64,000 nucleotides of DNA from Poseidonocella sedimentorum (lineage in GTDB: Bacteria > Pseudomonadota > Alphaproteobacteria > Rhodobacterales > Rhodobacteraceae): the NCBI RefSeq assembly GCF_900116005.1, contig NZ_FOYI01000002.1:62001-126000 (forward strand). The letters run 5' to 3'. Under the pieces are notes generated by a model that made no database searches, was not told the DNA's origin, and worked only from the letters and a program-made list of their open reading frames with translations. A program made the translations under genes and the position numbers. Of the stretch, positions 1 to 64,000 are shown in pieces (within the stretch, counting starts at the first letter, position 1; each line of letters opens with the position of its first letter).

Positions 1-1419
1 GCGCAACTCCCGGACGTGGTGGGGCGTGTCGCCCGTATCGGTGCTGAGGCGGCAATCGCAGTTCCAGTAGTTGTTGTGCGTCACCAGCCCCTCGTTCAGG
101 ACGGGCAGGTCGCGCACGCCGGAGACGCTCTTGTCGCCGCGATCGAGCGCGAAGGGGCGGGCCACTGGGCCCGAGATCAGATCGCCCTTCACCACAAAGC
201 TGTGCGGCGAGTAAAAATTCGTCCAGCAGGTATAGCCGAAAACCGCGCTGTGGTGGGGGCAACGGGGCGCCTCGGCCTCGTAGCGGTTGCCGACATCGCC
301 GACCACCTGCGAACGATAGGTCCAGTGGCGGAACCCGGTCTTGGCGTCATATTCCAGCACCGGCGGGCAGGAGGGCAGGACGCGGCGCTGTTGCATTTCG
401 CGCAGCTCGGCATGATCGCGGGCGATGAGAAATTCCGAATGGGTGAGCGGCGAGCCCATGGTGATGAAATCGGTGACGGTCCAGGGGTGGCCCTGCTCGT
501 TGAGCTCCTTCTGCGCCTTGCGCTGCTGCGCCTGATAGGCGGCGAGGAAATCCTCCGGCCCCTCGCCCTCCTCCAGCCCGAGCTCGATCCGGACCATCTG
601 TTCGAGCTTGGCCCGCTCCGGCTGCGGCCCGATCTTCTCGGGATCGAAGCTCTTGTTGTAGAGCGCGAAACAGTGGTTGAGGATGTCGAGCGCGACGATG
701 GTGCCGAGCGAATGGGCGGCGACCACGATGCGCTCGTATTCCCCGCTGTCGATCAGCCGCTTGAGCAGACCGACGCCGTTTTCGCGGATCTCCTGTCGCC
801 GGGCGACGTTGGAGGGCGTGGCCATGACATAGCGCGCCACGTCGCCGAACCGGTTGAGCAGGATACTTCGCATCAGCGTGAAGATGACCAGCAGCACCGC
901 CGTCACGATCCAGCCGCCCCAGAACTCGGCGAAGCCGTCATCGACCGGGAGCCAGCCGGCGACCCATTCCTTGAACTGCGGAAAGGCCACCCAGGCGGCG
1001 AGAAAGGCCGAGAGCAGCACGATGATCCACAAGAGCACCCAGGCAAGCCGCACCGGGCGCGGCACGCGGGTCATCGGGTTGCGCCACAACAGGCCGAAAA
1101 GCCACGGGAAGACGTGTTGCCATTGCGTCCCCTGCATCAGGTGGGCCCAGTAGAATTCGTAGAAATCGGCGCGCCAGTTGTTGCGCGTCCGCTCGGTGGT
1201 GATGCGCCGCAGCTCGAAGCTCTCCAGCGCCGGGTCGGGCTTGGACCAGACGGTGTTCTTCTGGCGCGGGCTCTCGCCGGTCTCGGCATCGGGGATCTCG
1301 GTCGAGATCAGGTCCATGTCCGAGGACCAGACCGCGTTGACGAAGCTGCGCAAGGTTTGCATGGGCACCTGTTCGCCCATGCCGTGGACGATCAGAACCG
1401 CCTGTTTGCGTGTCGGCAT
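1..1419 (-). CDS. Membrane-anchored alpha/beta hydrolase, 3' end outside window
   Basis: The frame is open from the ATG at 1419 to the window edge (473 residues seen), so the C terminus is missing. An early HGMGEQ segment (residues 12-17, oxyanion-hole type) and AAHSLGT around Ser237 (nucleophile elbow with Ala in the first Gly position) mark a serine alpha/beta hydrolase of lipase/esterase type. Two hydrophobic segments at about 125-146 and 167-183 should anchor it in the inner membrane between the oxyanion loop and the nucleophile elbow. Substrate is unknown. The start follows a G-rich Shine-Dalgarno that lies partly inside a hairpin (1427-1458). It sits just downstream of the 2-hydroxyacid dehydrogenase gene on the same strand. 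Confidence 0.8.
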   Translation of the reverse strand, partial: MPTRKQAVLIVHGMGEQVPMQTLRSFVNAVWSSDMDLISTEIPDAETGESPRQKNTVWSKPDPALESFELRRITTERTRNNWRADFYEFYWAHLMQGTQWQHVFPWLFGLLWRNPMTRVPRPVRLAWVLLWIIVLLSAFLAAWVAFPQFKEWVAGWLPVDDGFAEFWGGWIVTAVLLVIFTLMRSILLNRFGDVARYVMATPSNVARRQEIRENGVGLLKRLIDSGEYERIVVAAHSLGTIVALDILNHCFALYNKSFDPEKIGPQPERAKLEQMVRIELGLEEGEGPEDFLAAYQAQQRKAQKELNEQGHPWTVTDFITMGSPLTHSEFLIARDHAELREMQQRRVLPSCPPVLEYDAKTGFRHWTYRSQVVGDVGNRYEAEAPRCPHHSAVFGYTCWTNFYSPHSFVVKGDLISGPVARPFALDRGDKSVSGVRDLPVLNEGLVTHNNYWNCDCRLSTDTGDTPHHVRELR

Positions 1420-1426
1420 GACACCC

Positions 1427-1458
1427 CCCTCAATCTCATTAAACAATGCGATTGAGGG
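1427..1458 (-). promoter_or_regulatory. Leader hairpin overlapping the Shine-Dalgarno of the hydrolase gene
   Basis: Read on the minus strand, CCCTCAATC (1458-1450) pairs perfectly with GATTGAGGG (1435-1427). Inside this, after one G-A mismatch, CATT pairs with AATG around a GTTT loop, giving 13 base pairs in all. The 3' arm contains the first part of the G-rich Shine-Dalgarno and ends 7 bases before the ATG at 1419. This geometry could mask the ribosome site, as in an RNA thermometer or a protein-controlled leader. The DNA palindrome could equally be a repressor operator. The structure is seen; the function is inference. Confidence 0.5.
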
Positions 1459-1513
1459 TACCACAGCTTACCCATGCGTCAACCGCCCGAACGGACAGGC
1501 CCCGGCTTTGCCG

Positions 1514-2500
1514 CTAGAGCATCGACGGGACGACCTGATCCGGAGGGCGGTGGCCATCGGCGAAGGTCTTGATGTTGAGCAGGACCTTCTCGCCCATCTC
1601 GATCCGCCCCTCGCGCGTGGCCGAGCCCATGTGCGGCAGCAGCACGACGTTGTTGAGATTGCGCAGGGCGGGGTTGATCTCGGCGCCGCGCTCGAAAACA
1701 TCGAGCCCCGCCCCGGCGATGCCGCCGTCCTGCAACAGCCGCACCAGCGCGTTTTCGTCGATGACTTCCCCGCGGGAGGTGTTGACGACCACCGCCGTGG
1801 GTTTCATCAGCCGCAGGCGCCGCGCGTTGAGCAAATGGAAGGTCGAAGGGGTGTGGGGGCAGTTGACGCTGACGATATCCATGCGGGCGATCATCTGGTC
1901 GAGGCTCTCCCAGTAGGTGGCCTCCAGCTCGGTTTCGATCTCGGGGCGCAACCGGCGGCGATTGTGGTAGTGGATCTGCATCCCGAAGGCCTTGGCCCGC
2001 CGCGCGACCGCCTGACCGATGCGCCCGAGCCCCAGGATACCGAGCCGGCGCCCGCCGACGCGCCCGCCGAGCAGGGCCGTGGGCGACCAGCCGGACCAGC
2101 CGCCGCTTTGCGTCAGCGCGAGCCCTTCGGGGATGCGCCGCGTGACCGCGAGGATGAGCGCCATGGTCATGTCGGCGGTGTCCTCGGTCACGACGCCGGG
2201 CGTATTGGAGACGAGAATTCCGCGCTGGCGGGCGGTGGCCACGTCGATATGATCGATCCCCGCGCCGTAATTCGCAATGAGCTTGAGCCGGTCTCCCGCA
2301 CCGGCGATCATCGCCGCATCGACCCGGTCCGTCAGGGTCGGCACCAACACGTCACAGCCCTTCATCGCCTCGGCCAGTTCCGCCCGGGTCATCGGCGTGT
2401 CGTCTTCCCGCAGGGCGACGTCGAAGAGCTCCGACATCCGGGTTTCGACAAGCTCCGGCAAGCGTCGCGTCACGACAACACTCAATCTTTCGGTTGGCAT
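1514..2500 (-). CDS. D-isomer-specific 2-hydroxyacid dehydrogenase (glycerate/hydroxypyruvate type)
   Basis: This 328-residue protein has the family's length and layout: an N-terminal catalytic half, a Rossmann domain with GLGRIGQAVA at 157-166, NTSRGEVID around catalytic Arg243, and LPHMGSAT with catalytic His290. It probably reduces glyoxylate or hydroxypyruvate, or oxidises D-glycerate, with NAD(P)H in the cytoplasm. Where most family members have an E-x-EP stretch carrying the third catalytic residue, this one reads ERGAE (270-274), so the usual Glu is not in register. I recall similar variants in Rhodobacterales, so this may be a subfamily trait. It is divergent from the SH3 gene at 2603. 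Confidence 0.85.
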   Translation of the reverse strand: MPTERLSVVVTRRLPELVETRMSELFDVALREDDTPMTRAELAEAMKGCDVLVPTLTDRVDAAMIAGAGDRLKLIANYGAGIDHIDVATARQRGILVSNTPGVVTEDTADMTMALILAVTRRIPEGLALTQSGGWSGWSPTALLGGRVGGRRLGILGLGRIGQAVARRAKAFGMQIHYHNRRRLRPEIETELEATYWESLDQMIARMDIVSVNCPHTPSTFHLLNARRLRLMKPTAVVVNTSRGEVIDENALVRLLQDGGIAGAGLDVFERGAEINPALRNLNNVVLLPHMGSATREGRIEMGEKVLLNIKTFADGHRPPDQVVPSML

Positions 2501-2602
2501 GAAGGCGCTCCCTCGTCTTCCCTTGGCTCCCAGCTTCTGGCACAGTGGCGCAGGATTGTAAGGGGCACAAGAACCCCTCGGCGAAATCCCCGATGAGGCG
2601 AT

Positions 2603-3142
2603 ATGAGCGGACAGCGGATGCGGGCGCTTTCACGAACAACCTTCGGGCGGGCGGCGCTCGTCCTGCTGGTGTTTGCGCTCGGTCTGGGCCTTGCGCGCGC
2701 GGGCGCGGAGGACATCCGCGGCCCGGTGACGAACCTGCCCCTGCCGCGCTTTGTCTCGATCAAGGCGGCGGAGGCGAACGTGCGCCGGGGCCCCTCGCTC
2801 ACCCACCGGATCGACTGGGTCTTCAAACGGCGCAACCTGCCGGTGGAAATCACCGCCGAACATGGCCACTGGCGGCGCGTGCGCGACCGCGACGGCGCGG
2901 GCGGCTGGGTGCATTACGCGCTGCTCTCGGGGGTGCGCTACGTGATCGTCACAAGCGAGATGCTCGACCTGTTGGCCAAACCGGAAGAGGACGCGCGCGT
3001 CATGGCCCGGCTCGAAGGCGGCGTGGTGGCGCAGCTTGGCGCCTGCGAGCCCTTCTGGTGCCGCATCGAAGCAGGGGGCTTCAAGGGATGGGCGCCCAAA
3101 TCCGCGCTCTGGGGCGTCAAGGCGGATGAGATCCGGGAATGA
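2603..3142 (+). CDS. Exported SH3-domain protein
   Basis: 179 residues. An N-terminal arginine-containing segment and hydrophobic stretch (about 14-34) look like a signal peptide. Two bacterial SH3-like (SH3_4 type) repeats follow: one with EANVRRGPS followed by a Trp-rich strand to GGWVHYALL (about 56-112), and one ending CRIEAGGFKGWAPKSALWG (about 150-172). Such proteins are periplasmic and thought to contact cell-wall peptides, but no precise role is established. Its last 17 bases overlap the next gene, so the two are probably translated together. A GAGG ribosome site precedes the ATG. Confidence 0.75.
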   Translation: MSGQRMRALSRTTFGRAALVLLVFALGLGLARAGAEDIRGPVTNLPLPRFVSIKAAEANVRRGPSLTHRIDWVFKRRNLPVEITAEHGHWRRVRDRDGAGGWVHYALLSGVRYVIVTSEMLDLLAKPEEDARVMARLEGGVVAQLGACEPFWCRIEAGGFKGWAPKSALWGVKADEIRE

Positions 3143-4235
3143 TCCCTGCCGCGTCCTGCTCGTGGGCGGGGGGCACTGTCATGCGCTTGTGCTGCGCGCG
3201 CTGGCCGATCGGCCACTCGACGGCGCCGAGATCACACTTCTGAACCCCGGGAGGGCGGCGGCCTATTCGGGAATGCTGCCGGGCCATGTGGCCGGGCACT
3301 ACAGCCGCGCGATGCTCGACATCGACCTTGCCGCGCTGGTCCGCGCCGCGGGGGCGACGCTGGTGATCGGGCGGGCGCTGTCCCTCGATCCTGTGGCGCG
3401 GCGGGTGGCGTGCGAAGACGGGATCTCCCTGCCCTTCGACCTCTGCGCGATTGACGTCGGCATCAGCTCGGACATGCCACGCATTCCCGGTTTTGCCGAC
3501 CACGCCGTGCCGGTCAAACCGCTCGGCCCTTTCGCCGATCGCTGGCGCGACTGGTGCGCTGCGGGCGCGCAGGGGCCGGTGGTCGTGCTCGGGGGCGGGG
3601 TGGCCGGGATCGAGCTTGCCCTCGCGATGGGGCATGCCTTGCGCGCCCGGCCCGGCGTGCCGGACGTGACGGTGCTCGACCGCTCGCGCGCGCTTTCGGA
3701 GGTCGGTGCGCGCACGCGCGCTCGGCTTCTCGCCGCGCTGGACCGACAGGGCACCCGCTTGCGCGAACACTGCGAGGTCGCGAATATCAGCGCCGAGGCC
3801 GTCACATTGACGAGCGGCGAGACGGTCCCCGCGCAGCTCACCATCGGCGCGGCGGGGGCGGCCCCGCAAGACTGGCTCGCCAAGACCGGGCTCGAGCACG
3901 AGAACGGCTTTTTGCGCATCGCCCCGACCCTGCAAACCAGCGACCCGCGCATCTTCGCCACCGGCGATTGCGCCGCGATGACCGAAAGCCCGCGCCCCAA
4001 GGCCGGAGTCTTCGCCGTGCGCCAGGCGCCCGTCTTGCTGGACAATCTGCGCCGTACCCTCGCGGGGCAGGCCCTCGCGCGCTACCATCCGCAGGCGGAT
4101 TATCTGAAACTGATTTCCATGGGCGAGCGCCGCGCCATCGGCCAGCGCTTCGGTCTGACGCTGGACGGGGCTTGGGTCTGGCGCTGGAAGGACCGGATCG
4201 ACCGGCGCTTCATGGCCCGGCTGTCCCCAAAGTGA
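3126..4235 (+). CDS. FAD-dependent pyridine nucleotide-disulfide oxidoreductase family protein
   Basis: Starting at the ATG at 3126, inside the end of the SH3 gene, gives 369 residues. VGGGHCHALVL (13-23) is the first FAD-binding Rossmann motif, VVLGGGVAGIELAL a second dinucleotide site, and FATGDCAAM the C-terminal FAD motif. The protein resembles the single-domain NDH-2-like oxidoreductases that elsewhere are fused to the N terminus of selenide-water dikinase SelD. No SelD domain or neighbour is present. An upstream in-frame ATG at 3036 would add 30 residues with no homology-like character and was rejected. It is likely a cytoplasmic or membrane-peripheral flavoenzyme of unknown electron acceptor. 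Confidence 0.8.
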   Translation: MRSGNDPCRVLLVGGGHCHALVLRALADRPLDGAEITLLNPGRAAAYSGMLPGHVAGHYSRAMLDIDLAALVRAAGATLVIGRALSLDPVARRVACEDGISLPFDLCAIDVGISSDMPRIPGFADHAVPVKPLGPFADRWRDWCAAGAQGPVVVLGGGVAGIELALAMGHALRARPGVPDVTVLDRSRALSEVGARTRARLLAALDRQGTRLREHCEVANISAEAVTLTSGETVPAQLTIGAAGAAPQDWLAKTGLEHENGFLRIAPTLQTSDPRIFATGDCAAMTESPRPKAGVFAVRQAPVLLDNLRRTLAGQALARYHPQADYLKLISMGERRAIGQRFGLTLDGAWVWRWKDRIDRRFMARLSPK

Positions 4236-4272
4236 AACGGCGCGCGCTCCGGCAGGACCGCGCGCACGCCCG

Positions 4273-4758
4273 TCACTCCGCTTCGTCGGCGGAGGTCGCC
4301 TGAAGCAGGCCGTAGCGTTCGGGGCCGATGGCGCCGAGAAGTTCGAGCTGGGTCTCGATGTAATCGATATGCCCTTCCTCGTCCTTGATCAGATCCTCGA
4401 ACATCTTGCTCGTGGTGAAATCCCCCACACCGTCGCAATATTTCCGCGCCTCGATGTAGAGTGTCCGGGCGTCATGCTCGGCGGCGAGATCGGCTTCCAG
4501 CGATTCCTTGAGGTTCTGACCGGTGCGGATCGGATCGAGCTTCTGAAGGTTCGGATGCCCTTCGAGAAAGATGATACGGTCCATGATCTTGTCGGCGTGG
4601 TGCATCTCTTCGATGCTCTCCTCGCGCGACTTCGCAGCAATCTTGCCATAGCCCCAGTCCGCCTGAAGGCGATAGTGCAGCCAATATTGATTGATTGCGG
4701 TCAGTTCGCTGCGCAATGCGGCATTGAGATACTCAATGACCTTGGCGTCGCCCTTCAT
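4273..4758 (-). CDS. bfr: Bacterioferritin
   Basis: 161 residues, the usual length of haem-containing bacterioferritin. The di-iron ferroxidase ligands are in place (Glu18, Glu51, His54, Glu94, Glu127, His130), as is Met52, the haem-bridging residue between subunits. It should form the 24-subunit iron-storage shell in the cytoplasm, oxidising Fe(II) and holding it as a mineral. The ATG at 4758 is preceded by GGAGAG and overlaps the end of bfd by 26 bases, so the release partner and the store are made from one message. It converges with the FAD oxidoreductase gene. Confidence 0.97.
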
Positions 4759-5002
4759 GTGACTCTCCATCCTGAATTGTTCGACCGCGGAGGTTTTGCA
4801 ACTCCAACGGGACTTCAAGATGAGAGCTTTGGCGCATGGTGTCCACAAAAAGTTTCAGGCACCCGCCACAATCGGGTTTCCGCCCGAGGACGCGATAGAC
4901 CTTCCCCGGGGTAATGATCGTGTCCTGATCCGCGGAGCGCATCCACTCAACCGCGGCGTGAATTTCCTTGTCGGTGATCGAAGTACAGTGACAGATGATC
5001 AT
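4733..5002 (-). CDS. bfd: Bacterioferritin-associated [2Fe-2S] ferredoxin
   Basis: 89 residues from the ATG at 5002. MIICHC at the start (Cys4, Cys6) and PDCGGC (Cys45, Cys48) give the four-cysteine [2Fe-2S] pattern of Bfd. Bfd docks at the haem of bacterioferritin and supplies electrons so stored iron can leave. The start at 5002 was preferred to an in-frame ATG at 5044 because the family begins almost directly with the first Cys-x-Cys. It is upstream of and overlaps bfr. An inverted repeat about 90 bases upstream may be its operator. Confidence 0.93.
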
Positions 5003-5088
5003 GTGTACGCCTGCCCGTTCCGCTTCCGGCATTCTTCGTATCATGCGACTCGTCGCTCACATGTCCGAAGTTGAGCAAAAAGCTTGGG

Positions 5089-5106
5089 AAAGTCAATCCT
5101 GACTTT
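5089..5106. promoter_or_regulatory. Perfect inverted repeat upstream of bfd-bfr, candidate operator
   Basis: AAAGTCA (5089-5095) and TGACTTT (5100-5106) form perfect 7-base arms separated by 4 bases. The repeat lies between the end of the ABC permease gene and the start of bfd, 87 bases before the bfd ATG. No T-run follows on the bfd strand, which argues against a terminator. An iron-responsive regulator (RirA, IscR or Irr in Rhodobacterales) is a natural candidate for a bfd-bfr operon, but the sequence does not match any of those consensus sites well enough for me to name one. Confidence 0.4.
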
Positions 5107-5154
5107 TTCACTTTTCGGCGTCGCGACCGGATCGGGAGGCGTGGAGCAGCCCGT

Positions 5155-5952
5155 CTAGCCGCTGTGCCGGCGCTTCGCGAGGCCGCGCGCCGGATCGTAA
5201 CCCCTTACGGCGAGAAGGAAAAACACCGCGAACCCACCGCAGACAACCGCAAGGGCGAGCCCGTTGAACTGGCCGTAGAGGGCGAAACGGATCAACTCGA
5301 CCGCGTGGGTGAAGGGGTTGAAGGCGCAGATATCACGCAGGAGCGCCGAGCTTTCGGCCATTTTCCACAACGGGTAGAGCGCCGAGGAGAGGAAGAACAT
5401 CGGGAAGATGACAAAATTCATCACCCCCGCGAAATTCTCCAGCTGCTTGACATAGGATGACAGCAACAGCCCGAGCGCGCCGAGCATCAGCCCGCTGACG
5501 ATGAGCGCCGGCAGGGCCAGCGCGTAGCCCGCGAGCGGCATGTCGATCCCGAGCGCGGCGGCGATGGCGAGGAAGACGTAGACCTGCAGCAGCGAGACCG
5601 CGACCCCGGCGGCAAGCTTGGACAGAAGCAGCCACCAGCGCGGCATCGGCGAGGTCAGCAGGAGCCGCATCGAGCCCATCTCCTGATCGTAGACGAGGCT
5701 CAGCGAGGATTGCATCCCGTTGAAGAGCTGGATCATGCCGCACAGGCCCGGGACGATGTAGACCTCGTAGGTGATATAGGTCTGATACGGCGGGATGATC
5801 GACAGGCCAAGCGCGGCGCGAAAGCCGGCGGCAAAGACCAAGAGCCAGACAAGCGGGCGCACGAGGGCGGCGAAGAAGCGGCCGCGCTGATTGAGGAAAC
5901 GCTGCATCTCGCGCGAGATGATCGCGCCCATGACGATGAGATAGGCGCTCAT
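5155..5952 (-). CDS. ABC-2 type permease of PQQ-alcohol-dehydrogenase system (LutF/PedC-like)
   Basis: 265 residues with six predicted membrane segments typical of ABC-2 permeases. QEMGSMRLLLTSP in the middle is the cytoplasmic coupling segment. By sequence character and gene company it belongs to the permease family found with PQQ-dependent alcohol dehydrogenases. Related systems in Pseudomonas putida (Ped) and Methylobacterium (Lut) are linked to lanthanide uptake. It overlaps the ATPase gene by 4 bases (ATGA), so the two make one transporter. The matching binding protein is at 10869. The direction of transport cannot be read from sequence. Confidence 0.85.
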   Translation of the reverse strand: MSAYLIVMGAIISREMQRFLNQRGRFFAALVRPLVWLLVFAAGFRAALGLSIIPPYQTYITYEVYIVPGLCGMIQLFNGMQSSLSLVYDQEMGSMRLLLTSPMPRWWLLLSKLAAGVAVSLLQVYVFLAIAAALGIDMPLAGYALALPALIVSGLMLGALGLLLSSYVKQLENFAGVMNFVIFPMFFLSSALYPLWKMAESSALLRDICAFNPFTHAVELIRFALYGQFNGLALAVVCGGFAVFFLLAVRGYDPARGLAKRRHSG

Positions 5953-6665
5953 GCCTCGGCCCCCGTCATCGCCATGAAGGCGTCGGTCAGGCTCTGGCCC
6001 CCTGCGATGCTGCGGGCGCTGTCCTGCGCCAGAACCTCGCCGCGATGCAGGACCACGACCTCGTCCTCCGGCGTAATCTCATCCACCAGATGCGTGGCCC
6101 AGAAGACGGTCAACCCGCCCGTTGCAAGCTCGTGCACGTGGTCGGTGATCGCGCGGCGGCTGGCCGTGTCGAGCCCGACGGTCGGCTCGTCGAGCAGCAG
6201 AAGGCGCGGCTGATGGATCAGCGCGCGGGCGATTTCCATCCGCCGCCGGTGCCCGCCGTTGAGGGCGCGGACTTTCTCGTCAGCGCGTTCGCGCATCGAC
6301 AGCCGGTCCAGCGCTGCGTCGATCCGCGCCTGCGCGTCGCGGCCGGAAATGCCATGCAGCGCCGCGAAATAGCGCATGTTGCGCGTCACGGTCATGTCGA
6401 GATCGAGCGTCGGTTGCTGGAAGACGACCCCAATCGCCGCCAGCGCCGCGCGCGGTGCGCGGGCGATGTCATGGCCGGCGATCGTGATGCGGCCCTCGCC
6501 GGTCACCAAAAGCCGGGTCATGAGGGCAAAGAGCGTTGATTTGCCTGCGCCATTGGGGCCCAGAAGCGCGCAGAACCGCCCCGGTTCCAGCGAAAAGCTC
6601 ACCGACTTCAGCGCCTCCTTTTCCCCGTAGGAAAAGCGCACATCGCGGACATCAAGCGCGGTCAT
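5949..6665 (-). CDS. ABC ATPase of PQQ-alcohol-dehydrogenase system (LutE-like)
   Basis: 238 residues from the ATG at 6665. Walker A is LLGPNGAGKSTL, Walker B is LLLLDEPTVGLD, and the signature is the unusual LNGGHRRRME rather than LSGGQ. This fits the ATPase family associated with PQQ-dependent alcohol oxidation. The start overlaps the end of the upstream ATPase gene by 14 bases and the end overlaps the permease start by 4. A longer upstream reading of the same frame (to 6806) lies within the other ATPase gene and was rejected. Confidence 0.88.
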   Translation of the reverse strand: MTALDVRDVRFSYGEKEALKSVSFSLEPGRFCALLGPNGAGKSTLFALMTRLLVTGEGRITIAGHDIARAPRAALAAIGVVFQQPTLDLDMTVTRNMRYFAALHGISGRDAQARIDAALDRLSMRERADEKVRALNGGHRRRMEIARALIHQPRLLLLDEPTVGLDTASRRAITDHVHELATGGLTVFWATHLVDEITPEDEVVVLHRGEVLAQDSARSIAGGQSLTDAFMAMTGAEA

Positions 6666-7293
6666 GCGGCGGATCGCCCTCCTCCTGTCCCGGCTGCGGA
6701 TCCAGCCTGACAGTGGCGGGAGCGCCCTGCAACTCGATAATCCGGGTGGCCAATCGCTCGGCCTCGGCGCGGGCGTGGGTGACGAAAATCGCCGCGGGGG
6801 CGACATCGGCCAGCAGCGCCTCGGTCAGCGCGAGCATCGTCTCGGCGGTCTCGGCATCGAGCGACACGAAGGGCTCGTCCATGATCAGCAGGTCCGGCTC
6901 GCCGGCAAAGGCGCGCGCGAGGGCAAGGCGCCGCTGCTGGCCGAGCGAAAGCTGGCCGGGAAAGAGATCCGCCTTGTCGCCGAGCCCGACCCGGCCGAGC
7001 GCCTCGCGCGCGGCGGCCTCGTCCAGCCCGGGATGCACGAGGCACAGGTTCTGCAGCGCGCTGCGCCACGGCAGGAGCGTCGGCTCCTGAAACACGATGG
7101 CGCAGCTGCCGGGCCGCTGGACCGTCCCGTCAAAGCGCGTGTCGATCCCGGCGACGATCCGTAGAAGCGTCGATTTACCGATGCCCGACGGGCCAAGGAT
7201 CGCCAGCGTCTCGCCGGTCTCGACCGAAAAGGAAATCGGCCCGAGCACCTGGGTCTTGCCGAAGGATTTCGCCCTGATGTCGACCGTGATCAT
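6652..7293 (-). CDS. ABC importer ATPase, nitrate/sulfonate/taurine family
   Basis: 213 residues. Walker A is GPSGIGKSTLLR, the Q-loop region is CAIVFQEPTLLPW, the signature is LSLGQQRRLALARA, and Walker B is LLIMDEPFVSLD. These match the SsuB/TauB-type ATPases that serve NMT1/TauA-like binding proteins. It overlaps its permease by 4 bases upstream and the PQQ-system ATPase by 14 bases downstream, so two different ABC transporters are made from one continuous message. It energises import of an unidentified small molecule across the inner membrane. Confidence 0.87.
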   Translation of the reverse strand: MITVDIRAKSFGKTQVLGPISFSVETGETLAILGPSGIGKSTLLRIVAGIDTRFDGTVQRPGSCAIVFQEPTLLPWRSALQNLCLVHPGLDEAAAREALGRVGLGDKADLFPGQLSLGQQRRLALARAFAGEPDLLIMDEPFVSLDAETAETMLALTEALLADVAPAAIFVTHARAEAERLATRIIELQGAPATVRLDPQPGQEEGDPPHDRA

Positions 7294-8039
7294 GCGCCGC
7301 GCCACCGGCGCGCCCGGCGCTCCCATGGCTGAAGGAACAGCCACTCGAAAGCCAGCATCACCGCGATGAAGCTCAGCGCGTAGATCAGCACCATGCCGAC
7401 GTCGAAGAGCTGAAAATACAGGTGGATCTGAAAGCCGATCCCGTTGGAGCGCCCGAGGAATTCCACCACCAGCACGATCTTCCAGATCACGGCAATGCCC
7501 GAACGGGCGGCGGCGGCGATGAAGGGGGCGAGCTGGGGCAGGATGACATGGCGCAGCCGGGCGCCGAGCGGCATCCGGTAGACCTTGGCCATGGCGTCGA
7601 GGTCGGGGCTGAGCGCCCGCGCGCCCTCGCGGATCACGGTGGTCACGTTGGGGATCTTGTTGAGCGTCACGGCGATGATCGCGGCGGTCTCGTTGAGGCC
7701 GATCCAGAGATAGCACAGCACGATGAGCACCAGCGCGGGCAGGTTGAGAAACACCACGAGCCACGGGTCAAGCCAGAGGTTGACCCGCGCCGACCGGCCC
7801 ATCAGCAGCCCCAGCACCAGCCCCGTACCCATTGCGAGGGCAAAGGCCCAGAGCACGCGCAGGAGCGTCCGGCCGAGGTGATAGGGCAGCGTGCCCGCGC
7901 TCATCTCGGCCAGAAACGGCGCGACGAGCGCGCCCGGTTGCGGCAGGATCTGGGGGTCCGCCGTCAGGGCCGCCGCAACGACCCAGACGAGCAGGAGAGA
8001 CGCCAGCGAGACCGCAGGAACACCGATGCGGCCCGTCAT
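7290..8039 (-). CDS. ABC importer permease, nitrate/sulfonate/taurine family
   Basis: 249 residues from the ATG at 8039, with about six membrane segments. The cytoplasmic EAA-type loop is near GARALSPDLDAMAKVYRMPL, followed by RLRHVILPQLAPFI. This is a BPD_transp_1 permease of the SsuC/TauC type. It lies 7 bases after its binding protein gene and overlaps its ATPase gene by 4 bases, a complete three-gene importer. The in-frame upstream extension to 8156 overlaps the binding protein gene and lacks a signal, so it was not used. Confidence 0.88.
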   Translation of the reverse strand: MTGRIGVPAVSLASLLLVWVVAAALTADPQILPQPGALVAPFLAEMSAGTLPYHLGRTLLRVLWAFALAMGTGLVLGLLMGRSARVNLWLDPWLVVFLNLPALVLIVLCYLWIGLNETAAIIAVTLNKIPNVTTVIREGARALSPDLDAMAKVYRMPLGARLRHVILPQLAPFIAAAARSGIAVIWKIVLVVEFLGRSNGIGFQIHLYFQLFDVGMVLIYALSFIAVMLAFEWLFLQPWERRARRWRGA

Positions 8040-8046
8040 GCCGGCC

Positions 8047-9012
8047 TCAGTCGAGCGGGACAAAGAGCCCCTCGGGGAGCGTCGTGGCCTCGCCGACAAG
8101 CGCGGCACCGCCAAGATCGGCCATGAGTTCCAGAAGCGCCGCGGCCCCGGCCTCATCGACGCCGCCCGGCTGCGGGATCCCGGCGCGGAAATCGGTACGG
8201 AGCGTCTCGAACTGGGCGTCGTTGCCGGCGTTCATGATCGGGCGGATCGCCTCCCAAGCCTCGTCCGAGCTCGCCAGAAGCTCCTTGGCATCGCGGGATG
8301 CGCCGTAGAGCGCCTCGGCCATGCCGGGGTTCTCGGCCAGCCAGCTTTCCTTGAGCACATAGCCCAGAAGCGGCGTCTCGGGGTCAAGCCCAAGCGCGAC
8401 GGTCGCCTCCTCCACGGAGATAAGCTCGCGCATGCCCGCGGCCTTCATCTTGGCAAGGAAATGCCAGAAGTTGATCGCCCCGTCGGTCTCTCCCGACACC
8501 CCGCTCTTGAAGATGAGCGGCGGCGCGCCGAAGACCTGTTCGGTGCTTGCGGCGAGATCCATGCCGTATTCCTGTTCGGCAAAGGCGCGCAGGATGAGCC
8601 AGCTCTTGTCGACCGGCCCGCCGGCGATGCCGATCTTGCCGCCCTCCAGATCGGTCAGGTCCTTGGCCGTGCTGTCCTTGGGCACCACGACGCCGCCGAC
8701 AGCCTTGGAATAGGGGATAAAAACATAGTCCTTGCCCGCGGCCCGCTGGCGCGCGACCCAGATCCAGTCGGCGACGGCCACGTCCGCCTCTCCGCCCTCC
8801 AGCGCCACGCGCGTCGCGCCGTTGTCGGCGTAGGGCTGGACGACGAGCTCGAAACCATTGTCATGGTCGAAGCCGTTGTCGGTGATGGTTTTCAACTCCC
8901 AGTTCACCGTCCCGATCTTGAGAACGGCGGCGCGGATCTGTGGCTGGTCCTGCGCGGCCAGCGGTGTGGCCAGAAGCGCCAGGGCTGTGATGGTGGCTTT
9001 CAGAAACGTCAT
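8047..9012 (-). CDS. ABC importer substrate-binding protein, NMT1/TauA-like
   Basis: 321 residues with a clear signal peptide ending at LAAQ (about residue 20). The mature protein has the two-lobe periplasmic-binding fold of NMT1/TauA-like receptors: the start RAAVLKIGTVNWELKTI, the hinge GKIGIAGGPVDKSW, and GAINFWHFLAKM. A GGGAGA ribosome site precedes the ATG at 9012. Ligand unknown. Location beside a PQQ/lanthanide ABC system suggests that the ligand matters for methanol oxidation (for example a metal chelate or cofactor precursor), but this is inference only. Confidence 0.85.
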   Translation of the reverse strand: MTFLKATITALALLATPLAAQDQPQIRAAVLKIGTVNWELKTITDNGFDHDNGFELVVQPYADNGATRVALEGGEADVAVADWIWVARQRAAGKDYVFIPYSKAVGGVVVPKDSTAKDLTDLEGGKIGIAGGPVDKSWLILRAFAEQEYGMDLAASTEQVFGAPPLIFKSGVSGETDGAINFWHFLAKMKAAGMRELISVEEATVALGLDPETPLLGYVLKESWLAENPGMAEALYGASRDAKELLASSDEAWEAIRPIMNAGNDAQFETLRTDFRAGIPQPGGVDEAGAAALLELMADLGGAALVGEATTLPEGLFVPLD

Positions 9013-9108
9013 GGGTTTCTCCCCAATGCAAAAAGGTGGCGCGCCCGGACGCATTGGCGCGAGGCGGGCTGGGGGGAAGTGCGAGCGGCCCCCCCGGCCC
9101 GGCGCTCA

Positions 9109-9369
9109 TTATTCGGCGCGGCGGCTCACTTCGTTCATCTCGGCATCGAGCTCGATGTCGAACTGGTTGCCACCTTCGCAGATGACATCATCGAGGTCAT
9201 AGCCGCCCTCGTCGGTCACTTCGATGTCATCGGCGTCCATCTGGCATTTCATCTCCGTGAGCTTGGCCATGATCATCTCGACCTTCTCCTCGGAAACCTC
9301 GTGGTGGGCGGCGAAGGCGGCCGAGGCGGCGATGCCGCAGGCGGCGGCGGTTGTAAGCAGTCGTTTCAT
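9109..9369 (-). CDS. Small acidic exported PepSY-like protein
   Basis: 86 residues. A signal peptide (1 to about 21) is followed by a roughly 65-residue mature chain in which about a third of the residues are Asp or Glu. The pattern is one helix (EEKVEMIMAKLTEMKC) and then strands DIEVTDEGGYDLDDVICEGG and NQFDIELDAE, which fits a single PepSY domain. Two Cys (in MKCQMD and VICEGG) could form a disulfide. Lanthanide binding by an unrelated PepSY protein (lanpepsy, Methylobacillus flagellatus) is published, so an acidic PepSY-like protein next to xoxF-linked transporters is a good metal-binding candidate. The function is not shown by sequence. Confidence 0.75.
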   Translation of the reverse strand: MKRLLTTAAACGIAASAAFAAHHEVSEEKVEMIMAKLTEMKCQMDADDIEVTDEGGYDLDDVICEGGNQFDIELDAEMNEVSRRAE

Positions 9370-9394
9370 GTGAATGGTCTCCCTTCACGTTGGG

Positions 9395-9841
9395 TTACTG
9401 GATTTGAAACGTCACCATCTGAGACTCCCCGGTCGAGCCGGGGATCCGCAGCACGTGGGCGCCGGGTTTGATCGCGACGAAAGAGATTTCGGCGGTCCCG
9501 GCGGCATCGAATTCGAGACTTTCCACGGCCATGGGCCGGATCTCGATTTGGTTGATCACGATCTCGTTCATCCAGATCGCGCGAAAGAAGGACGGCCCGC
9601 TGATCGCCAGCTCGGCCGAGCCATCCGCGGTGATCATGAGCTTGTAGTAGGCGCCCGACTGGAGCGTGTATGTCCCCTCCTCCGAGAGCGGCTGGCCGGA
9701 GGCCAGGGTCAGCTCGATCGGCTCGCCCCGGTTGCAACTCGCGAGCAGACCGGCAAAGCCGAGGTTGTCGCAGAGCGGCGCGGCGGAGGCGGCGCCGCCG
9801 CCGCTGATGGCAAGGGCGAGGGCGGAAAGCAGGGTTTTCAT
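9395..9841 (-). CDS. Exported beta-rich protein of unknown function in xoxF-associated locus
   Basis: 148 residues. A signal peptide ends near residue 20, and two Cys lie close to the mature N terminus (CDNLGFAG, ASCNRG) and could pair. The rest alternates short hydrophobic strands (ELTLASGQPL, YYKLMITADG, SAELAISGPSF, EISFVAIKPGAHVLRIPG), suggesting a beta-sandwich of cupredoxin or immunoglobulin type. No His/Cys/Met copper set is visible. It is co-directional with the propeller and binding protein of the PQQ ABC system, in the position of the unassigned exported proteins of lut-like clusters. I do not recognise a named family. Confidence 0.7.
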   Translation of the reverse strand: MKTLLSALALAISGGGAASAAPLCDNLGFAGLLASCNRGEPIELTLASGQPLSEEGTYTLQSGAYYKLMITADGSAELAISGPSFFRAIWMNEIVINQIEIRPMAVESLEFDAAGTAEISFVAIKPGAHVLRIPGSTGESQMVTFQIQ

Positions 9842-9874
9842 GGGCTGGTCCTTCTTCGGTGGGTCACTGGCTGG

Positions 9875-10855
9875 TCAAGCGTCCGGCGCCACGACGACGC
9901 CCCACGGCTGTTCGCCGACCTGGATGGACTTGATGGCTTCGAGCTTCTCGACATCGATCACGGTGATGTCGTTGGAATTGCCGTTGGTGGTGAGAAGGTA
10001 TTTCTCATCCGGTGTGAAATCGAGCTGCCAGACACGCTGGCCGACGATGATGTATTCGAGCACCTCATAGGTTTCCGCATCCACCACCGCGACGCGGTTG
10101 GACGGGCCGAGCGCGACGAAAAGCAGCTTGCCGTCCGAGGTCACCTTCGCGCCCACCGGCTGGAGCCATTCGGGCAGCACGCCGGGCACCTCGAAGCTGA
10201 TCTTGTGGACCAGCGTCGGCGCGCCGTCCTCGGCGATATCCATCACCGAGACCGTGCCGCCGATCTCGGAGGTCACGAACAGCTTGGTGCCGTCGGCGCT
10301 GTATTGCGCGTAGCGCGGGCGCTGATCGACCAGCACGTTGTACTTGATCTGGAAGTCCTCGGTGTCGATGAAATGAGCCATGTTCGTCGTCTCCGACGTG
10401 TTGACCACGAAGCGCGCGTCGGGGCTGATCCCCATCCCCTCGGGCTCCACGCCGACGGGCACCTCGGCCAGCACCTGATGCGTTTCGGTGTCGACCACGG
10501 TCACGAGGTTATCGTCCTCGTTGGCGATGTAGAGCGGGTTGCCATCGGGGTGCAGGATGAAGAGCTCCGGGTCCGGGCCGGAGGGGAGCGTGTGGATTTC
10601 CTCGTAGGTGTCGGTGTCGAAGACCCGCACCAGATCGTCATCGGAGGCGCAGACATAGAGCATCGAGCCATCGGGGCTGATGGTGATCCCGCGCGGCCGG
10701 TTGCCCGCGGCGAATTCGGTCAGGACTTCCCACGTCTCGCTGTCGAGCACGGTTACCGAGTTGCCCCTCTCGTTGCTCACGAAGACCTTGTTGGCCAGCG
10801 CCGGGGCGGCGGTGAGACAAGCGAGACAGACGGTGGCAAGCAGACGTGCGGTCAT
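9875..10855 (-). CDS. YVTN-type beta-propeller, PQQ-dependent catabolism-associated
   Basis: 326 residues with a signal peptide cut near ALA-NK. Repeats of about 42 residues begin with KVFVSNERGNSVTVLD and recur as PLYIANEDDNLVTVVD, KLFVTSEIGGTVSVMD, LLFVALGPSNRVAVVD and YLLTTNGNSNDITVID. This is a six- to seven-bladed YVTN propeller in the periplasm. The family is known from PQQ-dependent alcohol oxidation loci and from the lut cluster. It lies 13 bases after the binding protein gene, so it probably works with the PQQ ABC system. It has no quinoprotein active-site residues and is not itself a dehydrogenase. Confidence 0.88.
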   Translation of the reverse strand: MTARLLATVCLACLTAAPALANKVFVSNERGNSVTVLDSETWEVLTEFAAGNRPRGITISPDGSMLYVCASDDDLVRVFDTDTYEEIHTLPSGPDPELFILHPDGNPLYIANEDDNLVTVVDTETHQVLAEVPVGVEPEGMGISPDARFVVNTSETTNMAHFIDTEDFQIKYNVLVDQRPRYAQYSADGTKLFVTSEIGGTVSVMDIAEDGAPTLVHKISFEVPGVLPEWLQPVGAKVTSDGKLLFVALGPSNRVAVVDAETYEVLEYIIVGQRVWQLDFTPDEKYLLTTNGNSNDITVIDVEKLEAIKSIQVGEQPWGVVVAPDA

Positions 10856-10868
10856 GGAAGTGTCCTTT

Positions 10869-12053
10869 CTAGTCAAACGCCGTGCAGGCGCTTTCGGGGG
10901 CGTCGAGGCCGAGCGTGTCGAGCGGCGAGACCTGATGCAGGAACCCGTCCTGCGGCGAGACGCTCGCGGTGATGGCGCCGTCATAGAGCAGCACCGGCTG
11001 GCGCAACTGGCCGTTCCAGCCACGCATGGTGACCGGCACGCCCTTGAAGGCGGCAAGCTCGAACTCATCGGAGAGCACATAGTCGCGCAGGACGTTCGGA
11101 TCGGCCGAGCCGGTGCGCGTGACCGCCTCGCCGATCACCCGGAAGGCAAGCCAGGCGTCATAGTCATCCCCGCGCACGCGTCGTCCGGCAAGCTCTTCGA
11201 AGCGGGTCTGGAACTGGGTCGCGCCCCAGGCCTCGTGGGCGGGGTGGAAGGTCACGGGCTGGAGCCCGGCGGAGCCAAGCACCGGGCGCGGCGTCCAGAG
11301 ATGGAACGGCAGGTACGGCGCGAAGACATCGGACGCATCGGCGGCGATGACGATATCATGATCCTTGGCCCGCTGGGTAAAGACGGGCAATTGCCGCTGC
11401 ACCAGCACATGGCCCGTGTCGGTGCGCCGCGCGCCGCCGGTGTCCTCGAACTCCCGCTCCTCGACGATCCGCGCGCCGAATTTCCGGGCCGCCCGGCGAT
11501 AGGCCTCGGCAAGCTCTCGGTCGTCGGGGTTGGAGCCATGCACGAGGAACCAGTCGGTCCACTTCTTCCAGATGGCGAATTGGGCGATGGCGTCCGCGCG
11601 CATCGCCGTGCTGGGGGTGATGTGGAAGAGATTGGCGCGGCAGTTCTCGCTGCGCAGGTTCGTGTCCCCCGCGCCGATGTTGAGGATGAGCGCATCCTCG
11701 CCCGCCCGCTCCACAAGCCGCAGCAAATCCGCGCCATTGGCCAGAACCGCGATGATCGACGCGCCGTCGGCCAGAAGGCCCGCCAGAGCGTCCTCGGCCT
11801 CTTCGGGCGTGGTGGCGACGGTGGTCAGCTCATAGGTCTGCCCCATGAATTGCCCGGTGGTCTGGTTGTCACGCGTGGCAAGCTCGGCCCCGGCAAAGCC
11901 GCGATCGGCGGGCTTGGCCTCGAGCCGGGAAATCGGCGCCTGCGACGGGTAGTCGACACGCAAAAGCCCGTAGCTGACCTCCACCGCCCCCGCCGCGGCG
12001 GCCACACACATCCACACGGCGCCCAAGAGCGCTGCCATTACGTCGTTTCGCAA
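10869..12053 (-). CDS. ABC substrate-binding protein of PQQ-alcohol-dehydrogenase system (LutA-like)
   Basis: 394 residues with a signal peptide ending at AGA-VEVSYG. The mature part resembles branched-chain-amino-acid-type receptors (type I periplasmic-binding fold) and matches the binding protein family found with PQQ-dependent alcohol dehydrogenases (LutA/PedA-type). GASIIAVLANGADLLRL and LILNIGAGDTNLRSE are recognisable core strands. The start is most likely TTG at 12053: GGAGGA lies 4 bases ahead of it, whereas the first ATG (12038) is 19 bases from that site. It is first in a minus-strand series and divergent from the DUF3280 gene. Confidence 0.88.
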   Translation of the reverse strand: MRNDVMAALLGAVWMCVAAAAGAVEVSYGLLRVDYPSQAPISRLEAKPADRGFAGAELATRDNQTTGQFMGQTYELTTVATTPEEAEDALAGLLADGASIIAVLANGADLLRLVERAGEDALILNIGAGDTNLRSENCRANLFHITPSTAMRADAIAQFAIWKKWTDWFLVHGSNPDDRELAEAYRRAARKFGARIVEEREFEDTGGARRTDTGHVLVQRQLPVFTQRAKDHDIVIAADASDVFAPYLPFHLWTPRPVLGSAGLQPVTFHPAHEAWGATQFQTRFEELAGRRVRGDDYDAWLAFRVIGEAVTRTGSADPNVLRDYVLSDEFELAAFKGVPVTMRGWNGQLRQPVLLYDGAITASVSPQDGFLHQVSPLDTLGLDAPESACTAFD

Positions 12054-12190
12054 ATTGTCCTCCCAGACACGGCTTTTCGCCCCGCCACGAAACCTTGACT
12101 GTTTCGCTCACATACTCGCAGATCGCCCCCCAAACCCAACCAATACTTTTGGCTGATTGCAGCCGGATCGCCAAAGGCTAGGTTTCCATT

Positions 12191-12694
12191 ATGGTTCGTT
12201 GGATATCTCTTGCCCTTTGGCTGGCTGCGTCGGTGCCCGCGCTGGCCCAAAGCGATTGGGGCGCGGGAAAATCCGCCGCTTTCCTCGGCATCACCTTCCT
12301 CGATACCTCGACCGAAGGCGACTATTTCGGTGAGCGCGCGGATGAGCGCGCGCGAATCGGGCTTCTCGAAGAGACGGTCCGCGAGCGGCTGCGGCAGGAG
12401 GGCCTCGCGCTGAGCGATCTTTCGCCCGTGGCCGAGGAACTGGAGCGCACGGTCAATCCGGCCAAATGCTACGGCTGCGATCTGCGGATGGGCCGCAAGC
12501 TCGGGGCCGATTTCGTCGTGGTGGGCGAGGTGCAGAAGGTCTCCAACCTCATCTTGTCGATGAACCTCGTGGTACGCGACGCCGAGAGCGGCGCCATGGT
12601 GCGCGGGCAATCGGTCGAGATCCGATCGAACACGGATGCCTCCTGGCTGCGGGGCATACGCTACATTCTGAACAACAACATCTTCAAGGAGTGA
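12191..12694 (+). CDS. DUF3280-type exported protein
   Basis: 167 residues with a signal peptide ending at ALAQ. The mature domain contains KCYGCDLRMGRKLGADFVVVGEVQKVS and ends with a Trp-Leu-Arg-Gly segment and NNNIF. This matches, as I recall it, the DUF3280 (DUF2380-like) proteins of PQQ/xoxF loci. The C-x-x-C pair could be a disulfide or a metal site. The fold is reminiscent of outer-membrane-assembly or Curli-type GNA1162-like domains, with no defined activity. It starts a plus-strand set of four genes (12191-14983) devoted to the same locus. Confidence 0.75.
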   Translation: MVRWISLALWLAASVPALAQSDWGAGKSAAFLGITFLDTSTEGDYFGERADERARIGLLEETVRERLRQEGLALSDLSPVAEELERTVNPAKCYGCDLRMGRKLGADFVVVGEVQKVSNLILSMNLVVRDAESGAMVRGQSVEIRSNTDASWLRGIRYILNNNIFKE

Positions 12695-12703
12695 GGAGGA
12701 AAG

Positions 12704-13243
12704 ATGCGACGTTTGGCATATTTGCTGGTGCTTTTGGCGGGGCTTGTCCCGGCGGCGGTGCTCGCCCACGGGCCGACCCGGCAGAAGGTCACCCTGACCA
12801 CCGAGGTCGCGGCGGCGCCCGAAGAGGTCTGGGCGGTGATCGGTGATTTTCAGGACATGAGCTGGCATCCGGCGGTCCATGCAACAGACGGCGAGGGCGG
12901 CAACGAGATCGATGCGACGCGCCTTCTGACGCTCGGCGAGGCCGGCGGGCCGACGATCGACGAGGTGCTCTACAAGTACAGCGCCGAGAAGATGAGCTAT
13001 TCCTACCGGATCAACGCGGTCGAGGTCGATGTGCTGCCGGTGACCAACTATTCCTCGCATCTGACGGTCAAGCCGGTCGATGGCGGCGGCTCGCTGATCG
13101 AATGGCGCGGCGCCTTCTACCGCGGCTATCCCAACAACGACCCGCCCGAGCATCTCAACGACGAAGCCGCAATCGCCGCGGTCTCGGCGGTCTATCAGCA
13201 GGGGCTCGATGCCCTGGCCGCCCGGTTTGGCGCGAGCAACTGA
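12704..13243 (+). CDS. Exported SRPBCC (START-like) protein
   Basis: 179 residues with a signal peptide ending near VLAHG. The mature part has the SRPBCC pattern: KVTLTTEVAAAPEEVWAVIGDF, then SWHPAV, then a central YSYRINAVEVDVLPVTNYSSHL strand pair and a final long helix. Such alpha/beta grip domains bind hydrophobic or aromatic ligands. An exported copy beside quinoprotein genes may bind PQQ or a related small molecule, which is inference. It lies 9 bases after the DUF3280 gene and its last 35 bases overlap the next gene. Confidence 0.8.
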   Translation: MRRLAYLLVLLAGLVPAAVLAHGPTRQKVTLTTEVAAAPEEVWAVIGDFQDMSWHPAVHATDGEGGNEIDATRLLTLGEAGGPTIDEVLYKYSAEKMSYSYRINAVEVDVLPVTNYSSHLTVKPVDGGGSLIEWRGAFYRGYPNNDPPEHLNDEAAIAAVSAVYQQGLDALAARFGASN

Positions 13244-14171
13244 CCTCCTCGCCGTTTTGCTGGCGCTGACCCCTGCCGCACCCGCTGCGGCAGGGGATTT
13301 TGCCTTCGTGACCAACCAGAATAGCAGCGAGCTGAGCGTCATTGACCTTGAGGCGCGCCGCGAGTTGCGCCGGGTCCCCGTGCCGGGCAACCCGGCGGGC
13401 GTCGCCGTTGGCGCGGGCGGCGCGGTTTACACCGTCTCGCCCGAGAGCAAGACCGTCCGGCGCTTCGACGCCGGGGCCCTCGCGGCCGAGACGGTGCTGG
13501 ACGGCGGGCCCATCGGCATCGCGGTCGATGGTCACACCGACCGGGTCTTCGTCTCCGACTGGTACAACGCGCGGATCTGGGTGCTGGACGGCGAGAGCCT
13601 CGCGCTGGAAGCCACGCTGGAGACGGGCAGCGCGCCCGCCGGCCTCGCCATCCATGGCCGCCGCCTCGCAGCGGCGGATCGCGATGCCAACCAGGTCTCG
13701 TTTTTCGATATCGACAGTCTCGCCCCCCTTGGTGCCGCCTTGGTGGGCGAGCGGCCCTTCGGCATCGGCTTCGCCCCGGACGGGGTCCTCTGGGCCTGCA
13801 ACGTGGGCAGCGATGACGTGACCCTGATCGATCCCGAGACCCTCAGGGCGCTTGCCACGGTGCCCGTGGGCGACCGGCCCTATGGCGTTGCCTTCGCCGC
13901 CGGGCGCGCCTTCGTTTCGAACCAGTATGCCGATACGGTCAGCGTGATCGACCTAGAAACCCGCGCGCCCATCGCTGTGCTCGATGTCGGCGAATACCCT
14001 GAGGGGATCGACGTGACCCGAGACAAGCGCACCGTGGTTGTGGCAAACTGGTTTTCCAACAGCATCAGCCTGATCGACGCTGCCGGGCTGGAGGTGGTGG
14101 GCGAGATCGACACCGGCGACGGCCCGCGCGCCTTTGGCAAATTCGTGACCACCGGGGAGGGATGGGAATGA
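13209..14171 (+). CDS. Second YVTN-type beta-propeller of the xoxF locus
   Basis: 320 residues. After an Ala-Pro-rich export signal come repeats such as FAFVTNQNSSELSVIDLE, RVFVSDWYNARIWVLDGE, RAFVSNQYADTVSVIDLE and TVVVANWFSNSISLIDAA. It is distinct in sequence from the propeller at 9875. The start is uncertain: ATG 13209 has AGGGG 4 bases upstream, while an in-frame TTG at 13227 would give a shorter, cleaner signal peptide. It overlaps the SRPBCC gene upstream and runs almost directly into the SoxYZ-like gene. It is likely periplasmic and protein-binding. Confidence 0.85.
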   Translation: MPWPPGLARATDLLAVLLALTPAAPAAAGDFAFVTNQNSSELSVIDLEARRELRRVPVPGNPAGVAVGAGGAVYTVSPESKTVRRFDAGALAAETVLDGGPIGIAVDGHTDRVFVSDWYNARIWVLDGESLALEATLETGSAPAGLAIHGRRLAAADRDANQVSFFDIDSLAPLGAALVGERPFGIGFAPDGVLWACNVGSDDVTLIDPETLRALATVPVGDRPYGVAFAAGRAFVSNQYADTVSVIDLETRAPIAVLDVGEYPEGIDVTRDKRTVVVANWFSNSISLIDAAGLEVVGEIDTGDGPRAFGKFVTTGEGWE

Positions 14172-14983
14172 AGATCGTGACCTTGGCCGGGGCGGCGCTG
14201 CTCTGCCTCGCCACGCCGCTCGGCGCAGAGACCGAGCCAAGCTGGACCTACATCGCCCATGACCTTTACGGCACGCGCGCGCTTCAGGACGGCGCGCATC
14301 TCATCAGCATCGACACCCCCTACCGCACGCAGGATGACGCGCGCACGCGCGTCGCCGCGCAGGTGGTCGCGCCGGAGGGGCTGAAACTGGGAAAGGTGTC
14401 GGTCATCCTCGATGAAAACCCGATGCCGGTCTCGGCGGTGTTTTCGCTCGATGTGCCGCAGGAGCGGCTCTTTTTCGACGTGACCTTGCGGTTCAACGGC
14501 GGCACGCCGCTGCACGTTGTGGCCGAGACGACCGACGGGCAGCTTTTTGTCGCCGAAACCTTCGTCAAGACCTCGGGCAAGGGCGCCTGTGCCGCGCCGC
14601 CGGGGACCGATCCGATTGAGGCGATGGCAACGCTCGGGAACATGGATCTGTCGCTCTCGCCGCTGACTGACGGGTCCGCCGCCGGGCGCCTCGCCGCGCT
14701 CTCGGCCCGGCAGCGGCAACTGGATGTGGATATCTCCCACCCCAGCCATTCGGGCATGCAGATGGATCAGATCTCGCTGCTCTTCATCCCGATGCGCTAT
14801 GTCGAGACGCTTGAAATCGACCTCGATGGCGCCGGCTATGTGGATGTGACCGGGAGCATTTCGCTCAGCGAAAACCCCGCGCTGTCGCTCTCCGTTCCCG
14901 CGCAGACCGAGCGCGCCGATGTCACGATGATCGACACCGACGGCACGCGCACGACCGCGACGACGCGCCGCGCCGGTTACTGA
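14168..14983 (+). CDS. Quinoprotein dehydrogenase-associated SoxYZ-like fused carrier (copy 1)
   Basis: 271 residues. After a signal peptide (1-21) there is a SoxY-like half ending at a flexible TSGKGACAAPP around Cys141, then a SoxZ-like half (about 155-271) with HPSHSGMQMD and SISLSENPA. In SoxYZ the sulfur-carrying Cys is at the SoxY C terminus. Here the fusion places it on an internal linker. Family members occur with PQQ dehydrogenases and may carry a thiol-bound group in a relay, which is unproven. The ATG at 14168 was chosen over 14162 because GGGGAGG sits about 7 bases before it. The end overlaps the convergent Cys/Trp-motif gene by 7 bases. Confidence 0.88.
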   Translation: MKIVTLAGAALLCLATPLGAETEPSWTYIAHDLYGTRALQDGAHLISIDTPYRTQDDARTRVAAQVVAPEGLKLGKVSVILDENPMPVSAVFSLDVPQERLFFDVTLRFNGGTPLHVVAETTDGQLFVAETFVKTSGKGACAAPPGTDPIEAMATLGNMDLSLSPLTDGSAAGRLAALSARQRQLDVDISHPSHSGMQMDQISLLFIPMRYVETLEIDLDGAGYVDVTGSISLSENPALSLSVPAQTERADVTMIDTDGTRTTATTRRAGY

Positions 14984-15510
14984 TCGAAGGGCTCGAGCGG
15001 CTCTGTGGGGAAGTCGTGGAAGCTCCACGCGTCGGTCCCGCCGGGGAACCAGTAGACCGTATCGTAGCCGTAGGCGCGGGCCCGTTTCGCCGCGTTCCAT
15101 GACATCCAGCAGTCTTCGAGGCAGAAGATCAGGACCGGGTGTGACAGCGCGCCGCCGGTCACAGCAGCCAATCCGGCCTTGAAATAGGCGTGGGTCTCAT
15201 CGGCCAGCGCGCCATAGCCCACGTTTGGAAGCCAGATCGCGCCGGGGATCGACTGGCGGGGTTTCTCGCGCCAGATCGTCCCTTCGGGCAGGTTCGCCGG
15301 TTTGGGTGCGCGAGGCAGAACGTCGATGAAAGCCACCTCTCCCGAGCGCCAGAGCTCATGGGCCGCTGGCGCATCGACAACCACCGCGCCCGCGAGCGTC
15401 GCGGGGACCGGGGCGCGGTAGGCCTCCATCCGGAACGCGTCCGGCTCGGGCACCTGCGCGAGAAGCGCGACAGGCCAGCAGCACACAAGCGCCGCCGCCA
15501 GCCAGCGCAT
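14977..15510 (-). CDS. PQQ-dependent catabolism-associated Cys/Trp-motif (rhodanese-like) protein
   Basis: 177 residues with a signal peptide to about 19. The rhodanese-type fold is recognisable: AFIDVLP, then RQSIPGAIWLPNVG, then VLIFCLEDCWMSWNA (Cys130, Cys134, Trp135), and WFPGGTDAW. The family is named for a CXXCW motif, but here the cysteines are separated by three residues (C-LED-C-W). It is expected to be a periplasmic redox or sulfur-handling protein associated with PQQ alcohol dehydrogenases. It follows xoxJ directly (stop and start share one base at 15510). Confidence 0.88.
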   Translation of the reverse strand: MRWLAAALVCCWPVALLAQVPEPDAFRMEAYRAPVPATLAGAVVVDAPAAHELWRSGEVAFIDVLPRAPKPANLPEGTIWREKPRQSIPGAIWLPNVGYGALADETHAYFKAGLAAVTGGALSHPVLIFCLEDCWMSWNAAKRARAYGYDTVYWFPGGTDAWSFHDFPTEPLEPFDQ

Positions 15511-16352
15511 CAGTTCTGCGCGCCCAAGAGGCTTGTCCCCATGTCCGACAGGAGCGGGACGCCCGCCTCGCGCAGGATCTCGTTGATCTCACCCTGATTG
15601 CGGCGGATGAGCGAGTTGAGCTTGCGCTGCCAGACCTTTTCGCCCGTGCGCACGCCCATGGTGATCCGAAAGAACAGCCGCGGCGGCTGGGTTTCCTCGA
15701 TCAGCGGCGTAACCTTGAAGCCGGGGTAGTCGGCCTTGACCAGCGGCCCGCCAATCGGCCCCCAGAGGATGGCCGCGTCGATCTCGCCGGTCTGCAGATC
15801 ATCGAGCATGTCGAGCGCGGGGGATTCGACCCGCCGATCGACGAAGAGGTTGTAGGCCTTGGCCTTGCCGATCAGCCCGTTGCGCGCCATGTGCGTCGCC
15901 GGCGGGCTACCCGCGACGATGCCGATCCGAAGCCCCTGAAGCGCCGGGTCCGACAGCGTCGTGATCCCGGCAAGCGGGCCGTCTTCGGGCACGATCAGCG
16001 CGTAGGACGAGGTGAAATAATGGTTGGTGTTGAGCACCAGCTCATGGCCCTGCGCGTAGCCGATCACCACGTCGCAGCGGTTCTCGCGCAGGGTGCGGCG
16101 GATGAACCCGGTGGCCATGGGAAACCAGGTGTATTCCAGCGGCAGGTCGAGCTTTTCGGCAAAGAGCTCGGCGATGCGGTTCTCGTAGCCCCCCGCGCCA
16201 TCGTCGGAGAGCGGGTAATTGGCCGGATCGGCACAAACGCGGAAGGCCGTCTTGGACACCAGATCGGAGGTCTGGGCCACCGCGGGCGCCGGTAGGAGAA
16301 GCGACGCGGCCACTGCCAGCGCCGCTCCGATGCCGATCACATCACGGATCAT
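15510..16352 (-). CDS. xoxJ: XoxJ, quinoprotein dehydrogenase-associated periplasmic binding-like protein
   Basis: 280 residues with a signal peptide ending at AVAQ. The type II periplasmic-binding fold shows in AFRVCADPANYPLS, RCDVVIGYAQGHELVLNT, GLRIGIVAGSPPATHMARNG and DAAILWGPIGGPLVK. MxaJ/XoxJ proteins are dedicated partners of the PQQ methanol dehydrogenases, probably in activation or assembly of XoxF, not in transport. It follows the copper protein gene by 16 bases and precedes the Cys/Trp-motif gene in the same message. Confidence 0.92.
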   Translation of the reverse strand: MIRDVIGIGAALAVAASLLLPAPAVAQTSDLVSKTAFRVCADPANYPLSDDGAGGYENRIAELFAEKLDLPLEYTWFPMATGFIRRTLRENRCDVVIGYAQGHELVLNTNHYFTSSYALIVPEDGPLAGITTLSDPALQGLRIGIVAGSPPATHMARNGLIGKAKAYNLFVDRRVESPALDMLDDLQTGEIDAAILWGPIGGPLVKADYPGFKVTPLIEETQPPRLFFRITMGVRTGEKVWQRKLNSLIRRNQGEINEILREAGVPLLSDMGTSLLGAQN

Positions 16353-16368
16353 CTGATCACCGGCCGGA

Positions 16369-16854
16369 TCACGATTCCGGTGCGCCGATCATGCCGTTTT
16401 TCTCCATGTCGACCCGCAGCTTCTTCAAAAGCCCGCGCGCCGGGAGATATTCCTTCTGCTCTTCGGTCACCGCCATGTAGCTGTCGATGATCTCGCCGGG
16501 GTTTTCCGGCTCGCCGACAACGATGAACCCGCCCATGCGGTTGCCCCAGTGCGGCGTGCATTTGTAGGAGACGATCCCCACTGTATCGAAGGTGACGGTG
16601 ATGTTGTCGCCCAACTCCGACATGATCTTTTCCTGCCCCTCGGGCACCATCGGATCAAGCGTCTCGACATTGTGGCTCGGCATCCGCTCGAAGCTGACGG
16701 TGTCGCCCGGCTGGATGTAGAGGAACATCGGGTCGAATTTGACGCCCTTGGCCTGGATTACGTGGTTTTCGGCGACGGCGGCCGTGCCGAGCGCGAAGGT
16801 CATGGCCGTAGCAACAGCAACCTGAGATACGCGGCGAGGGAATTCGAATTTCAT
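16369..16854 (-). CDS. Pseudoazurin-like blue copper protein in the xoxG position
   Basis: 161 residues with a signal peptide to about 28. The type 1 copper ligands are all present: His61 (SHNVET), then Cys99, His102 and Met107 in YKCTPHWGNRM. A C-terminal helical extension (about 118-161) matches pseudoazurins. It should be a periplasmic one-electron carrier. It lies between xoxF and xoxJ, where most methylotrophs encode the c-type cytochrome XoxG (no Cys-x-x-Cys-His cytochrome is encoded nearby), so it is the likely electron acceptor of this XoxF. That role is inferred from position. Confidence 0.9.
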   Translation of the reverse strand: MKFEFPRRVSQVAVATAMTFALGTAAVAENHVIQAKGVKFDPMFLYIQPGDTVSFERMPSHNVETLDPMVPEGQEKIMSELGDNITVTFDTVGIVSYKCTPHWGNRMGGFIVVGEPENPGEIIDSYMAVTEEQKEYLPARGLLKKLRVDMEKNGMIGAPES

Positions 16855-16889
16855 ACCGAGGAGGTCCTTTCTCGTGCCTTGTCGTGGAT

Positions 16890-16916
16890 GTGCCGGCGCG
16901 GTGTCCGCACCGGCAC
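16890..16916. promoter_or_regulatory. GC-rich stem-loop between xoxF and the copper protein gene
   Basis: GTGCCGG (16890-16896) pairs with CCGGCAC (16910-16916). After one mismatch GCGG (16898-16901) pairs with CCGC (16905-16908) around a TGT loop. No T-run follows on the xoxF strand, so a strong intrinsic terminator is unlikely. More plausibly it is an RNA 3'-end protector or partial terminator that lets xoxF be expressed more highly than the downstream genes. Confidence 0.5.
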
Positions 16917-16939
16917 GTTTCAGTTGAGTATCACGTCCC

Positions 16940-18739
16940 TCAGTCGGGGATCGCGAAGACCGTCAGCTGACCACCGAGGTTGGTGTAGTCGCTCAGGGCC
17001 GCATAGCCGCCCACGGCGCCCAGACCGTCGTTCGGGTTGGTCAGGCCGGCCGCGAGGCCGATCCCGGCCCAGCCGCCAACGCCCGACAGGATGCCGACAA
17101 ACTGTTTGCCTTCATGGGTGTAGGTCATGACGTTGCCGATGATCCCGGAGGGCGTCTTGAAGCGGTAAAGCTCTTCACCCGTCTCGGCATCGATTGCCTT
17201 CAGGTAGCCTTCGAGCGTGCCGTAGAAGACGACGTCGCCCGCGGTTGCCAAAGCACCCGACCACACGGAGAACTGCTCGGGGATGGACCATTTGATCTCA
17301 CCCGCGATGTTGTCCCATGCGATGAAGTTACCCATGCCGCCGTGGCTGTCCGGTGCGGGGTACATCGACAGTGTCGCGCCCACGTAGGGCTGACCTGCGG
17401 TGTAAGCCACGCGGAACGGCTCGTAGTCCATGCAGACGTGGTTCGTCGGCACGTAGAAGAGCTCGGTCTTCGGCGAGTAGGAGGCCGGTTGTTGGTCCTT
17501 GGTGCCAAGCGCCGCCGGGCAGATGCCGGTCGAGTTCACGTCTTCGCCGTTTTGCTCGGTCGAATACTCGGCCACCACGGCCGGACGGCCATAGGTGTCG
17601 GACTCCGGATCCATGTCGACGCCGGTGGTCCAGTTGACGACCGGGTCATACTTCTCGGCCACGAGAAGCTCACCGCTCACGCGGTCCATGGTGTAGGCAA
17701 GGCCGTTCCGGTCGAAGTGGGTGAGAAGCTTGCGCATCTCGCCATCAATTTCCTGCTCCGTGAGGATCATTTCGTTGATGCCGTCATAATCCCACTCGTC
17801 GTGCGGGGTCATCTGGTAGAACCACTTGGCAACGCCGGTGTCGGCATCGCGGGCCATGATCGTCATGGACCAACGGTTGTCGCCCGGGCGCTGTCCGGGG
17901 TTCCATGTCGAGGGGTTGCCCGAGCCGTAGTAGACGAGGTTTTCTTCGGCATCGTAGGAATACCAGCCCCAGGTCGTGCCGCCGCCGATCATCCACTGAT
18001 CACCTTCCCAGGTGTTCACGCCGGAGTTCTCGCCCACGGGCTCGCCGAGATGGGTGGTGTTTTCGGGATCAACGAGGATGTCCTCATCGGGGCCCATGGA
18101 ATAGGCGCGCCAGGCCATGGAGCCGTCTTCCATGTTGTAGGCCGTGACCGAGCCGCGCACACCGAATTCGCCGCCCGAGATGCCGACGATGATCTTGTCG
18201 TTGACCGGAAGCACGGTGGCGGTGTTGGTTTCGCCCTTGGCCGGATCGCCGTTCACGACGCTCCATTCCACTTCGCCGGTCTCTGCATCGAGCGCGACGA
18301 CCGTGGTATCGGCCTGGTGCAGGAAGATCTTGCCTTCCGCATAGGCGACGCCCCGGTTCACCGTGTCGCAGCACATCACGGGAATCACGTTCGGATCCTG
18401 CTTGGGCTCGTATTTCCAGATGATGCGACCATCATCGTTCAGGTCGAGCGCGTAAACGATGTTCGGGAACGGCGTGTGCAGGTACATCGTGTCGCCAATC
18501 ACCAGCGGCGAGCCCTCGTGCCCGCGCAGAACGCCGGTCGAGAAGGTCCATGCGACCTGAAGATCGCCCACGTTGTCCTTGTTGATCTGGTCCAGCTGCG
18601 AGTAGCGCTGGTTCTTGTAGTCGCCGGTCTGGATGACCCACTGATCGGGGTTGTCGATCTCGGCTTGCAGGCCCTCGTTGGCCGATGCAGACACCGCAGC
18701 GATCGCCAAAGCGGACGTTAGTGCGAGTAGCTTTTTCAT
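16940..18739 (-). CDS. xoxF: XoxF lanthanide-dependent PQQ methanol dehydrogenase
   Basis: 599 residues, normal for XoxF, with a signal peptide to about 20. The vicinal disulfide pair is Cys123-Cys124 ([10 protein letters not shown]), metal ligands are Glu191 and Asn275, and HDEWDYDG carries catalytic Asp317 and the additional Asp319 that distinguishes lanthanide enzymes from calcium MxaF (Ala there). It oxidises methanol (often to formaldehyde or formate) in the periplasm with PQQ. The ATG at 18739 starts a standard signal peptide; an upstream in-frame start at 18778 would add 13 residues ahead of it. It is followed by a pseudoazurin-like gene and xoxJ, and preceded by adhC-fghA, which clear formaldehyde. 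Confidence 0.97.
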
Positions 18740-18796
18740 ATCTCTCTCCCTTGTGGTGAGACTTGTCACCTGACCCACCGGGCTGAATCCGGGGGA

Positions 18797-18907
18797 TCAA
18801 TCCATCGTCCGCTCAATCTCTCCTCCGGAGCGGACAAGTCGTCTGTCGTGAAGCGTCCTCCTTTTTCTCGTTCCGATCGCCGCGCGGGCGATCTGTGCTG
18901 CTGTCAC
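18797..18907 (-). other. Possible 36-codon upstream reading frame in the xoxF leader
   Basis: A GTG at 18907, 6 bases after GGAGGAG, opens a frame of 36 sense codons that ends with TGA at 18799-18797, 57 bases before the xoxF ATG. The peptide would be Arg-rich (TRKRRTLHDRRLVR) with no signal. It spans both leader hairpins, so its translation would change which one forms. A leader peptide or plain untranslated leader are both possible. Nothing but the ribosome site and frame supports it. Confidence 0.25.
18807..18835 (-). promoter_or_regulatory. Leader hairpin B upstream of xoxF with Shine-Dalgarno-like loop
   Basis: On the minus strand GTCCGCTC pairs with GAGCGGAC (8 base pairs) around a 13-base loop that contains GGAGGAG. 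It lies about 70 bases before the xoxF ATG. The same loop sequence occurs in hairpin A. Confidence 0.5.
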
Positions 18908-18932
18908 CGGGTCTCCTCCGAACCGGTGACAG
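18901..18932 (-). promoter_or_regulatory. Leader hairpin A upstream of xoxF with Shine-Dalgarno-like loop
   Basis: CTGTCACCGG (18901-18910) and CCGGTGACAG (18923-18932) form a perfect 10-base inverted repeat around a 12-base spacer that reads GGAGGAG on the minus strand. If transcribed it would make a strong stem with an exposed ribosome-site-like loop. As DNA it could also be a regulator operator, for instance for the LuxR regulator at 28259. Confidence 0.5.
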
Positions 18933-19032
18933 GCGTTGTGTCTCCGCCGCCTGGTCGGCCCCGCCTTGCGGGCGCCCGGCTTTGGTGAGTCGGGCCGGCG
19001 CTGCATACCAAGATATCCCGCCGCCGCCGCCT

Positions 19033-19052
19033 AGTCGTTACGACTTAAGTCG
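19033..19052. promoter_or_regulatory. Overlapping palindromes at the fghA stop, upstream of xoxF
   Basis: AGTCGTTACGACT (19033-19045, 6-base arms around one base) overlaps CGACTTAAGTCG (19041-19052, perfect 12-base palindrome), so three half-sites of the form AGTCG/CGACT sit in 20 bases. The run spans the fghA stop codon and is about 300 bases from the xoxF start. It may be a binding site for the xoxF regulator or a coincidence in the coding end. Confidence 0.25.
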
Positions 19053-19871
19053 CTCTGCGTGCCAGGCGACATGGTCGCCGGCGAAGGTCGAGACGAAGTA
19101 GTAGCTGTGATCGTAGCCCGCCTGCATCCGGAACTGTCCCGGCTGGCGCCGCGCGGTCATCGCGCCGGCCAGTGCCTCGGGCTTGAGCAAGTCGAGGAAC
19201 TGGTCATCCGCGCCCTGATCGATCAGCATATCTCCCTTCCAGCCCAGCTCCTCCAGAAGCAGGGTCGCATCGTATTGCGCCCAATTGGCCTCATCGTCGC
19301 CGAGGTAGGCCGAGAGCTGCTTGCGCCCCCAGTCGGACCGCGTCGGGTTGGCGATCGGGGCGAAGGCCGAGACCGAGGCAAAGAGATCGGGGTTCTTCAT
19401 CGCGATCGTCAGCGCGCCATGCCCGCCCATGGAATGGCCGGTGATCCCGTGGGCCACATCGCCCGGCAGCAGATCCGCCACCACGCCGCGCAGATCCGAG
19501 ACGATGTAGTCATACATCTTGAAATGCGGCGCCCAGGGCTCGCGCGTGGCGTTCACGTAGAACCCCGCACCCATGCCCAGATCATAGGCCTCGTCATCCG
19601 CAACGCCCTCGCCGCGCGGCGATGTGTCGGGGAAAACCACCGCGATCCCGTGATCGGCCGCGAATTTCTGAAAGCCGCCCTTGGTCATCGCATTCTCATG
19701 CGTGCAGGTGAGGCCCGAGAGATACCACAGGACCGGGACCGGCCCATCCGCCGCCTGGGGCGGCGCATAGACGGCGAAGGTCATGTCGCATCCGCAGGCG
19801 TCCGACCCGTGGCTGTACACGGATTGGACCCCGCCGAAACTGCGGTTTTCCGAGATGACCTCCAGAGGCAT
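19038..19871 (-). CDS. fghA: S-formylglutathione hydrolase
   Basis: 277 residues, the normal length of the esterase-D family. LSGLTCTHEN (51-60) is the characteristic oxyanion region, GHSMGG centres on nucleophile Ser147, and DQGADDQF and GYDHSYYF near the C terminus carry the catalytic Asp and His. It hydrolyses S-formylglutathione to formate and glutathione in the cytoplasm. Its start overlaps the adhC stop (TGATG), so the two formaldehyde-clearing steps are coupled, and xoxF follows on the same strand. Confidence 0.97.
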   Translation of the reverse strand: MPLEVISENRSFGGVQSVYSHGSDACGCDMTFAVYAPPQAADGPVPVLWYLSGLTCTHENAMTKGGFQKFAADHGIAVVFPDTSPRGEGVADDEAYDLGMGAGFYVNATREPWAPHFKMYDYIVSDLRGVVADLLPGDVAHGITGHSMGGHGALTIAMKNPDLFASVSAFAPIANPTRSDWGRKQLSAYLGDDEANWAQYDATLLLEELGWKGDMLIDQGADDQFLDLLKPEALAGAMTARRQPGQFRMQAGYDHSYYFVSTFAGDHVAWHAERLKS

Positions 19872-20998
19872 CAGAATTCCACCACGGCGCGAATGGATTT
19901 TCCGGCATGCATCAGCTCGAAGCCTTCGTTGATGTCCTCAAGCTTGAGCTTGTGGGTGATCATCGAATCGATCTCGATCTTGCCGTCCATGTACCACTCG
20001 ACCATTTTCGGAACATCCGTGCGGCCCTTGGCGCCCCCGAAGGCCGTGCCCTTCCAGACGCGGCCGGTGACGAGCTGGAACGGGCGGGTGGAGATTTCCG
20101 CCCCCGCCGGCGCCACGCCGATGATGACCGAGACGCCCCAGCCGCGGTGCGAGCATTCCAGCGCGTCGCGCATGACCTTGACGTTGCCGGTCGCGTCGAA
20201 GCTGTAGTCCACGCCGCCGATCTGGTCGAAATCGGTCTTGGTGATGTCGACGATCGCCTGAACGGTGTTCTCGACCTTGGACGGGTTGACGAAGTGAGTC
20301 ATGCCGAACTTCTTGGCCATCTCCGCCTTGTCGTCGTTGAGATCCACGCCGATGATCTTGTCGGCGCCCGCCATGCGGAGCCCCTGGATCACGTTGAGGC
20401 CGATCCCGCCGAGGCCGAAGACCGCCGCGGTCGCGCCGATCTCGACACCGGCGGTGTTGATCACCGCGCCGATCCCGGTGGTGACGCCGCATCCGATGTA
20501 GCAGATCTTGTCGAAAGGCGCGTCCTCGCGCACCTTGGCCAGAGCAATCTCGGGCATCACCGTGTGATTGGCGAAGGTCGAGCAGCCCATGTAGTGATAG
20601 ATCGGCGTGCCATCGAGCATCTTGAAGCGCGTGGTGCCGTCGGGCATCAGGCCCTGGCCCTGGGTGTTGCGGATCGCGGTGCAAAGATTGGTCTTGCCCG
20701 AGAGGCAGGACGCGCACTCGCGGCATTCCGGCGTGTAGAGCGGGATAACGTGATCGCCCGGCTTGAGCGTGGTGACACCTTCGCCCACCTCAACCACGAC
20801 GCCTGCGCCCTCATGGCCGAGGATCGACGGAAAGAGACCTTCCGGATCATCGCCCGAGCGCGTGAATTCATCTGTGTGGCAAATACCCGTTGCCTTGATC
20901 TCGACCAGGACCTCTCCCTTTTTGGGCCCTTCGAGTTCGACTTCCATAACCTCCAAAGGCTTTCCAGCCTCCAGAGCAACCGCTGCTCTCGTACGCAC
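19871..20998 (-). CDS. adhC: S-(hydroxymethyl)glutathione dehydrogenase (class III alcohol dehydrogenase)
   Basis: 375 residues from a GTG at 20998, the standard length. Catalytic zinc ligands are Cys40 and His62-Glu63 in GHEGAG, the structural zinc is held by Cys92, Cys95, Cys98 and Cys106, and [11 protein letters not shown] is the NAD site. It oxidises the formaldehyde-glutathione adduct to S-formylglutathione. It is also called flhA in Paracoccus. GGAGG lies 8 bases before GTG 20998; an earlier GTG at 21016 lacks such spacing and would add six residues not typical of the family. Confidence 0.96.
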
Positions 20999-21148
20999 TG
21001 CGCAATCCTCCGTCACCTGCCATACAATGGCACATCAGGGGTAGCGTGTGCGATGGTCGACAAACAACTGAGACCTTGGTTGGTATTGAGACAAAGGGGA
21101 TGGACCTGCGATTCCATGGGCCTAGATTGGAATACGGGAGGATTGATC

Positions 21149-21757
21149 ATGGCCACGTTTCGCGCGCTTGCCGCCCTGTTTTTCGGCGCCGGCCTCGTGC
21201 TGCCCGCCGCTGCTGCAGATTTCTCCGACCCGACATGGCCCTGCATCCAGCGCAAGGTGGAACGGCTCTCGCCGGGGCTGATGTGGCCCGCGCCGCTCGA
21301 AGAGGTGACGCTCGCGCCCGAGGTCGAAAGCGCGGTCGAGGATCTCGTCGCGCGGCTCGCGCTGCGCCGCACCGAGGTCGAGGATTTGCAGCCGATCGTT
21401 TCCGACTTCACCCGCGAAAATGGCGCCGATCCGGCGCTTCTGGGCGAGGTCTTCTCCCGCGTCTTCACCCGCATGGCCCGCACCCGCAGCGCGATCATCA
21501 AGGGCATCGAAGACTATTCGCTCCAGCAGATCGCGCTGGCGGAGAAGATCGACGCCGCCCGCACCGAGATGACCGCGCTGATGCAGGCAGACGCCCCCGA
21601 TTTCGACAAGGTCGACGCGCTCGAAGAGCAGGTCGATTGGGATGAGCGCATCTTCATCGACCGCCAACGCTCGCTTACCTATGTCTGCGAAACGCCGGTC
21701 CTGCTGGAAAAACGGCTCTACGCCATCGCACAACTGCTTCAGGACGCGCAGGGCTAG
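21149..21757 (+). CDS. Exported helical protein of unknown function, xoxF locus
   Basis: 202 residues. The ATG at 21149 follows GGGAGGATTG and begins a signal peptide ending at AAA-DFSDP. The mature chain starts with a Trp-Pro-Cys segment (PTWPCIQRKVERLSPGLMWP) and is then almost entirely amphipathic helix, with a second Cys near the end (TYVCETP) that could pair with the first. I do not recognise a named family. It is divergent from adhC and converges on the SoxH-like gene, so it likely serves the same periplasmic methanol-oxidation machinery. Confidence 0.75.
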   Translation: MATFRALAALFFGAGLVLPAAAADFSDPTWPCIQRKVERLSPGLMWPAPLEEVTLAPEVESAVEDLVARLALRRTEVEDLQPIVSDFTRENGADPALLGEVFSRVFTRMARTRSAIIKGIEDYSLQQIALAEKIDAARTEMTALMQADAPDFDKVDALEEQVDWDERIFIDRQRSLTYVCETPVLLEKRLYAIAQLLQDAQG

Positions 21758-21764
21758 GCCCCGG

Positions 21765-22802
21765 TCATTCCCATTCCAGCTCGGTGAAGGCGACGGTGGC
21801 GTTGCGCGTGTTGTAGGCGTCAAAGAGCGCCCAGTGTCTGGCCTCGCTCTGACCGATCGTCTCCACCGCCTCGCCGATCCGCTGCCCCTCGGCAATCGCA
21901 GCGCGGGTATCGCCGGCCAGCCGTTCGAGATATCGGAATTGCGCCGTCCCGCCGTCTGGCCAGTCGAGCACCGGCCCCCCGTGGCCCGGCACGACACGTG
22001 CAAACCCCTCGGCCATGAGTTCCTCCATCACCGCCAGCCAGCCGCGCAGCGACCCGTCCAGCGCGGGGGTGTGGCCGTCAAACACCAGATCGCCAGCGAA
22101 GAGCGTGCCCGTTTGCCGATCAAGCACGGTCAGATCCGTGCCGGTATGGCTGGGCGGCCAGGCGCGCAGGGCAAGAACCCGCCCGCCGAGGTCGATCTCG
22201 TCCGCCCCGTCGATCGCGCGGCTGAGCCCGACGGCGCGCGTGCCGATCAGCGCGCCGGGCCCGAGCGTATTGCGCAGGCTCTGGAGGTAGTTCTCCACCC
22301 GGTCGGCCATGGCCCGGTCGTGGCGCGCATGGCCCAGGATCTCGGCCCCGGCGTCGGCAAAGACCGCCGCTCCGAGCGCGTGGTCGGGGTGGATATGGGT
22401 CAGGATGAGATGGCTCACCGGCAAGTCGCTCACCTCGCGTAGCGCGCGCCAGAGATCCTCGCCCACCGCTGCCGTCGTGCCGCTGTCGATCACCGCGATG
22501 CTCCGCGCACCGACGACAAAGCCAAGATTGGCCACGTCCCCCCGGTTGGCGGCGTCCGGCTCGGCAATCTCGCCCCGGTGGACATAGACACCCGGCGCGA
22601 TCTGCCGCACCGCGAGCCCGGGCGCGCCCTCGGCGCAAAACGGCGGGCCACGAGGCACGAGACCCGGGGCGGACGGCGCGCGCGCCTCATCCAGCGCGGC
22701 GACGCAAACCGACTCCGCCGCATGGACCGGCCCCGGGATCAGCGCCTCGCGGCAGACCTCCGGTGCGCCTGCGAGGCAGAGCGTCAACAGCGTCTCGAAC
22801 AT
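21765..22802 (-). CDS. Quinoprotein relay system zinc metallohydrolase (SoxH-like)
   Basis: 345 residues. After a short N-terminal region with Cys-rich FETLLTLCLAGAPEVC, a metallo-beta-lactamase domain carries THIHPDH (His136, His138, Asp140, His141), LRAWPPSHTGTDL and LFAGDLVFDG. This matches SoxH-related hydrolases found beside PQQ dehydrogenases, probably working with the SoxYZ-like carriers, perhaps releasing a thioester- or sulfur-bound group. The reaction is unproven. It is divergent from SoxYZ-like copy 2 at 22954. Confidence 0.88.
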   Translation of the reverse strand: MFETLLTLCLAGAPEVCREALIPGPVHAAESVCVAALDEARAPSAPGLVPRGPPFCAEGAPGLAVRQIAPGVYVHRGEIAEPDAANRGDVANLGFVVGARSIAVIDSGTTAAVGEDLWRALREVSDLPVSHLILTHIHPDHALGAAVFADAGAEILGHARHDRAMADRVENYLQSLRNTLGPGALIGTRAVGLSRAIDGADEIDLGGRVLALRAWPPSHTGTDLTVLDRQTGTLFAGDLVFDGHTPALDGSLRGWLAVMEELMAEGFARVVPGHGGPVLDWPDGGTAQFRYLERLAGDTRAAIAEGQRIGEAVETIGQSEARHWALFDAYNTRNATVAFTELEWE

Positions 22803-22953
22803 GGTTTCCTCCCGGGCCGAAGCCCCTTGCTGCGGCGGCGCACACGAGAAGGTGATCGCGCCCCGACCAAAGGATTATACGGGGTGAGGCCGAAAATGTG
22901 CCACAGTTTCGCGAACGCACGCCAATCACCGAGCCAGTCGAGGAGGACAAGCC

Positions 22954-23760
22954 ATGAGATGCGTTTTGGCCGGAGCGGCCGCTCTGGCGCTCGCCGCGGG
23001 AGCGGTGTTCGCGGAGGATCTGAAAAACCCGCTGACCGAAAGCGAGAGCTGGACAGACCTCAAATTCGATGTTGTCGGCGATGTCGCCCTGCGCGACGGC
23101 GGCCCGCTCTTCGAGGTCGAGGCCCCCTACCGCGCGCATGATGCCGCCACCGTTCCGATCCTGATCTCCCAAACCGACGCGGCCCAGACCATCGACCGCG
23201 CCACCGTGGTGATCGACGAAAATCCCGCGCCCGTCGCGGCGGAGTTCACCTTCGGGCCGGCCATGGCGCCGCTCGACATGGAATTGCGCGTGCGGGTGAA
23301 CCAGTATTCCAACGTGCGCGTCATCGCCGAGACGGACGCGGGCGCCTTCATGGCCGGTCGCTTCGTCAAGGCGTCCGGCGGCTGTTCGGCCCCGGCGACG
23401 CGCGATCCGTCGCTCGCCCTGGCCAGCATGGGCGAGATGCAATTGCGCCATTTCACCCCCGAGCCGCAACTCTCGCGCCCCCGCCGCGAGGCCCAGATCA
23501 TGATCCGCCACCCGAACTACTCGGGGCTCCAGCGCGACCAGATCACCCAGCTTTTCATCACCGCGCATTTCATCGACGCGCTCGAAGTCTGGCAGGGCGA
23601 GGAGATGCTCTTTACCATGACCGGCGGCATTTCGATCAGCGAAAACCCGGTGTTCCGCTTTGCCTACACCGACAACGGTGCGCCGGATTTCCGCATCCGC
23701 GCCCATGATACGGACGGCAACGTCTTCGAGCGGATCCTGCCCAAGACCGGCGAGATCTGA
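22954..23760 (+). CDS. Quinoprotein dehydrogenase-associated SoxYZ-like fused carrier (copy 2)
   Basis: 268 residues with a signal peptide to about 20. A SoxY-like half ends at VKASGGCSAPATRD (Cys144), closer to the canonical SoxY GGC tail than copy 1, and a SoxZ-like half follows with HPNYSGLQRDQITQ and GGISISENPVFRF. It shares the fused architecture of the carrier at 14168 but is clearly diverged, so this is a pair of paralogues, not a recent duplication. It shares a 150-base divergent promoter region with the SoxH-like hydrolase. Confidence 0.88.
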   Translation: MRCVLAGAAALALAAGAVFAEDLKNPLTESESWTDLKFDVVGDVALRDGGPLFEVEAPYRAHDAATVPILISQTDAAQTIDRATVVIDENPAPVAAEFTFGPAMAPLDMELRVRVNQYSNVRVIAETDAGAFMAGRFVKASGGCSAPATRDPSLALASMGEMQLRHFTPEPQLSRPRREAQIMIRHPNYSGLQRDQITQLFITAHFIDALEVWQGEEMLFTMTGGISISENPVFRFAYTDNGAPDFRIRAHDTDGNVFERILPKTGEI

Positions 23761-23773
23761 GGGCGCGCCGCCT

Positions 23774-24139
23774 TCAGAAACAGAGGATTTCGGCCTCCGC
23801 CTGCGCCCGGCGGAGATCGGCCACGATCGCGCGGGGCATGGTCGCGCTGCGGAACATCGACATGCGCTCGCCGCCGACCTGCTGCATCGACAGCACGGTC
23901 TCGGCCTGCACGTAGCGCTCATACGGCAGGATCGAGGCGATTGTATCGATCGAACAGGCGCATTTCTCCAGCACGTCCCGCCCCTGACCGTTCACCGCCA
24001 TGCAGCCGAACACATAATCTGCGCGGGCCACGGTGGGGTAATCGTTGAGCTGCTCGGCGATGGATTGCGCCGTGGCGGGCTGGGCCCCGATGGCCAGAAG
24101 GCCGAGCCCGAGGGCCGCCGCATGCCGCAGGCGGCTCAT
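23774..24139 (-). CDS. Small exported Cys-containing protein of unknown function
   Basis: 121 residues with a signal peptide to about 25 (ends ATAQ). The mature helical domain has four Cys: FGCMAVNG, EKCACSID and the penultimate Cys (ILCF). Spacing suggests two disulfides. Regular helices and conserved MxxV-type segments suggest a compact helical fold, like other small proteins found only in xoxF-type clusters. It overlaps the preceding exported-protein gene by 4 bases, so the two probably act together. No function is assigned. Confidence 0.72.
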   Translation of the reverse strand: MSRLRHAAALGLGLLAIGAQPATAQSIAEQLNDYPTVARADYVFGCMAVNGQGRDVLEKCACSIDTIASILPYERYVQAETVLSMQQVGGERMSMFRSATMPRAIVADLRRAQAEAEILCF

Positions 24140-24804
24140 GGCGCGCCCTCCTGCCCGAGGTAGGACATTTCCGAGTGGTAGATCCGCACGCCGCCCTCGC
24201 CGGGAACATCCGCCACGAGGCTATGATACCAGCCGGGCACGGCCTCCGACATGGTCACCTTGAGCTCCAGCGCGCCGAATCCCTGCATCCGCTCGGCATT
24301 GGGATCGCCCGCAAAGGGCCGCAGGGTCACGACCGTCGCAGGGGCCGCGGCGCCATCGACCATCACGGTCGTTTCGTCCATCTCACCCGGCTCAACGAGA
24401 GACGCCTTCACCCGGTTGCGGATGTAGAACGGGCTCCCGCCGGCGCTTTCGGCCATGTCGCGGACCACCGTCTCGACAAAATACATGATCATCGGATTGC
24501 CGACGCTTTTGGGAAAGCTGCCGAGGTTGCGGTATTTGCCATCCTGCTCAAAGCGCAGACGTGCCTCGGCCGGCTCCCCCTCGACGATGCGCAGCGCGAT
24601 GCGCCCGGTGTCGCGCTCGGCGGTCTCGGGGGTCCGCGCGTTGCTCACGGCGCGCTCATAGAGCAGCGCGCTTTGATCGGGCAGCGCATTCAGCGTGCCC
24701 TCCCGGAACAGAAGCTCATAGACCTTTTCGGTCGTCGTCGCCGTGGCGGCCGAGCCAAGCATCAGGGCCGCGCAGAGCGCCAATCGGAACAAGCGGTGTA
24801 TCAT
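24136..24804 (-). CDS. Exported protein of unknown function, xoxF locus
   Basis: 222 residues with a signal peptide ending at ATA-TTTEK. The mature part opens with TTEKVYELLFREGTLNAL and is beta-rich toward the C terminus (ELKVTMSEAVPGWYHSLVADVPG). There is no Cys in the mature chain and no recognisable catalytic motif. It is translationally coupled (ATGA) to the small Cys protein and lies 42 bases from the histidine kinase gene. A partner-protein or scaffold role in the periplasm is a guess. Confidence 0.7.
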   Translation of the reverse strand: MIHRLFRLALCAALMLGSAATATTTEKVYELLFREGTLNALPDQSALLYERAVSNARTPETAERDTGRIALRIVEGEPAEARLRFEQDGKYRNLGSFPKSVGNPMIMYFVETVVRDMAESAGGSPFYIRNRVKASLVEPGEMDETTVMVDGAAAPATVVTLRPFAGDPNAERMQGFGALELKVTMSEAVPGWYHSLVADVPGEGGVRIYHSEMSYLGQEGAP

Positions 24805-24846
24805 GAAAATCCTCCCGCGTTCATCCTAGCCCCGCCGCGCGTGAGG

Positions 24847-27096
24847 TCATGCGATACTTTGGTCTGAGCCCGCGCGCCGCCGCTCCGGCTCGAACCGGGT
24901 CTTGCGGGCGATGAGGCCGCGCAGATGGGTAAGGTTGACCGGCTTGGCCAGCACGCTGAAATCCTGTTGTTCGGCGCTTTCCATCAGATCGGCGGTCCGG
25001 TTGGCGGTGATGACCACCGCAGGCACCTCGCAGCCCGTCATCTCGCGGATCGTCTCGATGGCGTGGATGCCGGTGTCGTGGCCATCGAGCTGAAAATCCG
25101 CAAGAATGATATCCGGCGCCATGCCCATATCGCGCACCACCTCGACGGCCTCGGCGGTCGATCGGGTGGAGAAGGCCCCCGCGCCCCAGCTTTCGAGCTT
25201 GCTGACCATCGCGGCCAGCACGTCGGGGTCATTCTCGACCACCAGCGCCAGCAGGTTCATCCGCGTATCCGCGCTCACCACCGGCCCGATATCGGGCACC
25301 GGCGCTTCCATCTTGGGCGCCACGGTCTTCATCTCGATGGAAAACACCGAGCCGACCCCGGGCTTGGACCGCACGCCCACCTTGTGGCCCAGATGCCGGC
25401 AGGTCCGATCCACGATCGAGAGCCCAAGCCCCATGCCCGAACCGGGCGGGACGTTTTCCGCACGGGTGAACTCGTCGAAAATGCGGGTCTGGTCCTGATG
25501 AGAGATGCCGATGCCCGTGTCCCAGACCTCCAGCACAACGCGATCCCCACGGCGGCGGCAGCCGAGAAGGACGCGGCCCTTTTCGGTGTACTGGATGGCA
25601 TTGACCACGAGGTTCTGGATTGAACGCATGAGATAGCGCGGATCGCTGTGGACCCAGACATTGCAGGGCACGACGTCGAGCTGCACCCCTTTCTCCCGGG
25701 CCATCACATCCTGATCCTGCGCCACGCTGCGCATCAGCGGCCCGAGGCAGAAATCGGTCGAGGCGAGCCCGGTCCCGGTGCTCTCCAGCCGCGAGATATC
25801 GAGCAGCGCGTGCAGCAAAGTCTCGATCGAGGCAAAGGAGCCTTCGAGCCGGCCAACCAGATCGGCGAGGGGCGTCTCGCGCGCGGAATCGGCAAGGGTG
25901 GAGATCAGCAGCTTGGCGGCGTTCACCGGCTGCAACAGATCATGGCTCGCCGCCGCGAGGAACCGCGTCTTGGACGAGACCGCGGCCTCGGCGGCCTCCT
26001 TGGCGACGCGCAATTCCTCCTCCACCAGCGCCTGTTTGTGCGACTGTTCGGTGAGCTGCCGGTTCACCTCGGTCAGCGCCGATGTCCGCTCCTCCACGCG
26101 CCGCTCCAGAAGCTCGGTGCTGCGCGCCTCCAGCGTGGTGTCGGCAATGTCGACGAGGAACCCCTGATCCGGCAGCAAGTGCAGGTGGATATCGAGAACG
26201 CGGCCCGCCACGTGGCGGATCCGGGCGCGGAATCGGCCAATCTCGCGCAGGCGCTGCCACCAGTCCCATGCCCCCTCCGCGCCGCTGTCGCCCCCGCCAT
26301 AGTGGCGCTTGATGAAGGCGAGGATGTCGTCGAACCGCGTGCCCTCCTTGAGCAGCGGCGCGGGCAGGCCGAGCAGATCGCTGAAGCGCTGATTGTGGAG
26401 CATGAGCGTGCCGTCGCTGGAAAACGTGCCGACCCCGAGGCTCATGTGGTCCAGCGCCGATTGCAGGTAGTGGGCCTGCATGTCGATCAGGTGGTCTTTC
26501 TCCAGCCGGTTCTTGCGGACGATGTCCGTGATGTCGGTCTGGACGATCACGATGTTGTCCGAGGTGGTCTGCTGCTGGCTGAACTGGTACCAGCGATCGC
26601 CGGCCAACTCGATCATCACGTTCGAGAGCGCCCGCCCCCTGTCGCCCGCGCGCAGCTCCGTGAGCGCCTGCCGCAGGCCGCGGTCCCGGCTGACGAGGTA
26701 GTCGCTCCGGGCGACCGAGGCGACGTAGTCCTCCACGGGCAATCCCGGCGCGATCCTGCCGGAAATGTCCGGCAACAGATTGCGAAACAGATCGTTGAAG
26801 ACCTGCAGCCGCCCGTCCTCGAAGAGCGCAAACCCGCCCTCCATGACCGAAAGCGCGTCTTCCAGCGTCTTGCGGCTGCGCTCCTTGTCGAAGCGCAGTT
26901 CGGCCAGTTCATGCGAGGCCCGTTCCAGATCGCGCGTCTTGGCCCAGACCTGCCCCTGCAACGAGATCGCCGACTGGAACGCGGCATAGGCCGAGTTGCC
27001 CACGTCATGCTCGCGCGTCGCGCGGCGGATGAGCGCGTCGATGATCTTGGCCTGCTTGGCGACCTGAACCTCGAGCGGATCCTCCGGATCGATCAA
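24847..27096 (-). CDS. Hybrid histidine kinase with two PAS-like domains (NahK/ErcS'-like)
   Basis: 749 residues from a TTG at 27096, which shares four bases with the FIST-gene stop and follows GGAGGGAG. Layout: helical N terminus (1-75), PAS-like regions about 78-190 and 212-320, coiled coil 325-375, H-box FLAAASHDLLQP (His385), N-box NLVVNAIQYTEKG (about 496-508), DTGIGI and GSGMGLGLS, then a receiver domain (about 614-740) with phospho-acceptor Asp667 in ILADFQLDG. There is no membrane segment, so it is cytoplasmic. It is probably partnered by the FIST protein and the LuxR regulator. Confidence 0.88.
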   Translation of the reverse strand: MIDPEDPLEVQVAKQAKIIDALIRRATREHDVGNSAYAAFQSAISLQGQVWAKTRDLERASHELAELRFDKERSRKTLEDALSVMEGGFALFEDGRLQVFNDLFRNLLPDISGRIAPGLPVEDYVASVARSDYLVSRDRGLRQALTELRAGDRGRALSNVMIELAGDRWYQFSQQQTTSDNIVIVQTDITDIVRKNRLEKDHLIDMQAHYLQSALDHMSLGVGTFSSDGTLMLHNQRFSDLLGLPAPLLKEGTRFDDILAFIKRHYGGGDSGAEGAWDWWQRLREIGRFRARIRHVAGRVLDIHLHLLPDQGFLVDIADTTLEARSTELLERRVEERTSALTEVNRQLTEQSHKQALVEEELRVAKEAAEAAVSSKTRFLAAASHDLLQPVNAAKLLISTLADSARETPLADLVGRLEGSFASIETLLHALLDISRLESTGTGLASTDFCLGPLMRSVAQDQDVMAREKGVQLDVVPCNVWVHSDPRYLMRSIQNLVVNAIQYTEKGRVLLGCRRRGDRVVLEVWDTGIGISHQDQTRIFDEFTRAENVPPGSGMGLGLSIVDRTCRHLGHKVGVRSKPGVGSVFSIEMKTVAPKMEAPVPDIGPVVSADTRMNLLALVVENDPDVLAAMVSKLESWGAGAFSTRSTAEAVEVVRDMGMAPDIILADFQLDGHDTGIHAIETIREMTGCEVPAVVITANRTADLMESAEQQDFSVLAKPVNLTHLRGLIARKTRFEPERRRAGSDQSIA

Positions 27097-28253
27097 TGCA
27101 GCTCCCTCCGTCTCGGCCGGAAGAAGGCCACACCCACGAAAGTCTGGTTCACATGCACGCCGTGATGCTGCTCGCCGTAGGTGTTGAACCCCAGAACGCG
27201 CGCGTTGCGCAAGATCTCGGAGACCGCCGCGCCCATGCCCTTTTGCTCGATCTCCAGCCGCCGCAGCACGCAGTCGAACCCGAGAATGAACTCCGGCGCG
27301 ACCCCGCGCCCATCGTGCAGATCGAGCGCCTCTTCCATCGTCCGCAGGATTTCCTTGCCGGTGCCGAGCGTCATCAGAAGCCCGTCGTCGATCGCCGACA
27401 GGAAGGACAGCGTCTGGCCCTCGAGCACCTCCTGGATCGCGCGGACGTGGTAGGCGTCGTTGTTGCGCACCAGAAGCGGGTTTTCGGCGAAGACCAGCGG
27501 CGAGAGGTCTTCGAGCGCGCAGCCCACAAGCCGGGCGTATTCCTCCGCCGCCGGACTGCCGTTGATCTCCTCGGCGATGCGCCGATCGGCGATGGCCCTG
27601 GTGATGACGAGCTGCTTTTCGGTGGGCAGGAAATGATCGAAGCCGATGCCGACGAAATCGAGATCGGTCTCCAGCAGCAGGACAAGCGCCGCGTCGCGGG
27701 TGAAGCGGCCGTTGTGCAAGACGAAAGTCTCGCGATACTCCAGCCCGTCGCCCGCCGAGCCGCCGAAGACCGGGATATCCGCCAGCCCCGTCACCAGCGC
27801 CGACATCAGCAGATCCTCCTTGCGCGAGAGCCCGTCGGCGAAGGTCAACGCCAACCGGTTCCAGTTGGCGGTCTTCTGGAATTTCGCATCGAGCCGCCGC
27901 ACATCCTCCGAGATCGTCTCGATCGAAAGCGGGTTGAGCGGCGCGATGATGCGGGACGCACAACGGAAATGCGCCTTGGGGAAGGACAGCGCGAGGAGCG
28001 TGTTGGTCGCATAGCCCTCGGGCGTGATCTGCCCCGCGGTGGTGCAGCCGAAGACCGACACCCCCGACAGATGCGCCGAAACAGCCGCCTCGAACGCAGG
28101 GCCGACAAGGCTTTCGGGGATGAAGATCAGGACGAAACAGGCTTCATTGAGGCAAAGCTGCGGGACAAGCTCCGCCACCGCCTGCGCAGGCGCCTCGGCC
28201 CCCGACAGCGCCACATGCACGACCGGCGGATTGACCTCCGAACCGATGTTCAT
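27093..28253 (-). CDS. FIST-domain sensor protein (NosP-like)
   Basis: 386 residues, full length for FIST_N plus FIST_C. Recognisable segments include GVSVFGCTTAGQITPEGYATN in the N half, then ADIPVFGGSAGDGLEYRETFVLHNG and GFDCVLRRLEIEQKG in the C half. In Pseudomonas and others the FIST protein NosP binds haem, senses nitric oxide and controls a co-encoded hybrid kinase. Here the gene overlaps the kinase start by four bases and lies 5 bases after the response regulator gene. Haem binding or ligand cannot be read from sequence, so it may sense something else, such as a formaldehyde product. Confidence 0.88.
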   Translation of the reverse strand: MNIGSEVNPPVVHVALSGAEAPAQAVAELVPQLCLNEACFVLIFIPESLVGPAFEAAVSAHLSGVSVFGCTTAGQITPEGYATNTLLALSFPKAHFRCASRIIAPLNPLSIETISEDVRRLDAKFQKTANWNRLALTFADGLSRKEDLLMSALVTGLADIPVFGGSAGDGLEYRETFVLHNGRFTRDAALVLLLETDLDFVGIGFDHFLPTEKQLVITRAIADRRIAEEINGSPAAEEYARLVGCALEDLSPLVFAENPLLVRNNDAYHVRAIQEVLEGQTLSFLSAIDDGLLMTLGTGKEILRTMEEALDLHDGRGVAPEFILGFDCVLRRLEIEQKGMGAAVSEILRNARVLGFNTYGEQHHGVHVNQTFVGVAFFRPRRRELH

Positions 28254-28258
28254 CCCCG

Positions 28259-28987
28259 TCAGCTGCTCAGAAAGCTGCGCGCGTCGCTCGCCTGATCCGC
28301 CAGTTTGCCATCAAGGCTCGCGCTTTCCATCAGGACCGCCGCCTGCGTCCGGTTCTGGACCCCAAGCCGCCGCAGGAGCGCGGTGATATGCGCCTTGACG
28401 GTGGCTTCGGCGAGGGAAAGCTCATAGGCGATCTGCTTGTTGGGCTTGCCGGTGCAGATGAGCTTCATGATCCGCGTCTGCTGCGGGGTGAGGCCCGCGA
28501 TCTTTTCGCTCGCGGCGTGAAGATCCATCGCCGTCGGCCCGCTCGAGGCCGGCATGTCCCGGAATTCGGTCGGCACATGGCGCCGCCCGGCACAGATCTC
28601 GCTCAACGCCGATTTGAGCTGGTCGACCGAGGCTTCCTTGGTCAGGAACCCCGCCGCGCCCGCGCTCATCACCGCCTGCACGACCTCCACGCTGGCCAGC
28701 GCGGAAATGACGACGATCGGCGTCTCCTGCAGCTTTTCGCGCAGCCGGACAAACCCGCTCACCCCGGTCACATCCGGCAATTTCAAATCCAGCATCACCA
28801 GGTCCGGCGCGAAGTCGGGCCCAATGTGGCCGAGCCCCTCTCCCAGGCTCGTCGCGGTCACGATCTGGCAATCGTCATAGAGTTTTGCCATCGTCGCAGC
28901 CAAAGCATCGCCATAGAGCGGATGATCGTCGATGATCAACACGCGCTCAACCCGGCTCGGAGATGCCTCCAACCGTTCATACTTCAT
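28259..28987 (-). CDS. LuxR-family response regulator of the methanol-oxidation locus
   Basis: 242 residues. The receiver domain carries acidic residues Asp20-Asp21 and phospho-acceptor Asp67 (MLDLKLPD). A LuxR-type helix-turn-helix follows with LTPQQTRIMKLICTGKPNKQ and AEATVKAHITALLRRLGVQNR (about 165-225). It resembles the regulators of PQQ-alcohol oxidation (AgmR/ErbR of Pseudomonas, FlhR of Paracoccus). It is the first gene of a three-gene set with the FIST sensor and hybrid kinase and probably controls xoxF and adhC. Hairpins in the xoxF leader are possible targets. Confidence 0.9.
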   Translation of the reverse strand: MKYERLEASPSRVERVLIIDDHPLYGDALAATMAKLYDDCQIVTATSLGEGLGHIGPDFAPDLVMLDLKLPDVTGVSGFVRLREKLQETPIVVISALASVEVVQAVMSAGAAGFLTKEASVDQLKSALSEICAGRRHVPTEFRDMPASSGPTAMDLHAASEKIAGLTPQQTRIMKLICTGKPNKQIAYELSLAEATVKAHITALLRRLGVQNRTQAAVLMESASLDGKLADQASDARSFLSS

Positions 28988-29221
28988 GCTACGGTTCCTC
29001 CCCCGGCGGAGAATAACCGCGAATCTGCCTCTGAGGCAACACCGACGATCCCTGCGGCGCGCAGAAAGTCCAGACGACTCAGGTCGCTAGCTGTGCGCCG
29101 ACCCTCACCGCGTGGCCGTAGCGGGGCCGAGAGGACTGAAAGATTCCGTTGGGTTAATCGTAGTCTGCACCTCGGCGAACTGGCTGGCAATTCGCCCGTT
29201 GGTATTGGTCTGCGCCCAAAC

Positions 29222-29932
29222 TCACCCACGGAGCGGTACGCGCCGCAGCAAATGGAACATCCCGTCCTCATCCTCGCCGCAGAGCACGAGCGACCGAAGC
29301 GCGAAACCGGACGAGATGAGGGGGGCGAGCTCTGGCGCGAGCGCCTCCCGGAGCCGCGCTGCCGCCCGGGCGGGCAGGCGATCGGAGAGGGTGAGGTGGA
29401 ACCGGAAGGTCTCCATCACGTGGGGGTAGCCCCAGCGGGCGAGATTGTCGCGCTGCGCAAGAGTGAGCCCCGGATGGGTGCGGCGGGCCGCTTCGGCCTC
29501 TGTCATCGGCGCGCGATGTGGGTCGAGCCCGCGCACGACCTCCGCCGCGAGCGCCTGAAGCGCGGGTTGCGGGGCAGTCGGGACAAGCGCGACGAACCGC
29601 CCGAGGCAGGCAAGCTCAAGCGGGATGGCCGGGACCGGGCCAAGGTTTTCGGCGAGATGCGCAAGCTCGGCCTGCAACGCCTCCGCCGTGCCGGTCAGGG
29701 CGAAGGGCGGCTTGATCGTCGCGTGGAACCCGTAGCGACGGCAGCGCGCCGTCGGGTCCACCTCAAACGGCGGAAGGCCGGGGATCTTGGGCCGCGCCAC
29801 GCTCCGTCCCGCCGCGATGTCCCACCCGAGCCAGCCAGCCCCGAACGCCGCGAGCGGCCCCGGCTCGGGCAGGGCATAGACCGCGTAGCGGCGAAACCCC
29901 TCCAGCGGGGGCGGATCAGCAGGCCGGCTCAC
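29222..29932 (-). CDS. DUF1045 protein, putative 2H phosphoesterase
   Basis: 236 residues from a GTG at 29932 that overlaps the previous stop (GTGA). Two His-x-Thr motifs, His70-x-Thr72 (YGFHATIKPPFAL) and His179-x-Thr181 (FRFHLTLSDRL), are the active-site pair of the 2H phosphodiesterase superfamily. DUF1045 proteins are usually found in phosphonate-use (phn) operons, but no phn gene is in this window. Probably a cytoplasmic cyclic phosphodiester hydrolase. Confidence 0.85.
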   Translation of the reverse strand: MSRPADPPPLEGFRRYAVYALPEPGPLAAFGAGWLGWDIAAGRSVARPKIPGLPPFEVDPTARCRRYGFHATIKPPFALTGTAEALQAELAHLAENLGPVPAIPLELACLGRFVALVPTAPQPALQALAAEVVRGLDPHRAPMTEAEAARRTHPGLTLAQRDNLARWGYPHVMETFRFHLTLSDRLPARAAARLREALAPELAPLISSGFALRSLVLCGEDEDGMFHLLRRVPLRG

Positions 29933-30504
29933 CACAGCGCCCAGTGCTGACCGGCGAAAGCATGGCCGAGAAAATGCACAAAGGTGGCGCCATAGATCAC
30001 GGCGAAGAGCGCAAGCGCCAGCCGGGCCGGCAAGCTCCGCCATCGGCGCCACATCACCGCGATGCAGCCCGCGAACAGCACCCCCTCCAGAAGCCCTGCC
30101 CATTGCCCGTGGTGCGCGGCGTCCCAGAATGAGACGGGGCTATGGAAGGCCCAGTCGGTGAGCGGAAAGAAATGCGGGCGCGCGTCGGCGGCGTGGAGCG
30201 GAAGGTCGGTCAGAATATGCAAAAGCGCGGCCCCGGCGACGAGGGCGGGCAAGCGCCAGCGGAGGGCCCGCGTGCCCAGAAAAACCACGCCCCAGAGCGG
30301 CAACGAGTTGAACGCGGCGACCAGCACGGGCAGGGCCGGGCTCCAGGCCGCGCTCGTTCCGCGCAGGAAATGGCCGACGAAGAGAAAGAGATCGGGCAGG
30401 AGCGCGCCGAGCACGATCGCCCCGACCGCCGCCGGCCCGCCTTGGCCGCGACTGTCCCGGCCGAGAACGGCAAGCGCGAGGGCCATATGCGCGGGGGTGT
30501 TCAG
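29929..30504 (-). CDS. Small membrane protein, putative metal-dependent hydrolase family (CobQ-misnamed family)
   Basis: 191 residues if translation begins at a CTG at 30504, whose LNTPAHMALALAVLG segment matches the MNTPAH start I recall for this Rhodobacterales family. GGAGAG is about 5 bases before it. The alternative is the ATG at 30486. About five membrane segments, with conserved PDLFLFVGHFLRG and HILTDLPLHAADARPHFFPLTDW, recall DUF457/YdjM-like inner-membrane metal-dependent hydrolases. Function not established. It overlaps the DUF1045 gene by four bases. Confidence 0.65.
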   Translation of the reverse strand: MNTPAHMALALAVLGRDSRGQGGPAAVGAIVLGALLPDLFLFVGHFLRGTSAAWSPALPVLVAAFNSLPLWGVVFLGTRALRWRLPALVAGAALLHILTDLPLHAADARPHFFPLTDWAFHSPVSFWDAAHHGQWAGLLEGVLFAGCIAVMWRRWRSLPARLALALFAVIYGATFVHFLGHAFAGQHWALW

Positions 30505-30653
30505 CGATGCTCTCCTTGGCCCGTTTGCTCCGGCCCGCCCAGTTTGCCAGCGCCCGCGCCCGGCCGCAATCATCGGCGGCCCGGCAGGGCGATTGAATTG
30601 CCGCGCCGCGCGGCGTATGCCCGGGGAGCCGCAACCTTATCCGGACACAGACC

Positions 30654-31265
30654 TTGGCCAATCACCTGTACCAGAACGATCTCCCCGACGACCTTGACCT
30701 TGGCCCCGTTGTGGCCATCGACTGCGAAACCATGGGGCTCAACCCCCACCGCGACCGGCTCTGCGTGATCCAGATGTCGGGCGGCGATGGCCATGCGCAT
30801 ATGGTCCAGGTGGCCAAGGGCCAGACCGAGGCGCCCAACCTCTGCCGGATGCTGACCGATCCGAAAGTGCTGAAGCTCTTCCACTTCGGCCGGTTCGACA
30901 TCGCGGCGATGCACAATGCCTTCGGCGCCCTCACCGCGCCAGTCTATTGCACCAAGATTGCCAGCAAGCTCATCAGGACCTACACCGACCGGCATGGGCT
31001 GAAGTTCCTTCTGCAGGAACTGCTCGACGTTGATATCTCCAAACAGCAGCAGATGAGCGACTGGGGCGCGGAAACCCTCACTACGGCGCAGCTCGACTAC
31101 GCGGCCTCAGACGTGCTCTACCTGCACCGGCTGAAGGCGGCGCTCGACGCTCGGCTTGAGCGCGAGGGGCGCAACGCGCTGGCGCAATCCTGTTTCGATT
31201 TCCTGCCGACCCGGGCCCTGCTCGACCTCGAAGGTTGGCCCGAGATCGACATCTTCGCGCACTGA
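30654..31265 (+). CDS. RNase D-type 3'-5' exonuclease (DEDDy)
   Basis: 203 residues from a TTG at 30654. The DEDDy residues are present: Asp23 and Glu25 (IDCETMGL), Asp82 (FGRFDIAAM), Tyr149 and Asp153 (LDYAASDVLYLHRLK). It has only the exonuclease domain and lacks the HRDC domains of full RNase D, as is usual for the short alphaproteobacterial form. It probably trims 3' ends of structured RNA in the cytoplasm. LptC follows after about 100 bases. Confidence 0.87.
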   Translation: MANHLYQNDLPDDLDLGPVVAIDCETMGLNPHRDRLCVIQMSGGDGHAHMVQVAKGQTEAPNLCRMLTDPKVLKLFHFGRFDIAAMHNAFGALTAPVYCTKIASKLIRTYTDRHGLKFLLQELLDVDISKQQQMSDWGAETLTTAQLDYAASDVLYLHRLKAALDARLEREGRNALAQSCFDFLPTRALLDLEGWPEIDIFAH

Positions 31266-31363
31266 GCGCCCCAAGGCTCGGCAAGCTCCCGCCATCGGCC
31301 GCGCGCCCGGCTTCCAAGCGTGCCGGGCCCGGCCTATGATGCGTTGAGCCGCAAGGAACCCGC

Positions 31364-32002
31364 ATGTCAGCCGCATCCCGCAGCACCGGCGCCAAGACCG
31401 TCGAACGCTATTCCCGATTCGTCGCCTGGGCCAAGGTGATTCTGCCGCTCGCGGCGCTGGCGCTCCTGTCGACGCTGTTTCTGCTGGCCAAGCCCAACGA
31501 TCCCGAGAAATCCATCCCCTATGCCCGTGTCGATATCGAGGACCGCATCCGCGAGCCGCGCGTGACTGCGCCGCTCTATGCCGGCGTGACCTCGGACGGC
31601 GCGTCGCTGAGCGTGCGGGCGATTTCAGCCACGCCGGAGCCAGGCAGCGAGGGGACGGCGGATGTCGACCGGCTGAGCGCCACAATCGAGACCGCCGAGG
31701 GCCAGCGCTTCGAGCTTGAAGCCCCCAGCGGGCGGGTGCAGGACAGCGTGACCGCGCTGCTCGACGGCGGTGTGACGGTGCGCACCTCCGACGGCTACCG
31801 GATGGAGACCGAGGCGATCGAAAGCGCGCTCAACAAGACCTATCTCGCGACCCGCGACACGGTCCGCGCGGAGGGCCCGCTGGGCCGCCTCACCGCCGGG
31901 CGGATGGAGGTCACCACAGATGCCGCCGGCGGCGGGACACTGATGGTTTTCAACGAGGGCGTTCGCTTGATATACCTGCCGCAAGGCGATGAGGAGAATT
32001 GA
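31364..32002 (+). CDS. lptC: LPS-export protein LptC
   Basis: 212 residues. One membrane anchor at about 24-42 is followed by a periplasmic LptC domain (RIREPRVTAPLYAGVTSDGASLS, ETAEGQRFELEAPSGRVQDS) of beta-jellyroll type. It links the inner-membrane transporter LptBFG to LptA and passes lipopolysaccharide outward. AAGGA precedes the ATG. The end abuts lptA, and lptB follows, so the three form one operon. Confidence 0.9.
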   Translation: MSAASRSTGAKTVERYSRFVAWAKVILPLAALALLSTLFLLAKPNDPEKSIPYARVDIEDRIREPRVTAPLYAGVTSDGASLSVRAISATPEPGSEGTADVDRLSATIETAEGQRFELEAPSGRVQDSVTALLDGGVTVRTSDGYRMETEAIESALNKTYLATRDTVRAEGPLGRLTAGRMEVTTDAAGGGTLMVFNEGVRLIYLPQGDEEN

Positions 32003-32006
32003 CCCC

Positions 32007-32498
32007 GTGAGATTTCGGCGCTTGGCAACATTGGTATTCGGCGCGGCGCTTTTCGGCGGCGCGGCTTTGGCGCAGGGCACGACGATCGCCTTCGGCACGA
32101 TGGAGCGCGACGCCGATGCGCCGGTGGAAATCGTCTCCGATGAGCTGAGCATAAACGACGCCTCCGATACCGCCGTCTTCTCCGGCAACGTGGTCATCGC
32201 CCAGAACGACATGCGCCTCGCCGCACCGCGGGTGGAGGTCATCTACCTCGCGGATCGCTCCGGGATCGACCGGCTGATCGCGACGGGCGGCGTCACGATG
32301 GTGAGCGGCGACGAGGCCGCCGAGGCGGACCGGGCGGATTATTCGGTGGAGGCCGGCACGGTGCTGCTCACCGGCAACGTGTTGATGACGCAAGGCCGCA
32401 GCAGCCTCGTATCGGAACGCGCCACGATCAACCTCGACGACGGCACCGCGCAGATGGACGGCCGCGTGCGCACGATCCTGCAAACCGGCGAGAACTGA
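32007..32498 (+). CDS. lptA: LPS-export periplasmic bridge protein LptA
   Basis: 163 residues from GTG at 32007 (an ATG at 31989 is the in-frame alternative). GAGGAG lies 10 bases before the GTG, and MRFRRLATLVFGAALFGGAALAQ is a clean signal peptide. The OstA-type repeats APVEIVSDELSINDASDTAVFSG, RADYSVEAGTVLLTG and SERATINLDDGTAQMDG form the beta-jellyroll that carries lipid A across the periplasm. The stop overlaps the lptB start (ATGATG-type junction at 32498). Confidence 0.9.
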   Translation: MRFRRLATLVFGAALFGGAALAQGTTIAFGTMERDADAPVEIVSDELSINDASDTAVFSGNVVIAQNDMRLAAPRVEVIYLADRSGIDRLIATGGVTMVSGDEAAEADRADYSVEAGTVLLTGNVLMTQGRSSLVSERATINLDDGTAQMDGRVRTILQTGEN

Positions 32499-33256
32499 TG
32501 CCCGCCGATGGATTCACCGTGACCGACGGCGACGCCGGCCTGCGCATTTCCAACCTGCGCAAGAGCTACAAGAAGCGGCTGGTGATCCGCGATGTGTCGA
32601 TGGAACTGGCGCGCGGCGAAGTGGTCGGGCTGCTCGGCCCCAACGGCTCGGGCAAGACGACCACGTTCTACTCCATCGCCGGGCTGGTTGTGCCCGACAG
32701 CGGGCAGGTCCTGATCGACGGAATCGACGCCTCGCGCCTGCCGATGTACCGCCGCGCGCGGCTCGGGATCGGCTATTTGCCGCAGGAAATGTCGATTTTC
32801 CGGGGGCTCTCGGTTGAAGACAACATCGCCGCGATTCTCGACATCTCCGAGCGCGAGCGCCACAAACGGCGCGAACGGCTCGAAGAGCTGCTGTCGGAAT
32901 TCTCGATCGAACATCTGCGCCGCGCCCCTGCCCTCGCGCTCTCGGGCGGCGAGCGGCGGCGGGTCGAGATCGCGCGGTGCCTTGCCGCCAACCCCAAATA
33001 CCTTCTGCTCGACGAGCCCTTCGCCGGGGTCGATCCGATCAGCGTCGGCGATATCCGCTTCCTCGTCGCGGACCTCAAGAAGCGCGGAATCGGCGTGTTG
33101 ATCACGGACCATAATGTGCGCGAAACGCTGGAGATCGTCGACCGCGCCTATATCCTGCATGACGGCCACGTGCTGATGAGCGGGAGCCCCGATGAGGTGG
33201 TGCGCGATGACAATGTCCGCCGTGTCTATCTGGGGCAGGATTTCCGCATTTCCTGA
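32498..33256 (+). CDS. lptB: LPS-export ABC ATPase LptB
   Basis: 252 residues. Walker A is LLGPNGSGKTTTFY, signature LSGGERRRVEIARCL, Walker B YLLLDEPFAGVDPIS, H-loop ITDHNVRETLE. The family hallmark YLPQEMSIFRGLSVEDNI is present. It powers LPS extraction with LptF and LptG (not in the window). The N terminus has about 15 extra residues. In many proteobacteria rpoN follows lptB. Here 279 bases without a gene separate it from hpf, and I see no clear signal in that stretch. Confidence 0.95.
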   Translation: MPADGFTVTDGDAGLRISNLRKSYKKRLVIRDVSMELARGEVVGLLGPNGSGKTTTFYSIAGLVVPDSGQVLIDGIDASRLPMYRRARLGIGYLPQEMSIFRGLSVEDNIAAILDISERERHKRRERLEELLSEFSIEHLRRAPALALSGGERRRVEIARCLAANPKYLLLDEPFAGVDPISVGDIRFLVADLKKRGIGVLITDHNVRETLEIVDRAYILHDGHVLMSGSPDEVVRDDNVRRVYLGQDFRIS

Positions 33257-33535
33257 CCGCGCCCCGGGACCGCCCGCGCCCGACGCACGCCCCCCTGCCC
33301 GCGCCCGCCATCGACCGTACGCTCCGCCGTCGGTGTTGACAGAGGCCACGGGTTTATCGCCAAATGCGTGTATGGGACTCAGACATGACCCTCACTCGAT
33401 CACCGTCTCGCGCCTCCCGGCGCCCCCTTCGAGCGTTGGCCTGTCCGCGTCCCCCTTCGCCTCATCCCGACATTAACCAAACGAGCGGCGTACGGCATCG
33501 GCCCGTCACGCACAAAAACCGGAAAGGGAGACCGC

Positions 33536-34108
33536 ATGCGCTATCAGATCACTGGCAAACAAATCGACGTGGGTGCCGCGTTGCAGACACACGTCAAATC
33601 CGAGCTCGACGAGATCGTTCAGAAATACGCAGGCCGCCCCACGGATGCGACGATCATCTTCTCAAAGAGCGGCGCGGAGTTTGTTTGCGAAACGGTGGTG
33701 CACCTGTCCACCGGCCTCACGGCCCAGGCCAAGGCGCACGCCCACGAGATCTATGCCGCATTCGACAGCTGCGCGACCAAGATGGAAAAACAACTCAGAC
33801 GGTACAAACGGCGCCTGAAGGACCATCACAAAGAGCGCTCCCAGCCGGTTGAAGTCTTTGGCGCATCTGCCTATATCCTCGCCTCTGAAACCGAATCTGA
33901 CGAGACCGAGCCAGAAACACTCCAGCCGATCATTGTCGCAGAGATGCAGACCAAGGTACCATCTCTTTCAGTGGGAGAGGCTGTGATGCAAATGGAGTTG
34001 GCTGGCGCCCCTGTGCTCGTGTTCAAGAACGAAGGCAACAGTGGCGTGAACGTGGTATACCGGCGCGACGACGGAAATATCGGCTGGATCGACGCGGCAA
34101 ACGCTTGA
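33536..34108 (+). CDS. hpf: Ribosome hibernation promoting factor, long form
   Basis: 190 residues. The N-terminal domain (1-100, ITGKQIDVGAALQTHVKSEL and RPTDATIIFSK) is the ribosome-binding HPF fold. The C-terminal dimerisation domain (about 130-188) has PSLSVGEAVMQMELAGAPVLVF and NVVYRRDDGNIGWIDA. Long HPF pairs 70S ribosomes into inactive 100S particles in starvation. AAAGGGAG precedes the ATG. ptsN follows closely, the usual gene pair. Confidence 0.95.
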   Translation: MRYQITGKQIDVGAALQTHVKSELDEIVQKYAGRPTDATIIFSKSGAEFVCETVVHLSTGLTAQAKAHAHEIYAAFDSCATKMEKQLRRYKRRLKDHHKERSQPVEVFGASAYILASETESDETEPETLQPIIVAEMQTKVPSLSVGEAVMQMELAGAPVLVFKNEGNSGVNVVYRRDDGNIGWIDAANA

Positions 34109-34141
34109 GCAGACTGCAGCAGGCAACAAAAAGAAGGCACT

Positions 34142-34606
34142 ATGGATTTATCCAGTCTATTGGGCAGCGATGCTGTCAAGATCATGCACGCGGTGTCGAG
34201 CAAGAAACGGCTGTTTCAGGATCTCGCTGAAATGGCGCACGATTGCTATGGCTATGACAGCACCCGCGTGCTTGAGGCTCTGATGGACCGTGAATCCCTT
34301 GGGCCGACGGGCGTGGGCAACGGTGTTGCCCTGCCCCATGCGCGGGTCAACGGCTGCGACAAGATACACGGCGTGTTTTTGCGCATCGAAAAGCCGGTTG
34401 ACTTCGGCTCGGTCGATCGCCTGCCGGTTGACCTGATCTTTGCGCTCTTCGCGCCCGAGCCGTCCAATGTGGAGCATCTCAAGGCGCTGGCTCTGGTCTC
34501 GCGGACGATGCGGGACAAATCGGTCTGCGCCAAGCTGCGCGCCAATGCCGACCCGGCCACGCTCCATGCGATCCTGACCGAAGGGCCCGCGTCTCAGGCC
34601 GCCTGA
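34142..34606 (+). CDS. ptsN: PTS IIA-like nitrogen regulatory protein PtsN
   Basis: 154 residues. ALPHARV centres on His66, the phosphorylated residue, and ESLGPTGVGNGVALPHAR is the family signature. It receives phosphate from the nitrogen phosphotransferase chain (PtsP, NPr) and regulates potassium and nitrogen or carbon balance, with no sugar transport role. It follows hpf after 33 bases and ends 19 bases before the convergent sulfotransferase gene. Confidence 0.95.
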   Translation: MDLSSLLGSDAVKIMHAVSSKKRLFQDLAEMAHDCYGYDSTRVLEALMDRESLGPTGVGNGVALPHARVNGCDKIHGVFLRIEKPVDFGSVDRLPVDLIFALFAPEPSNVEHLKALALVSRTMRDKSVCAKLRANADPATLHAILTEGPASQAA

Positions 34607-34625
34607 GCCGCGCGACGCCCGCTGG

Positions 34626-36047
34626 TCAGGCCCGCCACGGCCCGAAGCCAAACATCATGAAATCCCGCGGATAGGCGGCGCGCACCGCGCGCTCGATGTC
34701 GCTGTCGTAGATCGCCGCCAGCCCCTGCGCCACCGCACTCTCGCCGTCCGTCGGCGACCACTCCGGCGCCGTCTGGCCGGTGGTCCGCGCCAGTTGCGGC
34801 AGTGCCTCCGGCAGGTCGTCCTCCCGCAAAATCGCATCGGGCGGCGCAAAGCGCGCGAACCCCTGCAACAGCCGTGACTGGCTGGCCCAATGCGCATCGG
34901 GCCGGAGCGCCGTCTGCCCGTTCAGTGCCTCCGGGAGCCAGCCGAGAAACGCAAGGAAGGCCGCGCGCAGCCGCTCCGGATCGGCCCCACCGCGCAGCCC
35001 GTCGACAAGCGGGATGCCGTGGTGCTCGCGCAGGTTTTCGATCATCGTCTCGGCGCTCTCGGGCCCGCCCGGCAGAAGCCGCTGATGGAACGCGCGATAG
35101 GCCCGGGCGACCGGGTGGCGCAGCACGGTGAAGCTCCGATGCCCCGCCCGCTGCCGCTTCCACTGGCGCAATTCCTTTTGCGACAACCCCTCCCGAAGCG
35201 GCGCGCCGTCCATTGCGGCAAGCCAGCGCCTGACACTCTCCTCCGGCCCCGACCGCACCGGCATGAAGACGAGCCCCGCCCCCTCGCTCACCACGTAATC
35301 GCGCACCGCCGCGCTGCGCTCGGTCTCGAAATCCGGGCGCTGGTCGAGGTCGAACCAGTCATAGCGCGCAAGTGCCGCTTCCATCTCGGCGGGGTTCTCC
35401 ACCTTGTCGGATAGCGGGCCGGGGTTCTGGATCTTGGTCTTGCGGTCAAGCGCCGTCCGGGGCGTCGCGACCCCGAGAAACCGCGCGAGGCCGTTGATCA
35501 CGTCGATATCGTGCAGTTCGTCATAGCGGATGTGAAACGCGGTCTGGCCGCGAAGCTTCAGCCCCCGCAGCAGCTCGGCATGAAACCCGGCCTGGGCCGC
35601 GCGCTGGCGCTCGAACTCGCCCGCGTCGAACCGGATCCGGCCGGCCTTGCGCTGCGAGACCTGCGTGAGCCGCCATTGCCCGGTCTGCTCGGCGATCTTG
35701 AGCGAGACATAGCTCTCCACCGGGCTCCGCGTCAGCACGATCTTGGCGCAGCGCGCATCGTCCAGCACCGGCTCCAGCACGCGCGGATCATGATCGTGGA
35801 AATAGCGAAACCCCGCGATTTCCCCAGGCCGGTTCCTGATCGCCGCGAGCAGGGTCAGCGGATCGGCATCGCGCGCCGCGCGGCTGATGCCCAGAAGCTC
35901 GCCGCGCCCTGGCGCGCCGATGAATTGCGGATTAAACGCCTCGCCGTGACTGGTCAGCCCATCAAAGCCATTGAGATTGGCTTCGAGGAAGTTCGACCCG
36001 GTGCGCATGTCGGCGAACAGCACGAAATACTCGAACGCCTTGCGCAT
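34626..36047 (-). CDS. Two-domain sulfotransferase-like protein
   Basis: 473 residues. The N half (1 to about 240) has DMRTGSNFLEANL (phosphosulfate-binding loop, Stf0/NodH type) and KIVLTRSPVESYVS (3'-phosphate-binding). The C half (about 265-473) has a second sulfotransferase-like core with SFTVLRHPVARAYRAFHQRL but a weak 5' loop. It should transfer sulfate from PAPS to a sugar. Having two domains is uncommon, and the second may be catalytic or structural. It shares strand and spacing (3 bases) with the glycosyltransferase gene. Confidence 0.8.
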   Translation of the reverse strand: MRKAFEYFVLFADMRTGSNFLEANLNGFDGLTSHGEAFNPQFIGAPGRGELLGISRAARDADPLTLLAAIRNRPGEIAGFRYFHDHDPRVLEPVLDDARCAKIVLTRSPVESYVSLKIAEQTGQWRLTQVSQRKAGRIRFDAGEFERQRAAQAGFHAELLRGLKLRGQTAFHIRYDELHDIDVINGLARFLGVATPRTALDRKTKIQNPGPLSDKVENPAEMEAALARYDWFDLDQRPDFETERSAAVRDYVVSEGAGLVFMPVRSGPEESVRRWLAAMDGAPLREGLSQKELRQWKRQRAGHRSFTVLRHPVARAYRAFHQRLLPGGPESAETMIENLREHHGIPLVDGLRGGADPERLRAAFLAFLGWLPEALNGQTALRPDAHWASQSRLLQGFARFAPPDAILREDDLPEALPQLARTTGQTAPEWSPTDGESAVAQGLAAIYDSDIERAVRAAYPRDFMMFGFGPWRA

Positions 36048-36050
36048 TGT

Positions 36051-37748
36051 CTATCCGTTGCCAGCTGCCGTTATGCGCTCCGCGTCCGTCACCACCTCGG
36101 CCATGCCTTCCGCGAAATCCCCGGTAAGGTACGGGTGCATGCCCATGTTTTTCAAGTCCTGAAGGAATTGCGGCAAACGGGACAGATCCGCGAGCCGCGG
36201 TACTTCGGTCAGCCGGCGCAGCTGGGGCGTCGCGATGTCCTCAAGCACCCCCTGCAACCGGTCCATCGGCCGGGCGAGGAATTCGGCCAGCGTCCAGATG
36301 TGGATCTGGGCCTGAGTGTCGCGGTTGTGGAGCCGGTCGAGGAATCGCGCCTCGGTCTTCTGCAGCCAGGCGGCCTGTGTGCGCAACTCCTGCGCCGTCT
36401 GGCCGGTCGCGCAGAGCGAGATGGCCCAGGCCCCGGTGATCACGAACACATGGGCGCGCGCGTCCTGCGCAAAGAAATCGGCGATGTCCTGCTTGTCTTC
36501 GGGCCCGTGGAGGAAACTGTGCGGCCGCTCCTGCGCGTTCCACAACACGTTGGTCAGAAACGCCTTGGGATTGTAGTCGCGCAGCCGCGCATTGTCGCTC
36601 AGCGCCCCGTCGTAGACGCGCCCGCCCCCGGCAAATTCCGCCCGGTTCGGGGCAAAAAGGTGGCCATGGGCATGCTGCCCCGCGCTGCGCGCCGCCCAGT
36701 CCTGAAACTCGGGGAAGACATCGTCAAACCCGGAAAATACCGCGTAGGGGCCGGGCGTTTTCTGCGCGTTGAGGAAGCCATGGGGGAAGCTGCTTTGCAT
36801 GTAGAGCCCCGGCCGACCTTCTGTCCGGCGCGCGCGGGCGCGGTCGAACACGCGGGCCACCCGCCCCGGGCTCTCGCGTTCGGGCCGGGCGAGGGGCGGT
36901 TTGGCCGAAAGGAACCGCGCGTAGAGCGCCTCGGCGCCGGGCCATATCTTGCGGGCGAAAAAGAAGCCGGAGTCGCGCAGCAGCTCGAAATGATCATCAT
37001 AGAAGATGTGCGGCTTGCCTTGGAAGTCGAACTTGGTGAGCGTGAGCGAGCGGCTCTGGAGCTTGCGCGCATGTCGCCGCGCGAGGCTCTGGAAATAGCT
37101 CTCGTCGGGGATCCAGACCCAACGGAAAAACCGGTCGAACCGCTCGCGGCGCGGATCGGTGAGGATGCGCGTCAACGTCTCGCGGGTGAGGCACCACCAC
37201 TGGCTGCCCATGTGCGGGACGAGCCCGTCGGGCAGGGTGCGGCGCAGGCCAAGGCGGCGTTGCAGGCGCACCGCGGCATCGAACAGCCCGCGCCGTTTTT
37301 TCCAAGACACCGGGAAGAAGAACTTGAACCGCTCGTCATGCAGCCCGCCAACCGCCCAGGGGACGTCCGCGGTGGACGCGCTTTCGATGAAATCGGTGTC
37401 CGGGTGGTCCTTGAGGAAGGCCTCGAGCTCGGCGACCGGCCGCAGGGGCATGCAGGCGCCGGAGGTCAGGAAAACGCGATCCACTCCGGCAAAGCGCCGC
37501 AGCAAAAGCGCCGCGGCCTCCTGCGTGGCGCGCGTCAGGCCCCAGCTGCCCCATTCGCAGGCGTGGCGTTCGCTGAAAACGACACGTTCCATCCCCGTCA
37601 GCCGCCGGCGCAGGGGCGCGATCTCTGCCTCGGACATGCGTTTGTCCAGATGGATGACCACCGGCGCGCCTTGCGCCGCGAGATGCCGCGCGACCTGTCC
37701 CGCGCGCGCCACATCCCCATGCACCAGCATGACAAAACCGACGCTCAT
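36051..37748 (-). CDS. Core-2/I-branching beta-1,6-N-acetylglucosaminyltransferase family protein
   Basis: 565 residues from the ATG at 37748, which overlaps the previous stop (ATGA). The N half is a GT14-type domain (VGFVMLVHGDVARAGQVARHL, DFIESASTADVPW, GSQWWCLTRETL, FRWVWIPDESYFQSL). A long C-terminal half (about 320-565) matches the DUF5927 extension of alphaproteobacterial members. It probably adds a branching N-acetylhexosamine to a surface glycan. There is no membrane segment. Confidence 0.85.
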   Translation of the reverse strand: MSVGFVMLVHGDVARAGQVARHLAAQGAPVVIHLDKRMSEAEIAPLRRRLTGMERVVFSERHACEWGSWGLTRATQEAAALLLRRFAGVDRVFLTSGACMPLRPVAELEAFLKDHPDTDFIESASTADVPWAVGGLHDERFKFFFPVSWKKRRGLFDAAVRLQRRLGLRRTLPDGLVPHMGSQWWCLTRETLTRILTDPRRERFDRFFRWVWIPDESYFQSLARRHARKLQSRSLTLTKFDFQGKPHIFYDDHFELLRDSGFFFARKIWPGAEALYARFLSAKPPLARPERESPGRVARVFDRARARRTEGRPGLYMQSSFPHGFLNAQKTPGPYAVFSGFDDVFPEFQDWAARSAGQHAHGHLFAPNRAEFAGGGRVYDGALSDNARLRDYNPKAFLTNVLWNAQERPHSFLHGPEDKQDIADFFAQDARAHVFVITGAWAISLCATGQTAQELRTQAAWLQKTEARFLDRLHNRDTQAQIHIWTLAEFLARPMDRLQGVLEDIATPQLRRLTEVPRLADLSRLPQFLQDLKNMGMHPYLTGDFAEGMAEVVTDAERITAAGNG

Positions 37749-38755
37749 GCCCAATTCCCCCGCGACATCAGGCCAAGGCTATCAAGCTGTTGCCAGCCCG
37801 AATAGCGCTCCGACATGTCGCACCAGAAGGACGGCCTTTGCCGGAGCCGGTCCGCATAGGCGCGGTATTCGAACCCGTCCGCGTAGTGCTGCTGCCGGTC
37901 GATCTCCTCGCGCGCCTTGGTTTCGAACACGTCGAGAAACTTGGTGTGCAGCAAAACGCCGCTCGCCTTTTCGCCGCCCCACTCATCGTAGACGCGGTTG
38001 AGCCCTCGGGGCAGGAGGCTGTGAGTCGAGCTGACATAGACATTGCGGCGGTGCCACTTCACCAGCGGGATCTTGTTGAGGGCGGGGGCGCGGTAGGGGT
38101 CTTCGGTGAAGAGCGTGCGGGCGCGGACGCCGCCCTGGATCCAGAGGTTGCCGTAAAGCTCATTGCGCTTGATCGTGTAGTTGCCCGCGTCGAACCAGCC
38201 GGTGGCGGCGACCGGGTCCTGGCCGGGGACGTAGCGCGTCTCGCCGACCGCCGCGCGGGGGTAGAGATCGAGCAGCATGGCGCTGAAGGACCGGATGCTG
38301 GAAGCATCGAGCCAGTGGGTCAGCGCGCGCAGATCGCGGCTGTCGCAGAACGGGTAGACGAAGAACTCGTCCGGATCGACGGTGAGCGTCCAGTGGTTGT
38401 GGCCGTAGCGACTGAGCAGCCGGTTCATCCAGTCCATGCCGAAGCGCGCCGCCTTGTAGCTCGCGCCGGTGGACCAGAGCGAGACATCGGCCTGTTGGGC
38501 GAGGTATTCGGTCGAGCCGTCATCGGAGCCATTGTCGACGATGAGGAAATGACCGATCCCGAGCTCGCGGTAGTATTTCAGGAAATACGGGAGCCGATCG
38601 AGCTCGTTGCGCAAGGTGGCGCAACACAGGATATCCTCGTCGCGGATCCGCGATGTCCGGATATGGACGGCCTCCAGCTCGGACGACTTGCGCATCGCGC
38701 GCATCCGCCAACGCTGTCTGGCCAGTCTAAGGCGATAAGACTGCAGCAAACTCAA
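37745..38755 (-). CDS. Glycosyltransferase family 2-like protein
   Basis: 336 residues from a TTG at 38755. LRNELDRLPYFLKYYRELGIG and FLIVDNGSDDGSTEYL are the nucleotide-sugar-binding strand, and LTVDPDEFFVYPF contains the D-x-D metal site. The class (Glyco_tranf_2_4-like) is common in capsular loci of alphaproteobacteria. The start has no strong ribosome site, and an internal ATG at 38704 is an alternative. It is upstream of and coupled to the GT14 gene. Confidence 0.8.
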   Translation of the reverse strand: MSLLQSYRLRLARQRWRMRAMRKSSELEAVHIRTSRIRDEDILCCATLRNELDRLPYFLKYYRELGIGHFLIVDNGSDDGSTEYLAQQADVSLWSTGASYKAARFGMDWMNRLLSRYGHNHWTLTVDPDEFFVYPFCDSRDLRALTHWLDASSIRSFSAMLLDLYPRAAVGETRYVPGQDPVAATGWFDAGNYTIKRNELYGNLWIQGGVRARTLFTEDPYRAPALNKIPLVKWHRRNVYVSSTHSLLPRGLNRVYDEWGGEKASGVLLHTKFLDVFETKAREEIDRQQHYADGFEYRAYADRLRQRPSFWCDMSERYSGWQQLDSLGLMSRGNWA

Positions 38756-38791
38756 ACCAATTCAACTCTCACACGTCGCTTGAAAGGTCGG

Positions 38792-40051
38792 TCAGCAGAC
38801 GCGTGATAACGTGATGCTGAAGTGTGCATCCCAACAAGGTGCCGACCAACCTGCCGGCGCCACGCGTTCTGAAAACTCCGTTCCCCCAAGCGTCTTCCTA
38901 AGCGCCTTGATAGCACGTTCCCAAGCGTAAGGGGATTTTACGTTACGGTAAACAACCATGTTTCCAGCATATTCCCGCACCGCCGGCAAATCGGCCGCGA
39001 TCACCGGACAACCAAGACCGAGCGCTTCGACCGGCGGCAGGCCGACCCCTTCGCCCAAGCTGGGGAACAGCAAGCCGGCGGCGTTTTGCAGAAGAAACGC
39101 AATGGAATCGTCGCTCAGGCCGGCGCATTCGTACAGCCAGGAGGGCGGCGCGGAGTCGAGCCGCGCAAAGAGCTCCGGCTGGGCCCATCCGCGCGCACCG
39201 GCGAAGATCAGCCGAGGCAGGTCCTCTGGGTCGCGGCGCGCCATCTCCTCCCACAGATCGAGCAGGAACGCGTGATTCTTGCGCGGCTCGATGGTGCCGA
39301 GAGCGACGAAATACGGCCCCTCGGGCGGGAACCCCGGAGGCAGCTCCGAGCGATTCGGCGTCAGCGGCGTGACCCCGAGCCTGGCCACGCAGCCCGGCGG
39401 CACGCGGCCTAAGGCCCGCAACCGCGTCTCCGCGCAGCGGCGGCTGTGCTCCGAGGGGTAAATCACCAGATCGGCAGCCGCACCCACGCGGCGCAGCATT
39501 GCCTCGAACCGGGCCGTGGCGCCGGGCGCCTGCGTCTGCGGCAGATCGAGCGGGATGGTGTCGTGAATCATCACCCGGCGCTGCGCCCCGATGGCGCCAA
39601 GCGCGGTGAGCACCCGCGCGCTGAGGTTGCTGTGTCCGACATTGTAGTAGCGCGTGCCGGGGGCAAGATGGGCGCCGAGCATGGTGCGGAGCTTGCCGGG
39701 GCGCGCCCGCGCAATCGCGGCCCGGCGCATCTCGGCCTCCAGGCCCTGCCGCGCGGGCTGGCCGCGCCAGCTCAGCCGCGAGAGAAGATCGGGCCGCCCC
39801 CACGACTGCCCGTCGAACGCCGCCGCCAGCCGCGCCATCCCGCGCCGGTCGATGAGAAGATAGCCCAGAGCGCTGCGGATGAGCCCGAAGACGGGCGCCT
39901 CTTCGCGCAGGAACCGGTCGAGATAGGCGCGTTCCACACGGTCGATGCCGGTGGGTCGGCGGCCCGCGCGGCTGACCAGACGGGTCACGTCCAGCAGCAG
40001 CGGGGGCGCGCTACCGCTCGTAATGCCCGTTCTGGTGCCAGCGCCAGGCAT
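38792..40051 (-). CDS. Glycosyltransferase family 4 protein
   Basis: 419 residues if begun at ATG 40051, overlapping the galE 3' end by 41 bases. The N-terminal 15 residues then match nothing in the family, and a GTG at 39988 is an alternative. GPYFVALGTIEPRKNHAFLL is the donor-site strand of GT-B enzymes, and FPSLGEGVGLPPVEALGLGCPVIAAD the E-x7-E site. It probably extends a polysaccharide chain in the cytoplasm. The last 50 codons and the following short intergenic stretch are less GC-rich than the neighbours. Confidence 0.8.
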   Translation of the reverse strand: MPGAGTRTGITSGSAPPLLLDVTRLVSRAGRRPTGIDRVERAYLDRFLREEAPVFGLIRSALGYLLIDRRGMARLAAAFDGQSWGRPDLLSRLSWRGQPARQGLEAEMRRAAIARARPGKLRTMLGAHLAPGTRYYNVGHSNLSARVLTALGAIGAQRRVMIHDTIPLDLPQTQAPGATARFEAMLRRVGAAADLVIYPSEHSRRCAETRLRALGRVPPGCVARLGVTPLTPNRSELPPGFPPEGPYFVALGTIEPRKNHAFLLDLWEEMARRDPEDLPRLIFAGARGWAQPELFARLDSAPPSWLYECAGLSDDSIAFLLQNAAGLLFPSLGEGVGLPPVEALGLGCPVIAADLPAVREYAGNMVVYRNVKSPYAWERAIKALRKTLGGTEFSERVAPAGWSAPCWDAHFSITLSRVC

Positions 40052-40994
40052 CGGCGATCATCCTGTTGAGCTGCGACCGCTCCGGCCGCCAGCCAAGCTC
40101 CGTCTCCGCCCGGCGCGAGCCGGACACAAGCCGCGTGCAATCGCCGGGACGGCGCGGGCCGATGGTATGGGGCACATCGCGGTTGGTGACGGCCCGCGAG
40201 GCCTCGATCACTTCGCGCACCGAAAAGCCGCTGCCCGTCCCGAGGTTGAAGACCCGGCTTTCCTTGCCCTCCTCCAGCCAGCGCAGGCCGAGAACATGCG
40301 CATCGACCAGATCGCTCACATGCACATAGTCGCGGATGCAGGTGCCGTCGGGCGTGTCGTAATCCGTGCCGAACACGGTGAGCGCATCGCGTTTGCCGTC
40401 GATGGCGTCGAGCATGAGCGGGATGAGATGCGTCTCGGGCTGGTGAAACTCGCCCACCTCGCCCGCCTCATCGGCGCCGGCGACGTTGAAGTAGCGAAAG
40501 ATGACATGGCGCAGCCCGTGTGAGCCCTCGAAATCGCGCAGGATGTCCTCGATCGCGCGTTTGGAGGCGCCGTAGGCATTGATCGGGTGCTGTGCGCTGT
40601 CCTCGTCGAGCACGACGTTGTCCTGATCGCCATAGGTGGCGCAGGTCGACGAAAAGACGAACCGCGCGCAGCCTGCCGCGGCGGCGGCCTCGATCAGGGT
40701 GAGCGAGCCGAGCACGTTGTTGCGCCAGTAAAGGCCCGGATCCTTCATGCTCTCGCCCACGAGGCTCAGCGCGGCGAAATGCATGACCGCCGCGGGCCGG
40801 TACTCGGCGAAGGCCGCATCGAGCGCCGCGCGGTCGCGCAGATCGCCCTCGACCGCCGGGCCGAACTTGACGGCATCGCGCCAGCCGGTGCTGAAATTGT
40901 CGAAGGTGACGGGGGTGTAGCCCGCCGCCGCGAGCGCCTTGCAAGCGTGGGAGCCGATGTAGCCCGCGCCGCCGGTCACGAGGATATTGGTCAT
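40011..40994 (-). CDS. galE: UDP-glucose 4-epimerase
   Basis: 327 residues. NAD-binding GGAGYIGSH is at 8-16, SSTCATYG at 115-122 and the catalytic pair Tyr141 and Lys145 is in NAYGASK. RYFNVAGAD and FGTDYDTPDGTCIRDYVHV are GalE-specific. It interconverts UDP-glucose and UDP-galactose for polysaccharide synthesis. It follows galU by 8 bases and overlaps the GT4 gene, an operon for precursor supply and chain assembly. Confidence 0.95.
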   Translation of the reverse strand: MTNILVTGGAGYIGSHACKALAAAGYTPVTFDNFSTGWRDAVKFGPAVEGDLRDRAALDAAFAEYRPAAVMHFAALSLVGESMKDPGLYWRNNVLGSLTLIEAAAAAGCARFVFSSTCATYGDQDNVVLDEDSAQHPINAYGASKRAIEDILRDFEGSHGLRHVIFRYFNVAGADEAGEVGEFHQPETHLIPLMLDAIDGKRDALTVFGTDYDTPDGTCIRDYVHVSDLVDAHVLGLRWLEEGKESRVFNLGTGSGFSVREVIEASRAVTNRDVPHTIGPRRPGDCTRLVSGSRRAETELGWRPERSQLNRMIADAWRWHQNGHYER

Positions 40995-41002
40995 GGATGA
41001 GC

Positions 41003-41902
41003 CTATTGCGCTGCTTTTTCCGCGGCGAAGAGATCCTGCAGGTAGGACATCAGATCATCGCGCAGGTCTTCTCGGGCAAGGCCGAAGGCGACCGTGGCCT
41101 GAAGGAACCCGGCCTTGGAGCCGCAATCGAAACGCTGGCCGTTGAAGCGGAAGCCGAACACGCCGCGATCTGTCTGGATTTCCTTGGCGATGGCGTCGGT
41201 CAGCTGGATCTCCCCGCCGGCGCCGGTCTTCATGTCGTTGAGGTTTTCCAGAACGCTGGGATCCAGCACGTAGCGCCCGATCACGGCGAGGTTGGAGGGC
41301 GCATCCTCGGCCTTGGGCTTTTCGACCATGCCGTTGACCGAGACGATGGATCCGCGATCCTCGCGCACGTCGAGCACGCCGTAGGCGCTGGTCTTGTCGC
41401 GGGGCACTTCCATCGCGGCGACCATGCTGCCGCCGGTTTCCTCATAGGCTTCGACCATCTGTTGCAGGCAGGGCTTTTCGGCCGCGATCACATCATCGGG
41501 CAACATGACGGCAAAGGGTTCATCCCCGATAAGCCGCCGCGCGCACCAGACCGCATGACCCAGCCCGAGGGGCTTGTGCTGGCGGATATAGGCGGTCGCC
41601 CCGGATTCCATATTGGTGTTTTCCAGCGCCTCCAGCAGGTCGGTCTTGCCCTTGCGGATCAGCTCCTGTTCGAGCTGCGGCGCATAGTCGAAGTAGTCCT
41701 CCAGCGCGCCTTTGCCGCGGGACGTCACGAAGATGAACTCGGTGATCCCGGCGGCGCGCGCCTCGTCGATGGCGTATTGCACGAGCGGTTTGTCGACCAG
41801 CGTCATGATCTCCTTGGGGACCGATTTCGTTGCCGGCAGGAACCGCGTCCCGAGCCCCGCGACGGGGAAAATTGCCTTGGTGACTTTCTTGCGCTGCGCC
41901 AT
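41003..41902 (-). CDS. galU: UTP-glucose-1-phosphate uridylyltransferase
   Basis: 299 residues. AIFPVAGLGTRFLPATKSVPKE is the nucleotide-binding signature, VMLPDD the metal-site strand, and VEKPKAEDAPSNLAVIGRYVL the sugar-phosphate site. It makes UDP-glucose, the substrate of the adjacent GalE. It heads the galU-galE-GT4 run on the minus strand, with an upstream gap of about 130 bases to the next glycosyltransferase gene. Confidence 0.96.
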   Translation of the reverse strand: MAQRKKVTKAIFPVAGLGTRFLPATKSVPKEIMTLVDKPLVQYAIDEARAAGITEFIFVTSRGKGALEDYFDYAPQLEQELIRKGKTDLLEALENTNMESGATAYIRQHKPLGLGHAVWCARRLIGDEPFAVMLPDDVIAAEKPCLQQMVEAYEETGGSMVAAMEVPRDKTSAYGVLDVREDRGSIVSVNGMVEKPKAEDAPSNLAVIGRYVLDPSVLENLNDMKTGAGGEIQLTDAIAKEIQTDRGVFGFRFNGQRFDCGSKAGFLQATVAFGLAREDLRDDLMSYLQDLFAAEKAAQ

Positions 41903-42035
41903 GTGCCGTTGACATCCTTCGAAGGGTTCTGAGTGGGTCTACGGGACTATAGACGGGGTTGACCGCCGTGAGTACCGCAAAAAAGTTGACGATTTCCGGG
42001 CGCGGAGAAGGGCCAACGGGCGGCCCGCACAGGAC

Positions 42036-43292
42036 TCAGCCGAGCCCCCGGACATCGGCGATGCGGGCGCGTTCGCGGCGCGCGCGGGTGCCGAAGCGTT
42101 GCAGCGCCACGAGCGGATCCGTGCGATCGGACCGGCCCCAGAGCCCGCCGCTCTGGATCCAGACGCCGCTGTCGTCGAAGCGTTCGCGGTGCCACAGGGT
42201 GGAGCGCGAGATCAGCAGCAGGCTGACCCGTTCGCCCCGTGCCGCGCGGGCCCGGGCCTCTTTCAGGAGCCGCCGTCGGTGCCAGAGCCGGCCGCTGAGA
42301 TGCACGGCCGGGCCCCAGATCCCGGGCATCGGCTGGAAGGCGGGCGGGTCATCCTCAAGCGGGGCGAGCGGGGCGAGGCGGCGGCTGAGCCCCTCCTGCC
42401 AGCCCGCGCGATACCCCGCCATGAGCCGGCGCAGGTCCATGGGATCGAGCCCGCCGCGCTGAAGCCAGGCCAGAAGGCGGCGGCGCTGTGCGGCCTCGCG
42501 GGCGTCCTGAACGATGCCGCGCGTCTCTCGCGCGCCGTGGCGCCGGAGAAACACCGCCTCGCTCGCCCCGATTTCCCGCAGATCGCGCGGCGCTCGGTCG
42601 GCCTGGCGGCGCGCGCTGGGGGCGAAACCGTGCTGCACCTGTGCGCCGGGCACCACCGCCACCCGCGCGCCGGCCATGGCCAACCGGAGCGACAGATCCG
42701 CGTCCTCAAGGTAGAACCGATAGGCCGGATCGAACCCGCCCAGCGCACGCAGCGATTTGCGCGATATCGCCATGTTGGTGCCGTGCAGCTTGACCGCGCC
42801 GTCTGCGGTGGGTGCGAACACGCCCTCGCCCTCGCCCAGCGGCAGGGGGCGATCCGCCCCGCTCATATCGACGCGCGCCGCGCCCCATTGCAGGCTGATC
42901 CCGTTGCGACCCCGGGTGAATCCGGTTGCGGCCTCGGCCCGTCCGGCACGGATCGGCGCGACCAGCCGCGATAGCCACGTGGGCTCGGCCGCCGCGTCAT
43001 CGTCGATGAAGGCCACGACCGCGCCCGCCGCCGCCGCGATCCCGGCATTGCGCGCCGCCGAGAGATTGACCCCGTCATTGGCCAGAAACTTCACATGGCG
43101 CGCGAATGGCAAGGTCCGCGCGACCACGAGGCCGGGAGCATCGGCCACCACGACAAGCTCGAAATTCCGGTCGTCCTGCTGCGACAGCGACAGAAGGCAT
43201 CGCCGCAGCCAGAGTGGACGCCCCCGGCTCACCACAACGACCGAAACCGGCCGCGCGGCGCCGGGATCAGTCTGGATCGTGGAGCTCGACAT
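42036..43292 (-). CDS. Glycosyltransferase family 2 protein
   Basis: 418 residues from the ATG at 43292, which lies within the end of cysQ (26-base overlap). PVSVVVVSRGRPLWLRRCLLSL and VAFIDDDAAAEPTWLSRL carry the GT-A nucleotide-sugar and metal sites. FYLEDADLSLRLAMAGARV is the ED-x-D catalytic region. A basic C-terminal third (about 235-418) is unassigned. It is probably cytoplasmic and part of surface-glycan synthesis. Confidence 0.83.
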   Translation of the reverse strand: MSSSTIQTDPGAARPVSVVVVSRGRPLWLRRCLLSLSQQDDRNFELVVVADAPGLVVARTLPFARHVKFLANDGVNLSAARNAGIAAAAGAVVAFIDDDAAAEPTWLSRLVAPIRAGRAEAATGFTRGRNGISLQWGAARVDMSGADRPLPLGEGEGVFAPTADGAVKLHGTNMAISRKSLRALGGFDPAYRFYLEDADLSLRLAMAGARVAVVPGAQVQHGFAPSARRQADRAPRDLREIGASEAVFLRRHGARETRGIVQDAREAAQRRRLLAWLQRGGLDPMDLRRLMAGYRAGWQEGLSRRLAPLAPLEDDPPAFQPMPGIWGPAVHLSGRLWHRRRLLKEARARAARGERVSLLLISRSTLWHRERFDDSGVWIQSGGLWGRSDRTDPLVALQRFGTRARRERARIADVRGLG

Positions 43293-44067
43293 CGGGCGCA
43301 TAGGCGATGAAGAAGGGGTTGGCATGCCCGTCCTTGCCATAGACCAGAGGGGTCAGATCATCGAAGCGCACCACGCGCCCCCCCGCCCCGAGCAGGACCG
43401 CATGACCGGCGGCGGTATCCCATTCCATCGTCCGGCCAAGGCGCGGGTAGAGATCGGCCTCACCCGCCGCCACGAGGCAGAACTTGAGCGACGAGCCCGC
43501 GCTCTTCATGTCCTCGACCTTGTACTTGGCGATATACTCATCCGTCGCCTCATCGCGGTGCGATTTGGAGGCCACCACCAGCAGCGCCGAATTGTCCGAG
43601 GACCGGACGGAAATCGGCGTCGTTTCACCCGGCGTGTCGGGCGAGAAGGGGCCGGTCTCCTCGACCGACGTGCCGGTGGGGGTGGTGTAGAACATGCGGC
43701 CCTTGGCGGGCGCATAGACCACCCCGCGCAGCGGCACGCCGTTTTCGACATAGGCGATGTTGACGGTGAAATCACCGCGGCGCTTGATGAATTCCTTGGT
43801 CCCGTCGAGCGGATCGACGATGAGGAAGGTCCGGCCCGCGCCGGCATGGCTCTCGGCCTGTTCCTCGGTCACGAGATCGACATCGGGAAACGCCTCGCGC
43901 AGCCCCGCCGAGATCAGCGCATCGGCCGCCTCGTCGGCCTCGGTCACCGGGCTCGCGTCGGATTTGGTCTTTACCTCGAAATCATCGGCCTCGTAGATCT
44001 CCATGATCTTGTCGCCCGCCTCCAGCGCAAGCCGGCGCATCACACTCACAAGTGTTTCGAAATTCAC
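43267..44067 (-). CDS. cysQ: 3'(2'),5'-bisphosphate nucleotidase CysQ
   Basis: 266 residues. Metal-binding residues are Glu68-Glu69 (VTEEQ), Asp85 and Asp88 in DPLDGT (85-90), and MEWDTAAGHAVLLGAGG near the C terminus. It removes phosphate from PAP, the product of sulfotransferases, keeping sulfation reactions going. Its presence within a glycan cluster that also encodes a sulfotransferase supports sulfated-polysaccharide synthesis. The GT2 gene is coupled behind it. Confidence 0.95.
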   Translation of the reverse strand: MNFETLVSVMRRLALEAGDKIMEIYEADDFEVKTKSDASPVTEADEAADALISAGLREAFPDVDLVTEEQAESHAGAGRTFLIVDPLDGTKEFIKRRGDFTVNIAYVENGVPLRGVVYAPAKGRMFYTTPTGTSVEETGPFSPDTPGETTPISVRSSDNSALLVVASKSHRDEATDEYIAKYKVEDMKSAGSSLKFCLVAAGEADLYPRLGRTMEWDTAAGHAVLLGAGGRVVRFDDLTPLVYGKDGHANPFFIAYAPDVELHDPD

Positions 44068-44190
44068 GGCGATCTCCTTGGGGTCGTGTCAGAATTGCCA
44101 TTGCCTGTTGCGGTCTTTATGATCCTCCCCGACGGGAACGGCAAGAAACCCCTTGCCCCGCCTCCGCAGGATCGGTGACAGACGCCAGCC

Positions 44191-45012
44191 ATGTTCCAGC
44201 ATTCCAAGCCCCGCGGCCCGGTCTCCGCCACCATCGCGACGATGGAACTCATCTTTCACGTCGCCGTGCGCGAGATCCGGCAAAAGAACGGCAACGCGAT
44301 CCTCGCGATCCTCTCGGCGGTCACCCGCGCGCTGATCATGCTCGCGGTCTTCTACCTGTTCTTCCAGCTTCTCGGCCTGCGCTCGGCCGGGTTGCGCGGC
44401 GATTTCATGCTCTATCTCGCCTCGGGGATCTTCCTCTTCCTGACCCATAACGGCGCGATCAGCGCGATCACCGGGGCTGACGGGCCGATGGACGGCATGC
44501 TCCAGCACGCGCCGCTCAACACCGCCATCACCATCTCCGGCGCCGCGCTCGCGAATCTCTACCTGCAGGTCCTGACCGTCGTCAGCCTGCTCTTCATCTA
44601 CCACACCGCCGTGACTCCGATTTACATCGATGACATGATCGGCGCCTTCGGGATGTTCCTGCTGGCCTGGGCCTCGGGCTGTTCGGTGGGGCTGTTGCTG
44701 ATGGCGTTCAAACCCTGGGCGCCGGGGATCGTCGGCAAGATTTCGATGCTCTATCGCCGCGCCAACATGATCGCCTCGGGCAAGATGTTCGTGGCCAATG
44801 CCCTGCCCGGCTACATGGTCGCGATGTTCGACTGGAACCCGCTCTTCCACACCATCGATCAGGCGCGCGGCTTCGTGTTCAACAACTACTTTCCGCATAA
44901 TTCGTCGATCGAATACCCGATCTACCTGACGCTCACGCTCCTGACCCTTGGCCTCATCGCCGAGTTCTTCACGCGCCAGCACGTCTCGCCAAGCTGGGAG
45001 GCGCGGCGGTGA
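44191..45012 (+). CDS. Polysaccharide-export ABC permease (KpsM/Wzm type), orphan
   Basis: 273 residues with six membrane segments. VREIRQKNGNAILAILSAV begins the ABC-2 fold. DFMLYLASGIFLFLTHNGAISAI and GADGPMDGMLQHAPLN are family-typical. It would export a capsule-like polysaccharide with an ATPase of the KpsT type, but no such ATPase lies next to it. It is divergent from cysQ and overlaps the SH3 gene start by four bases (GTGA), so it sits with an SH3 protein instead of its partner. Confidence 0.85.
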   Translation: MFQHSKPRGPVSATIATMELIFHVAVREIRQKNGNAILAILSAVTRALIMLAVFYLFFQLLGLRSAGLRGDFMLYLASGIFLFLTHNGAISAITGADGPMDGMLQHAPLNTAITISGAALANLYLQVLTVVSLLFIYHTAVTPIYIDDMIGAFGMFLLAWASGCSVGLLLMAFKPWAPGIVGKISMLYRRANMIASGKMFVANALPGYMVAMFDWNPLFHTIDQARGFVFNNYFPHNSSIEYPIYLTLTLLTLGLIAEFFTRQHVSPSWEARR

Positions 45013-45602
45013 GGGCGCTTGTGTTGGCCGCGTGGCTGTCCCTTTTTGGTGTGGCCGCATGGGCGGAGTTTCCGGCGCTCTATGACGTGACCGGCGTCTC
45101 GTCGGGCGATGTGCTCAACATCCGCGCCGGGCCGGGGACGGCCCATGCCGATCGCGGCGATCTGGTCTATGATGCGACGCGGATCGAAGTGCTCGGGCGG
45201 GAGGGCGACTGGCTGCGGATCAATTTCGACGGCGCGCCGGCCTGGGTCTCGGCGCGGTTCATGACGCGGCAAGAGGGTGCGGCCTTCCCGGACCATCCCG
45301 TGATCTGTCACGGGACGGAGCCCTTCTGGTCGCTCAGCCGCGCAGCAAACGGGGCGCTCCGGTTCGAGAGACCCGGGGCCGAGGCCTTGGCACTTGAGGG
45401 CAGCGCCGCGATCCGTTCGGCCAACCGGGCGGACGTGGCGCATTTCAGCGCGGCATCGGGCGACGCGCGGTTCGATGCGATCCTGCGCAAGGGCAGCTGC
45501 TCGGACGGCATGTCGGATCTGGGCTTCGGGCTGAGCATCGATCTCCTGCGGCGCGATCCGAACGGGACGCGCCTTCTGTCGGGCTGCTGCGCGCTGAACT
45601 GA
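45009..45602 (+). CDS. Exported SH3-domain protein with Cys-rich C-terminal domain
   Basis: 197 residues from a GTG overlapping the permease stop. A signal peptide (1 to about 19) precedes an SH3 domain: YDVTGVSSGDVLNIRAGPG, then ADRGDLVYDATRIEVLGREGDWLRINFDG, then AWVSARFM (about 24-86). The second domain (about 95-197) contains ICHGTEPFWSLS and ends LSGCCALN. Its four Cys (Cys100 and those at the tail and KGSCSDG) could form disulfides. The HGTEPFW segment matches COG3650-like proteins. Function unknown. Confidence 0.75.
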   Translation: MRALVLAAWLSLFGVAAWAEFPALYDVTGVSSGDVLNIRAGPGTAHADRGDLVYDATRIEVLGREGDWLRINFDGAPAWVSARFMTRQEGAAFPDHPVICHGTEPFWSLSRAANGALRFERPGAEALALEGSAAIRSANRADVAHFSAASGDARFDAILRKGSCSDGMSDLGFGLSIDLLRRDPNGTRLLSGCCALN

Positions 45603-45608
45603 CGCCCG

Positions 45609-46214
45609 TCAGGTCACGACCCGCATCGTCACGTTGAACCGCCCCCCTTCGGGCAGAAGATCGGACGCATCCGGCTTGATCCGGTCGATCCCGTGGTGAC
45701 GCAGCCGCGCCTCGCCGCCCATCACCACCACGTCGCCCGAGTTGAGCCAGACCGATTCCGTCGGCCCGCCCCGCTCGACATTGCCGATGCGAAACAGCGC
45801 CGGGGCGCCGAGCGAGACCGACACCACCGGCCAGGAGAAATCCGCCTCGTCCCGGTCCTGATGCAGGCCCATGCGCGCGCCCTCGCGGTAGTGGTTGATC
45901 AGGCAGCATTCCGGATGCCGCCCGCCGGGAACAAGCGCCTCCCATAGCTCCAGCGCCACCTGCGGAATCGGCGGCCACGGCTGGCCATCGGGATGGCGCG
46001 GCTCGTAGCGATACCCGCGGCGATCGGTGTACCAGCCGAACGCCCCCGCCGATGTCATCCGCACGCTCATCGGCTTGCCCCACCGCGTCACGGGCGCATA
46101 GAGCGGGGCCTTGGAAATCACCTCGCGCAGGGCGCTGATCCAGCGCTCCTGCTCGGTCCGCGACAGGCGCCCGTCATGGATCTCGAACCCTCGTATCGTC
46201 CGCATTTTAACCAT
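45609..46214 (-). CDS. alkB: AlkB-type alpha-ketoglutarate-dependent dioxygenase
   Basis: 201 residues. Fe(II) ligands are His118, Asp120 (GLHQDRDE) and His174 (RHHGID), and alpha-ketoglutarate contacts are Arg192 and Arg198 (RFNVTMRV). AGAFGWYTDRRGYRY is the substrate-loop region of AlkB. It repairs 1-methyladenine and 3-methylcytosine by oxidative demethylation. It converges with the SH3 gene and is divergent from dnaK. Confidence 0.93.
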   Translation of the reverse strand: MVKMRTIRGFEIHDGRLSRTEQERWISALREVISKAPLYAPVTRWGKPMSVRMTSAGAFGWYTDRRGYRYEPRHPDGQPWPPIPQVALELWEALVPGGRHPECCLINHYREGARMGLHQDRDEADFSWPVVSVSLGAPALFRIGNVERGGPTESVWLNSGDVVVMGGEARLRHHGIDRIKPDASDLLPEGGRFNVTMRVVT

Positions 46215-46282
46215 TCACGCCCTCCACACCGCGCTTTCTGTCAGATTCATGTCGGAATTGCTCCTCAACCTCGCAGCCAATG

Positions 46283-46313
46283 GTTGCAGCGCCAATTTGC
46301 CCCACCTATATAG
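46283..46313 (+). promoter_or_regulatory. Probable heat-shock (sigma-32 type) promoter of dnaK
   Basis: GTTG (46283-46286), an 18-base spacer and CCTATATAG (46305-46313) match the published alphaproteobacterial heat-shock consensus (CTTG, 17-18 bases, CYTATNT) with one change in the upstream box. It lies about 110 bases before the dnaK ATG. Confidence 0.5.
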
Positions 46314-46421
46314 CCCGCTGAACCGCGGCAGGCACCCGATGCCTGTCGCATCCGTGATCTGGCGGGATGCCAACATGGGTCCGCGTCCGAGATATCGCCT
46401 AAGGTAAAGGGATCAATATTC

Positions 46422-48338
46422 ATGGCTAAAGTTATCGGTATCGACCTCGGGACAACCAACAGCTGTGTCGCCATCATGGACGGCGCGCAGGCCAAGGTCA
46501 TTGAAAACTCCGAAGGGGCGCGCACGACCCCCTCCATCGTCGCCTTCACCGACGACGAACGCCTCGTCGGTCAGGCCGCCAAACGGCAGGCTGTCACCAA
46601 CGCGGCCAACACCATCTTCGGCGTCAAGCGCCTGATCGGCCGCCGCTACGACGACAAGCACCTCGCCAAGGACAAGAAGAACCTGCCGTTCAACCTCGTG
46701 GACGGCGGCAACGGCGACGCATGGGTCGAAGCCAAGGGCGAGAAATACAGCCCCTCGCAAATCTCCGCCTTCATCCTCGGCAAGATGAAGGAAACCGCCG
46801 AAAGCTACCTCGGCGAAGACGTGACGCAAGCCGTCATCACCGTTCCCGCCTACTTCAACGATGCCCAGCGGCAGGCGACAAAAGACGCCGGCAAGATCGC
46901 GGGCCTCGAAGTGCTGCGCATCATCAACGAGCCGACGGCCGCCGCACTGGCCTATGGCCTCGACAAGGAAGAGACCCAGACGATCGCGGTCTATGACCTT
47001 GGCGGCGGGACCTTCGACGTCACGATCCTCGAGATCGACGACGGGCTCTTCGAAGTGAAATCCACCAACGGCGACACGTTCCTCGGCGGTGAAGACTTCG
47101 ACATGCGCATCGTCAGCTACCTCGCCGACGAGTTCAAGAAAGAGCATGGCGTTGACCTGACCAAGGACAAGATGGCGCTGCAGCGGCTCAAGGAAGCCGC
47201 CGAGAAGGCCAAGATCGAGCTGTCGTCCTCCAGCCAGACCGAGATCAACCAGCCGTTCATCTCGATGGATTCAAGCACCGGCCAGCCGCTGCACATGGTC
47301 ATGAAACTGACCCGCGCCAAGCTGGAAAGCCTCGTGGGCGATCTCATCAAGGCCTCGATGAAACCCTGTCAGGCCGCCCTCAAGGACGCCGGCATCAGCG
47401 CCAATGACGTGGACGAGGTCGTGCTCGTCGGCGGGATGACCCGCATGCCGAAGGTTATCGAAGAGGTGACCAAGTTCTTCGGCAAGGAGCCGCACAAGGG
47501 CGTGAACCCCGACGAGGTCGTGGCGATGGGCGCCGCGATTCAGGCCGGCGTTCTGCAAGGCGACGTCAAGGACGTGGTCCTGCTCGACGTGACCCCGCTG
47601 TCGCTCGGCATCGAAACACTCGGCGGCGTCTTCACCCGGCTGATCGACCGCAACACCACGATCCCGACCAAGAAGAGCCAGATCTTCTCCACCGCCGAAG
47701 ACAACCAGTCGGCCGTGACGATCCGTGTCTTCCAGGGTGAGCGCGAAATGGCCGCGGACAACAAGATCCTCGGACAGTTCAACCTCGAGAGCATCCCGCC
47801 CGCCCCGCGCGGCATGCCCCAGATCGAAGTGACCTTCGACATCGACGCCAACGGCATCGTCTCCGTCGGCGCGACCGACAAAGGCACCGGCAAGGAGCAG
47901 AAGATCACGATCCAGGCGTCTGGCGGTCTGTCGGATGCCGACATCGAGAACATGGTCAAGGAAGCCGAAGAGAACGCCGAGGCCGACAAGGCCCGCCGCG
48001 ATCTCGTCGAGGCCAAGAACCAGGCGGAGAGCCTCATCCACTCGACCGAGAAGTCGATGGAAGAGCACGCCGACAAGGTCGATCCGACCACCATCGAAGC
48101 GATCGAACTGGCCATCGCCGCGCTCAAGGACGAGCTTGAGAGCGACGACGCCGAGAAGATCAAGTCGGGCATCCAGAACGTGACCGAAGCGGCGATGAAG
48201 CTGGGCGAGGCCATCTACAAGTCCAGCCAGGACGAGGGTGGCGCCAGCGAGCCGGAGGCGGCCGACGAGGCAAGCCCGGACGCGGACGATATCGTCGACG
48301 CCGATTTCGAAGATCTCGGCAGCGACAAACGCGCCTGA
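46422..48338 (+). CDS. dnaK: Chaperone DnaK (Hsp70)
   Basis: 638 residues, full length. The ATPase domain begins [18 protein letters not shown], with [20 protein letters not shown] and [15 protein letters not shown]. The substrate domain starts near residue 390 after [20 protein letters not shown], and an acidic lid ends [13 protein letters not shown]. It folds client proteins with DnaJ and GrpE. A plausible heat-shock promoter is upstream, and dnaJ follows after a hairpin. Confidence 0.98.
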
Positions 48339-48362
48339 CAACATCCCGGAACCCGGGGCACC

Positions 48363-48393
48363 AAGGGCCGGTTCGGTCACCGGACCGGCCCTT
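48363..48393 (+). terminator. Stem-loop between dnaK and dnaJ, partial terminator
   Basis: AAGGGCCGGT (48363-48372) pairs with ACCGGCCCTT (48384-48393), and a few more inner pairs form after a mismatch. Only CTCGTT follows, not a T-run, so termination would be weak. It would reduce dnaJ relative to dnaK and could stabilise the dnaK 3' end. Confidence 0.5.
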
Positions 48394-48418
48394 CTCGTTC
48401 CGCTAGGGGGAAGAACCG

Positions 48419-49570
48419 ATGTCAAAACGCGACTATTACGATGTCTTGGGGGTCGAGCGCGGCGCCTCCGCCGACGAGATCAAGAAAGCCTATCGCCGCA
48501 AGGCCAAGGAGCTTCACCCGGACCGCAATTCCGATGATCCGGCTGCTGAAGGCAAGTTCAAGGAAGCCGGCGAGGCCTATGAGGTCCTCAAGGATGCCGA
48601 GAAAAAGGCGGCCTATGACCGCTTCGGCCATGCAGCCTTTGAGGGCGGCATGGGCGGTGGCGGCGGGGCGCGTCCCGGCGCGGGCGGGCAGGGCGACTTC
48701 GCTTCGGCCTTCTCGGATGTCTTCGACGACCTCTTCGGCGATTTCATGGGCGGCCAGCGCGGCGGCGGGGCCCGGCAGCGGGCCGCACGCGGCGCCGATC
48801 TGCGCTACAACCTGCGAATCTCGCTCGAAGATGCCTTTTCCGGCCTCAAGAAGACGATCAACGTCCCCGGCTCCACCGTCTGCACCGCCTGCAGCGGCTC
48901 CGGGGCGGAGGGCGGCGCCGAACCCATCACCTGCCCGACCTGTGCGGGCATGGGCAAAGTCCGTGCGCAGCAGGGCTTCTTCACGGTGGAGCGCACCTGC
49001 CCGACCTGTTCCGGCCTCGGACAGACGATCTCCAACCCGTGCAAATCCTGCGGCGGGGCCGGACGCGTGCAGAAGGAACGCGCGCTTTCGGTCAACATTC
49101 CCGCCGGTGTCGAGACCGGCACGCGCATCCGCCTTGCGGGTGAGGGCGAAGCGGGCATGCGCGGCGGGCCGACGGGCGATCTCTACATCTTCGTCGAGGT
49201 GGCCCCGCACAAGCTCTTCGAGCGGGAGGGCAACGAGCTTCACTGCCGCGTGCCCGTGAGCATGGCCACAGCGGCGCTCGGCGGCGATATCGAAGTCCCG
49301 ACGATCGAGGGCGGGCGTTCGCGCGTCAAGATCCCCGCCGGCAGCCAGGCGGGCCGTCAGATGCGCCTGCGCGGCAAGGGCATGCCCGCCCTGCGCGGCG
49401 GCGCGCGCGGCGACATGTTCATCGAACTGGCCGTCGAAACCCCGGTGAACCTCACCACGCGGCAAAAAGAGCTGCTGAAGGAATTCGACGCCGAAAGCTC
49501 CGACAACAGCCCCGAAAGCTCCAGCTTCTTCAGCTCGGTCAAAAGCTTCTGGGATTCGATGAAGGGCTGA
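48419..49570 (+). CDS. dnaJ: Co-chaperone DnaJ (Hsp40)
   Basis: 383 residues with the complete type I layout: J domain (1-70) with HPD in LHPDRNSDD, a glycine-rich segment (about 75-125), four zinc motifs ([36 protein letters not shown]) around 150-215, and the C-terminal peptide-binding region. It delivers clients to DnaK and stimulates its ATPase. It follows dnaK as usual. Confidence 0.98.
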
Positions 49571-49601
49571 GCCGCCCCGTCGGCCCCATCAAACCAACAG
49601 T

Positions 49602-49630
49602 CCGGGCCGCGCGAATTTCTCGTGGCCCGG
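49602..49630 (+). terminator. Weak stem-loop after dnaJ
   Basis: CCGGGCC (49602-49608) pairs with GGCCCGG (49624-49630) around a 15-base loop. No T-run follows. It is a possible end or pause of the dnaK-dnaJ message before radC. Confidence 0.35.
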
Positions 49631-49676
49631 CAACTGGTTAACCGCCCGTTCATCCGGGTGCGGCACAGTTGCCGCC

Positions 49677-50462
49677 ATGAAAAAGTTCTTCAACTTCGCC
49701 GAAGCTCCGATGTCGCTCTTTGCCAATGATGAAGCGCGCAGCACAAAAAGCTATGGCAAGCGCCGCTCCCGGGGCAATTCCAGCAAGCTGCCCTCCTATA
49801 TCAAGGATCACCGCGCCCGGCTGCGCGAGCGATTCCTCAACGGCGGCGCGGGGGCTTTGCCCGATTACGAGATGCTGGAGCTGGTCCTCTTTCGCGCGAT
49901 CCCGCGCTGCGACGTGAAACCGCTCGCGCGCGAATTGCTGGAGCTTTTCGGCGATTTCAACGGCGTGCTCTCGGCCCCTATTCCGCGCCTGCTCAAGGTC
50001 AACGGCGTGGGCCCGGCGGTGGTTTGCGAGCTCAAGATCGTCGAGGCCGCGGCGCACCGGCTGTCGCGCTCGCGGGTGATGGAGCGGCCGGTGGTCTCCA
50101 CTTGGAAAGCCCTGATCGACTACTGCCACGCGACCATGTCACACCGCGAGACCGAGCAATTCCGCATTCTCTTTCTCGATCGCAAGAACGTCCTCATTGC
50201 CGATGAGGAACAGGCCGAGGGCACGGTCGATCATGTGCCGGTCTACCCCCGCGAGGTGGTCAAACGCGCGCTGGAGATCAACGCCTCGGCCATTATCCTC
50301 GTGCACAATCACCCGTCGGGCGATCCGACCCCCTCGGACGCGGATATCGCCATGACGAACCAGATTCTCGACGCGGCGGATGTCATGGGCATCACGCTGC
50401 ATGACCATATCATCGTCGGTAAATCCAAGGAGCTGAGCTTTCGGACCGAAGGCTATCTCTGA
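49677..50462 (+). CDS. radC: RadC-family JAMM protein
   Basis: 261 residues. An N-terminal helix-hairpin-helix region (about 45-125, LLKVNGVGPAVVCELK) is followed by the JAMM metal motif HNHPSGDPTPSDAD and Tyr-rich tail. RadC was first named for DNA repair, but its exact activity is unsettled. The N terminus begins in a Phe-rich, basic stretch. Its end overlaps the OmpA-family gene by 10 bases, tail to tail. Confidence 0.92.
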   Translation: MKKFFNFAEAPMSLFANDEARSTKSYGKRRSRGNSSKLPSYIKDHRARLRERFLNGGAGALPDYEMLELVLFRAIPRCDVKPLARELLELFGDFNGVLSAPIPRLLKVNGVGPAVVCELKIVEAAAHRLSRSRVMERPVVSTWKALIDYCHATMSHRETEQFRILFLDRKNVLIADEEQAEGTVDHVPVYPREVVKRALEINASAIILVHNHPSGDPTPSDADIAMTNQILDAADVMGITLHDHIIVGKSKELSFRTEGYL

Positions 50463-51871
50463 GCCGACGGCGCGAGCCAGATTTCCACGCGGGCATTGAT
50501 CCGCGCCGCACCGGGCGCGTCGTCGCAGACAAGCGGGAGCGCCCCGCCGAAGCCCCTTGCCGTCATCGCATCCGCCCCCTCGGGCCAGTGCGCGAGCAAC
50601 CGCTCCCGCAGCGCCTCGGCGCGCGCGAGGCTCTGCGCTTCGGTGCCACCGAACCCGATGATGAGGATGTCGCCCGCGTCCCGCTGCAACGCCGCGATGA
50701 CCCGGCGCAATTGCTGCTCGGAACGCCCGGCGTCGCCGCGCAGGTCAACTGCCAGACGCGAGCGATCCCCGAGCTCGGCAACGAGCGACCGCAGGCGCGC
50801 CAAACTCGCTCCGTCCTGCAGCACCGCGTTGCGAAGACGCTCCTTCGAGAGCCCCTCCGAGGCCACCGCAGGCAGCGCGTCGATGAACCCTGCGCGGCGA
50901 ATGACGCGCTGCGCGGCGTCGCTATCAAGATAGGCGAGGAAGGCACGGGAGAGCGCGGGCAGGCGCGGCGCGGGGATGTAGAGGCGCAGGGGCACGGTCA
51001 GCGCGTAGTCGCCGCTCCGCAGGGTTGCATCCCGGGCGGTCTGCCGCAGCCCGCAGGCGCCTTGCAGGGGGCGCGTACGGGCGCCGCGGCTGGCAGCGTA
51101 GGGCAGGAGGGACGGCGAGACGGGGCGCGCGGACGCCCCGCCGGTCAGATGGTGCCACCGGTCCGCCTGATTGCCGCCGCGCGCAAGGGGCGCCCCGCCC
51201 TCCTCCGGCTCCAGAACGTCCAGCATCAAGTCGGACAGTTCCACGGGTAAAGGCGGCGCGCCGTCTTCCGCGACGGGGACCAGGGCGTCCCGCGCGAGGC
51301 GGCGTTGCCGGTGCGGCCCGTCGAGCGCGCCGAGCCCGGCCCCCTGCAACAGCATCAGCTCATCCTCGGTCAGCGCCCGCGCGGCGGCGAGCAGATCGGC
51401 CTCGCCGGCGAGCAGGTCGGCCACCCCTTCGGAGGCATCGGTGGTGTGTAGCCGGACGGTGAAACGCAGCGCGCCGTCTGCCCCATCCTCCCCGCGCGAC
51501 CGGAGGGTGAGCCCGGAATGGCGCGCGCCGGCCTCGAACCGCTCGACCTCCAGCCCCCTGCCCCGCGCGAAAGCCTCGACCAGAGCGGGCCAGAGCACGG
51601 GAGCCAGAGCGGGATCGGTGGCGATGCGCAGGGTTGGCGCGAAGGCGGCGCGGTCCGGGCACGGCGCGCCGTCGCAAACGAGACCCTGGCCGTCGAGCGT
51701 CAGGATGCCGTAGGCGCTGTCGATACGGAAATAACGGCCGTCAAAGCCCAGCAACTGGCCGGAGAAGGCGAAATCCGCGTCCGGCGCGCGCAGGGTGATC
51801 TCCTCGGCCCGGGCGCTGAGCGGAGCGAGGAGGATGGCCGCACAGAGCAGCCAGAGGCGCGCAGGAGACAT
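50453..51871 (-). CDS. Periplasmic binding domain fused to OmpA-like domain
   Basis: 472 residues from the ATG at 51871, with signal peptide MSPARLWLLCAAILLAPLSARA. The middle (about 75-325) resembles a phosphate-type (PstS-like) type II binding protein: LRIATDPALAPVLWPALVEAFARG, DASEGVADLLAGEADLLAA and SGDYALTVPLRLYIPAPR. The tail (about 355-472) is OmpA-like, with LIIGFGGTEAQSLARAEALRERL and a final VEIWLA, which binds peptidoglycan. This tethers a solute receptor to the cell wall. The ligand is unknown. It follows secA on the minus strand. Confidence 0.8.
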   Translation of the reverse strand: MSPARLWLLCAAILLAPLSARAEEITLRAPDADFAFSGQLLGFDGRYFRIDSAYGILTLDGQGLVCDGAPCPDRAAFAPTLRIATDPALAPVLWPALVEAFARGRGLEVERFEAGARHSGLTLRSRGEDGADGALRFTVRLHTTDASEGVADLLAGEADLLAAARALTEDELMLLQGAGLGALDGPHRQRRLARDALVPVAEDGAPPLPVELSDLMLDVLEPEEGGAPLARGGNQADRWHHLTGGASARPVSPSLLPYAASRGARTRPLQGACGLRQTARDATLRSGDYALTVPLRLYIPAPRLPALSRAFLAYLDSDAAQRVIRRAGFIDALPAVASEGLSKERLRNAVLQDGASLARLRSLVAELGDRSRLAVDLRGDAGRSEQQLRRVIAALQRDAGDILIIGFGGTEAQSLARAEALRERLLAHWPEGADAMTARGFGGALPLVCDDAPGAARINARVEIWLAPSAQR

Positions 51872-51894
51872 CACCCCCGCGCGCCGCCTGCGCG

Positions 51895-54621
<2,727 letters not shown>

Positions 54622-54731
54622 TACGTCTCCGCCTGTTTGCCCCGAACCTTACAAAGTCGTGTTCGGTCCTTGCTTGCCTGTCCGCGGGGCGCTCCCTAGA
54701 AACAGATGCCGTAGGGCCTCCCGTGATCGAC

Positions 54732-54760
54732 TTGTGCGATGTAAGGGGCCAGCATATTAG
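54732..54760 (+). promoter_or_regulatory. Possible sigma-70-type promoter of the parvulin-argJ-mutT set
   Basis: TTGTGC (54732-54737), a 17-base spacer and TATTAG (54755-54760) form a housekeeping-type promoter with a weak upstream box. The start would be about 40 bases before the parvulin ATG at 54806. Confidence 0.4.
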
Positions 54761-54805
54761 TGTCAACGCCGTGGCCCCGCGGCACGGCCTCAAAAGGATG
54801 CATCA

Positions 54806-55672
54806 ATGCCCCAGTTCCGTTCCATTCTGCTCGGCACTCTCGCCGCCAGCGCGCTCTGTGTCACCATGGTCACGCCTCTGGCGGCCCAGGACGACGGCGT
54901 CTCGGCGCAGACCGTGGTCGCCGATGTCAACGGCACTGAAATCACCATGGGACACCTGATCCTGACGCGCGCGAAACTGCCGCCGCAGTATCAGGAACTC
55001 CCCGATCCGGTGCTCTACACCGCCCTGCTCGACCAGCTCGTGCAGCAGGAGTTGCTCGCGCAGTCGCTTGAGGGCGAGGCGCCGGGCTTCGTGGCCCTCG
55101 CGCTGGAGAACGAAGAGCGCAACATGATCGCCGCCGATGTGATGGAGCAGGTCGTGGGCGATGCGCTCACCGTGGCCGCCATCGAGGCGCGCTACGAGCA
55201 GGACTACGCAAGCGCCGGCGCCACACCGGAGTACAACGCTTCTCACATTCTCGTGGAGACCGAGGAAGAAGCCCTCGCCCTGGCGGCAGAGATCGAGGCC
55301 GGGGCCGATTTCGGCGCGCTGGCCAAGGAACACTCCACCGGGCCCTCCGGCCCCAATGGCGGCAATCTCGGCTGGTTCGGCGAGGGGATGATGGTCAAAC
55401 CCTTCGAAGATGCGGTCAAGACGCTGGAGCCCGGCGCCGTGTCTGGCCCGATCCAGACCCAGTTCGGCTGGCACCTTGTCCAGCTCAACGACAGCCGCGA
55501 CTCCCAGATCCCGCCGCTGGACGACGTCCGCAACCAGATCACCGACCAGATCCGCAACGAGGCCGTGGCCGCCCGGATCGCAGAGCTGCGCGAATCCGCC
55601 GTGATCACCCGCGTCGAGCCCGACAAGATCGACGCCAGCGCGCTCTCCGACTACAGCCTCGTGGACGAGTGA
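54806..55672 (+). CDS. Periplasmic parvulin-type peptidyl-prolyl isomerase
   Basis: 288 residues with a signal peptide to about 28. The N-terminal SurA/PrsA-like helical region (about 30-130) is followed by the parvulin core ASHILVETEEEALALAAEIE, DFGALAKEHSTGPSG, GGNLGWFGEGMMVKPFEDAV and QTQFGWHLVQLND, and a short tail. It assists folding of secreted proteins, fitting its place beside secA. argJ follows after 10 bases. Confidence 0.9.
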   Translation: MPQFRSILLGTLAASALCVTMVTPLAAQDDGVSAQTVVADVNGTEITMGHLILTRAKLPPQYQELPDPVLYTALLDQLVQQELLAQSLEGEAPGFVALALENEERNMIAADVMEQVVGDALTVAAIEARYEQDYASAGATPEYNASHILVETEEEALALAAEIEAGADFGALAKEHSTGPSGPNGGNLGWFGEGMMVKPFEDAVKTLEPGAVSGPIQTQFGWHLVQLNDSRDSQIPPLDDVRNQITDQIRNEAVAARIAELRESAVITRVEPDKIDASALSDYSLVDE

Positions 55673-55682
55673 GCACCGCCAG

Positions 55683-56903
55683 ATGACCAAGGTTTCGCCG
55701 CTCGCCCCGGAGTCCTTCCCCGATCTGCCCGAAATCGGCGGCGTGCGCTTCGCCGCCGTCGCCGCGGGGGTGCGCTACGCGGGCCGCGTTGACGTGATGC
55801 TTGCCGAGCTCGCCGAGGGCACGCAGATGGCCGGCGTCTTCACCCGCTCCACCACGCGGGCGGCGCCGGTGCTCGATTGCCAAGCCAAGATCGCGGGGCC
55901 CGCCGAGGGGCGCGCGGCGATCATCGTCAACTCGGGCAACGCCAACGCCTTCACCGGCCGCAACGGGATCGACGCCACCCGCGCGGTCACGTCCGCCGTC
56001 GCCGAAACGCTCGGGATCGCGGAAGCGCGGGTCTTTTCCTCCTCCACCGGTGTGATCGGCGAGCCGCTGCCCCACGGGCGCATCACCGCCAAGCTCGATG
56101 AGCTCAAGGCCGCGCTGGATGGCGCCGCGATTGACCGGGCCGCCCGCGCGATCATGACCACCGACACCTTCCCCAAAGGCGTATCGGCCGAGGTCCCCCT
56201 GCCCGGCGGGACGGTCCGCATCGCCGGGATCGCCAAGGGCTCCGGCATGATCGCGCCCGACATGGCGACGATGCTGGTCTATATCTTCACCGATGCGAAA
56301 ATCGAGCGGCCTGTTCTGCAGTCCATGCTCGACGATCTCGTCGGCCCCACCTTCAACAGCATCACCGTGGACAGCGACACGTCCACTTCCGACGCCCTCC
56401 TGCTCGCCGCCACCGGCGCTTCCGGCGTGGCGGTAAAAGAACCCGAGGGGCTCTTCAAGGAGGCGCTGCGCGGCGTGATGCTCGACCTCGCGCATCAGGT
56501 TGTCCGCGACGGCGAGGGCGCGACCAAATTCGTCGAGGTGCGCGTCACCGGAGCCGACAGCGACGCCGGCGCCAGAACGCACGCCATGGCCATCGCCAAC
56601 TCGCCTCTGATCAAGACCGCCGTCGCCGGCGAAGATCCCAACTGGGGCCGTGTCGTCATGGCGATCGGCAAATCCGGGGCCCCCGCGGATCGCGACAGGC
56701 TCGCGATCTGGTTCGGGGAAACACAGGTCGCCGCCGATGGCTGGGTCCATCCGGAGTACCGCGAGGCCGATGGCGCCACCCACATGAAGGGCCAGGAGAT
56801 CAAGATCCGCGTCGATCTGGGGCTCGGCAATGGCGAGGCGACGGTCTGGACCTGCGATCTCACCCACGGCTACATTTCGATCAACGCGGATTACCGCTCG
56901 TGA
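55683..56903 (+). CDS. argJ: Bifunctional ornithine acetyltransferase/N-acetylglutamate synthase
   Basis: 406 residues. The self-cleavage site is Ala195-Thr196 in GSGMIAPDMATML, where Thr196 becomes the N-terminal nucleophile of the beta chain. NSGNANAFTG and SSTGVIGEPLP are typical of ArgJ. It transfers acetyl from N-acetylornithine to glutamate in arginine synthesis. The stop overlaps the mutT start (GTGA). Confidence 0.96.
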   Translation: MTKVSPLAPESFPDLPEIGGVRFAAVAAGVRYAGRVDVMLAELAEGTQMAGVFTRSTTRAAPVLDCQAKIAGPAEGRAAIIVNSGNANAFTGRNGIDATRAVTSAVAETLGIAEARVFSSSTGVIGEPLPHGRITAKLDELKAALDGAAIDRAARAIMTTDTFPKGVSAEVPLPGGTVRIAGIAKGSGMIAPDMATMLVYIFTDAKIERPVLQSMLDDLVGPTFNSITVDSDTSTSDALLLAATGASGVAVKEPEGLFKEALRGVMLDLAHQVVRDGEGATKFVEVRVTGADSDAGARTHAMAIANSPLIKTAVAGEDPNWGRVVMAIGKSGAPADRDRLAIWFGETQVAADGWVHPEYREADGATHMKGQEIKIRVDLGLGNGEATVWTCDLTHGYISINADYRS

Positions 56904-57298
56904 AAACCGTGCTCGTCTCGGCGGTCGCGCTGATCGACGTGGACGGGCGGGTGCTGCTGGCGCAACGCCCCGAGGGCAAGCCCATGGCCGGGCTCTGGGA
57001 GTTTCCGGGCGGCAAGGTCGAGCCGGGCGAGACCCCCGAGGCGGCTCTGATTCGCGAACTCCACGAAGAACTCGGGATCGATACGTGGCAAAGCTGCCTC
57101 GCGCCGCTGAGCTTTGCCAGCCACAGCTATGAGACCTTTCATTTGCTGATGCCGCTCTTTGCCTGCCGCAGGTGGGAAGGCGCGCCCCGGCCGCGCGAAG
57201 GCCAGGTGTTGAAATGGGTCCGCCCGGCGGATCTGCGCAGCTATCCGATGCCGGCCGCGGACATTCCCCTGATTCCCGTCATACGGGAACTGCTGTAG
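56900..57298 (+). CDS. mutT: MutT-type Nudix pyrophosphohydrolase
   Basis: 132 residues from a GTG overlapping argJ. The Nudix box spans 38-60 with Gly38, Glu44, Arg52-Glu53, Glu56-Glu57 and Gly59 in the required places (GX5EX7REUXEEXGU). LAQRPEGKPMAGLWEFPGGK is MutT-like, so 8-oxo-dGTP clean-up is likely. A short GC hairpin (57299-57316) follows the stop without a T-run. Confidence 0.92.
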   Translation: MKTVLVSAVALIDVDGRVLLAQRPEGKPMAGLWEFPGGKVEPGETPEAALIRELHEELGIDTWQSCLAPLSFASHSYETFHLLMPLFACRRWEGAPRPREGQVLKWVRPADLRSYPMPAADIPLIPVIRELL

Positions 57299-57425
57299 TC
57301 GGCGATAATCCGCCGATCCGCCGCACGCCGTCCAAGATTTCAGCGCAACGCCGGAAATTTAAACTTAACGTGTCAGTAATTTGGCGGAATAGTTACATCA
57401 GTCGAGACAGGGAGGGCGCAGGCTC

Positions 57426-57554
57426 GTGGTAAAGACAATCACACTTGGAAGTTGTGTCTCGGTACAAGGTTTGCTGGTTCGCACGCTGAATAACGGCGAG
57501 ATCGTTATCAAAGTTGGCAAACGCCTCTACACGGGCCTGCCGATTTCGGCATAA
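57426..57554 (+). CDS. 42-residue small protein of unknown function
   Basis: GTG 57426 to TAA 57554 encodes 42 residues, preceded by GGAGGG at 57411-57416 (9-base spacing) and followed after about 35 bases by a strong intrinsic terminator. The product starts MVKTITLGSCVSVQGLLV, includes NNGEIVIKVGKRLYTG and ends PISA: alternating hydrophobic and polar residues read as three beta strands with one Cys. It resembles a conserved short Rhodobacterales protein as I recall it, but I cannot name a family. Flanked by mutT and infB (opposite strand). Confidence 0.65.
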   Translation: MVKTITLGSCVSVQGLLVRTLNNGEIVIKVGKRLYTGLPISA

Positions 57555-57588
57555 CCCAGAGGCGCGAGACACGGCTCAAGATTTTAGG

Positions 57589-57618
57589 AAGGGTGATCCG
57601 ATGGGTCACCCTTTTTTT
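57589..57618 (+). terminator. Intrinsic terminator of the small-protein gene
   Basis: AAGGGTGA (57589-57596) and TCACCCTT (57606-57613) form an 8-base stem with a 9-base loop, followed by a run of seven T (57612-57618). It ends the plus-strand run from the parvulin gene or the small gene alone. Confidence 0.85.
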
Positions 57619-57754
57619 GTTCCCCCACTCAGGACGAAATCGCGGGCTTCCGCCTCTCGCATTGAAAGCAGTGGCGCAGAACCGCGACCCGTTCAGATTT
57701 GGAGATTATCACGTTCTAGGAGTGCAGACCGAGCCCATGGCCCACCCCTACAGC

Positions 57755-57784
57755 AAAAAGGGCGGCCCGGAGGCCACCCTTTTT
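57755..57784. terminator. Bidirectional intrinsic terminator beyond infB
   Basis: AAAAAGGG, one C, GGCC (57755-57767) pairs with GGCC, one A, CCCTTTTT (57772-57784) around CGGA. A and T runs flank both sides, so it can stop transcription both from the plus strand and from infB on the minus strand, whose stop is 29 bases away. Confidence 0.8.
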
Positions 57785-57812
57785 AATCGATAGCGCCGTA
57801 CGTGCGCGCGGA

Positions 57813-60323
57813 TCAGTCCAGATTGCGCTCGACTTCCTGCCGCTCGAAGATCTCGATGACATCGTCGGGGCGAATGTCGTCGTAGTTCTCGAAGGCCATC
57901 CCGCATTCCTGACCCGATTGCACTTCGGCAACCTCGTCCTTGAAGCGCTTGAGCGTCTTGAGCGTACCCTCGTGGATCACCACGTCGTCGCGCAGGAGGC
58001 GCACACCGGCAGAGCGGCGCGCGACGCCTTCGGTCACGAGACAGCCGGCAACCTTGCCAACGCCGGTGACCTTGAAGACTTCCTTGATCTTGGCGTAGCC
58101 GATGAAGGTCTCGCGGATTTCGGCGGAGAGCAGGCCAGAGGCCGCCGCCTTCACATCGTCCACGAGGTCATAGATCACGCTGTAGTAGCGGATCTCGACG
58201 CCCTTCTGGTTGGCCACGTTCCGCGCGGTCGCGTTGGCCCGGACGTTGAAGCCGATGACCGGCGCGCCAGAGGCTTCGGCAAGGCCGATATCCGTCTCGG
58301 TGATGGCGCCGACGCCCGAGTGCAGCACGCGCACGCGCACCTCCTCGTTGCCGATCTTCTCCATCGCCTGGATGATCGCCTCGGCAGAGCCCTGCACGTC
58401 GGCCTTGACCAGAATGGGCAGCTCCTTGACGTTCTCGTCTTCCTTGGCCTTGGCCAGAAGCTGATCGAGCGTCGTCGCGGCGCCGGCCGCTGCGCGTTTG
58501 TCCTTGGCGGCCTGCTCGCGGTATTCCGCGATCTCGCGCGCCTGCGCCTCGGTCTCGACCACATTGAGCACGTCGCCCGCCTCGGGTGTCCCGTTGAGGC
58601 CAAGCACCTCGACCGGCACCGACGGACCCGCTTCCTTGACCCGGTCGCCCCGGTCGTTGATCAGCGCGCGGACCTTGCCCCACTGCTCGCCGACGACGAA
58701 GATATCGCCTTGGCGCAGCGTGCCTTTCTGCACAAGAACGGTCGCGACGGGGCCGCGGCCCACGTCGAGCTGGGCCTCGATCACGGCGCCTTCGGCGTTG
58801 CGATCGGGGTTGGCCTTGAGCTCGAGGATCTCGGCCTGCAGTGCGATGGCTTCGAGCAGCTCGTCAATGCCCTGACCGGTCATGGCCGAGACTTCAACGT
58901 CCTGCACCTCGCCCGACATCGCCTCGACGACGACCTCGTGCTGTAGCAGATCGGTCCGGACCTTGTCCGGGGTTGCGCCCGGTTTGTCCATCTTGTTGAT
59001 CGCCACGATCATCGGCACGTTCGCCGCCTTGGCGTGATTGATCGCCTCGATGGTCTGCGGCATGACCGCGTCATCGGCGGCGACAACAAGCACGACGATG
59101 TCCGTCACCTGTGCGCCGCGCGAGCGCATCGAGGTGAAGGCCGCGTGGCCCGGCGTGTCGAGGAAGGAGAGCACCGCGCCGCTGTCGGTCTTGACCTGAT
59201 AGGCCCCGATATGCTGGGTGATGCCCCCGGCCTCGCCCGCGACAACCTTGGCGTTGCGGATCTTGTCGAGCAGCGATGTCTTGCCGTGGTCGACGTGGCC
59301 CATGATGGTGATGACCGGCGGGCGAGATTTGAGCTCCTCGTCGCTGTCTTCCTTGGTGTGGATGACATCCTCGACGTCAGCATCGGAGACCCGGGTCACC
59401 TTGTGGCCGAATTCCTCGATGATGAGCTCGGCGGTATCGGCGTCGATGGACTGGTTCTGCGTCGCCATGATGCCGCTGTTCATGAGCGACTTGACCACAT
59501 CGGCCACGCGCTCCGCCATCCGGTTGGCCAGCTCGCCCACGGTGATCGCCTCGGGCAGCTTGACCTCGCGCACGACCTTCTCGCGCTCCTGGCTCCCGCC
59601 CATGGCCTTTTGCCGGGCGCGTTCCTGCTTGCGCTTCATCGCTGCGAGCGATTTCTGCCGGCCGCCTTCGCCACCGGTGAGCGCCTGGTTGAGCGTCAGC
59701 TTGCCGGAGCGGCGGCCACTGTCGCCGCGGCCCTTGGCCGAGCGACCGCGCTCTTCGCGCTCGCGATCGGATTTACGGGGGCCGGGCGCCGGCGCGGGTT
59801 TGTTGCCGGTCGGGCGTGCCGCCGGTGCTTCCTTGGCGGGCGCAGCTTCCTTGGGCGCTTCGGTGGCGCGTTTGGCCGCCTCCGCCGCTTCCTTGGCAGC
59901 GCGCACCTCTTCCTCGGCGCGGTGGCGGGCCTTTTCCTCGGCCTCGCGCTGCTCGCGCTCTTTCTGTTCCTTCTCGGCGCGCAGGCGGTCGCGCTCTTCG
60001 GCGCGCGCCTTCTCGTCGGCCTCGCGCTTGGCCTGATCTTCGGCCTCGCGCGCCTTGGCCGCCTGCAATGCGCGCAGGCGCCGTTCCATCTCCGCGTCGG
60101 TGATCCCGGCAGGACGGTTGGACGGGTTGCTCGCGGGGCTTCGACCACCGGCGCCGGGCGCACCCGGCTTGGCCGCACCCGCTTTCGGCACCACAACGCG
60201 CTTGCGTTTGGTTTCCACCACGACGTTTTTCGTCCGCCCGTGGCTGAAGCTCTGCTTCACATTGCCCGAACGTGGCCCGCCACCGCGGACGCCGAGTGTC
60301 TTTTTGCCGTCGTTATCGCTCAT
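57813..60323 (-). CDS. infB: Translation initiation factor IF-2
   Basis: 836 residues. A long charged Ala/Glu/Arg-rich N-terminal region (about 75-200, probable coiled coil) precedes the IF2 N domain ([19 protein letters not shown], about 256-310), then the GTPase with GHVDHGKTS (342-350), DTPGHAAF and NKMDKP, and the C-terminal initiator-tRNA-binding domain. It delivers fMet-tRNA to the 30S subunit. The ATG overlaps the ylxR stop by four bases. Confidence 0.98.
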
Positions 60324-60955
60324 ATAGCCGTCTTTTCCTTCCCGGCGGGCGTTTTCCCGCCGTCCAATCCGCGCAAGCCCTTAAGCTTTGCCGCTTCCTC
60401 TACAACACGCGAAGCGAGTCCACCAGACGCAAGCGCGGCATGTATCACAGTTTCACGCCCGAAAGCCAATCCCAGCTCCCCCGAGGTGAGCCAGCCGATG
60501 AAGCGGCCGCCCTGCGGCGTGCTCAGTTTCGACTTGCCCCGCTCCGAGCCGTCACTCGCCTGGAGCAACACGCGGGCCTGCTCTTTACCGAGCCAATCCT
60601 TTACTTTCTCATACCCCGACACCGCGGCGCCGGACTTGCGCGCCATGCTGAGCAAGTCGACCACGCGGCGCGCGAGCTGCGCCTCCACCTCGTCGATCAG
60701 CCCCTCGGGCACGCTCAGCTGCTGCCGCGCGGCGCGGGCAAAGAGCTTCTTCTTGATCGCCGTCTCAAGCGCGGCGCGATCCGCCGAGACCCAGTATCCG
60801 CGCCCCGGCAACTTGCCGAGAATGTCCGGAACCAACAGCCCGTCGGGCGAGGTCACGAACCGGATCAGGCCGGTCGCAGGCTGCACCTCGCCCGTGGCGA
60901 TGCATTTGCGCTCCGGCCCGTCGTCGCGGGTTTTTCTCTGGCCGCCTCGGCTCAT
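60320..60955 (-). CDS. YlxR/L7Ae-type RNA-binding protein
   Basis: 211 residues. The N half (1 to about 90) is a YlxR (DUF448) domain with [21 protein letters not shown] and [17 protein letters not shown]. The C half (about 95-195) resembles an L7Ae/L30e RNA-binding fold ([21 protein letters not shown]). Fusion of the two is common in alphaproteobacteria. It sits between nusA and infB, the usual place, and probably binds rRNA or RNase P RNA. Confidence 0.9.
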
Positions 60956-60969
60956 CGATTCTCCTCGGT

Positions 60970-62598
60970 TCAGGCCTCGGCCTCGACGGCGGCGTCTTCG
61001 CCCTCAAGGTCCTCGCCCTCTTCGGCATCCGCCACGAGATCATCCGGATCGATCCAGCCCAGCAGGACCCGAGCGGTCATCACAAGGTTCTGTGCCTCTT
61101 CGAGCGAGACATCGAACTTTTCCAAAAGGCCATCGTCCTTGATGCGCTCGCCGTTTTCCGTCGTCCAGCCGCCGGCAAGTTCCCAGTCGGCGCAGGTCGC
61201 GAAATCTTCCAGCGTTTTCACGCCGTCTTCGGCCAATGCTTCCACCATTTGGGGAGTGAGCCCGTCGAATTCAACCAGGCTGTCTTCGACACCCAATTCG
61301 CGCGCATGTTCGAGCGCGGCCTTGGCCTGGGCTTCGAGCACGTCGCGGGCGCGGGCCTGCAGCTCGTTGGCGGTGTCCTCGTCGACCCCGTCGATGACGA
61401 TCAGCTCGTCCACCTCGACATAGGCCACCTCTTCGAGCGTGGTGAACCCTTCGGAGACGAGAAGCTGGGCGAAGAACTCGTCGAGATCCAGCGCGGCCAT
61501 GAAGAGGCGGGTGCGCTCTTCGAATTCCTTCTGGCGGCGGGCCGATTCCTCTTCCTCGGTCATGATGTCGATGTCGAGGCCGGTGAGCTGCGACGCAAGG
61601 CGCACGTTCTGGCCGCGGCGGCCGATCGCGAGGCTGAGCTGTTCGTCGGGGACGACCACCTCGATGCGCTCGGCCTCTTCATCAAGCACCACCTTGGAGA
61701 CCTCGGCGGGCTGCAACGCGTTGACGAGGAAGGTCGGCATGTCCTCGTTCCACGGGATGATGTCGATCTTTTCGCCCTGAAGCTCGTTGACCACCGCCTG
61801 AACGCGCGAGCCGCGCATCCCGACGCAGGCCCCGACCGGATCGATGGAATTGTCATAGGAAATCACGGCGATCTTGGCCCGGGAGCCGGGATCGCGGGCC
61901 ACGGCCTTGAGTTCGATGATGCCGTCGTAGATCTCGGGCACTTCCATCTTGAACAGCTCGGCCATGAATTCCGGCGCGGTGCGCGACAGGAAGATCTGGG
62001 GCCCGCGGGCCTCGCGGCGCACGTCCTTGATGTAGCAGCGGATACGGTCGTTCGGGCGATAGCTTTCGCGGCCGATCTTCTCGTTGCGGCGCAGCACGCC
62101 CTCGCCACGGCCGATATCGACGATGACGTTGCCGTATTCCTCGCGCTTGACGACGCCGTTGATGATCGTGCCGGCGCGGTCCTTGAATTCTTCGTACTGA
62201 CGGTCGCGCTCGGCTTCGCGGACCTTCTGCAATATGACCTGCTTGGCCGATTGCGCGGCGATCCGGCCCATGTCCACGGGCGGGATTTCCTCGACATACT
62301 CATCGCCCACGGCCGGGTTTTCGAGGTACTGCCTGGCCTGCTCTACGGTCAGTTCCGCCTGATAGTTCTCAAGCTCTTCATCCTCGACCACGGTGCGCAC
62401 GCGGGTGAATGTCGCGCGGCCGGTCTTGCGGTCGATGGTCACGCGGATGTCCATCTCCGAGCCGTAGCGGCTCTTGGCGGCGCGGGCGAGGCTCTCTTCC
62501 ATCGCCTCCACCACGAGGCCCGGGTCGATCATCTTTTCGCGCGCCACGGCCTCCGCGGTCTGCAAAAGCTCAAGCTGGTTGGCGGATGTGATTGCCAT
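60970..62598 (-). CDS. nusA: Transcription termination/antitermination factor NusA
   Basis: 542 residues from the ATG at 62598. The N-terminal polymerase-binding domain ([17 protein letters not shown]) is followed by the S1 domain (about 132-200), KH domains ([22 protein letters not shown]-type and [15 protein letters not shown]) and two C-terminal acidic helix-hairpin repeats (about 370-520). It controls pausing and termination. It may also act on its own operon via the hairpin before rimP. Confidence 0.97.
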
Positions 62599-62602
62599 GT
62601 AC

Positions 62603-63178
62603 TCAGTCCTCCTGGCCATCAAGGATGGTGTCGATCTCATCAAACTGGCTTTCATCCACGGCGCCTGCGTCCTTGCGGCTGCGCAGCACATCGCGGATGA
62701 GCTCATCTGTCAGGACCAGCTTGGCATCCGCCAGCCAGTCGAATTGCAGCCCGATCGTGCCCTCTTCGATCTCGATCAGGACCTCGCCGCCCTCGGTGCC
62801 GGCGAGCGCGCCCTTGAAGCGGCGGCGGCCGTCGATCAGCTCCTGGGTCTCGATCTTGGCCTCGTAGCCCTGCCAGCTGTCGAAATCCTTCAGCCGGGTC
62901 AGCGGCCGGTCGATTCCGGGCGAGGAGACTTCGAGCGTATAGGCGTCGATGATCGGATCCTCCACGTCGAGCACGGCGCTCACCGCGGTGGAAATCTCGG
63001 CGCAGTCATCGACCTCGATCCCGCCCTCGGGTTTTTCGGCCATGATCTGCAAGATCGGCGCCTTGCCGCCCATGAGGCGCACACGCACAAGCTCGAACCC
63101 CATGTCCTCGACAACGGGGGCGATGATTTCCGCGACTCGGCGGTCAATGGCGGCTCTGGCGATCAGGTCATTGCTCAT
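62603..63178 (-). CDS. rimP: Ribosome maturation factor RimP
   Basis: 191 residues from the ATG at 63178. The N-terminal domain with [34 protein letters not shown] and [20 protein letters not shown] is diagnostic, followed by a C-terminal SH3-like domain. It helps assemble the 30S subunit. It is first in the rimP-nusA-ylxR-infB operon, with nusA 4 bases behind. Confidence 0.96.
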
Positions 63179-63194
63179 CGGATCATCCAAACAC

Positions 63195-63217
63195 AAAAAA
63201 ACGGGCCCGCGGCCCGT
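63195..63217 (-). terminator. Terminator-like attenuator just upstream of rimP
   Basis: On the minus strand ACGGGCC pairs with GGCCCGT around a 3-base loop (63201-63217), directly followed by seven T (63201-63195). This is a textbook intrinsic terminator only 16 bases before the rimP start, inside the operon leader. Readthrough or antitermination, perhaps by NusA itself, would set expression of the whole operon. Confidence 0.75.
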
Positions 63218-63272
63218 CGATATTTCCCGGTGGAACGTTCTGCCCGGAGGCCAACGCGCCGCTGTTGAGCCG

Positions 63273-63301
63273 CATATAGGCCCATGGCCGCCGATCCGCA
63301 A
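63273..63301 (-). promoter_or_regulatory. Predicted sigma-70-type promoter of the rimP-nusA-infB operon
   Basis: TTGCGG (63301-63296), a 17-base spacer and TATATG (63278-63273) on the minus strand. The start of transcription would be near 63266, giving a leader of about 90 bases that includes the attenuator hairpin. Confidence 0.5.
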
Positions 63302-63373
63302 CCCAAAATCAAACCCATGGGGCGCGCACAGCCAGCGGCGCGATCCCCGGCAAGCCCCGGGGGCAGCTGTATT

Positions 63374-63400
63374 ATAGCCTTTTCCTATAACAAAATATAG
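63374..63400 (+). promoter_or_regulatory. Partial OxyR-type site upstream of katG
   Basis: ATAG (63374-63377), 7 bases, CTAT (63385-63388), 8 bases, ATAG (63397-63400) resemble three of the four half-sites of an OxyR operator (ATAG-N7-CTAT repeated, normally N7 in the centre). The fourth half-site is degenerate. It lies in an A/T-rich island within the 326-base divergent region between rimP and katG, about 105 bases before the katG ATG. Confidence 0.4.
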
Positions 63401-63480
63401 AAAACAGAATTTTACCTTATGGCTACTCCCTGATAGCCGCAGATCTGACGGCGCGGACACCTCGCTTTCAGCCACGATAA

Positions 63481-64000
<520 letters not shown>

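What the first reader, a model, noticed from the sequence alone, without database searches (positions are those of the whole stretch)
16369..18739. Blue copper protein in place of cytochrome XoxG behind a lanthanide-type XoxF
xoxF (with Asp319 two residues after catalytic Asp317) is followed directly by a pseudoazurin-like gene with all four type 1 copper ligands, then xoxJ. Known xox operons have a c-type cytochrome (xoxG) in that slot, and no Cys-x-x-Cys-His protein is encoded anywhere near. The simplest reading is that this XoxF passes electrons to copper and not to haem, which would change the coupling to the respiratory or denitrification chain and make the system need both lanthanide and copper.
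Basis: partly seen in the sequence, partly recalled or inferred. Interest (0 to 1): 0.78.

Follow-up and report, generated by a model that had tools for sequence, protein, structure and literature searches.

The report
Copper protein replaces XoxG beside XoxF
In one bacterium a small blue copper protein gene sits exactly where its relatives keep the gene for the haem cytochrome that takes electrons from the rare-earth methanol enzyme, so this enzyme probably hands its electrons to copper instead of haem.

Summary
A standard xox cluster (FDH-FGH-xoxF5-[slot]-xoxJ-CXXCW) has one gene exchanged: the slot holds a 161-aa type 1 copper protein (ligands His61, Cys99, His102, Met107) instead of XoxG. 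No ORF of 60 aa or more in the 64 kb has CxxCH. The 99.86%-complete genome has one XoxF, one Copper-bind match and no XoxG by profile (best E 0.5, with a stop). The only other genome held of the genus has the same cluster with xoxG in the slot and no Copper-bind match. Of 80 named XoxF relatives, 78 reach xoxJ and all 78 have XoxG between; 0 of 80 show a cupredoxin in the fetched stretch. Of 50 XoxF-positive genomes among 394 of the family, two lack XoxG: this one and an 82%-complete genome with xoxF cut at a contig end. XoxF is conserved.

Best reading: XoxG was replaced by a cupredoxin that XoxF reduces directly. Electron transfer and metal loading are untested. The denitrification link is not supported. 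It is pseudoazurin-like, below that family's cut-off. The papers searched showed no such arrangement.

The parts
16940..18739 (-). xoxF5, lanthanide-type PQQ methanol dehydrogenase, 599 aa, D317/D319, Cys123-Cys124; the only XoxF match in the genome
   Evidence: named homologue annotated XoxF5 at 88.9%
16369..16854 (-). cupredoxin (pseudoazurin-like), 161 aa, type 1 Cu ligands H61, C99, H102, M107, in the xoxG slot
   Evidence: PF00127 E 7.8e-11; PDB pseudoazurins; the four ligands conserved in the 37 compared homologues; signal peptide read by eye, not predicted
15510..16352 (-). xoxJ, periplasmic binding protein; starts 16 bp after the cupredoxin stop
   Evidence: TIGR03871 287.8 bits
14977..15510 (-). 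PQQ_CXXCW rhodanese-like protein
   Evidence: TIGR03865
16890..16916 (-). GC-rich hairpin in the 85-bp gap between xoxF and the cupredoxin gene (7-bp stem, 13-nt loop, read by eye)
   Evidence: sequence; 61 of 80 stretches after xoxF (78 relatives, the sister, this genome) have a stem of 7 bp or more with loop up to 12, against 5.3% of shuffles; this genome itself was not among the 61
18740..19037 (-). gap between FGH and xoxF; the sister genome G071 has a c550/c2-like cytochrome gene here, absent in this genome
   Evidence: a homologue within 600 bp upstream of xoxF is found in 33 of 74 relatives
19038..19871 (-). S-formylglutathione hydrolase
   Evidence: TIGR02821
19871..21016 (-). S-(hydroxymethyl)glutathione dehydrogenase
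   Evidence: TIGR02818
21765..22802 (-). quinoprotein relay system zinc metallohydrolase 2
   Evidence: TIGR04559
22954..23760 (+). quinoprotein dehydrogenase-associated SoxYZ-like carrier (first of two)
   Evidence: TIGR04557 270.9 bits
14162..14983 (+). quinoprotein dehydrogenase-associated SoxYZ-like carrier (second)
   Evidence: TIGR04557 158.4 bits
13209..14171 (+). beta-propeller repeat protein of the quinoprotein cluster
   Evidence: TIGR02276; match in L113
12704..13243 (+). SRPBCC-type protein
   Evidence: PF10604; match in L113
10869..12053 (-). ABC substrate-binding protein of the PQQ-dependent alcohol dehydrogenase system
   Evidence: TIGR03863
9875..10972 (-). PQQ-dependent catabolism-associated beta-propeller protein
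   Evidence: TIGR03866
5949..6806 (-). ABC transporter ATPase of the PQQ-dependent alcohol dehydrogenase system
   Evidence: TIGR03864 345.5 bits
5155..5952 (-). alcohol ABC transporter permease (PedC-type)
   Evidence: TIGR03861 426.4 bits

Best explanation
In this lineage the c-type cytochrome XoxG was lost and a cupredoxin gene took its exact place between xoxF5 and xoxJ. XoxF oxidises methanol with PQQ and, most likely, a lanthanide (motif shown, loading inferred). The cupredoxin, exported to the periplasm (inferred), takes electrons singly from reduced PQQ at its type 1 copper site (inferred) and passes them to c-type cytochrome domains of the oxidase branch, such as CcoP of a cbb3 oxidase, a membrane-anchored c-type cytochrome or a CtaC-cytochrome fusion, all encoded in the genome (presence shown, transfer inferred). 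XoxJ and the rest of the cluster are unchanged.
For: The same cluster, gene for gene, in the only other genome held of the genus, with xoxG in the slot. XoxG between xoxF and xoxJ in all 78 of 80 named relatives whose contig reaches xoxJ; cupredoxin in 0 of 80 fetched stretches. In 394 family genomes, XoxF (E<=1e-180) in 50 and XoxG in 48; XoxF without XoxG only in this genome and in G008, 82% complete with xoxF cut at a contig end. Of the 50, G083 has only a 54% PQQ dehydrogenase as XoxF match, so 49 have a close XoxF and 47 of these have XoxG next to it (gap between matches 71-678 bp, median 112). In this genome the XoxG profile finds nothing better than E 0.5 with a stop, all 38 candidates scored. 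The only Copper-bind match of the genome is this one and the sister has none. XoxF is constrained: 1 change at columns conserved in 97.5% or more (82 sequences, range 0-11), ordinary branch length, inside a clade of XoxG-bearing relatives. Spacing is kept: 85 bp before the cupredoxin, 84 bp before xoxG in the sister. All four Cu ligands are intact.
Against: No biochemical data. The screen at 97.5% shows no change in XoxF that would mark a new docking surface. The cupredoxin has no detected ortholog (best 41-48% over parts of its length), so selection on it could not be measured. Other c-type cytochromes exist (19 PF00034 match places), including domains 51-57% identical to the sister's xox-linked c2-like cytochrome. 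In the XoxF tree this genome pairs with Thalassococcus profundi (L004), not with its genus mate G071, with weak support deeper down, so when and in which lineage the swap happened is open. Single-sequence structure prediction failed (mean pLDDT 43.7).
Confidence: 0.7

Rival explanations
1. XoxF now reduces another c-type cytochrome of the genome, and the cupredoxin is a second carrier downstream of it, in place of the c2-like cytochrome that the sister genome encodes upstream of xoxF.
For: 19 PF00034 match places in the genome; the sister's upstream cytochrome is absent here and its nearest matches are domains in a Sox-type cluster, 51% over 128 aa and 57% over 105 aa. Recalled, from no call: azurin is thought to act after cytochrome cL in some methylotrophs.
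Against: The copper gene sits in the xoxG position, not in the upstream position; XoxG is kept beside XoxF in 78 of 78 relatives that show xoxJ, which argues for a dedicated acceptor; the upstream cytochrome has no homologue within 600 bp in 41 of 74 relatives, 40 of which show XoxG.
Confidence: 0.17
2. XoxF no longer serves methanol respiration (for instance it acts as a sensor) and the cupredoxin is a copper-handling protein that happened to insert in the operon.
For: The best plasmid match by E-value, in Methylophaga, lies about 4 kb from a copper-resistance gene.
Against: XoxF, XoxJ, FGH and FDH are intact and match the sister's at 82-93%; XoxF is conserved; spacing is kept; the insert coincides with loss of xoxG.
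Confidence: 0.08
3. Assembly error or misplacement of a foreign piece.
For: The gene has lower GC (59.5%) than the 15 other window genes measured (62.2-71.0%) and the lowest GC3, 0.821 against 0.826-0.873; only one genome shows it.
Against: It lies inside a 512-kb contig between genes that match the sister's cluster on both sides; no xoxG elsewhere; contamination 0.27%; GC3 differs only slightly.
Confidence: 0.02
4. It is a denitrification pseudoazurin that only shares a promoter with xoxF.
For: Closest solved structures are pseudoazurins; P. denitrificans pseudoazurin feeds nitrite, NO and N2O reductases (PMC12848317, passage).
Against: No NorB among the COX1-family matches; below the pseudoazurin cut-off; loop CTPHWGNRM differs from the CxPHxxxGM of all 37 compared homologues.
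Confidence: 0.03

Closest known systems
xoxF5-xoxG-xoxJ cluster of roseobacters and Rhodobacter sphaeroides (strain La 6, PMC5934484, passages; Sagittula plasmid NZ_CP021914.1, annotation)
   Same: Same genes and order around xoxF5, including FDH, FGH, xoxJ, CXXCW protein and SoxYZ-like carrier (Sagittula)
   Different: Cupredoxin instead of XoxG; no c-type cytochrome upstream of xoxF
XoxG4 of gammaproteobacterial methanotrophs (PMC5874918, and PMC5723320, passages)
   Same: A non-homologous acceptor can serve XoxF: XoxG4 has no sequence homology to the other XoxG types and is reduced directly by XoxF
   Different: XoxG4 is still a c-type cytochrome and is not encoded near xoxF
Methylamine dehydrogenase - amicyanin (PMC9728263, passages), and its azurin variant in M. 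flagellatus (PMC2680597, passage)
   Same: A periplasmic quinoprotein (TTQ cofactor, recalled) reduces a type 1 copper protein of its own gene cluster; one copper acceptor is replaced by another there
   Different: Different enzyme and cofactor; copper for copper, not copper for haem
Quinoproteins that use azurin (general statement in PMC12124388, passage; type II quinohaem alcohol dehydrogenases, recalled)
   Same: Delivery of electrons from quinoproteins to a cupredoxin has been stated
   Different: Not XoxF; by recall those enzymes pass the electron through their own haem first
PQQ dehydrogenases of heterotrophic marine Thaumarchaeota (PMC7300363, passages)
   Same: Authors hypothesise electron flow to the quinone pool or to blue copper proteins
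   Different: Archaeal, divergent, lacking the Cys-Cys pair, in a lineage without cytochrome c; no operon pairing in the passages read
Pseudoazurin (TIGR02375; PDB 5ztd, 1bqk)
   Same: Type 1 ligand set and spacing CxxHxxxxM
   Different: Scores 69 bits against 109.85; lacks the N-terminal MLN motif; WGNRMGG loop where most homologues have xxxGMV
Cupredoxin VSX76_RS01470 on a Methylophaga thalassica plasmid (L154)
   Same: Shares the short N-terminus and the PHWGxxMGG loop; 41% identity over 123 columns
   Different: Not beside xoxF; near a copper-resistance gene

Membership tests
XoxF5 lanthanide methanol dehydrogenase | PQQ methanol/ethanol dehydrogenase family match and closest solved relatives XoxF | tested here: met
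   TIGR03075 763.7 bits against 480.05; 6oc5 1081.7 bits
XoxF5 lanthanide methanol dehydrogenase | Extra Asp two residues after the catalytic Asp (DYD) and adjacent Cys-Cys | tested here: met
   D317, D319, C123-C124
XoxF5 lanthanide methanol dehydrogenase | Lanthanide-dependent methanol oxidation | not testable with these tools
   needs enzyme assay
xoxFGJ operon | xoxJ beside xoxF | tested here: met
   TIGR03871, one gene away
xoxFGJ operon | c-type cytochrome XoxG encoded next to xoxF | tested here: not met
   cupredoxin in the slot
XoxG cytochrome | CxxCH haem site in the slot protein | tested here: not met
   no CxxCH
Type 1 (blue) copper protein | His, Cys, His, Met ligand set in a cupredoxin domain | tested here: met
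   H61, C99, H102, M107; PF00127 over cut-off
Type 1 (blue) copper protein | Binds copper, blue absorption | not testable with these tools
   needs protein
Pseudoazurin (TIGR02375) | Score over curated cut-off of 109.85 bits | tested here: not met
   69 bits
Dedicated electron acceptor of XoxF | Direct reduction by XoxF with methanol | not testable with these tools
   no assay; genetic linkage only

The most novel reading that the evidence does not exclude
A lanthanide-dependent PQQ methanol dehydrogenase that hands its electrons directly to a type 1 copper protein, which arose by in-place replacement of the c-type cytochrome XoxG: a natural swap of haem for copper at the first electron-transfer step of methanol oxidation, seen between two genomes of one genus.
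Probability: 0.68. Interest if true: 0.85.

Novelty: new variant of a known kind. Interest (0 to 1): 0.78.

Why it matters
XoxG stands beside a close XoxF in 47 of 49 family genomes examined, so a clean swap to copper in one of them is a ready-made natural experiment: two genomes of one genus, same cluster, same enzyme, different metal at the first electron-transfer step. If true, it would show that the cytochrome is not strictly needed for a lanthanide methanol dehydrogenase, give a two-protein system for asking how reduced PQQ is reoxidised, tie lanthanide and copper demand together in a methanol oxidiser, and offer a haem-free acceptor for assays and bioelectrodes. It also warns that surveys that use xoxG as a marker can miss working systems.

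Tried and rejected
One search used a wrong pattern (Cys-x-Cys-His spacing, not Cys-x-x-Cys-His) and is not used; the haem-motif test rests (window) and on profile searches.

Surface charge was tried as a sign that the cupredoxin imitates XoxG: it is acidic (pI 4.7), but the 37 compared cupredoxins range from charge -13.3 to +6.0, so this says nothing. A search for unusual XoxF changes found only Y547F: no sign of a reshaped docking face, no sign of decay. Remnants of xoxG or of the upstream cytochrome in the two gaps: none by tblastn. The xoxF-cupredoxin gap does not align with the sister's xoxF-xoxG gap beyond chance (150 of 1000 shuffles as good), while the 120 bp before xoxF does (1 of 1000). 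Loss of the upstream cytochrome was first taken as part of the swap; it has no homologue within 600 bp in 41 of 74 relatives, so it is not special. The single-sequence fold was too poor to use, so no fold search was run. Phages by protein search and viral contigs by one exact pattern gave nothing; PHROGs gave a plastocyanin family at E 4.8e-10. Sigma-70 promoter scan: none found.

The cupredoxin was searched in 394 family genomes, 385 class genomes (both drawn from larger groups), plasmids, phages only. Neighbours were read for 37 of the 71 distinct other cupredoxin places; for the family I also read the places side by side: 11 other genomes have both genes, on one contig in two (G035, G205), 348 kb or more apart. 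One search scored at most 3 and at most 8 candidates a genome. PF00034 is a weak detector of XoxG (the sister's true XoxG scored below its cut-off), so absence of XoxG rests on the A1 profile. One search printed 77 of 78 by an ORF-start rule; with a profile gives 78 of 78. The stem search missed this genome's own hairpin, found by eye.

Not-in-print statement rests; several lists were cut (10 of 325, 20 of 75, 20 of 100, 10 of 50). Of the 7 papers I read passages of 6; PMC9953142 was seen in the listing only. The library holds open-licence PMC papers; Featherston et al. 2019 on XoxG and XoxJ was not held.

Full report
What is there. On the minus strand of the window run S-(hydroxymethyl)glutathione dehydrogenase (19871-21016), S-formylglutathione hydrolase (19038-19871), xoxF (16940-18739), a cupredoxin (16369-16854), xoxJ (15510-16352) and a CXXCW protein (14977-15510); SoxYZ-like carriers, beta-propeller proteins, a zinc metallohydrolase and PQQ-system ABC transporter genes flank them. 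XoxF has D317/D319 and Cys123-Cys124 and its best solved match is a lanthanide-dependent XoxF, 6oc5. The cupredoxin matches Copper-bind (E 7.8e-11) and solved pseudoazurins, and has the full type 1 ligand set H61, C99, H102, M107. It falls below the pseudoazurin equivalog cut-off (69 against 109.85 bits). No ORF of 60 aa or more in the 64 kb carries CxxCH.

Is it real and how unusual. The genome has one XoxF, one Copper-bind match and no XoxG: a 20-sequence profile (A1) finds the sister genome's XoxG at E 3.6e-88 and in this genome only an E 0.5 fragment with a stop, with all 38 candidates scored. The sister, G071, the only other genome held for the genus, carries the same cluster gene for gene (xoxF 89.5%, xoxJ 82%), with xoxG where the copper gene lies here, a c550/c2-like cytochrome gene upstream of xoxF, and no Copper-bind match. 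Of 80 named XoxF relatives (the 80 best of at least 592), 78 reach xoxJ and all 78 have XoxG in between; L024 and L038 end before it; 0 of 80 have a cupredoxin hit in the stretch fetched. Of 394 family genomes from 393 genera, 50 have XoxF at E<=1e-180 and 48 have XoxG at E<=1e-15; the XoxF genomes without XoxG are this one and G008, 82% complete with xoxF cut at the contig end. G083's only XoxF match is a 54% PQQ dehydrogenase on another contig than its XoxG; the other 47 have XoxG next to XoxF. The cupredoxin has no ortholog in those 394 genomes (58 with a match at E<=1e-12 counting this one; the best others 41-46% over part of its length) or in 385 genomes of the class (9 at E<=1e-15 counting this one). 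The 37 loci fetched of 71 distinct other places have no xoxF or xoxJ within 1.5 kb; in the family, no other cupredoxin place lies near a XoxF place (read side by side).

What happened. XoxF of this genome lies in a clade of relatives of which those that reach xoxJ have XoxG (local support 0.91), pairing with Thalassococcus profundi (0.97) rather than with its genus mate; its branch is ordinary (0.076 against a median of 0.075) and it has one change at columns conserved in 97.5% or more, 82 sequences, range 0-11. So xoxG was most likely lost and the copper gene gained in a lineage whose enzyme stayed under constraint; the tree does not date the event. The gap after xoxF is 85 bp here and 84 bp in the sister; the two gaps do not align beyond chance, whereas the 120 bp before xoxF do. 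A GC-rich stem is common after xoxF (61 of 80 stretches against 5.3% of shuffles); this genome has one with a 13-nt loop, outside the script's limit of 12, seen by eye. The copper gene ends 16 bp before xoxJ. Its GC (59.5%) and GC3 (0.821) are the lowest of 16 window genes measured, GC3 only slightly. Source: the best plasmid match by E-value, a Methylophaga cupredoxin, shares its short N-terminus and PHWGxxMGG loop at 41% identity and lies near a copper-resistance gene; gain by transfer is an inference.

How it works. Shown: position, ligands, loss of XoxG, conservation of XoxF. Inferred: export, copper binding, reduction by XoxF, delivery to oxidases. Candidate receivers present: CcoP (TIGR00782, over cut-off) beside ccoN on contig C11, a CtaC-cytochrome fusion beside a ctaD on C22, a membrane-anchored c-type cytochrome, and a c550-like cytochrome in a Sox-type cluster with SoxX (CtaC and membrane anchor by reading of the sequence). 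The three COX1-family matches are two CtaD and one CcoN, no NorB, so aerobic respiration is the likely sink; NirK, NirS and NosZ were not searched.

What is known. XoxG is described as the acceptor beside xoxF5 in the roseobacter La 6, with a similar cluster in R. sphaeroides (PMC5934484, passages). XoxG types are partly unrelated, XoxG3 in alphaproteobacteria, XoxG4 in gammaproteobacteria, the latter not near xoxF (PMC5723320, passages), and XoxG4 is reduced directly by XoxF (PMC5874918, passages); both papers call them cytochromes. Copper proteins accept electrons from methylamine dehydrogenase (amicyanin; PMC9728263, passages), and azurin replaces amicyanin in the M. flagellatus mau cluster (PMC2680597, passage). 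Delivery from quinoproteins to azurin is stated in general terms (PMC12124388, passage), and blue copper proteins were proposed as possible acceptors of PQQ dehydrogenases in marine Thaumarchaeota (PMC7300363, passages). So a PQQ enzyme feeding a cupredoxin is not new as an idea; a XoxF with a cupredoxin in the xoxG slot did not appear in my searches (several lists cut, most papers seen in the listing only).

Verdict. A real and, in the genomes searched, unique replacement; a new variant of the xox system. The mechanism is likely but unproven.

Noticed in passing
L154:5986-6429 (Methylophaga thalassica plasmid NZ_CP143310.1): A cupredoxin of the same apparent subfamily (short N-terminus, PHWGAGMGG loop), also below the pseudoazurin cut-off, near a copper-resistance gene in a methylotroph genus.
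   Followed up: partly
L018:9897-10898, L057:2626-3651, L068:9871-10968: The CxxCH ORF between xoxF and xoxJ is 333-365 aa, much longer than in most loci; perhaps an extended or fused XoxG.
   Followed up: no
window 14162-14983 and 22954-23760: Two quinoprotein-associated SoxYZ-like carriers flank the xox cluster on both sides, in the sister genome too; their role is unknown.
   Followed up: no
window 24847-27963: Hybrid sensor kinase/response regulator near the cluster, resembling NahK/ErcS in its C-terminal part (below the cut-offs), with a match at the same side in the sister genome; a possible regulator.
   Followed up: no
G083 (C60:26603-28384, C74:4345-4839): A family genome with a XoxG on one contig and only a 54% PQQ dehydrogenase on another at the E<=1e-180 limit.
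   Followed up: no
L003: MAG with 91% identical XoxF that has XoxG but no homologue of the upstream cytochrome within 600 bp, so that gene comes and goes independently of XoxG.
   Followed up: partly
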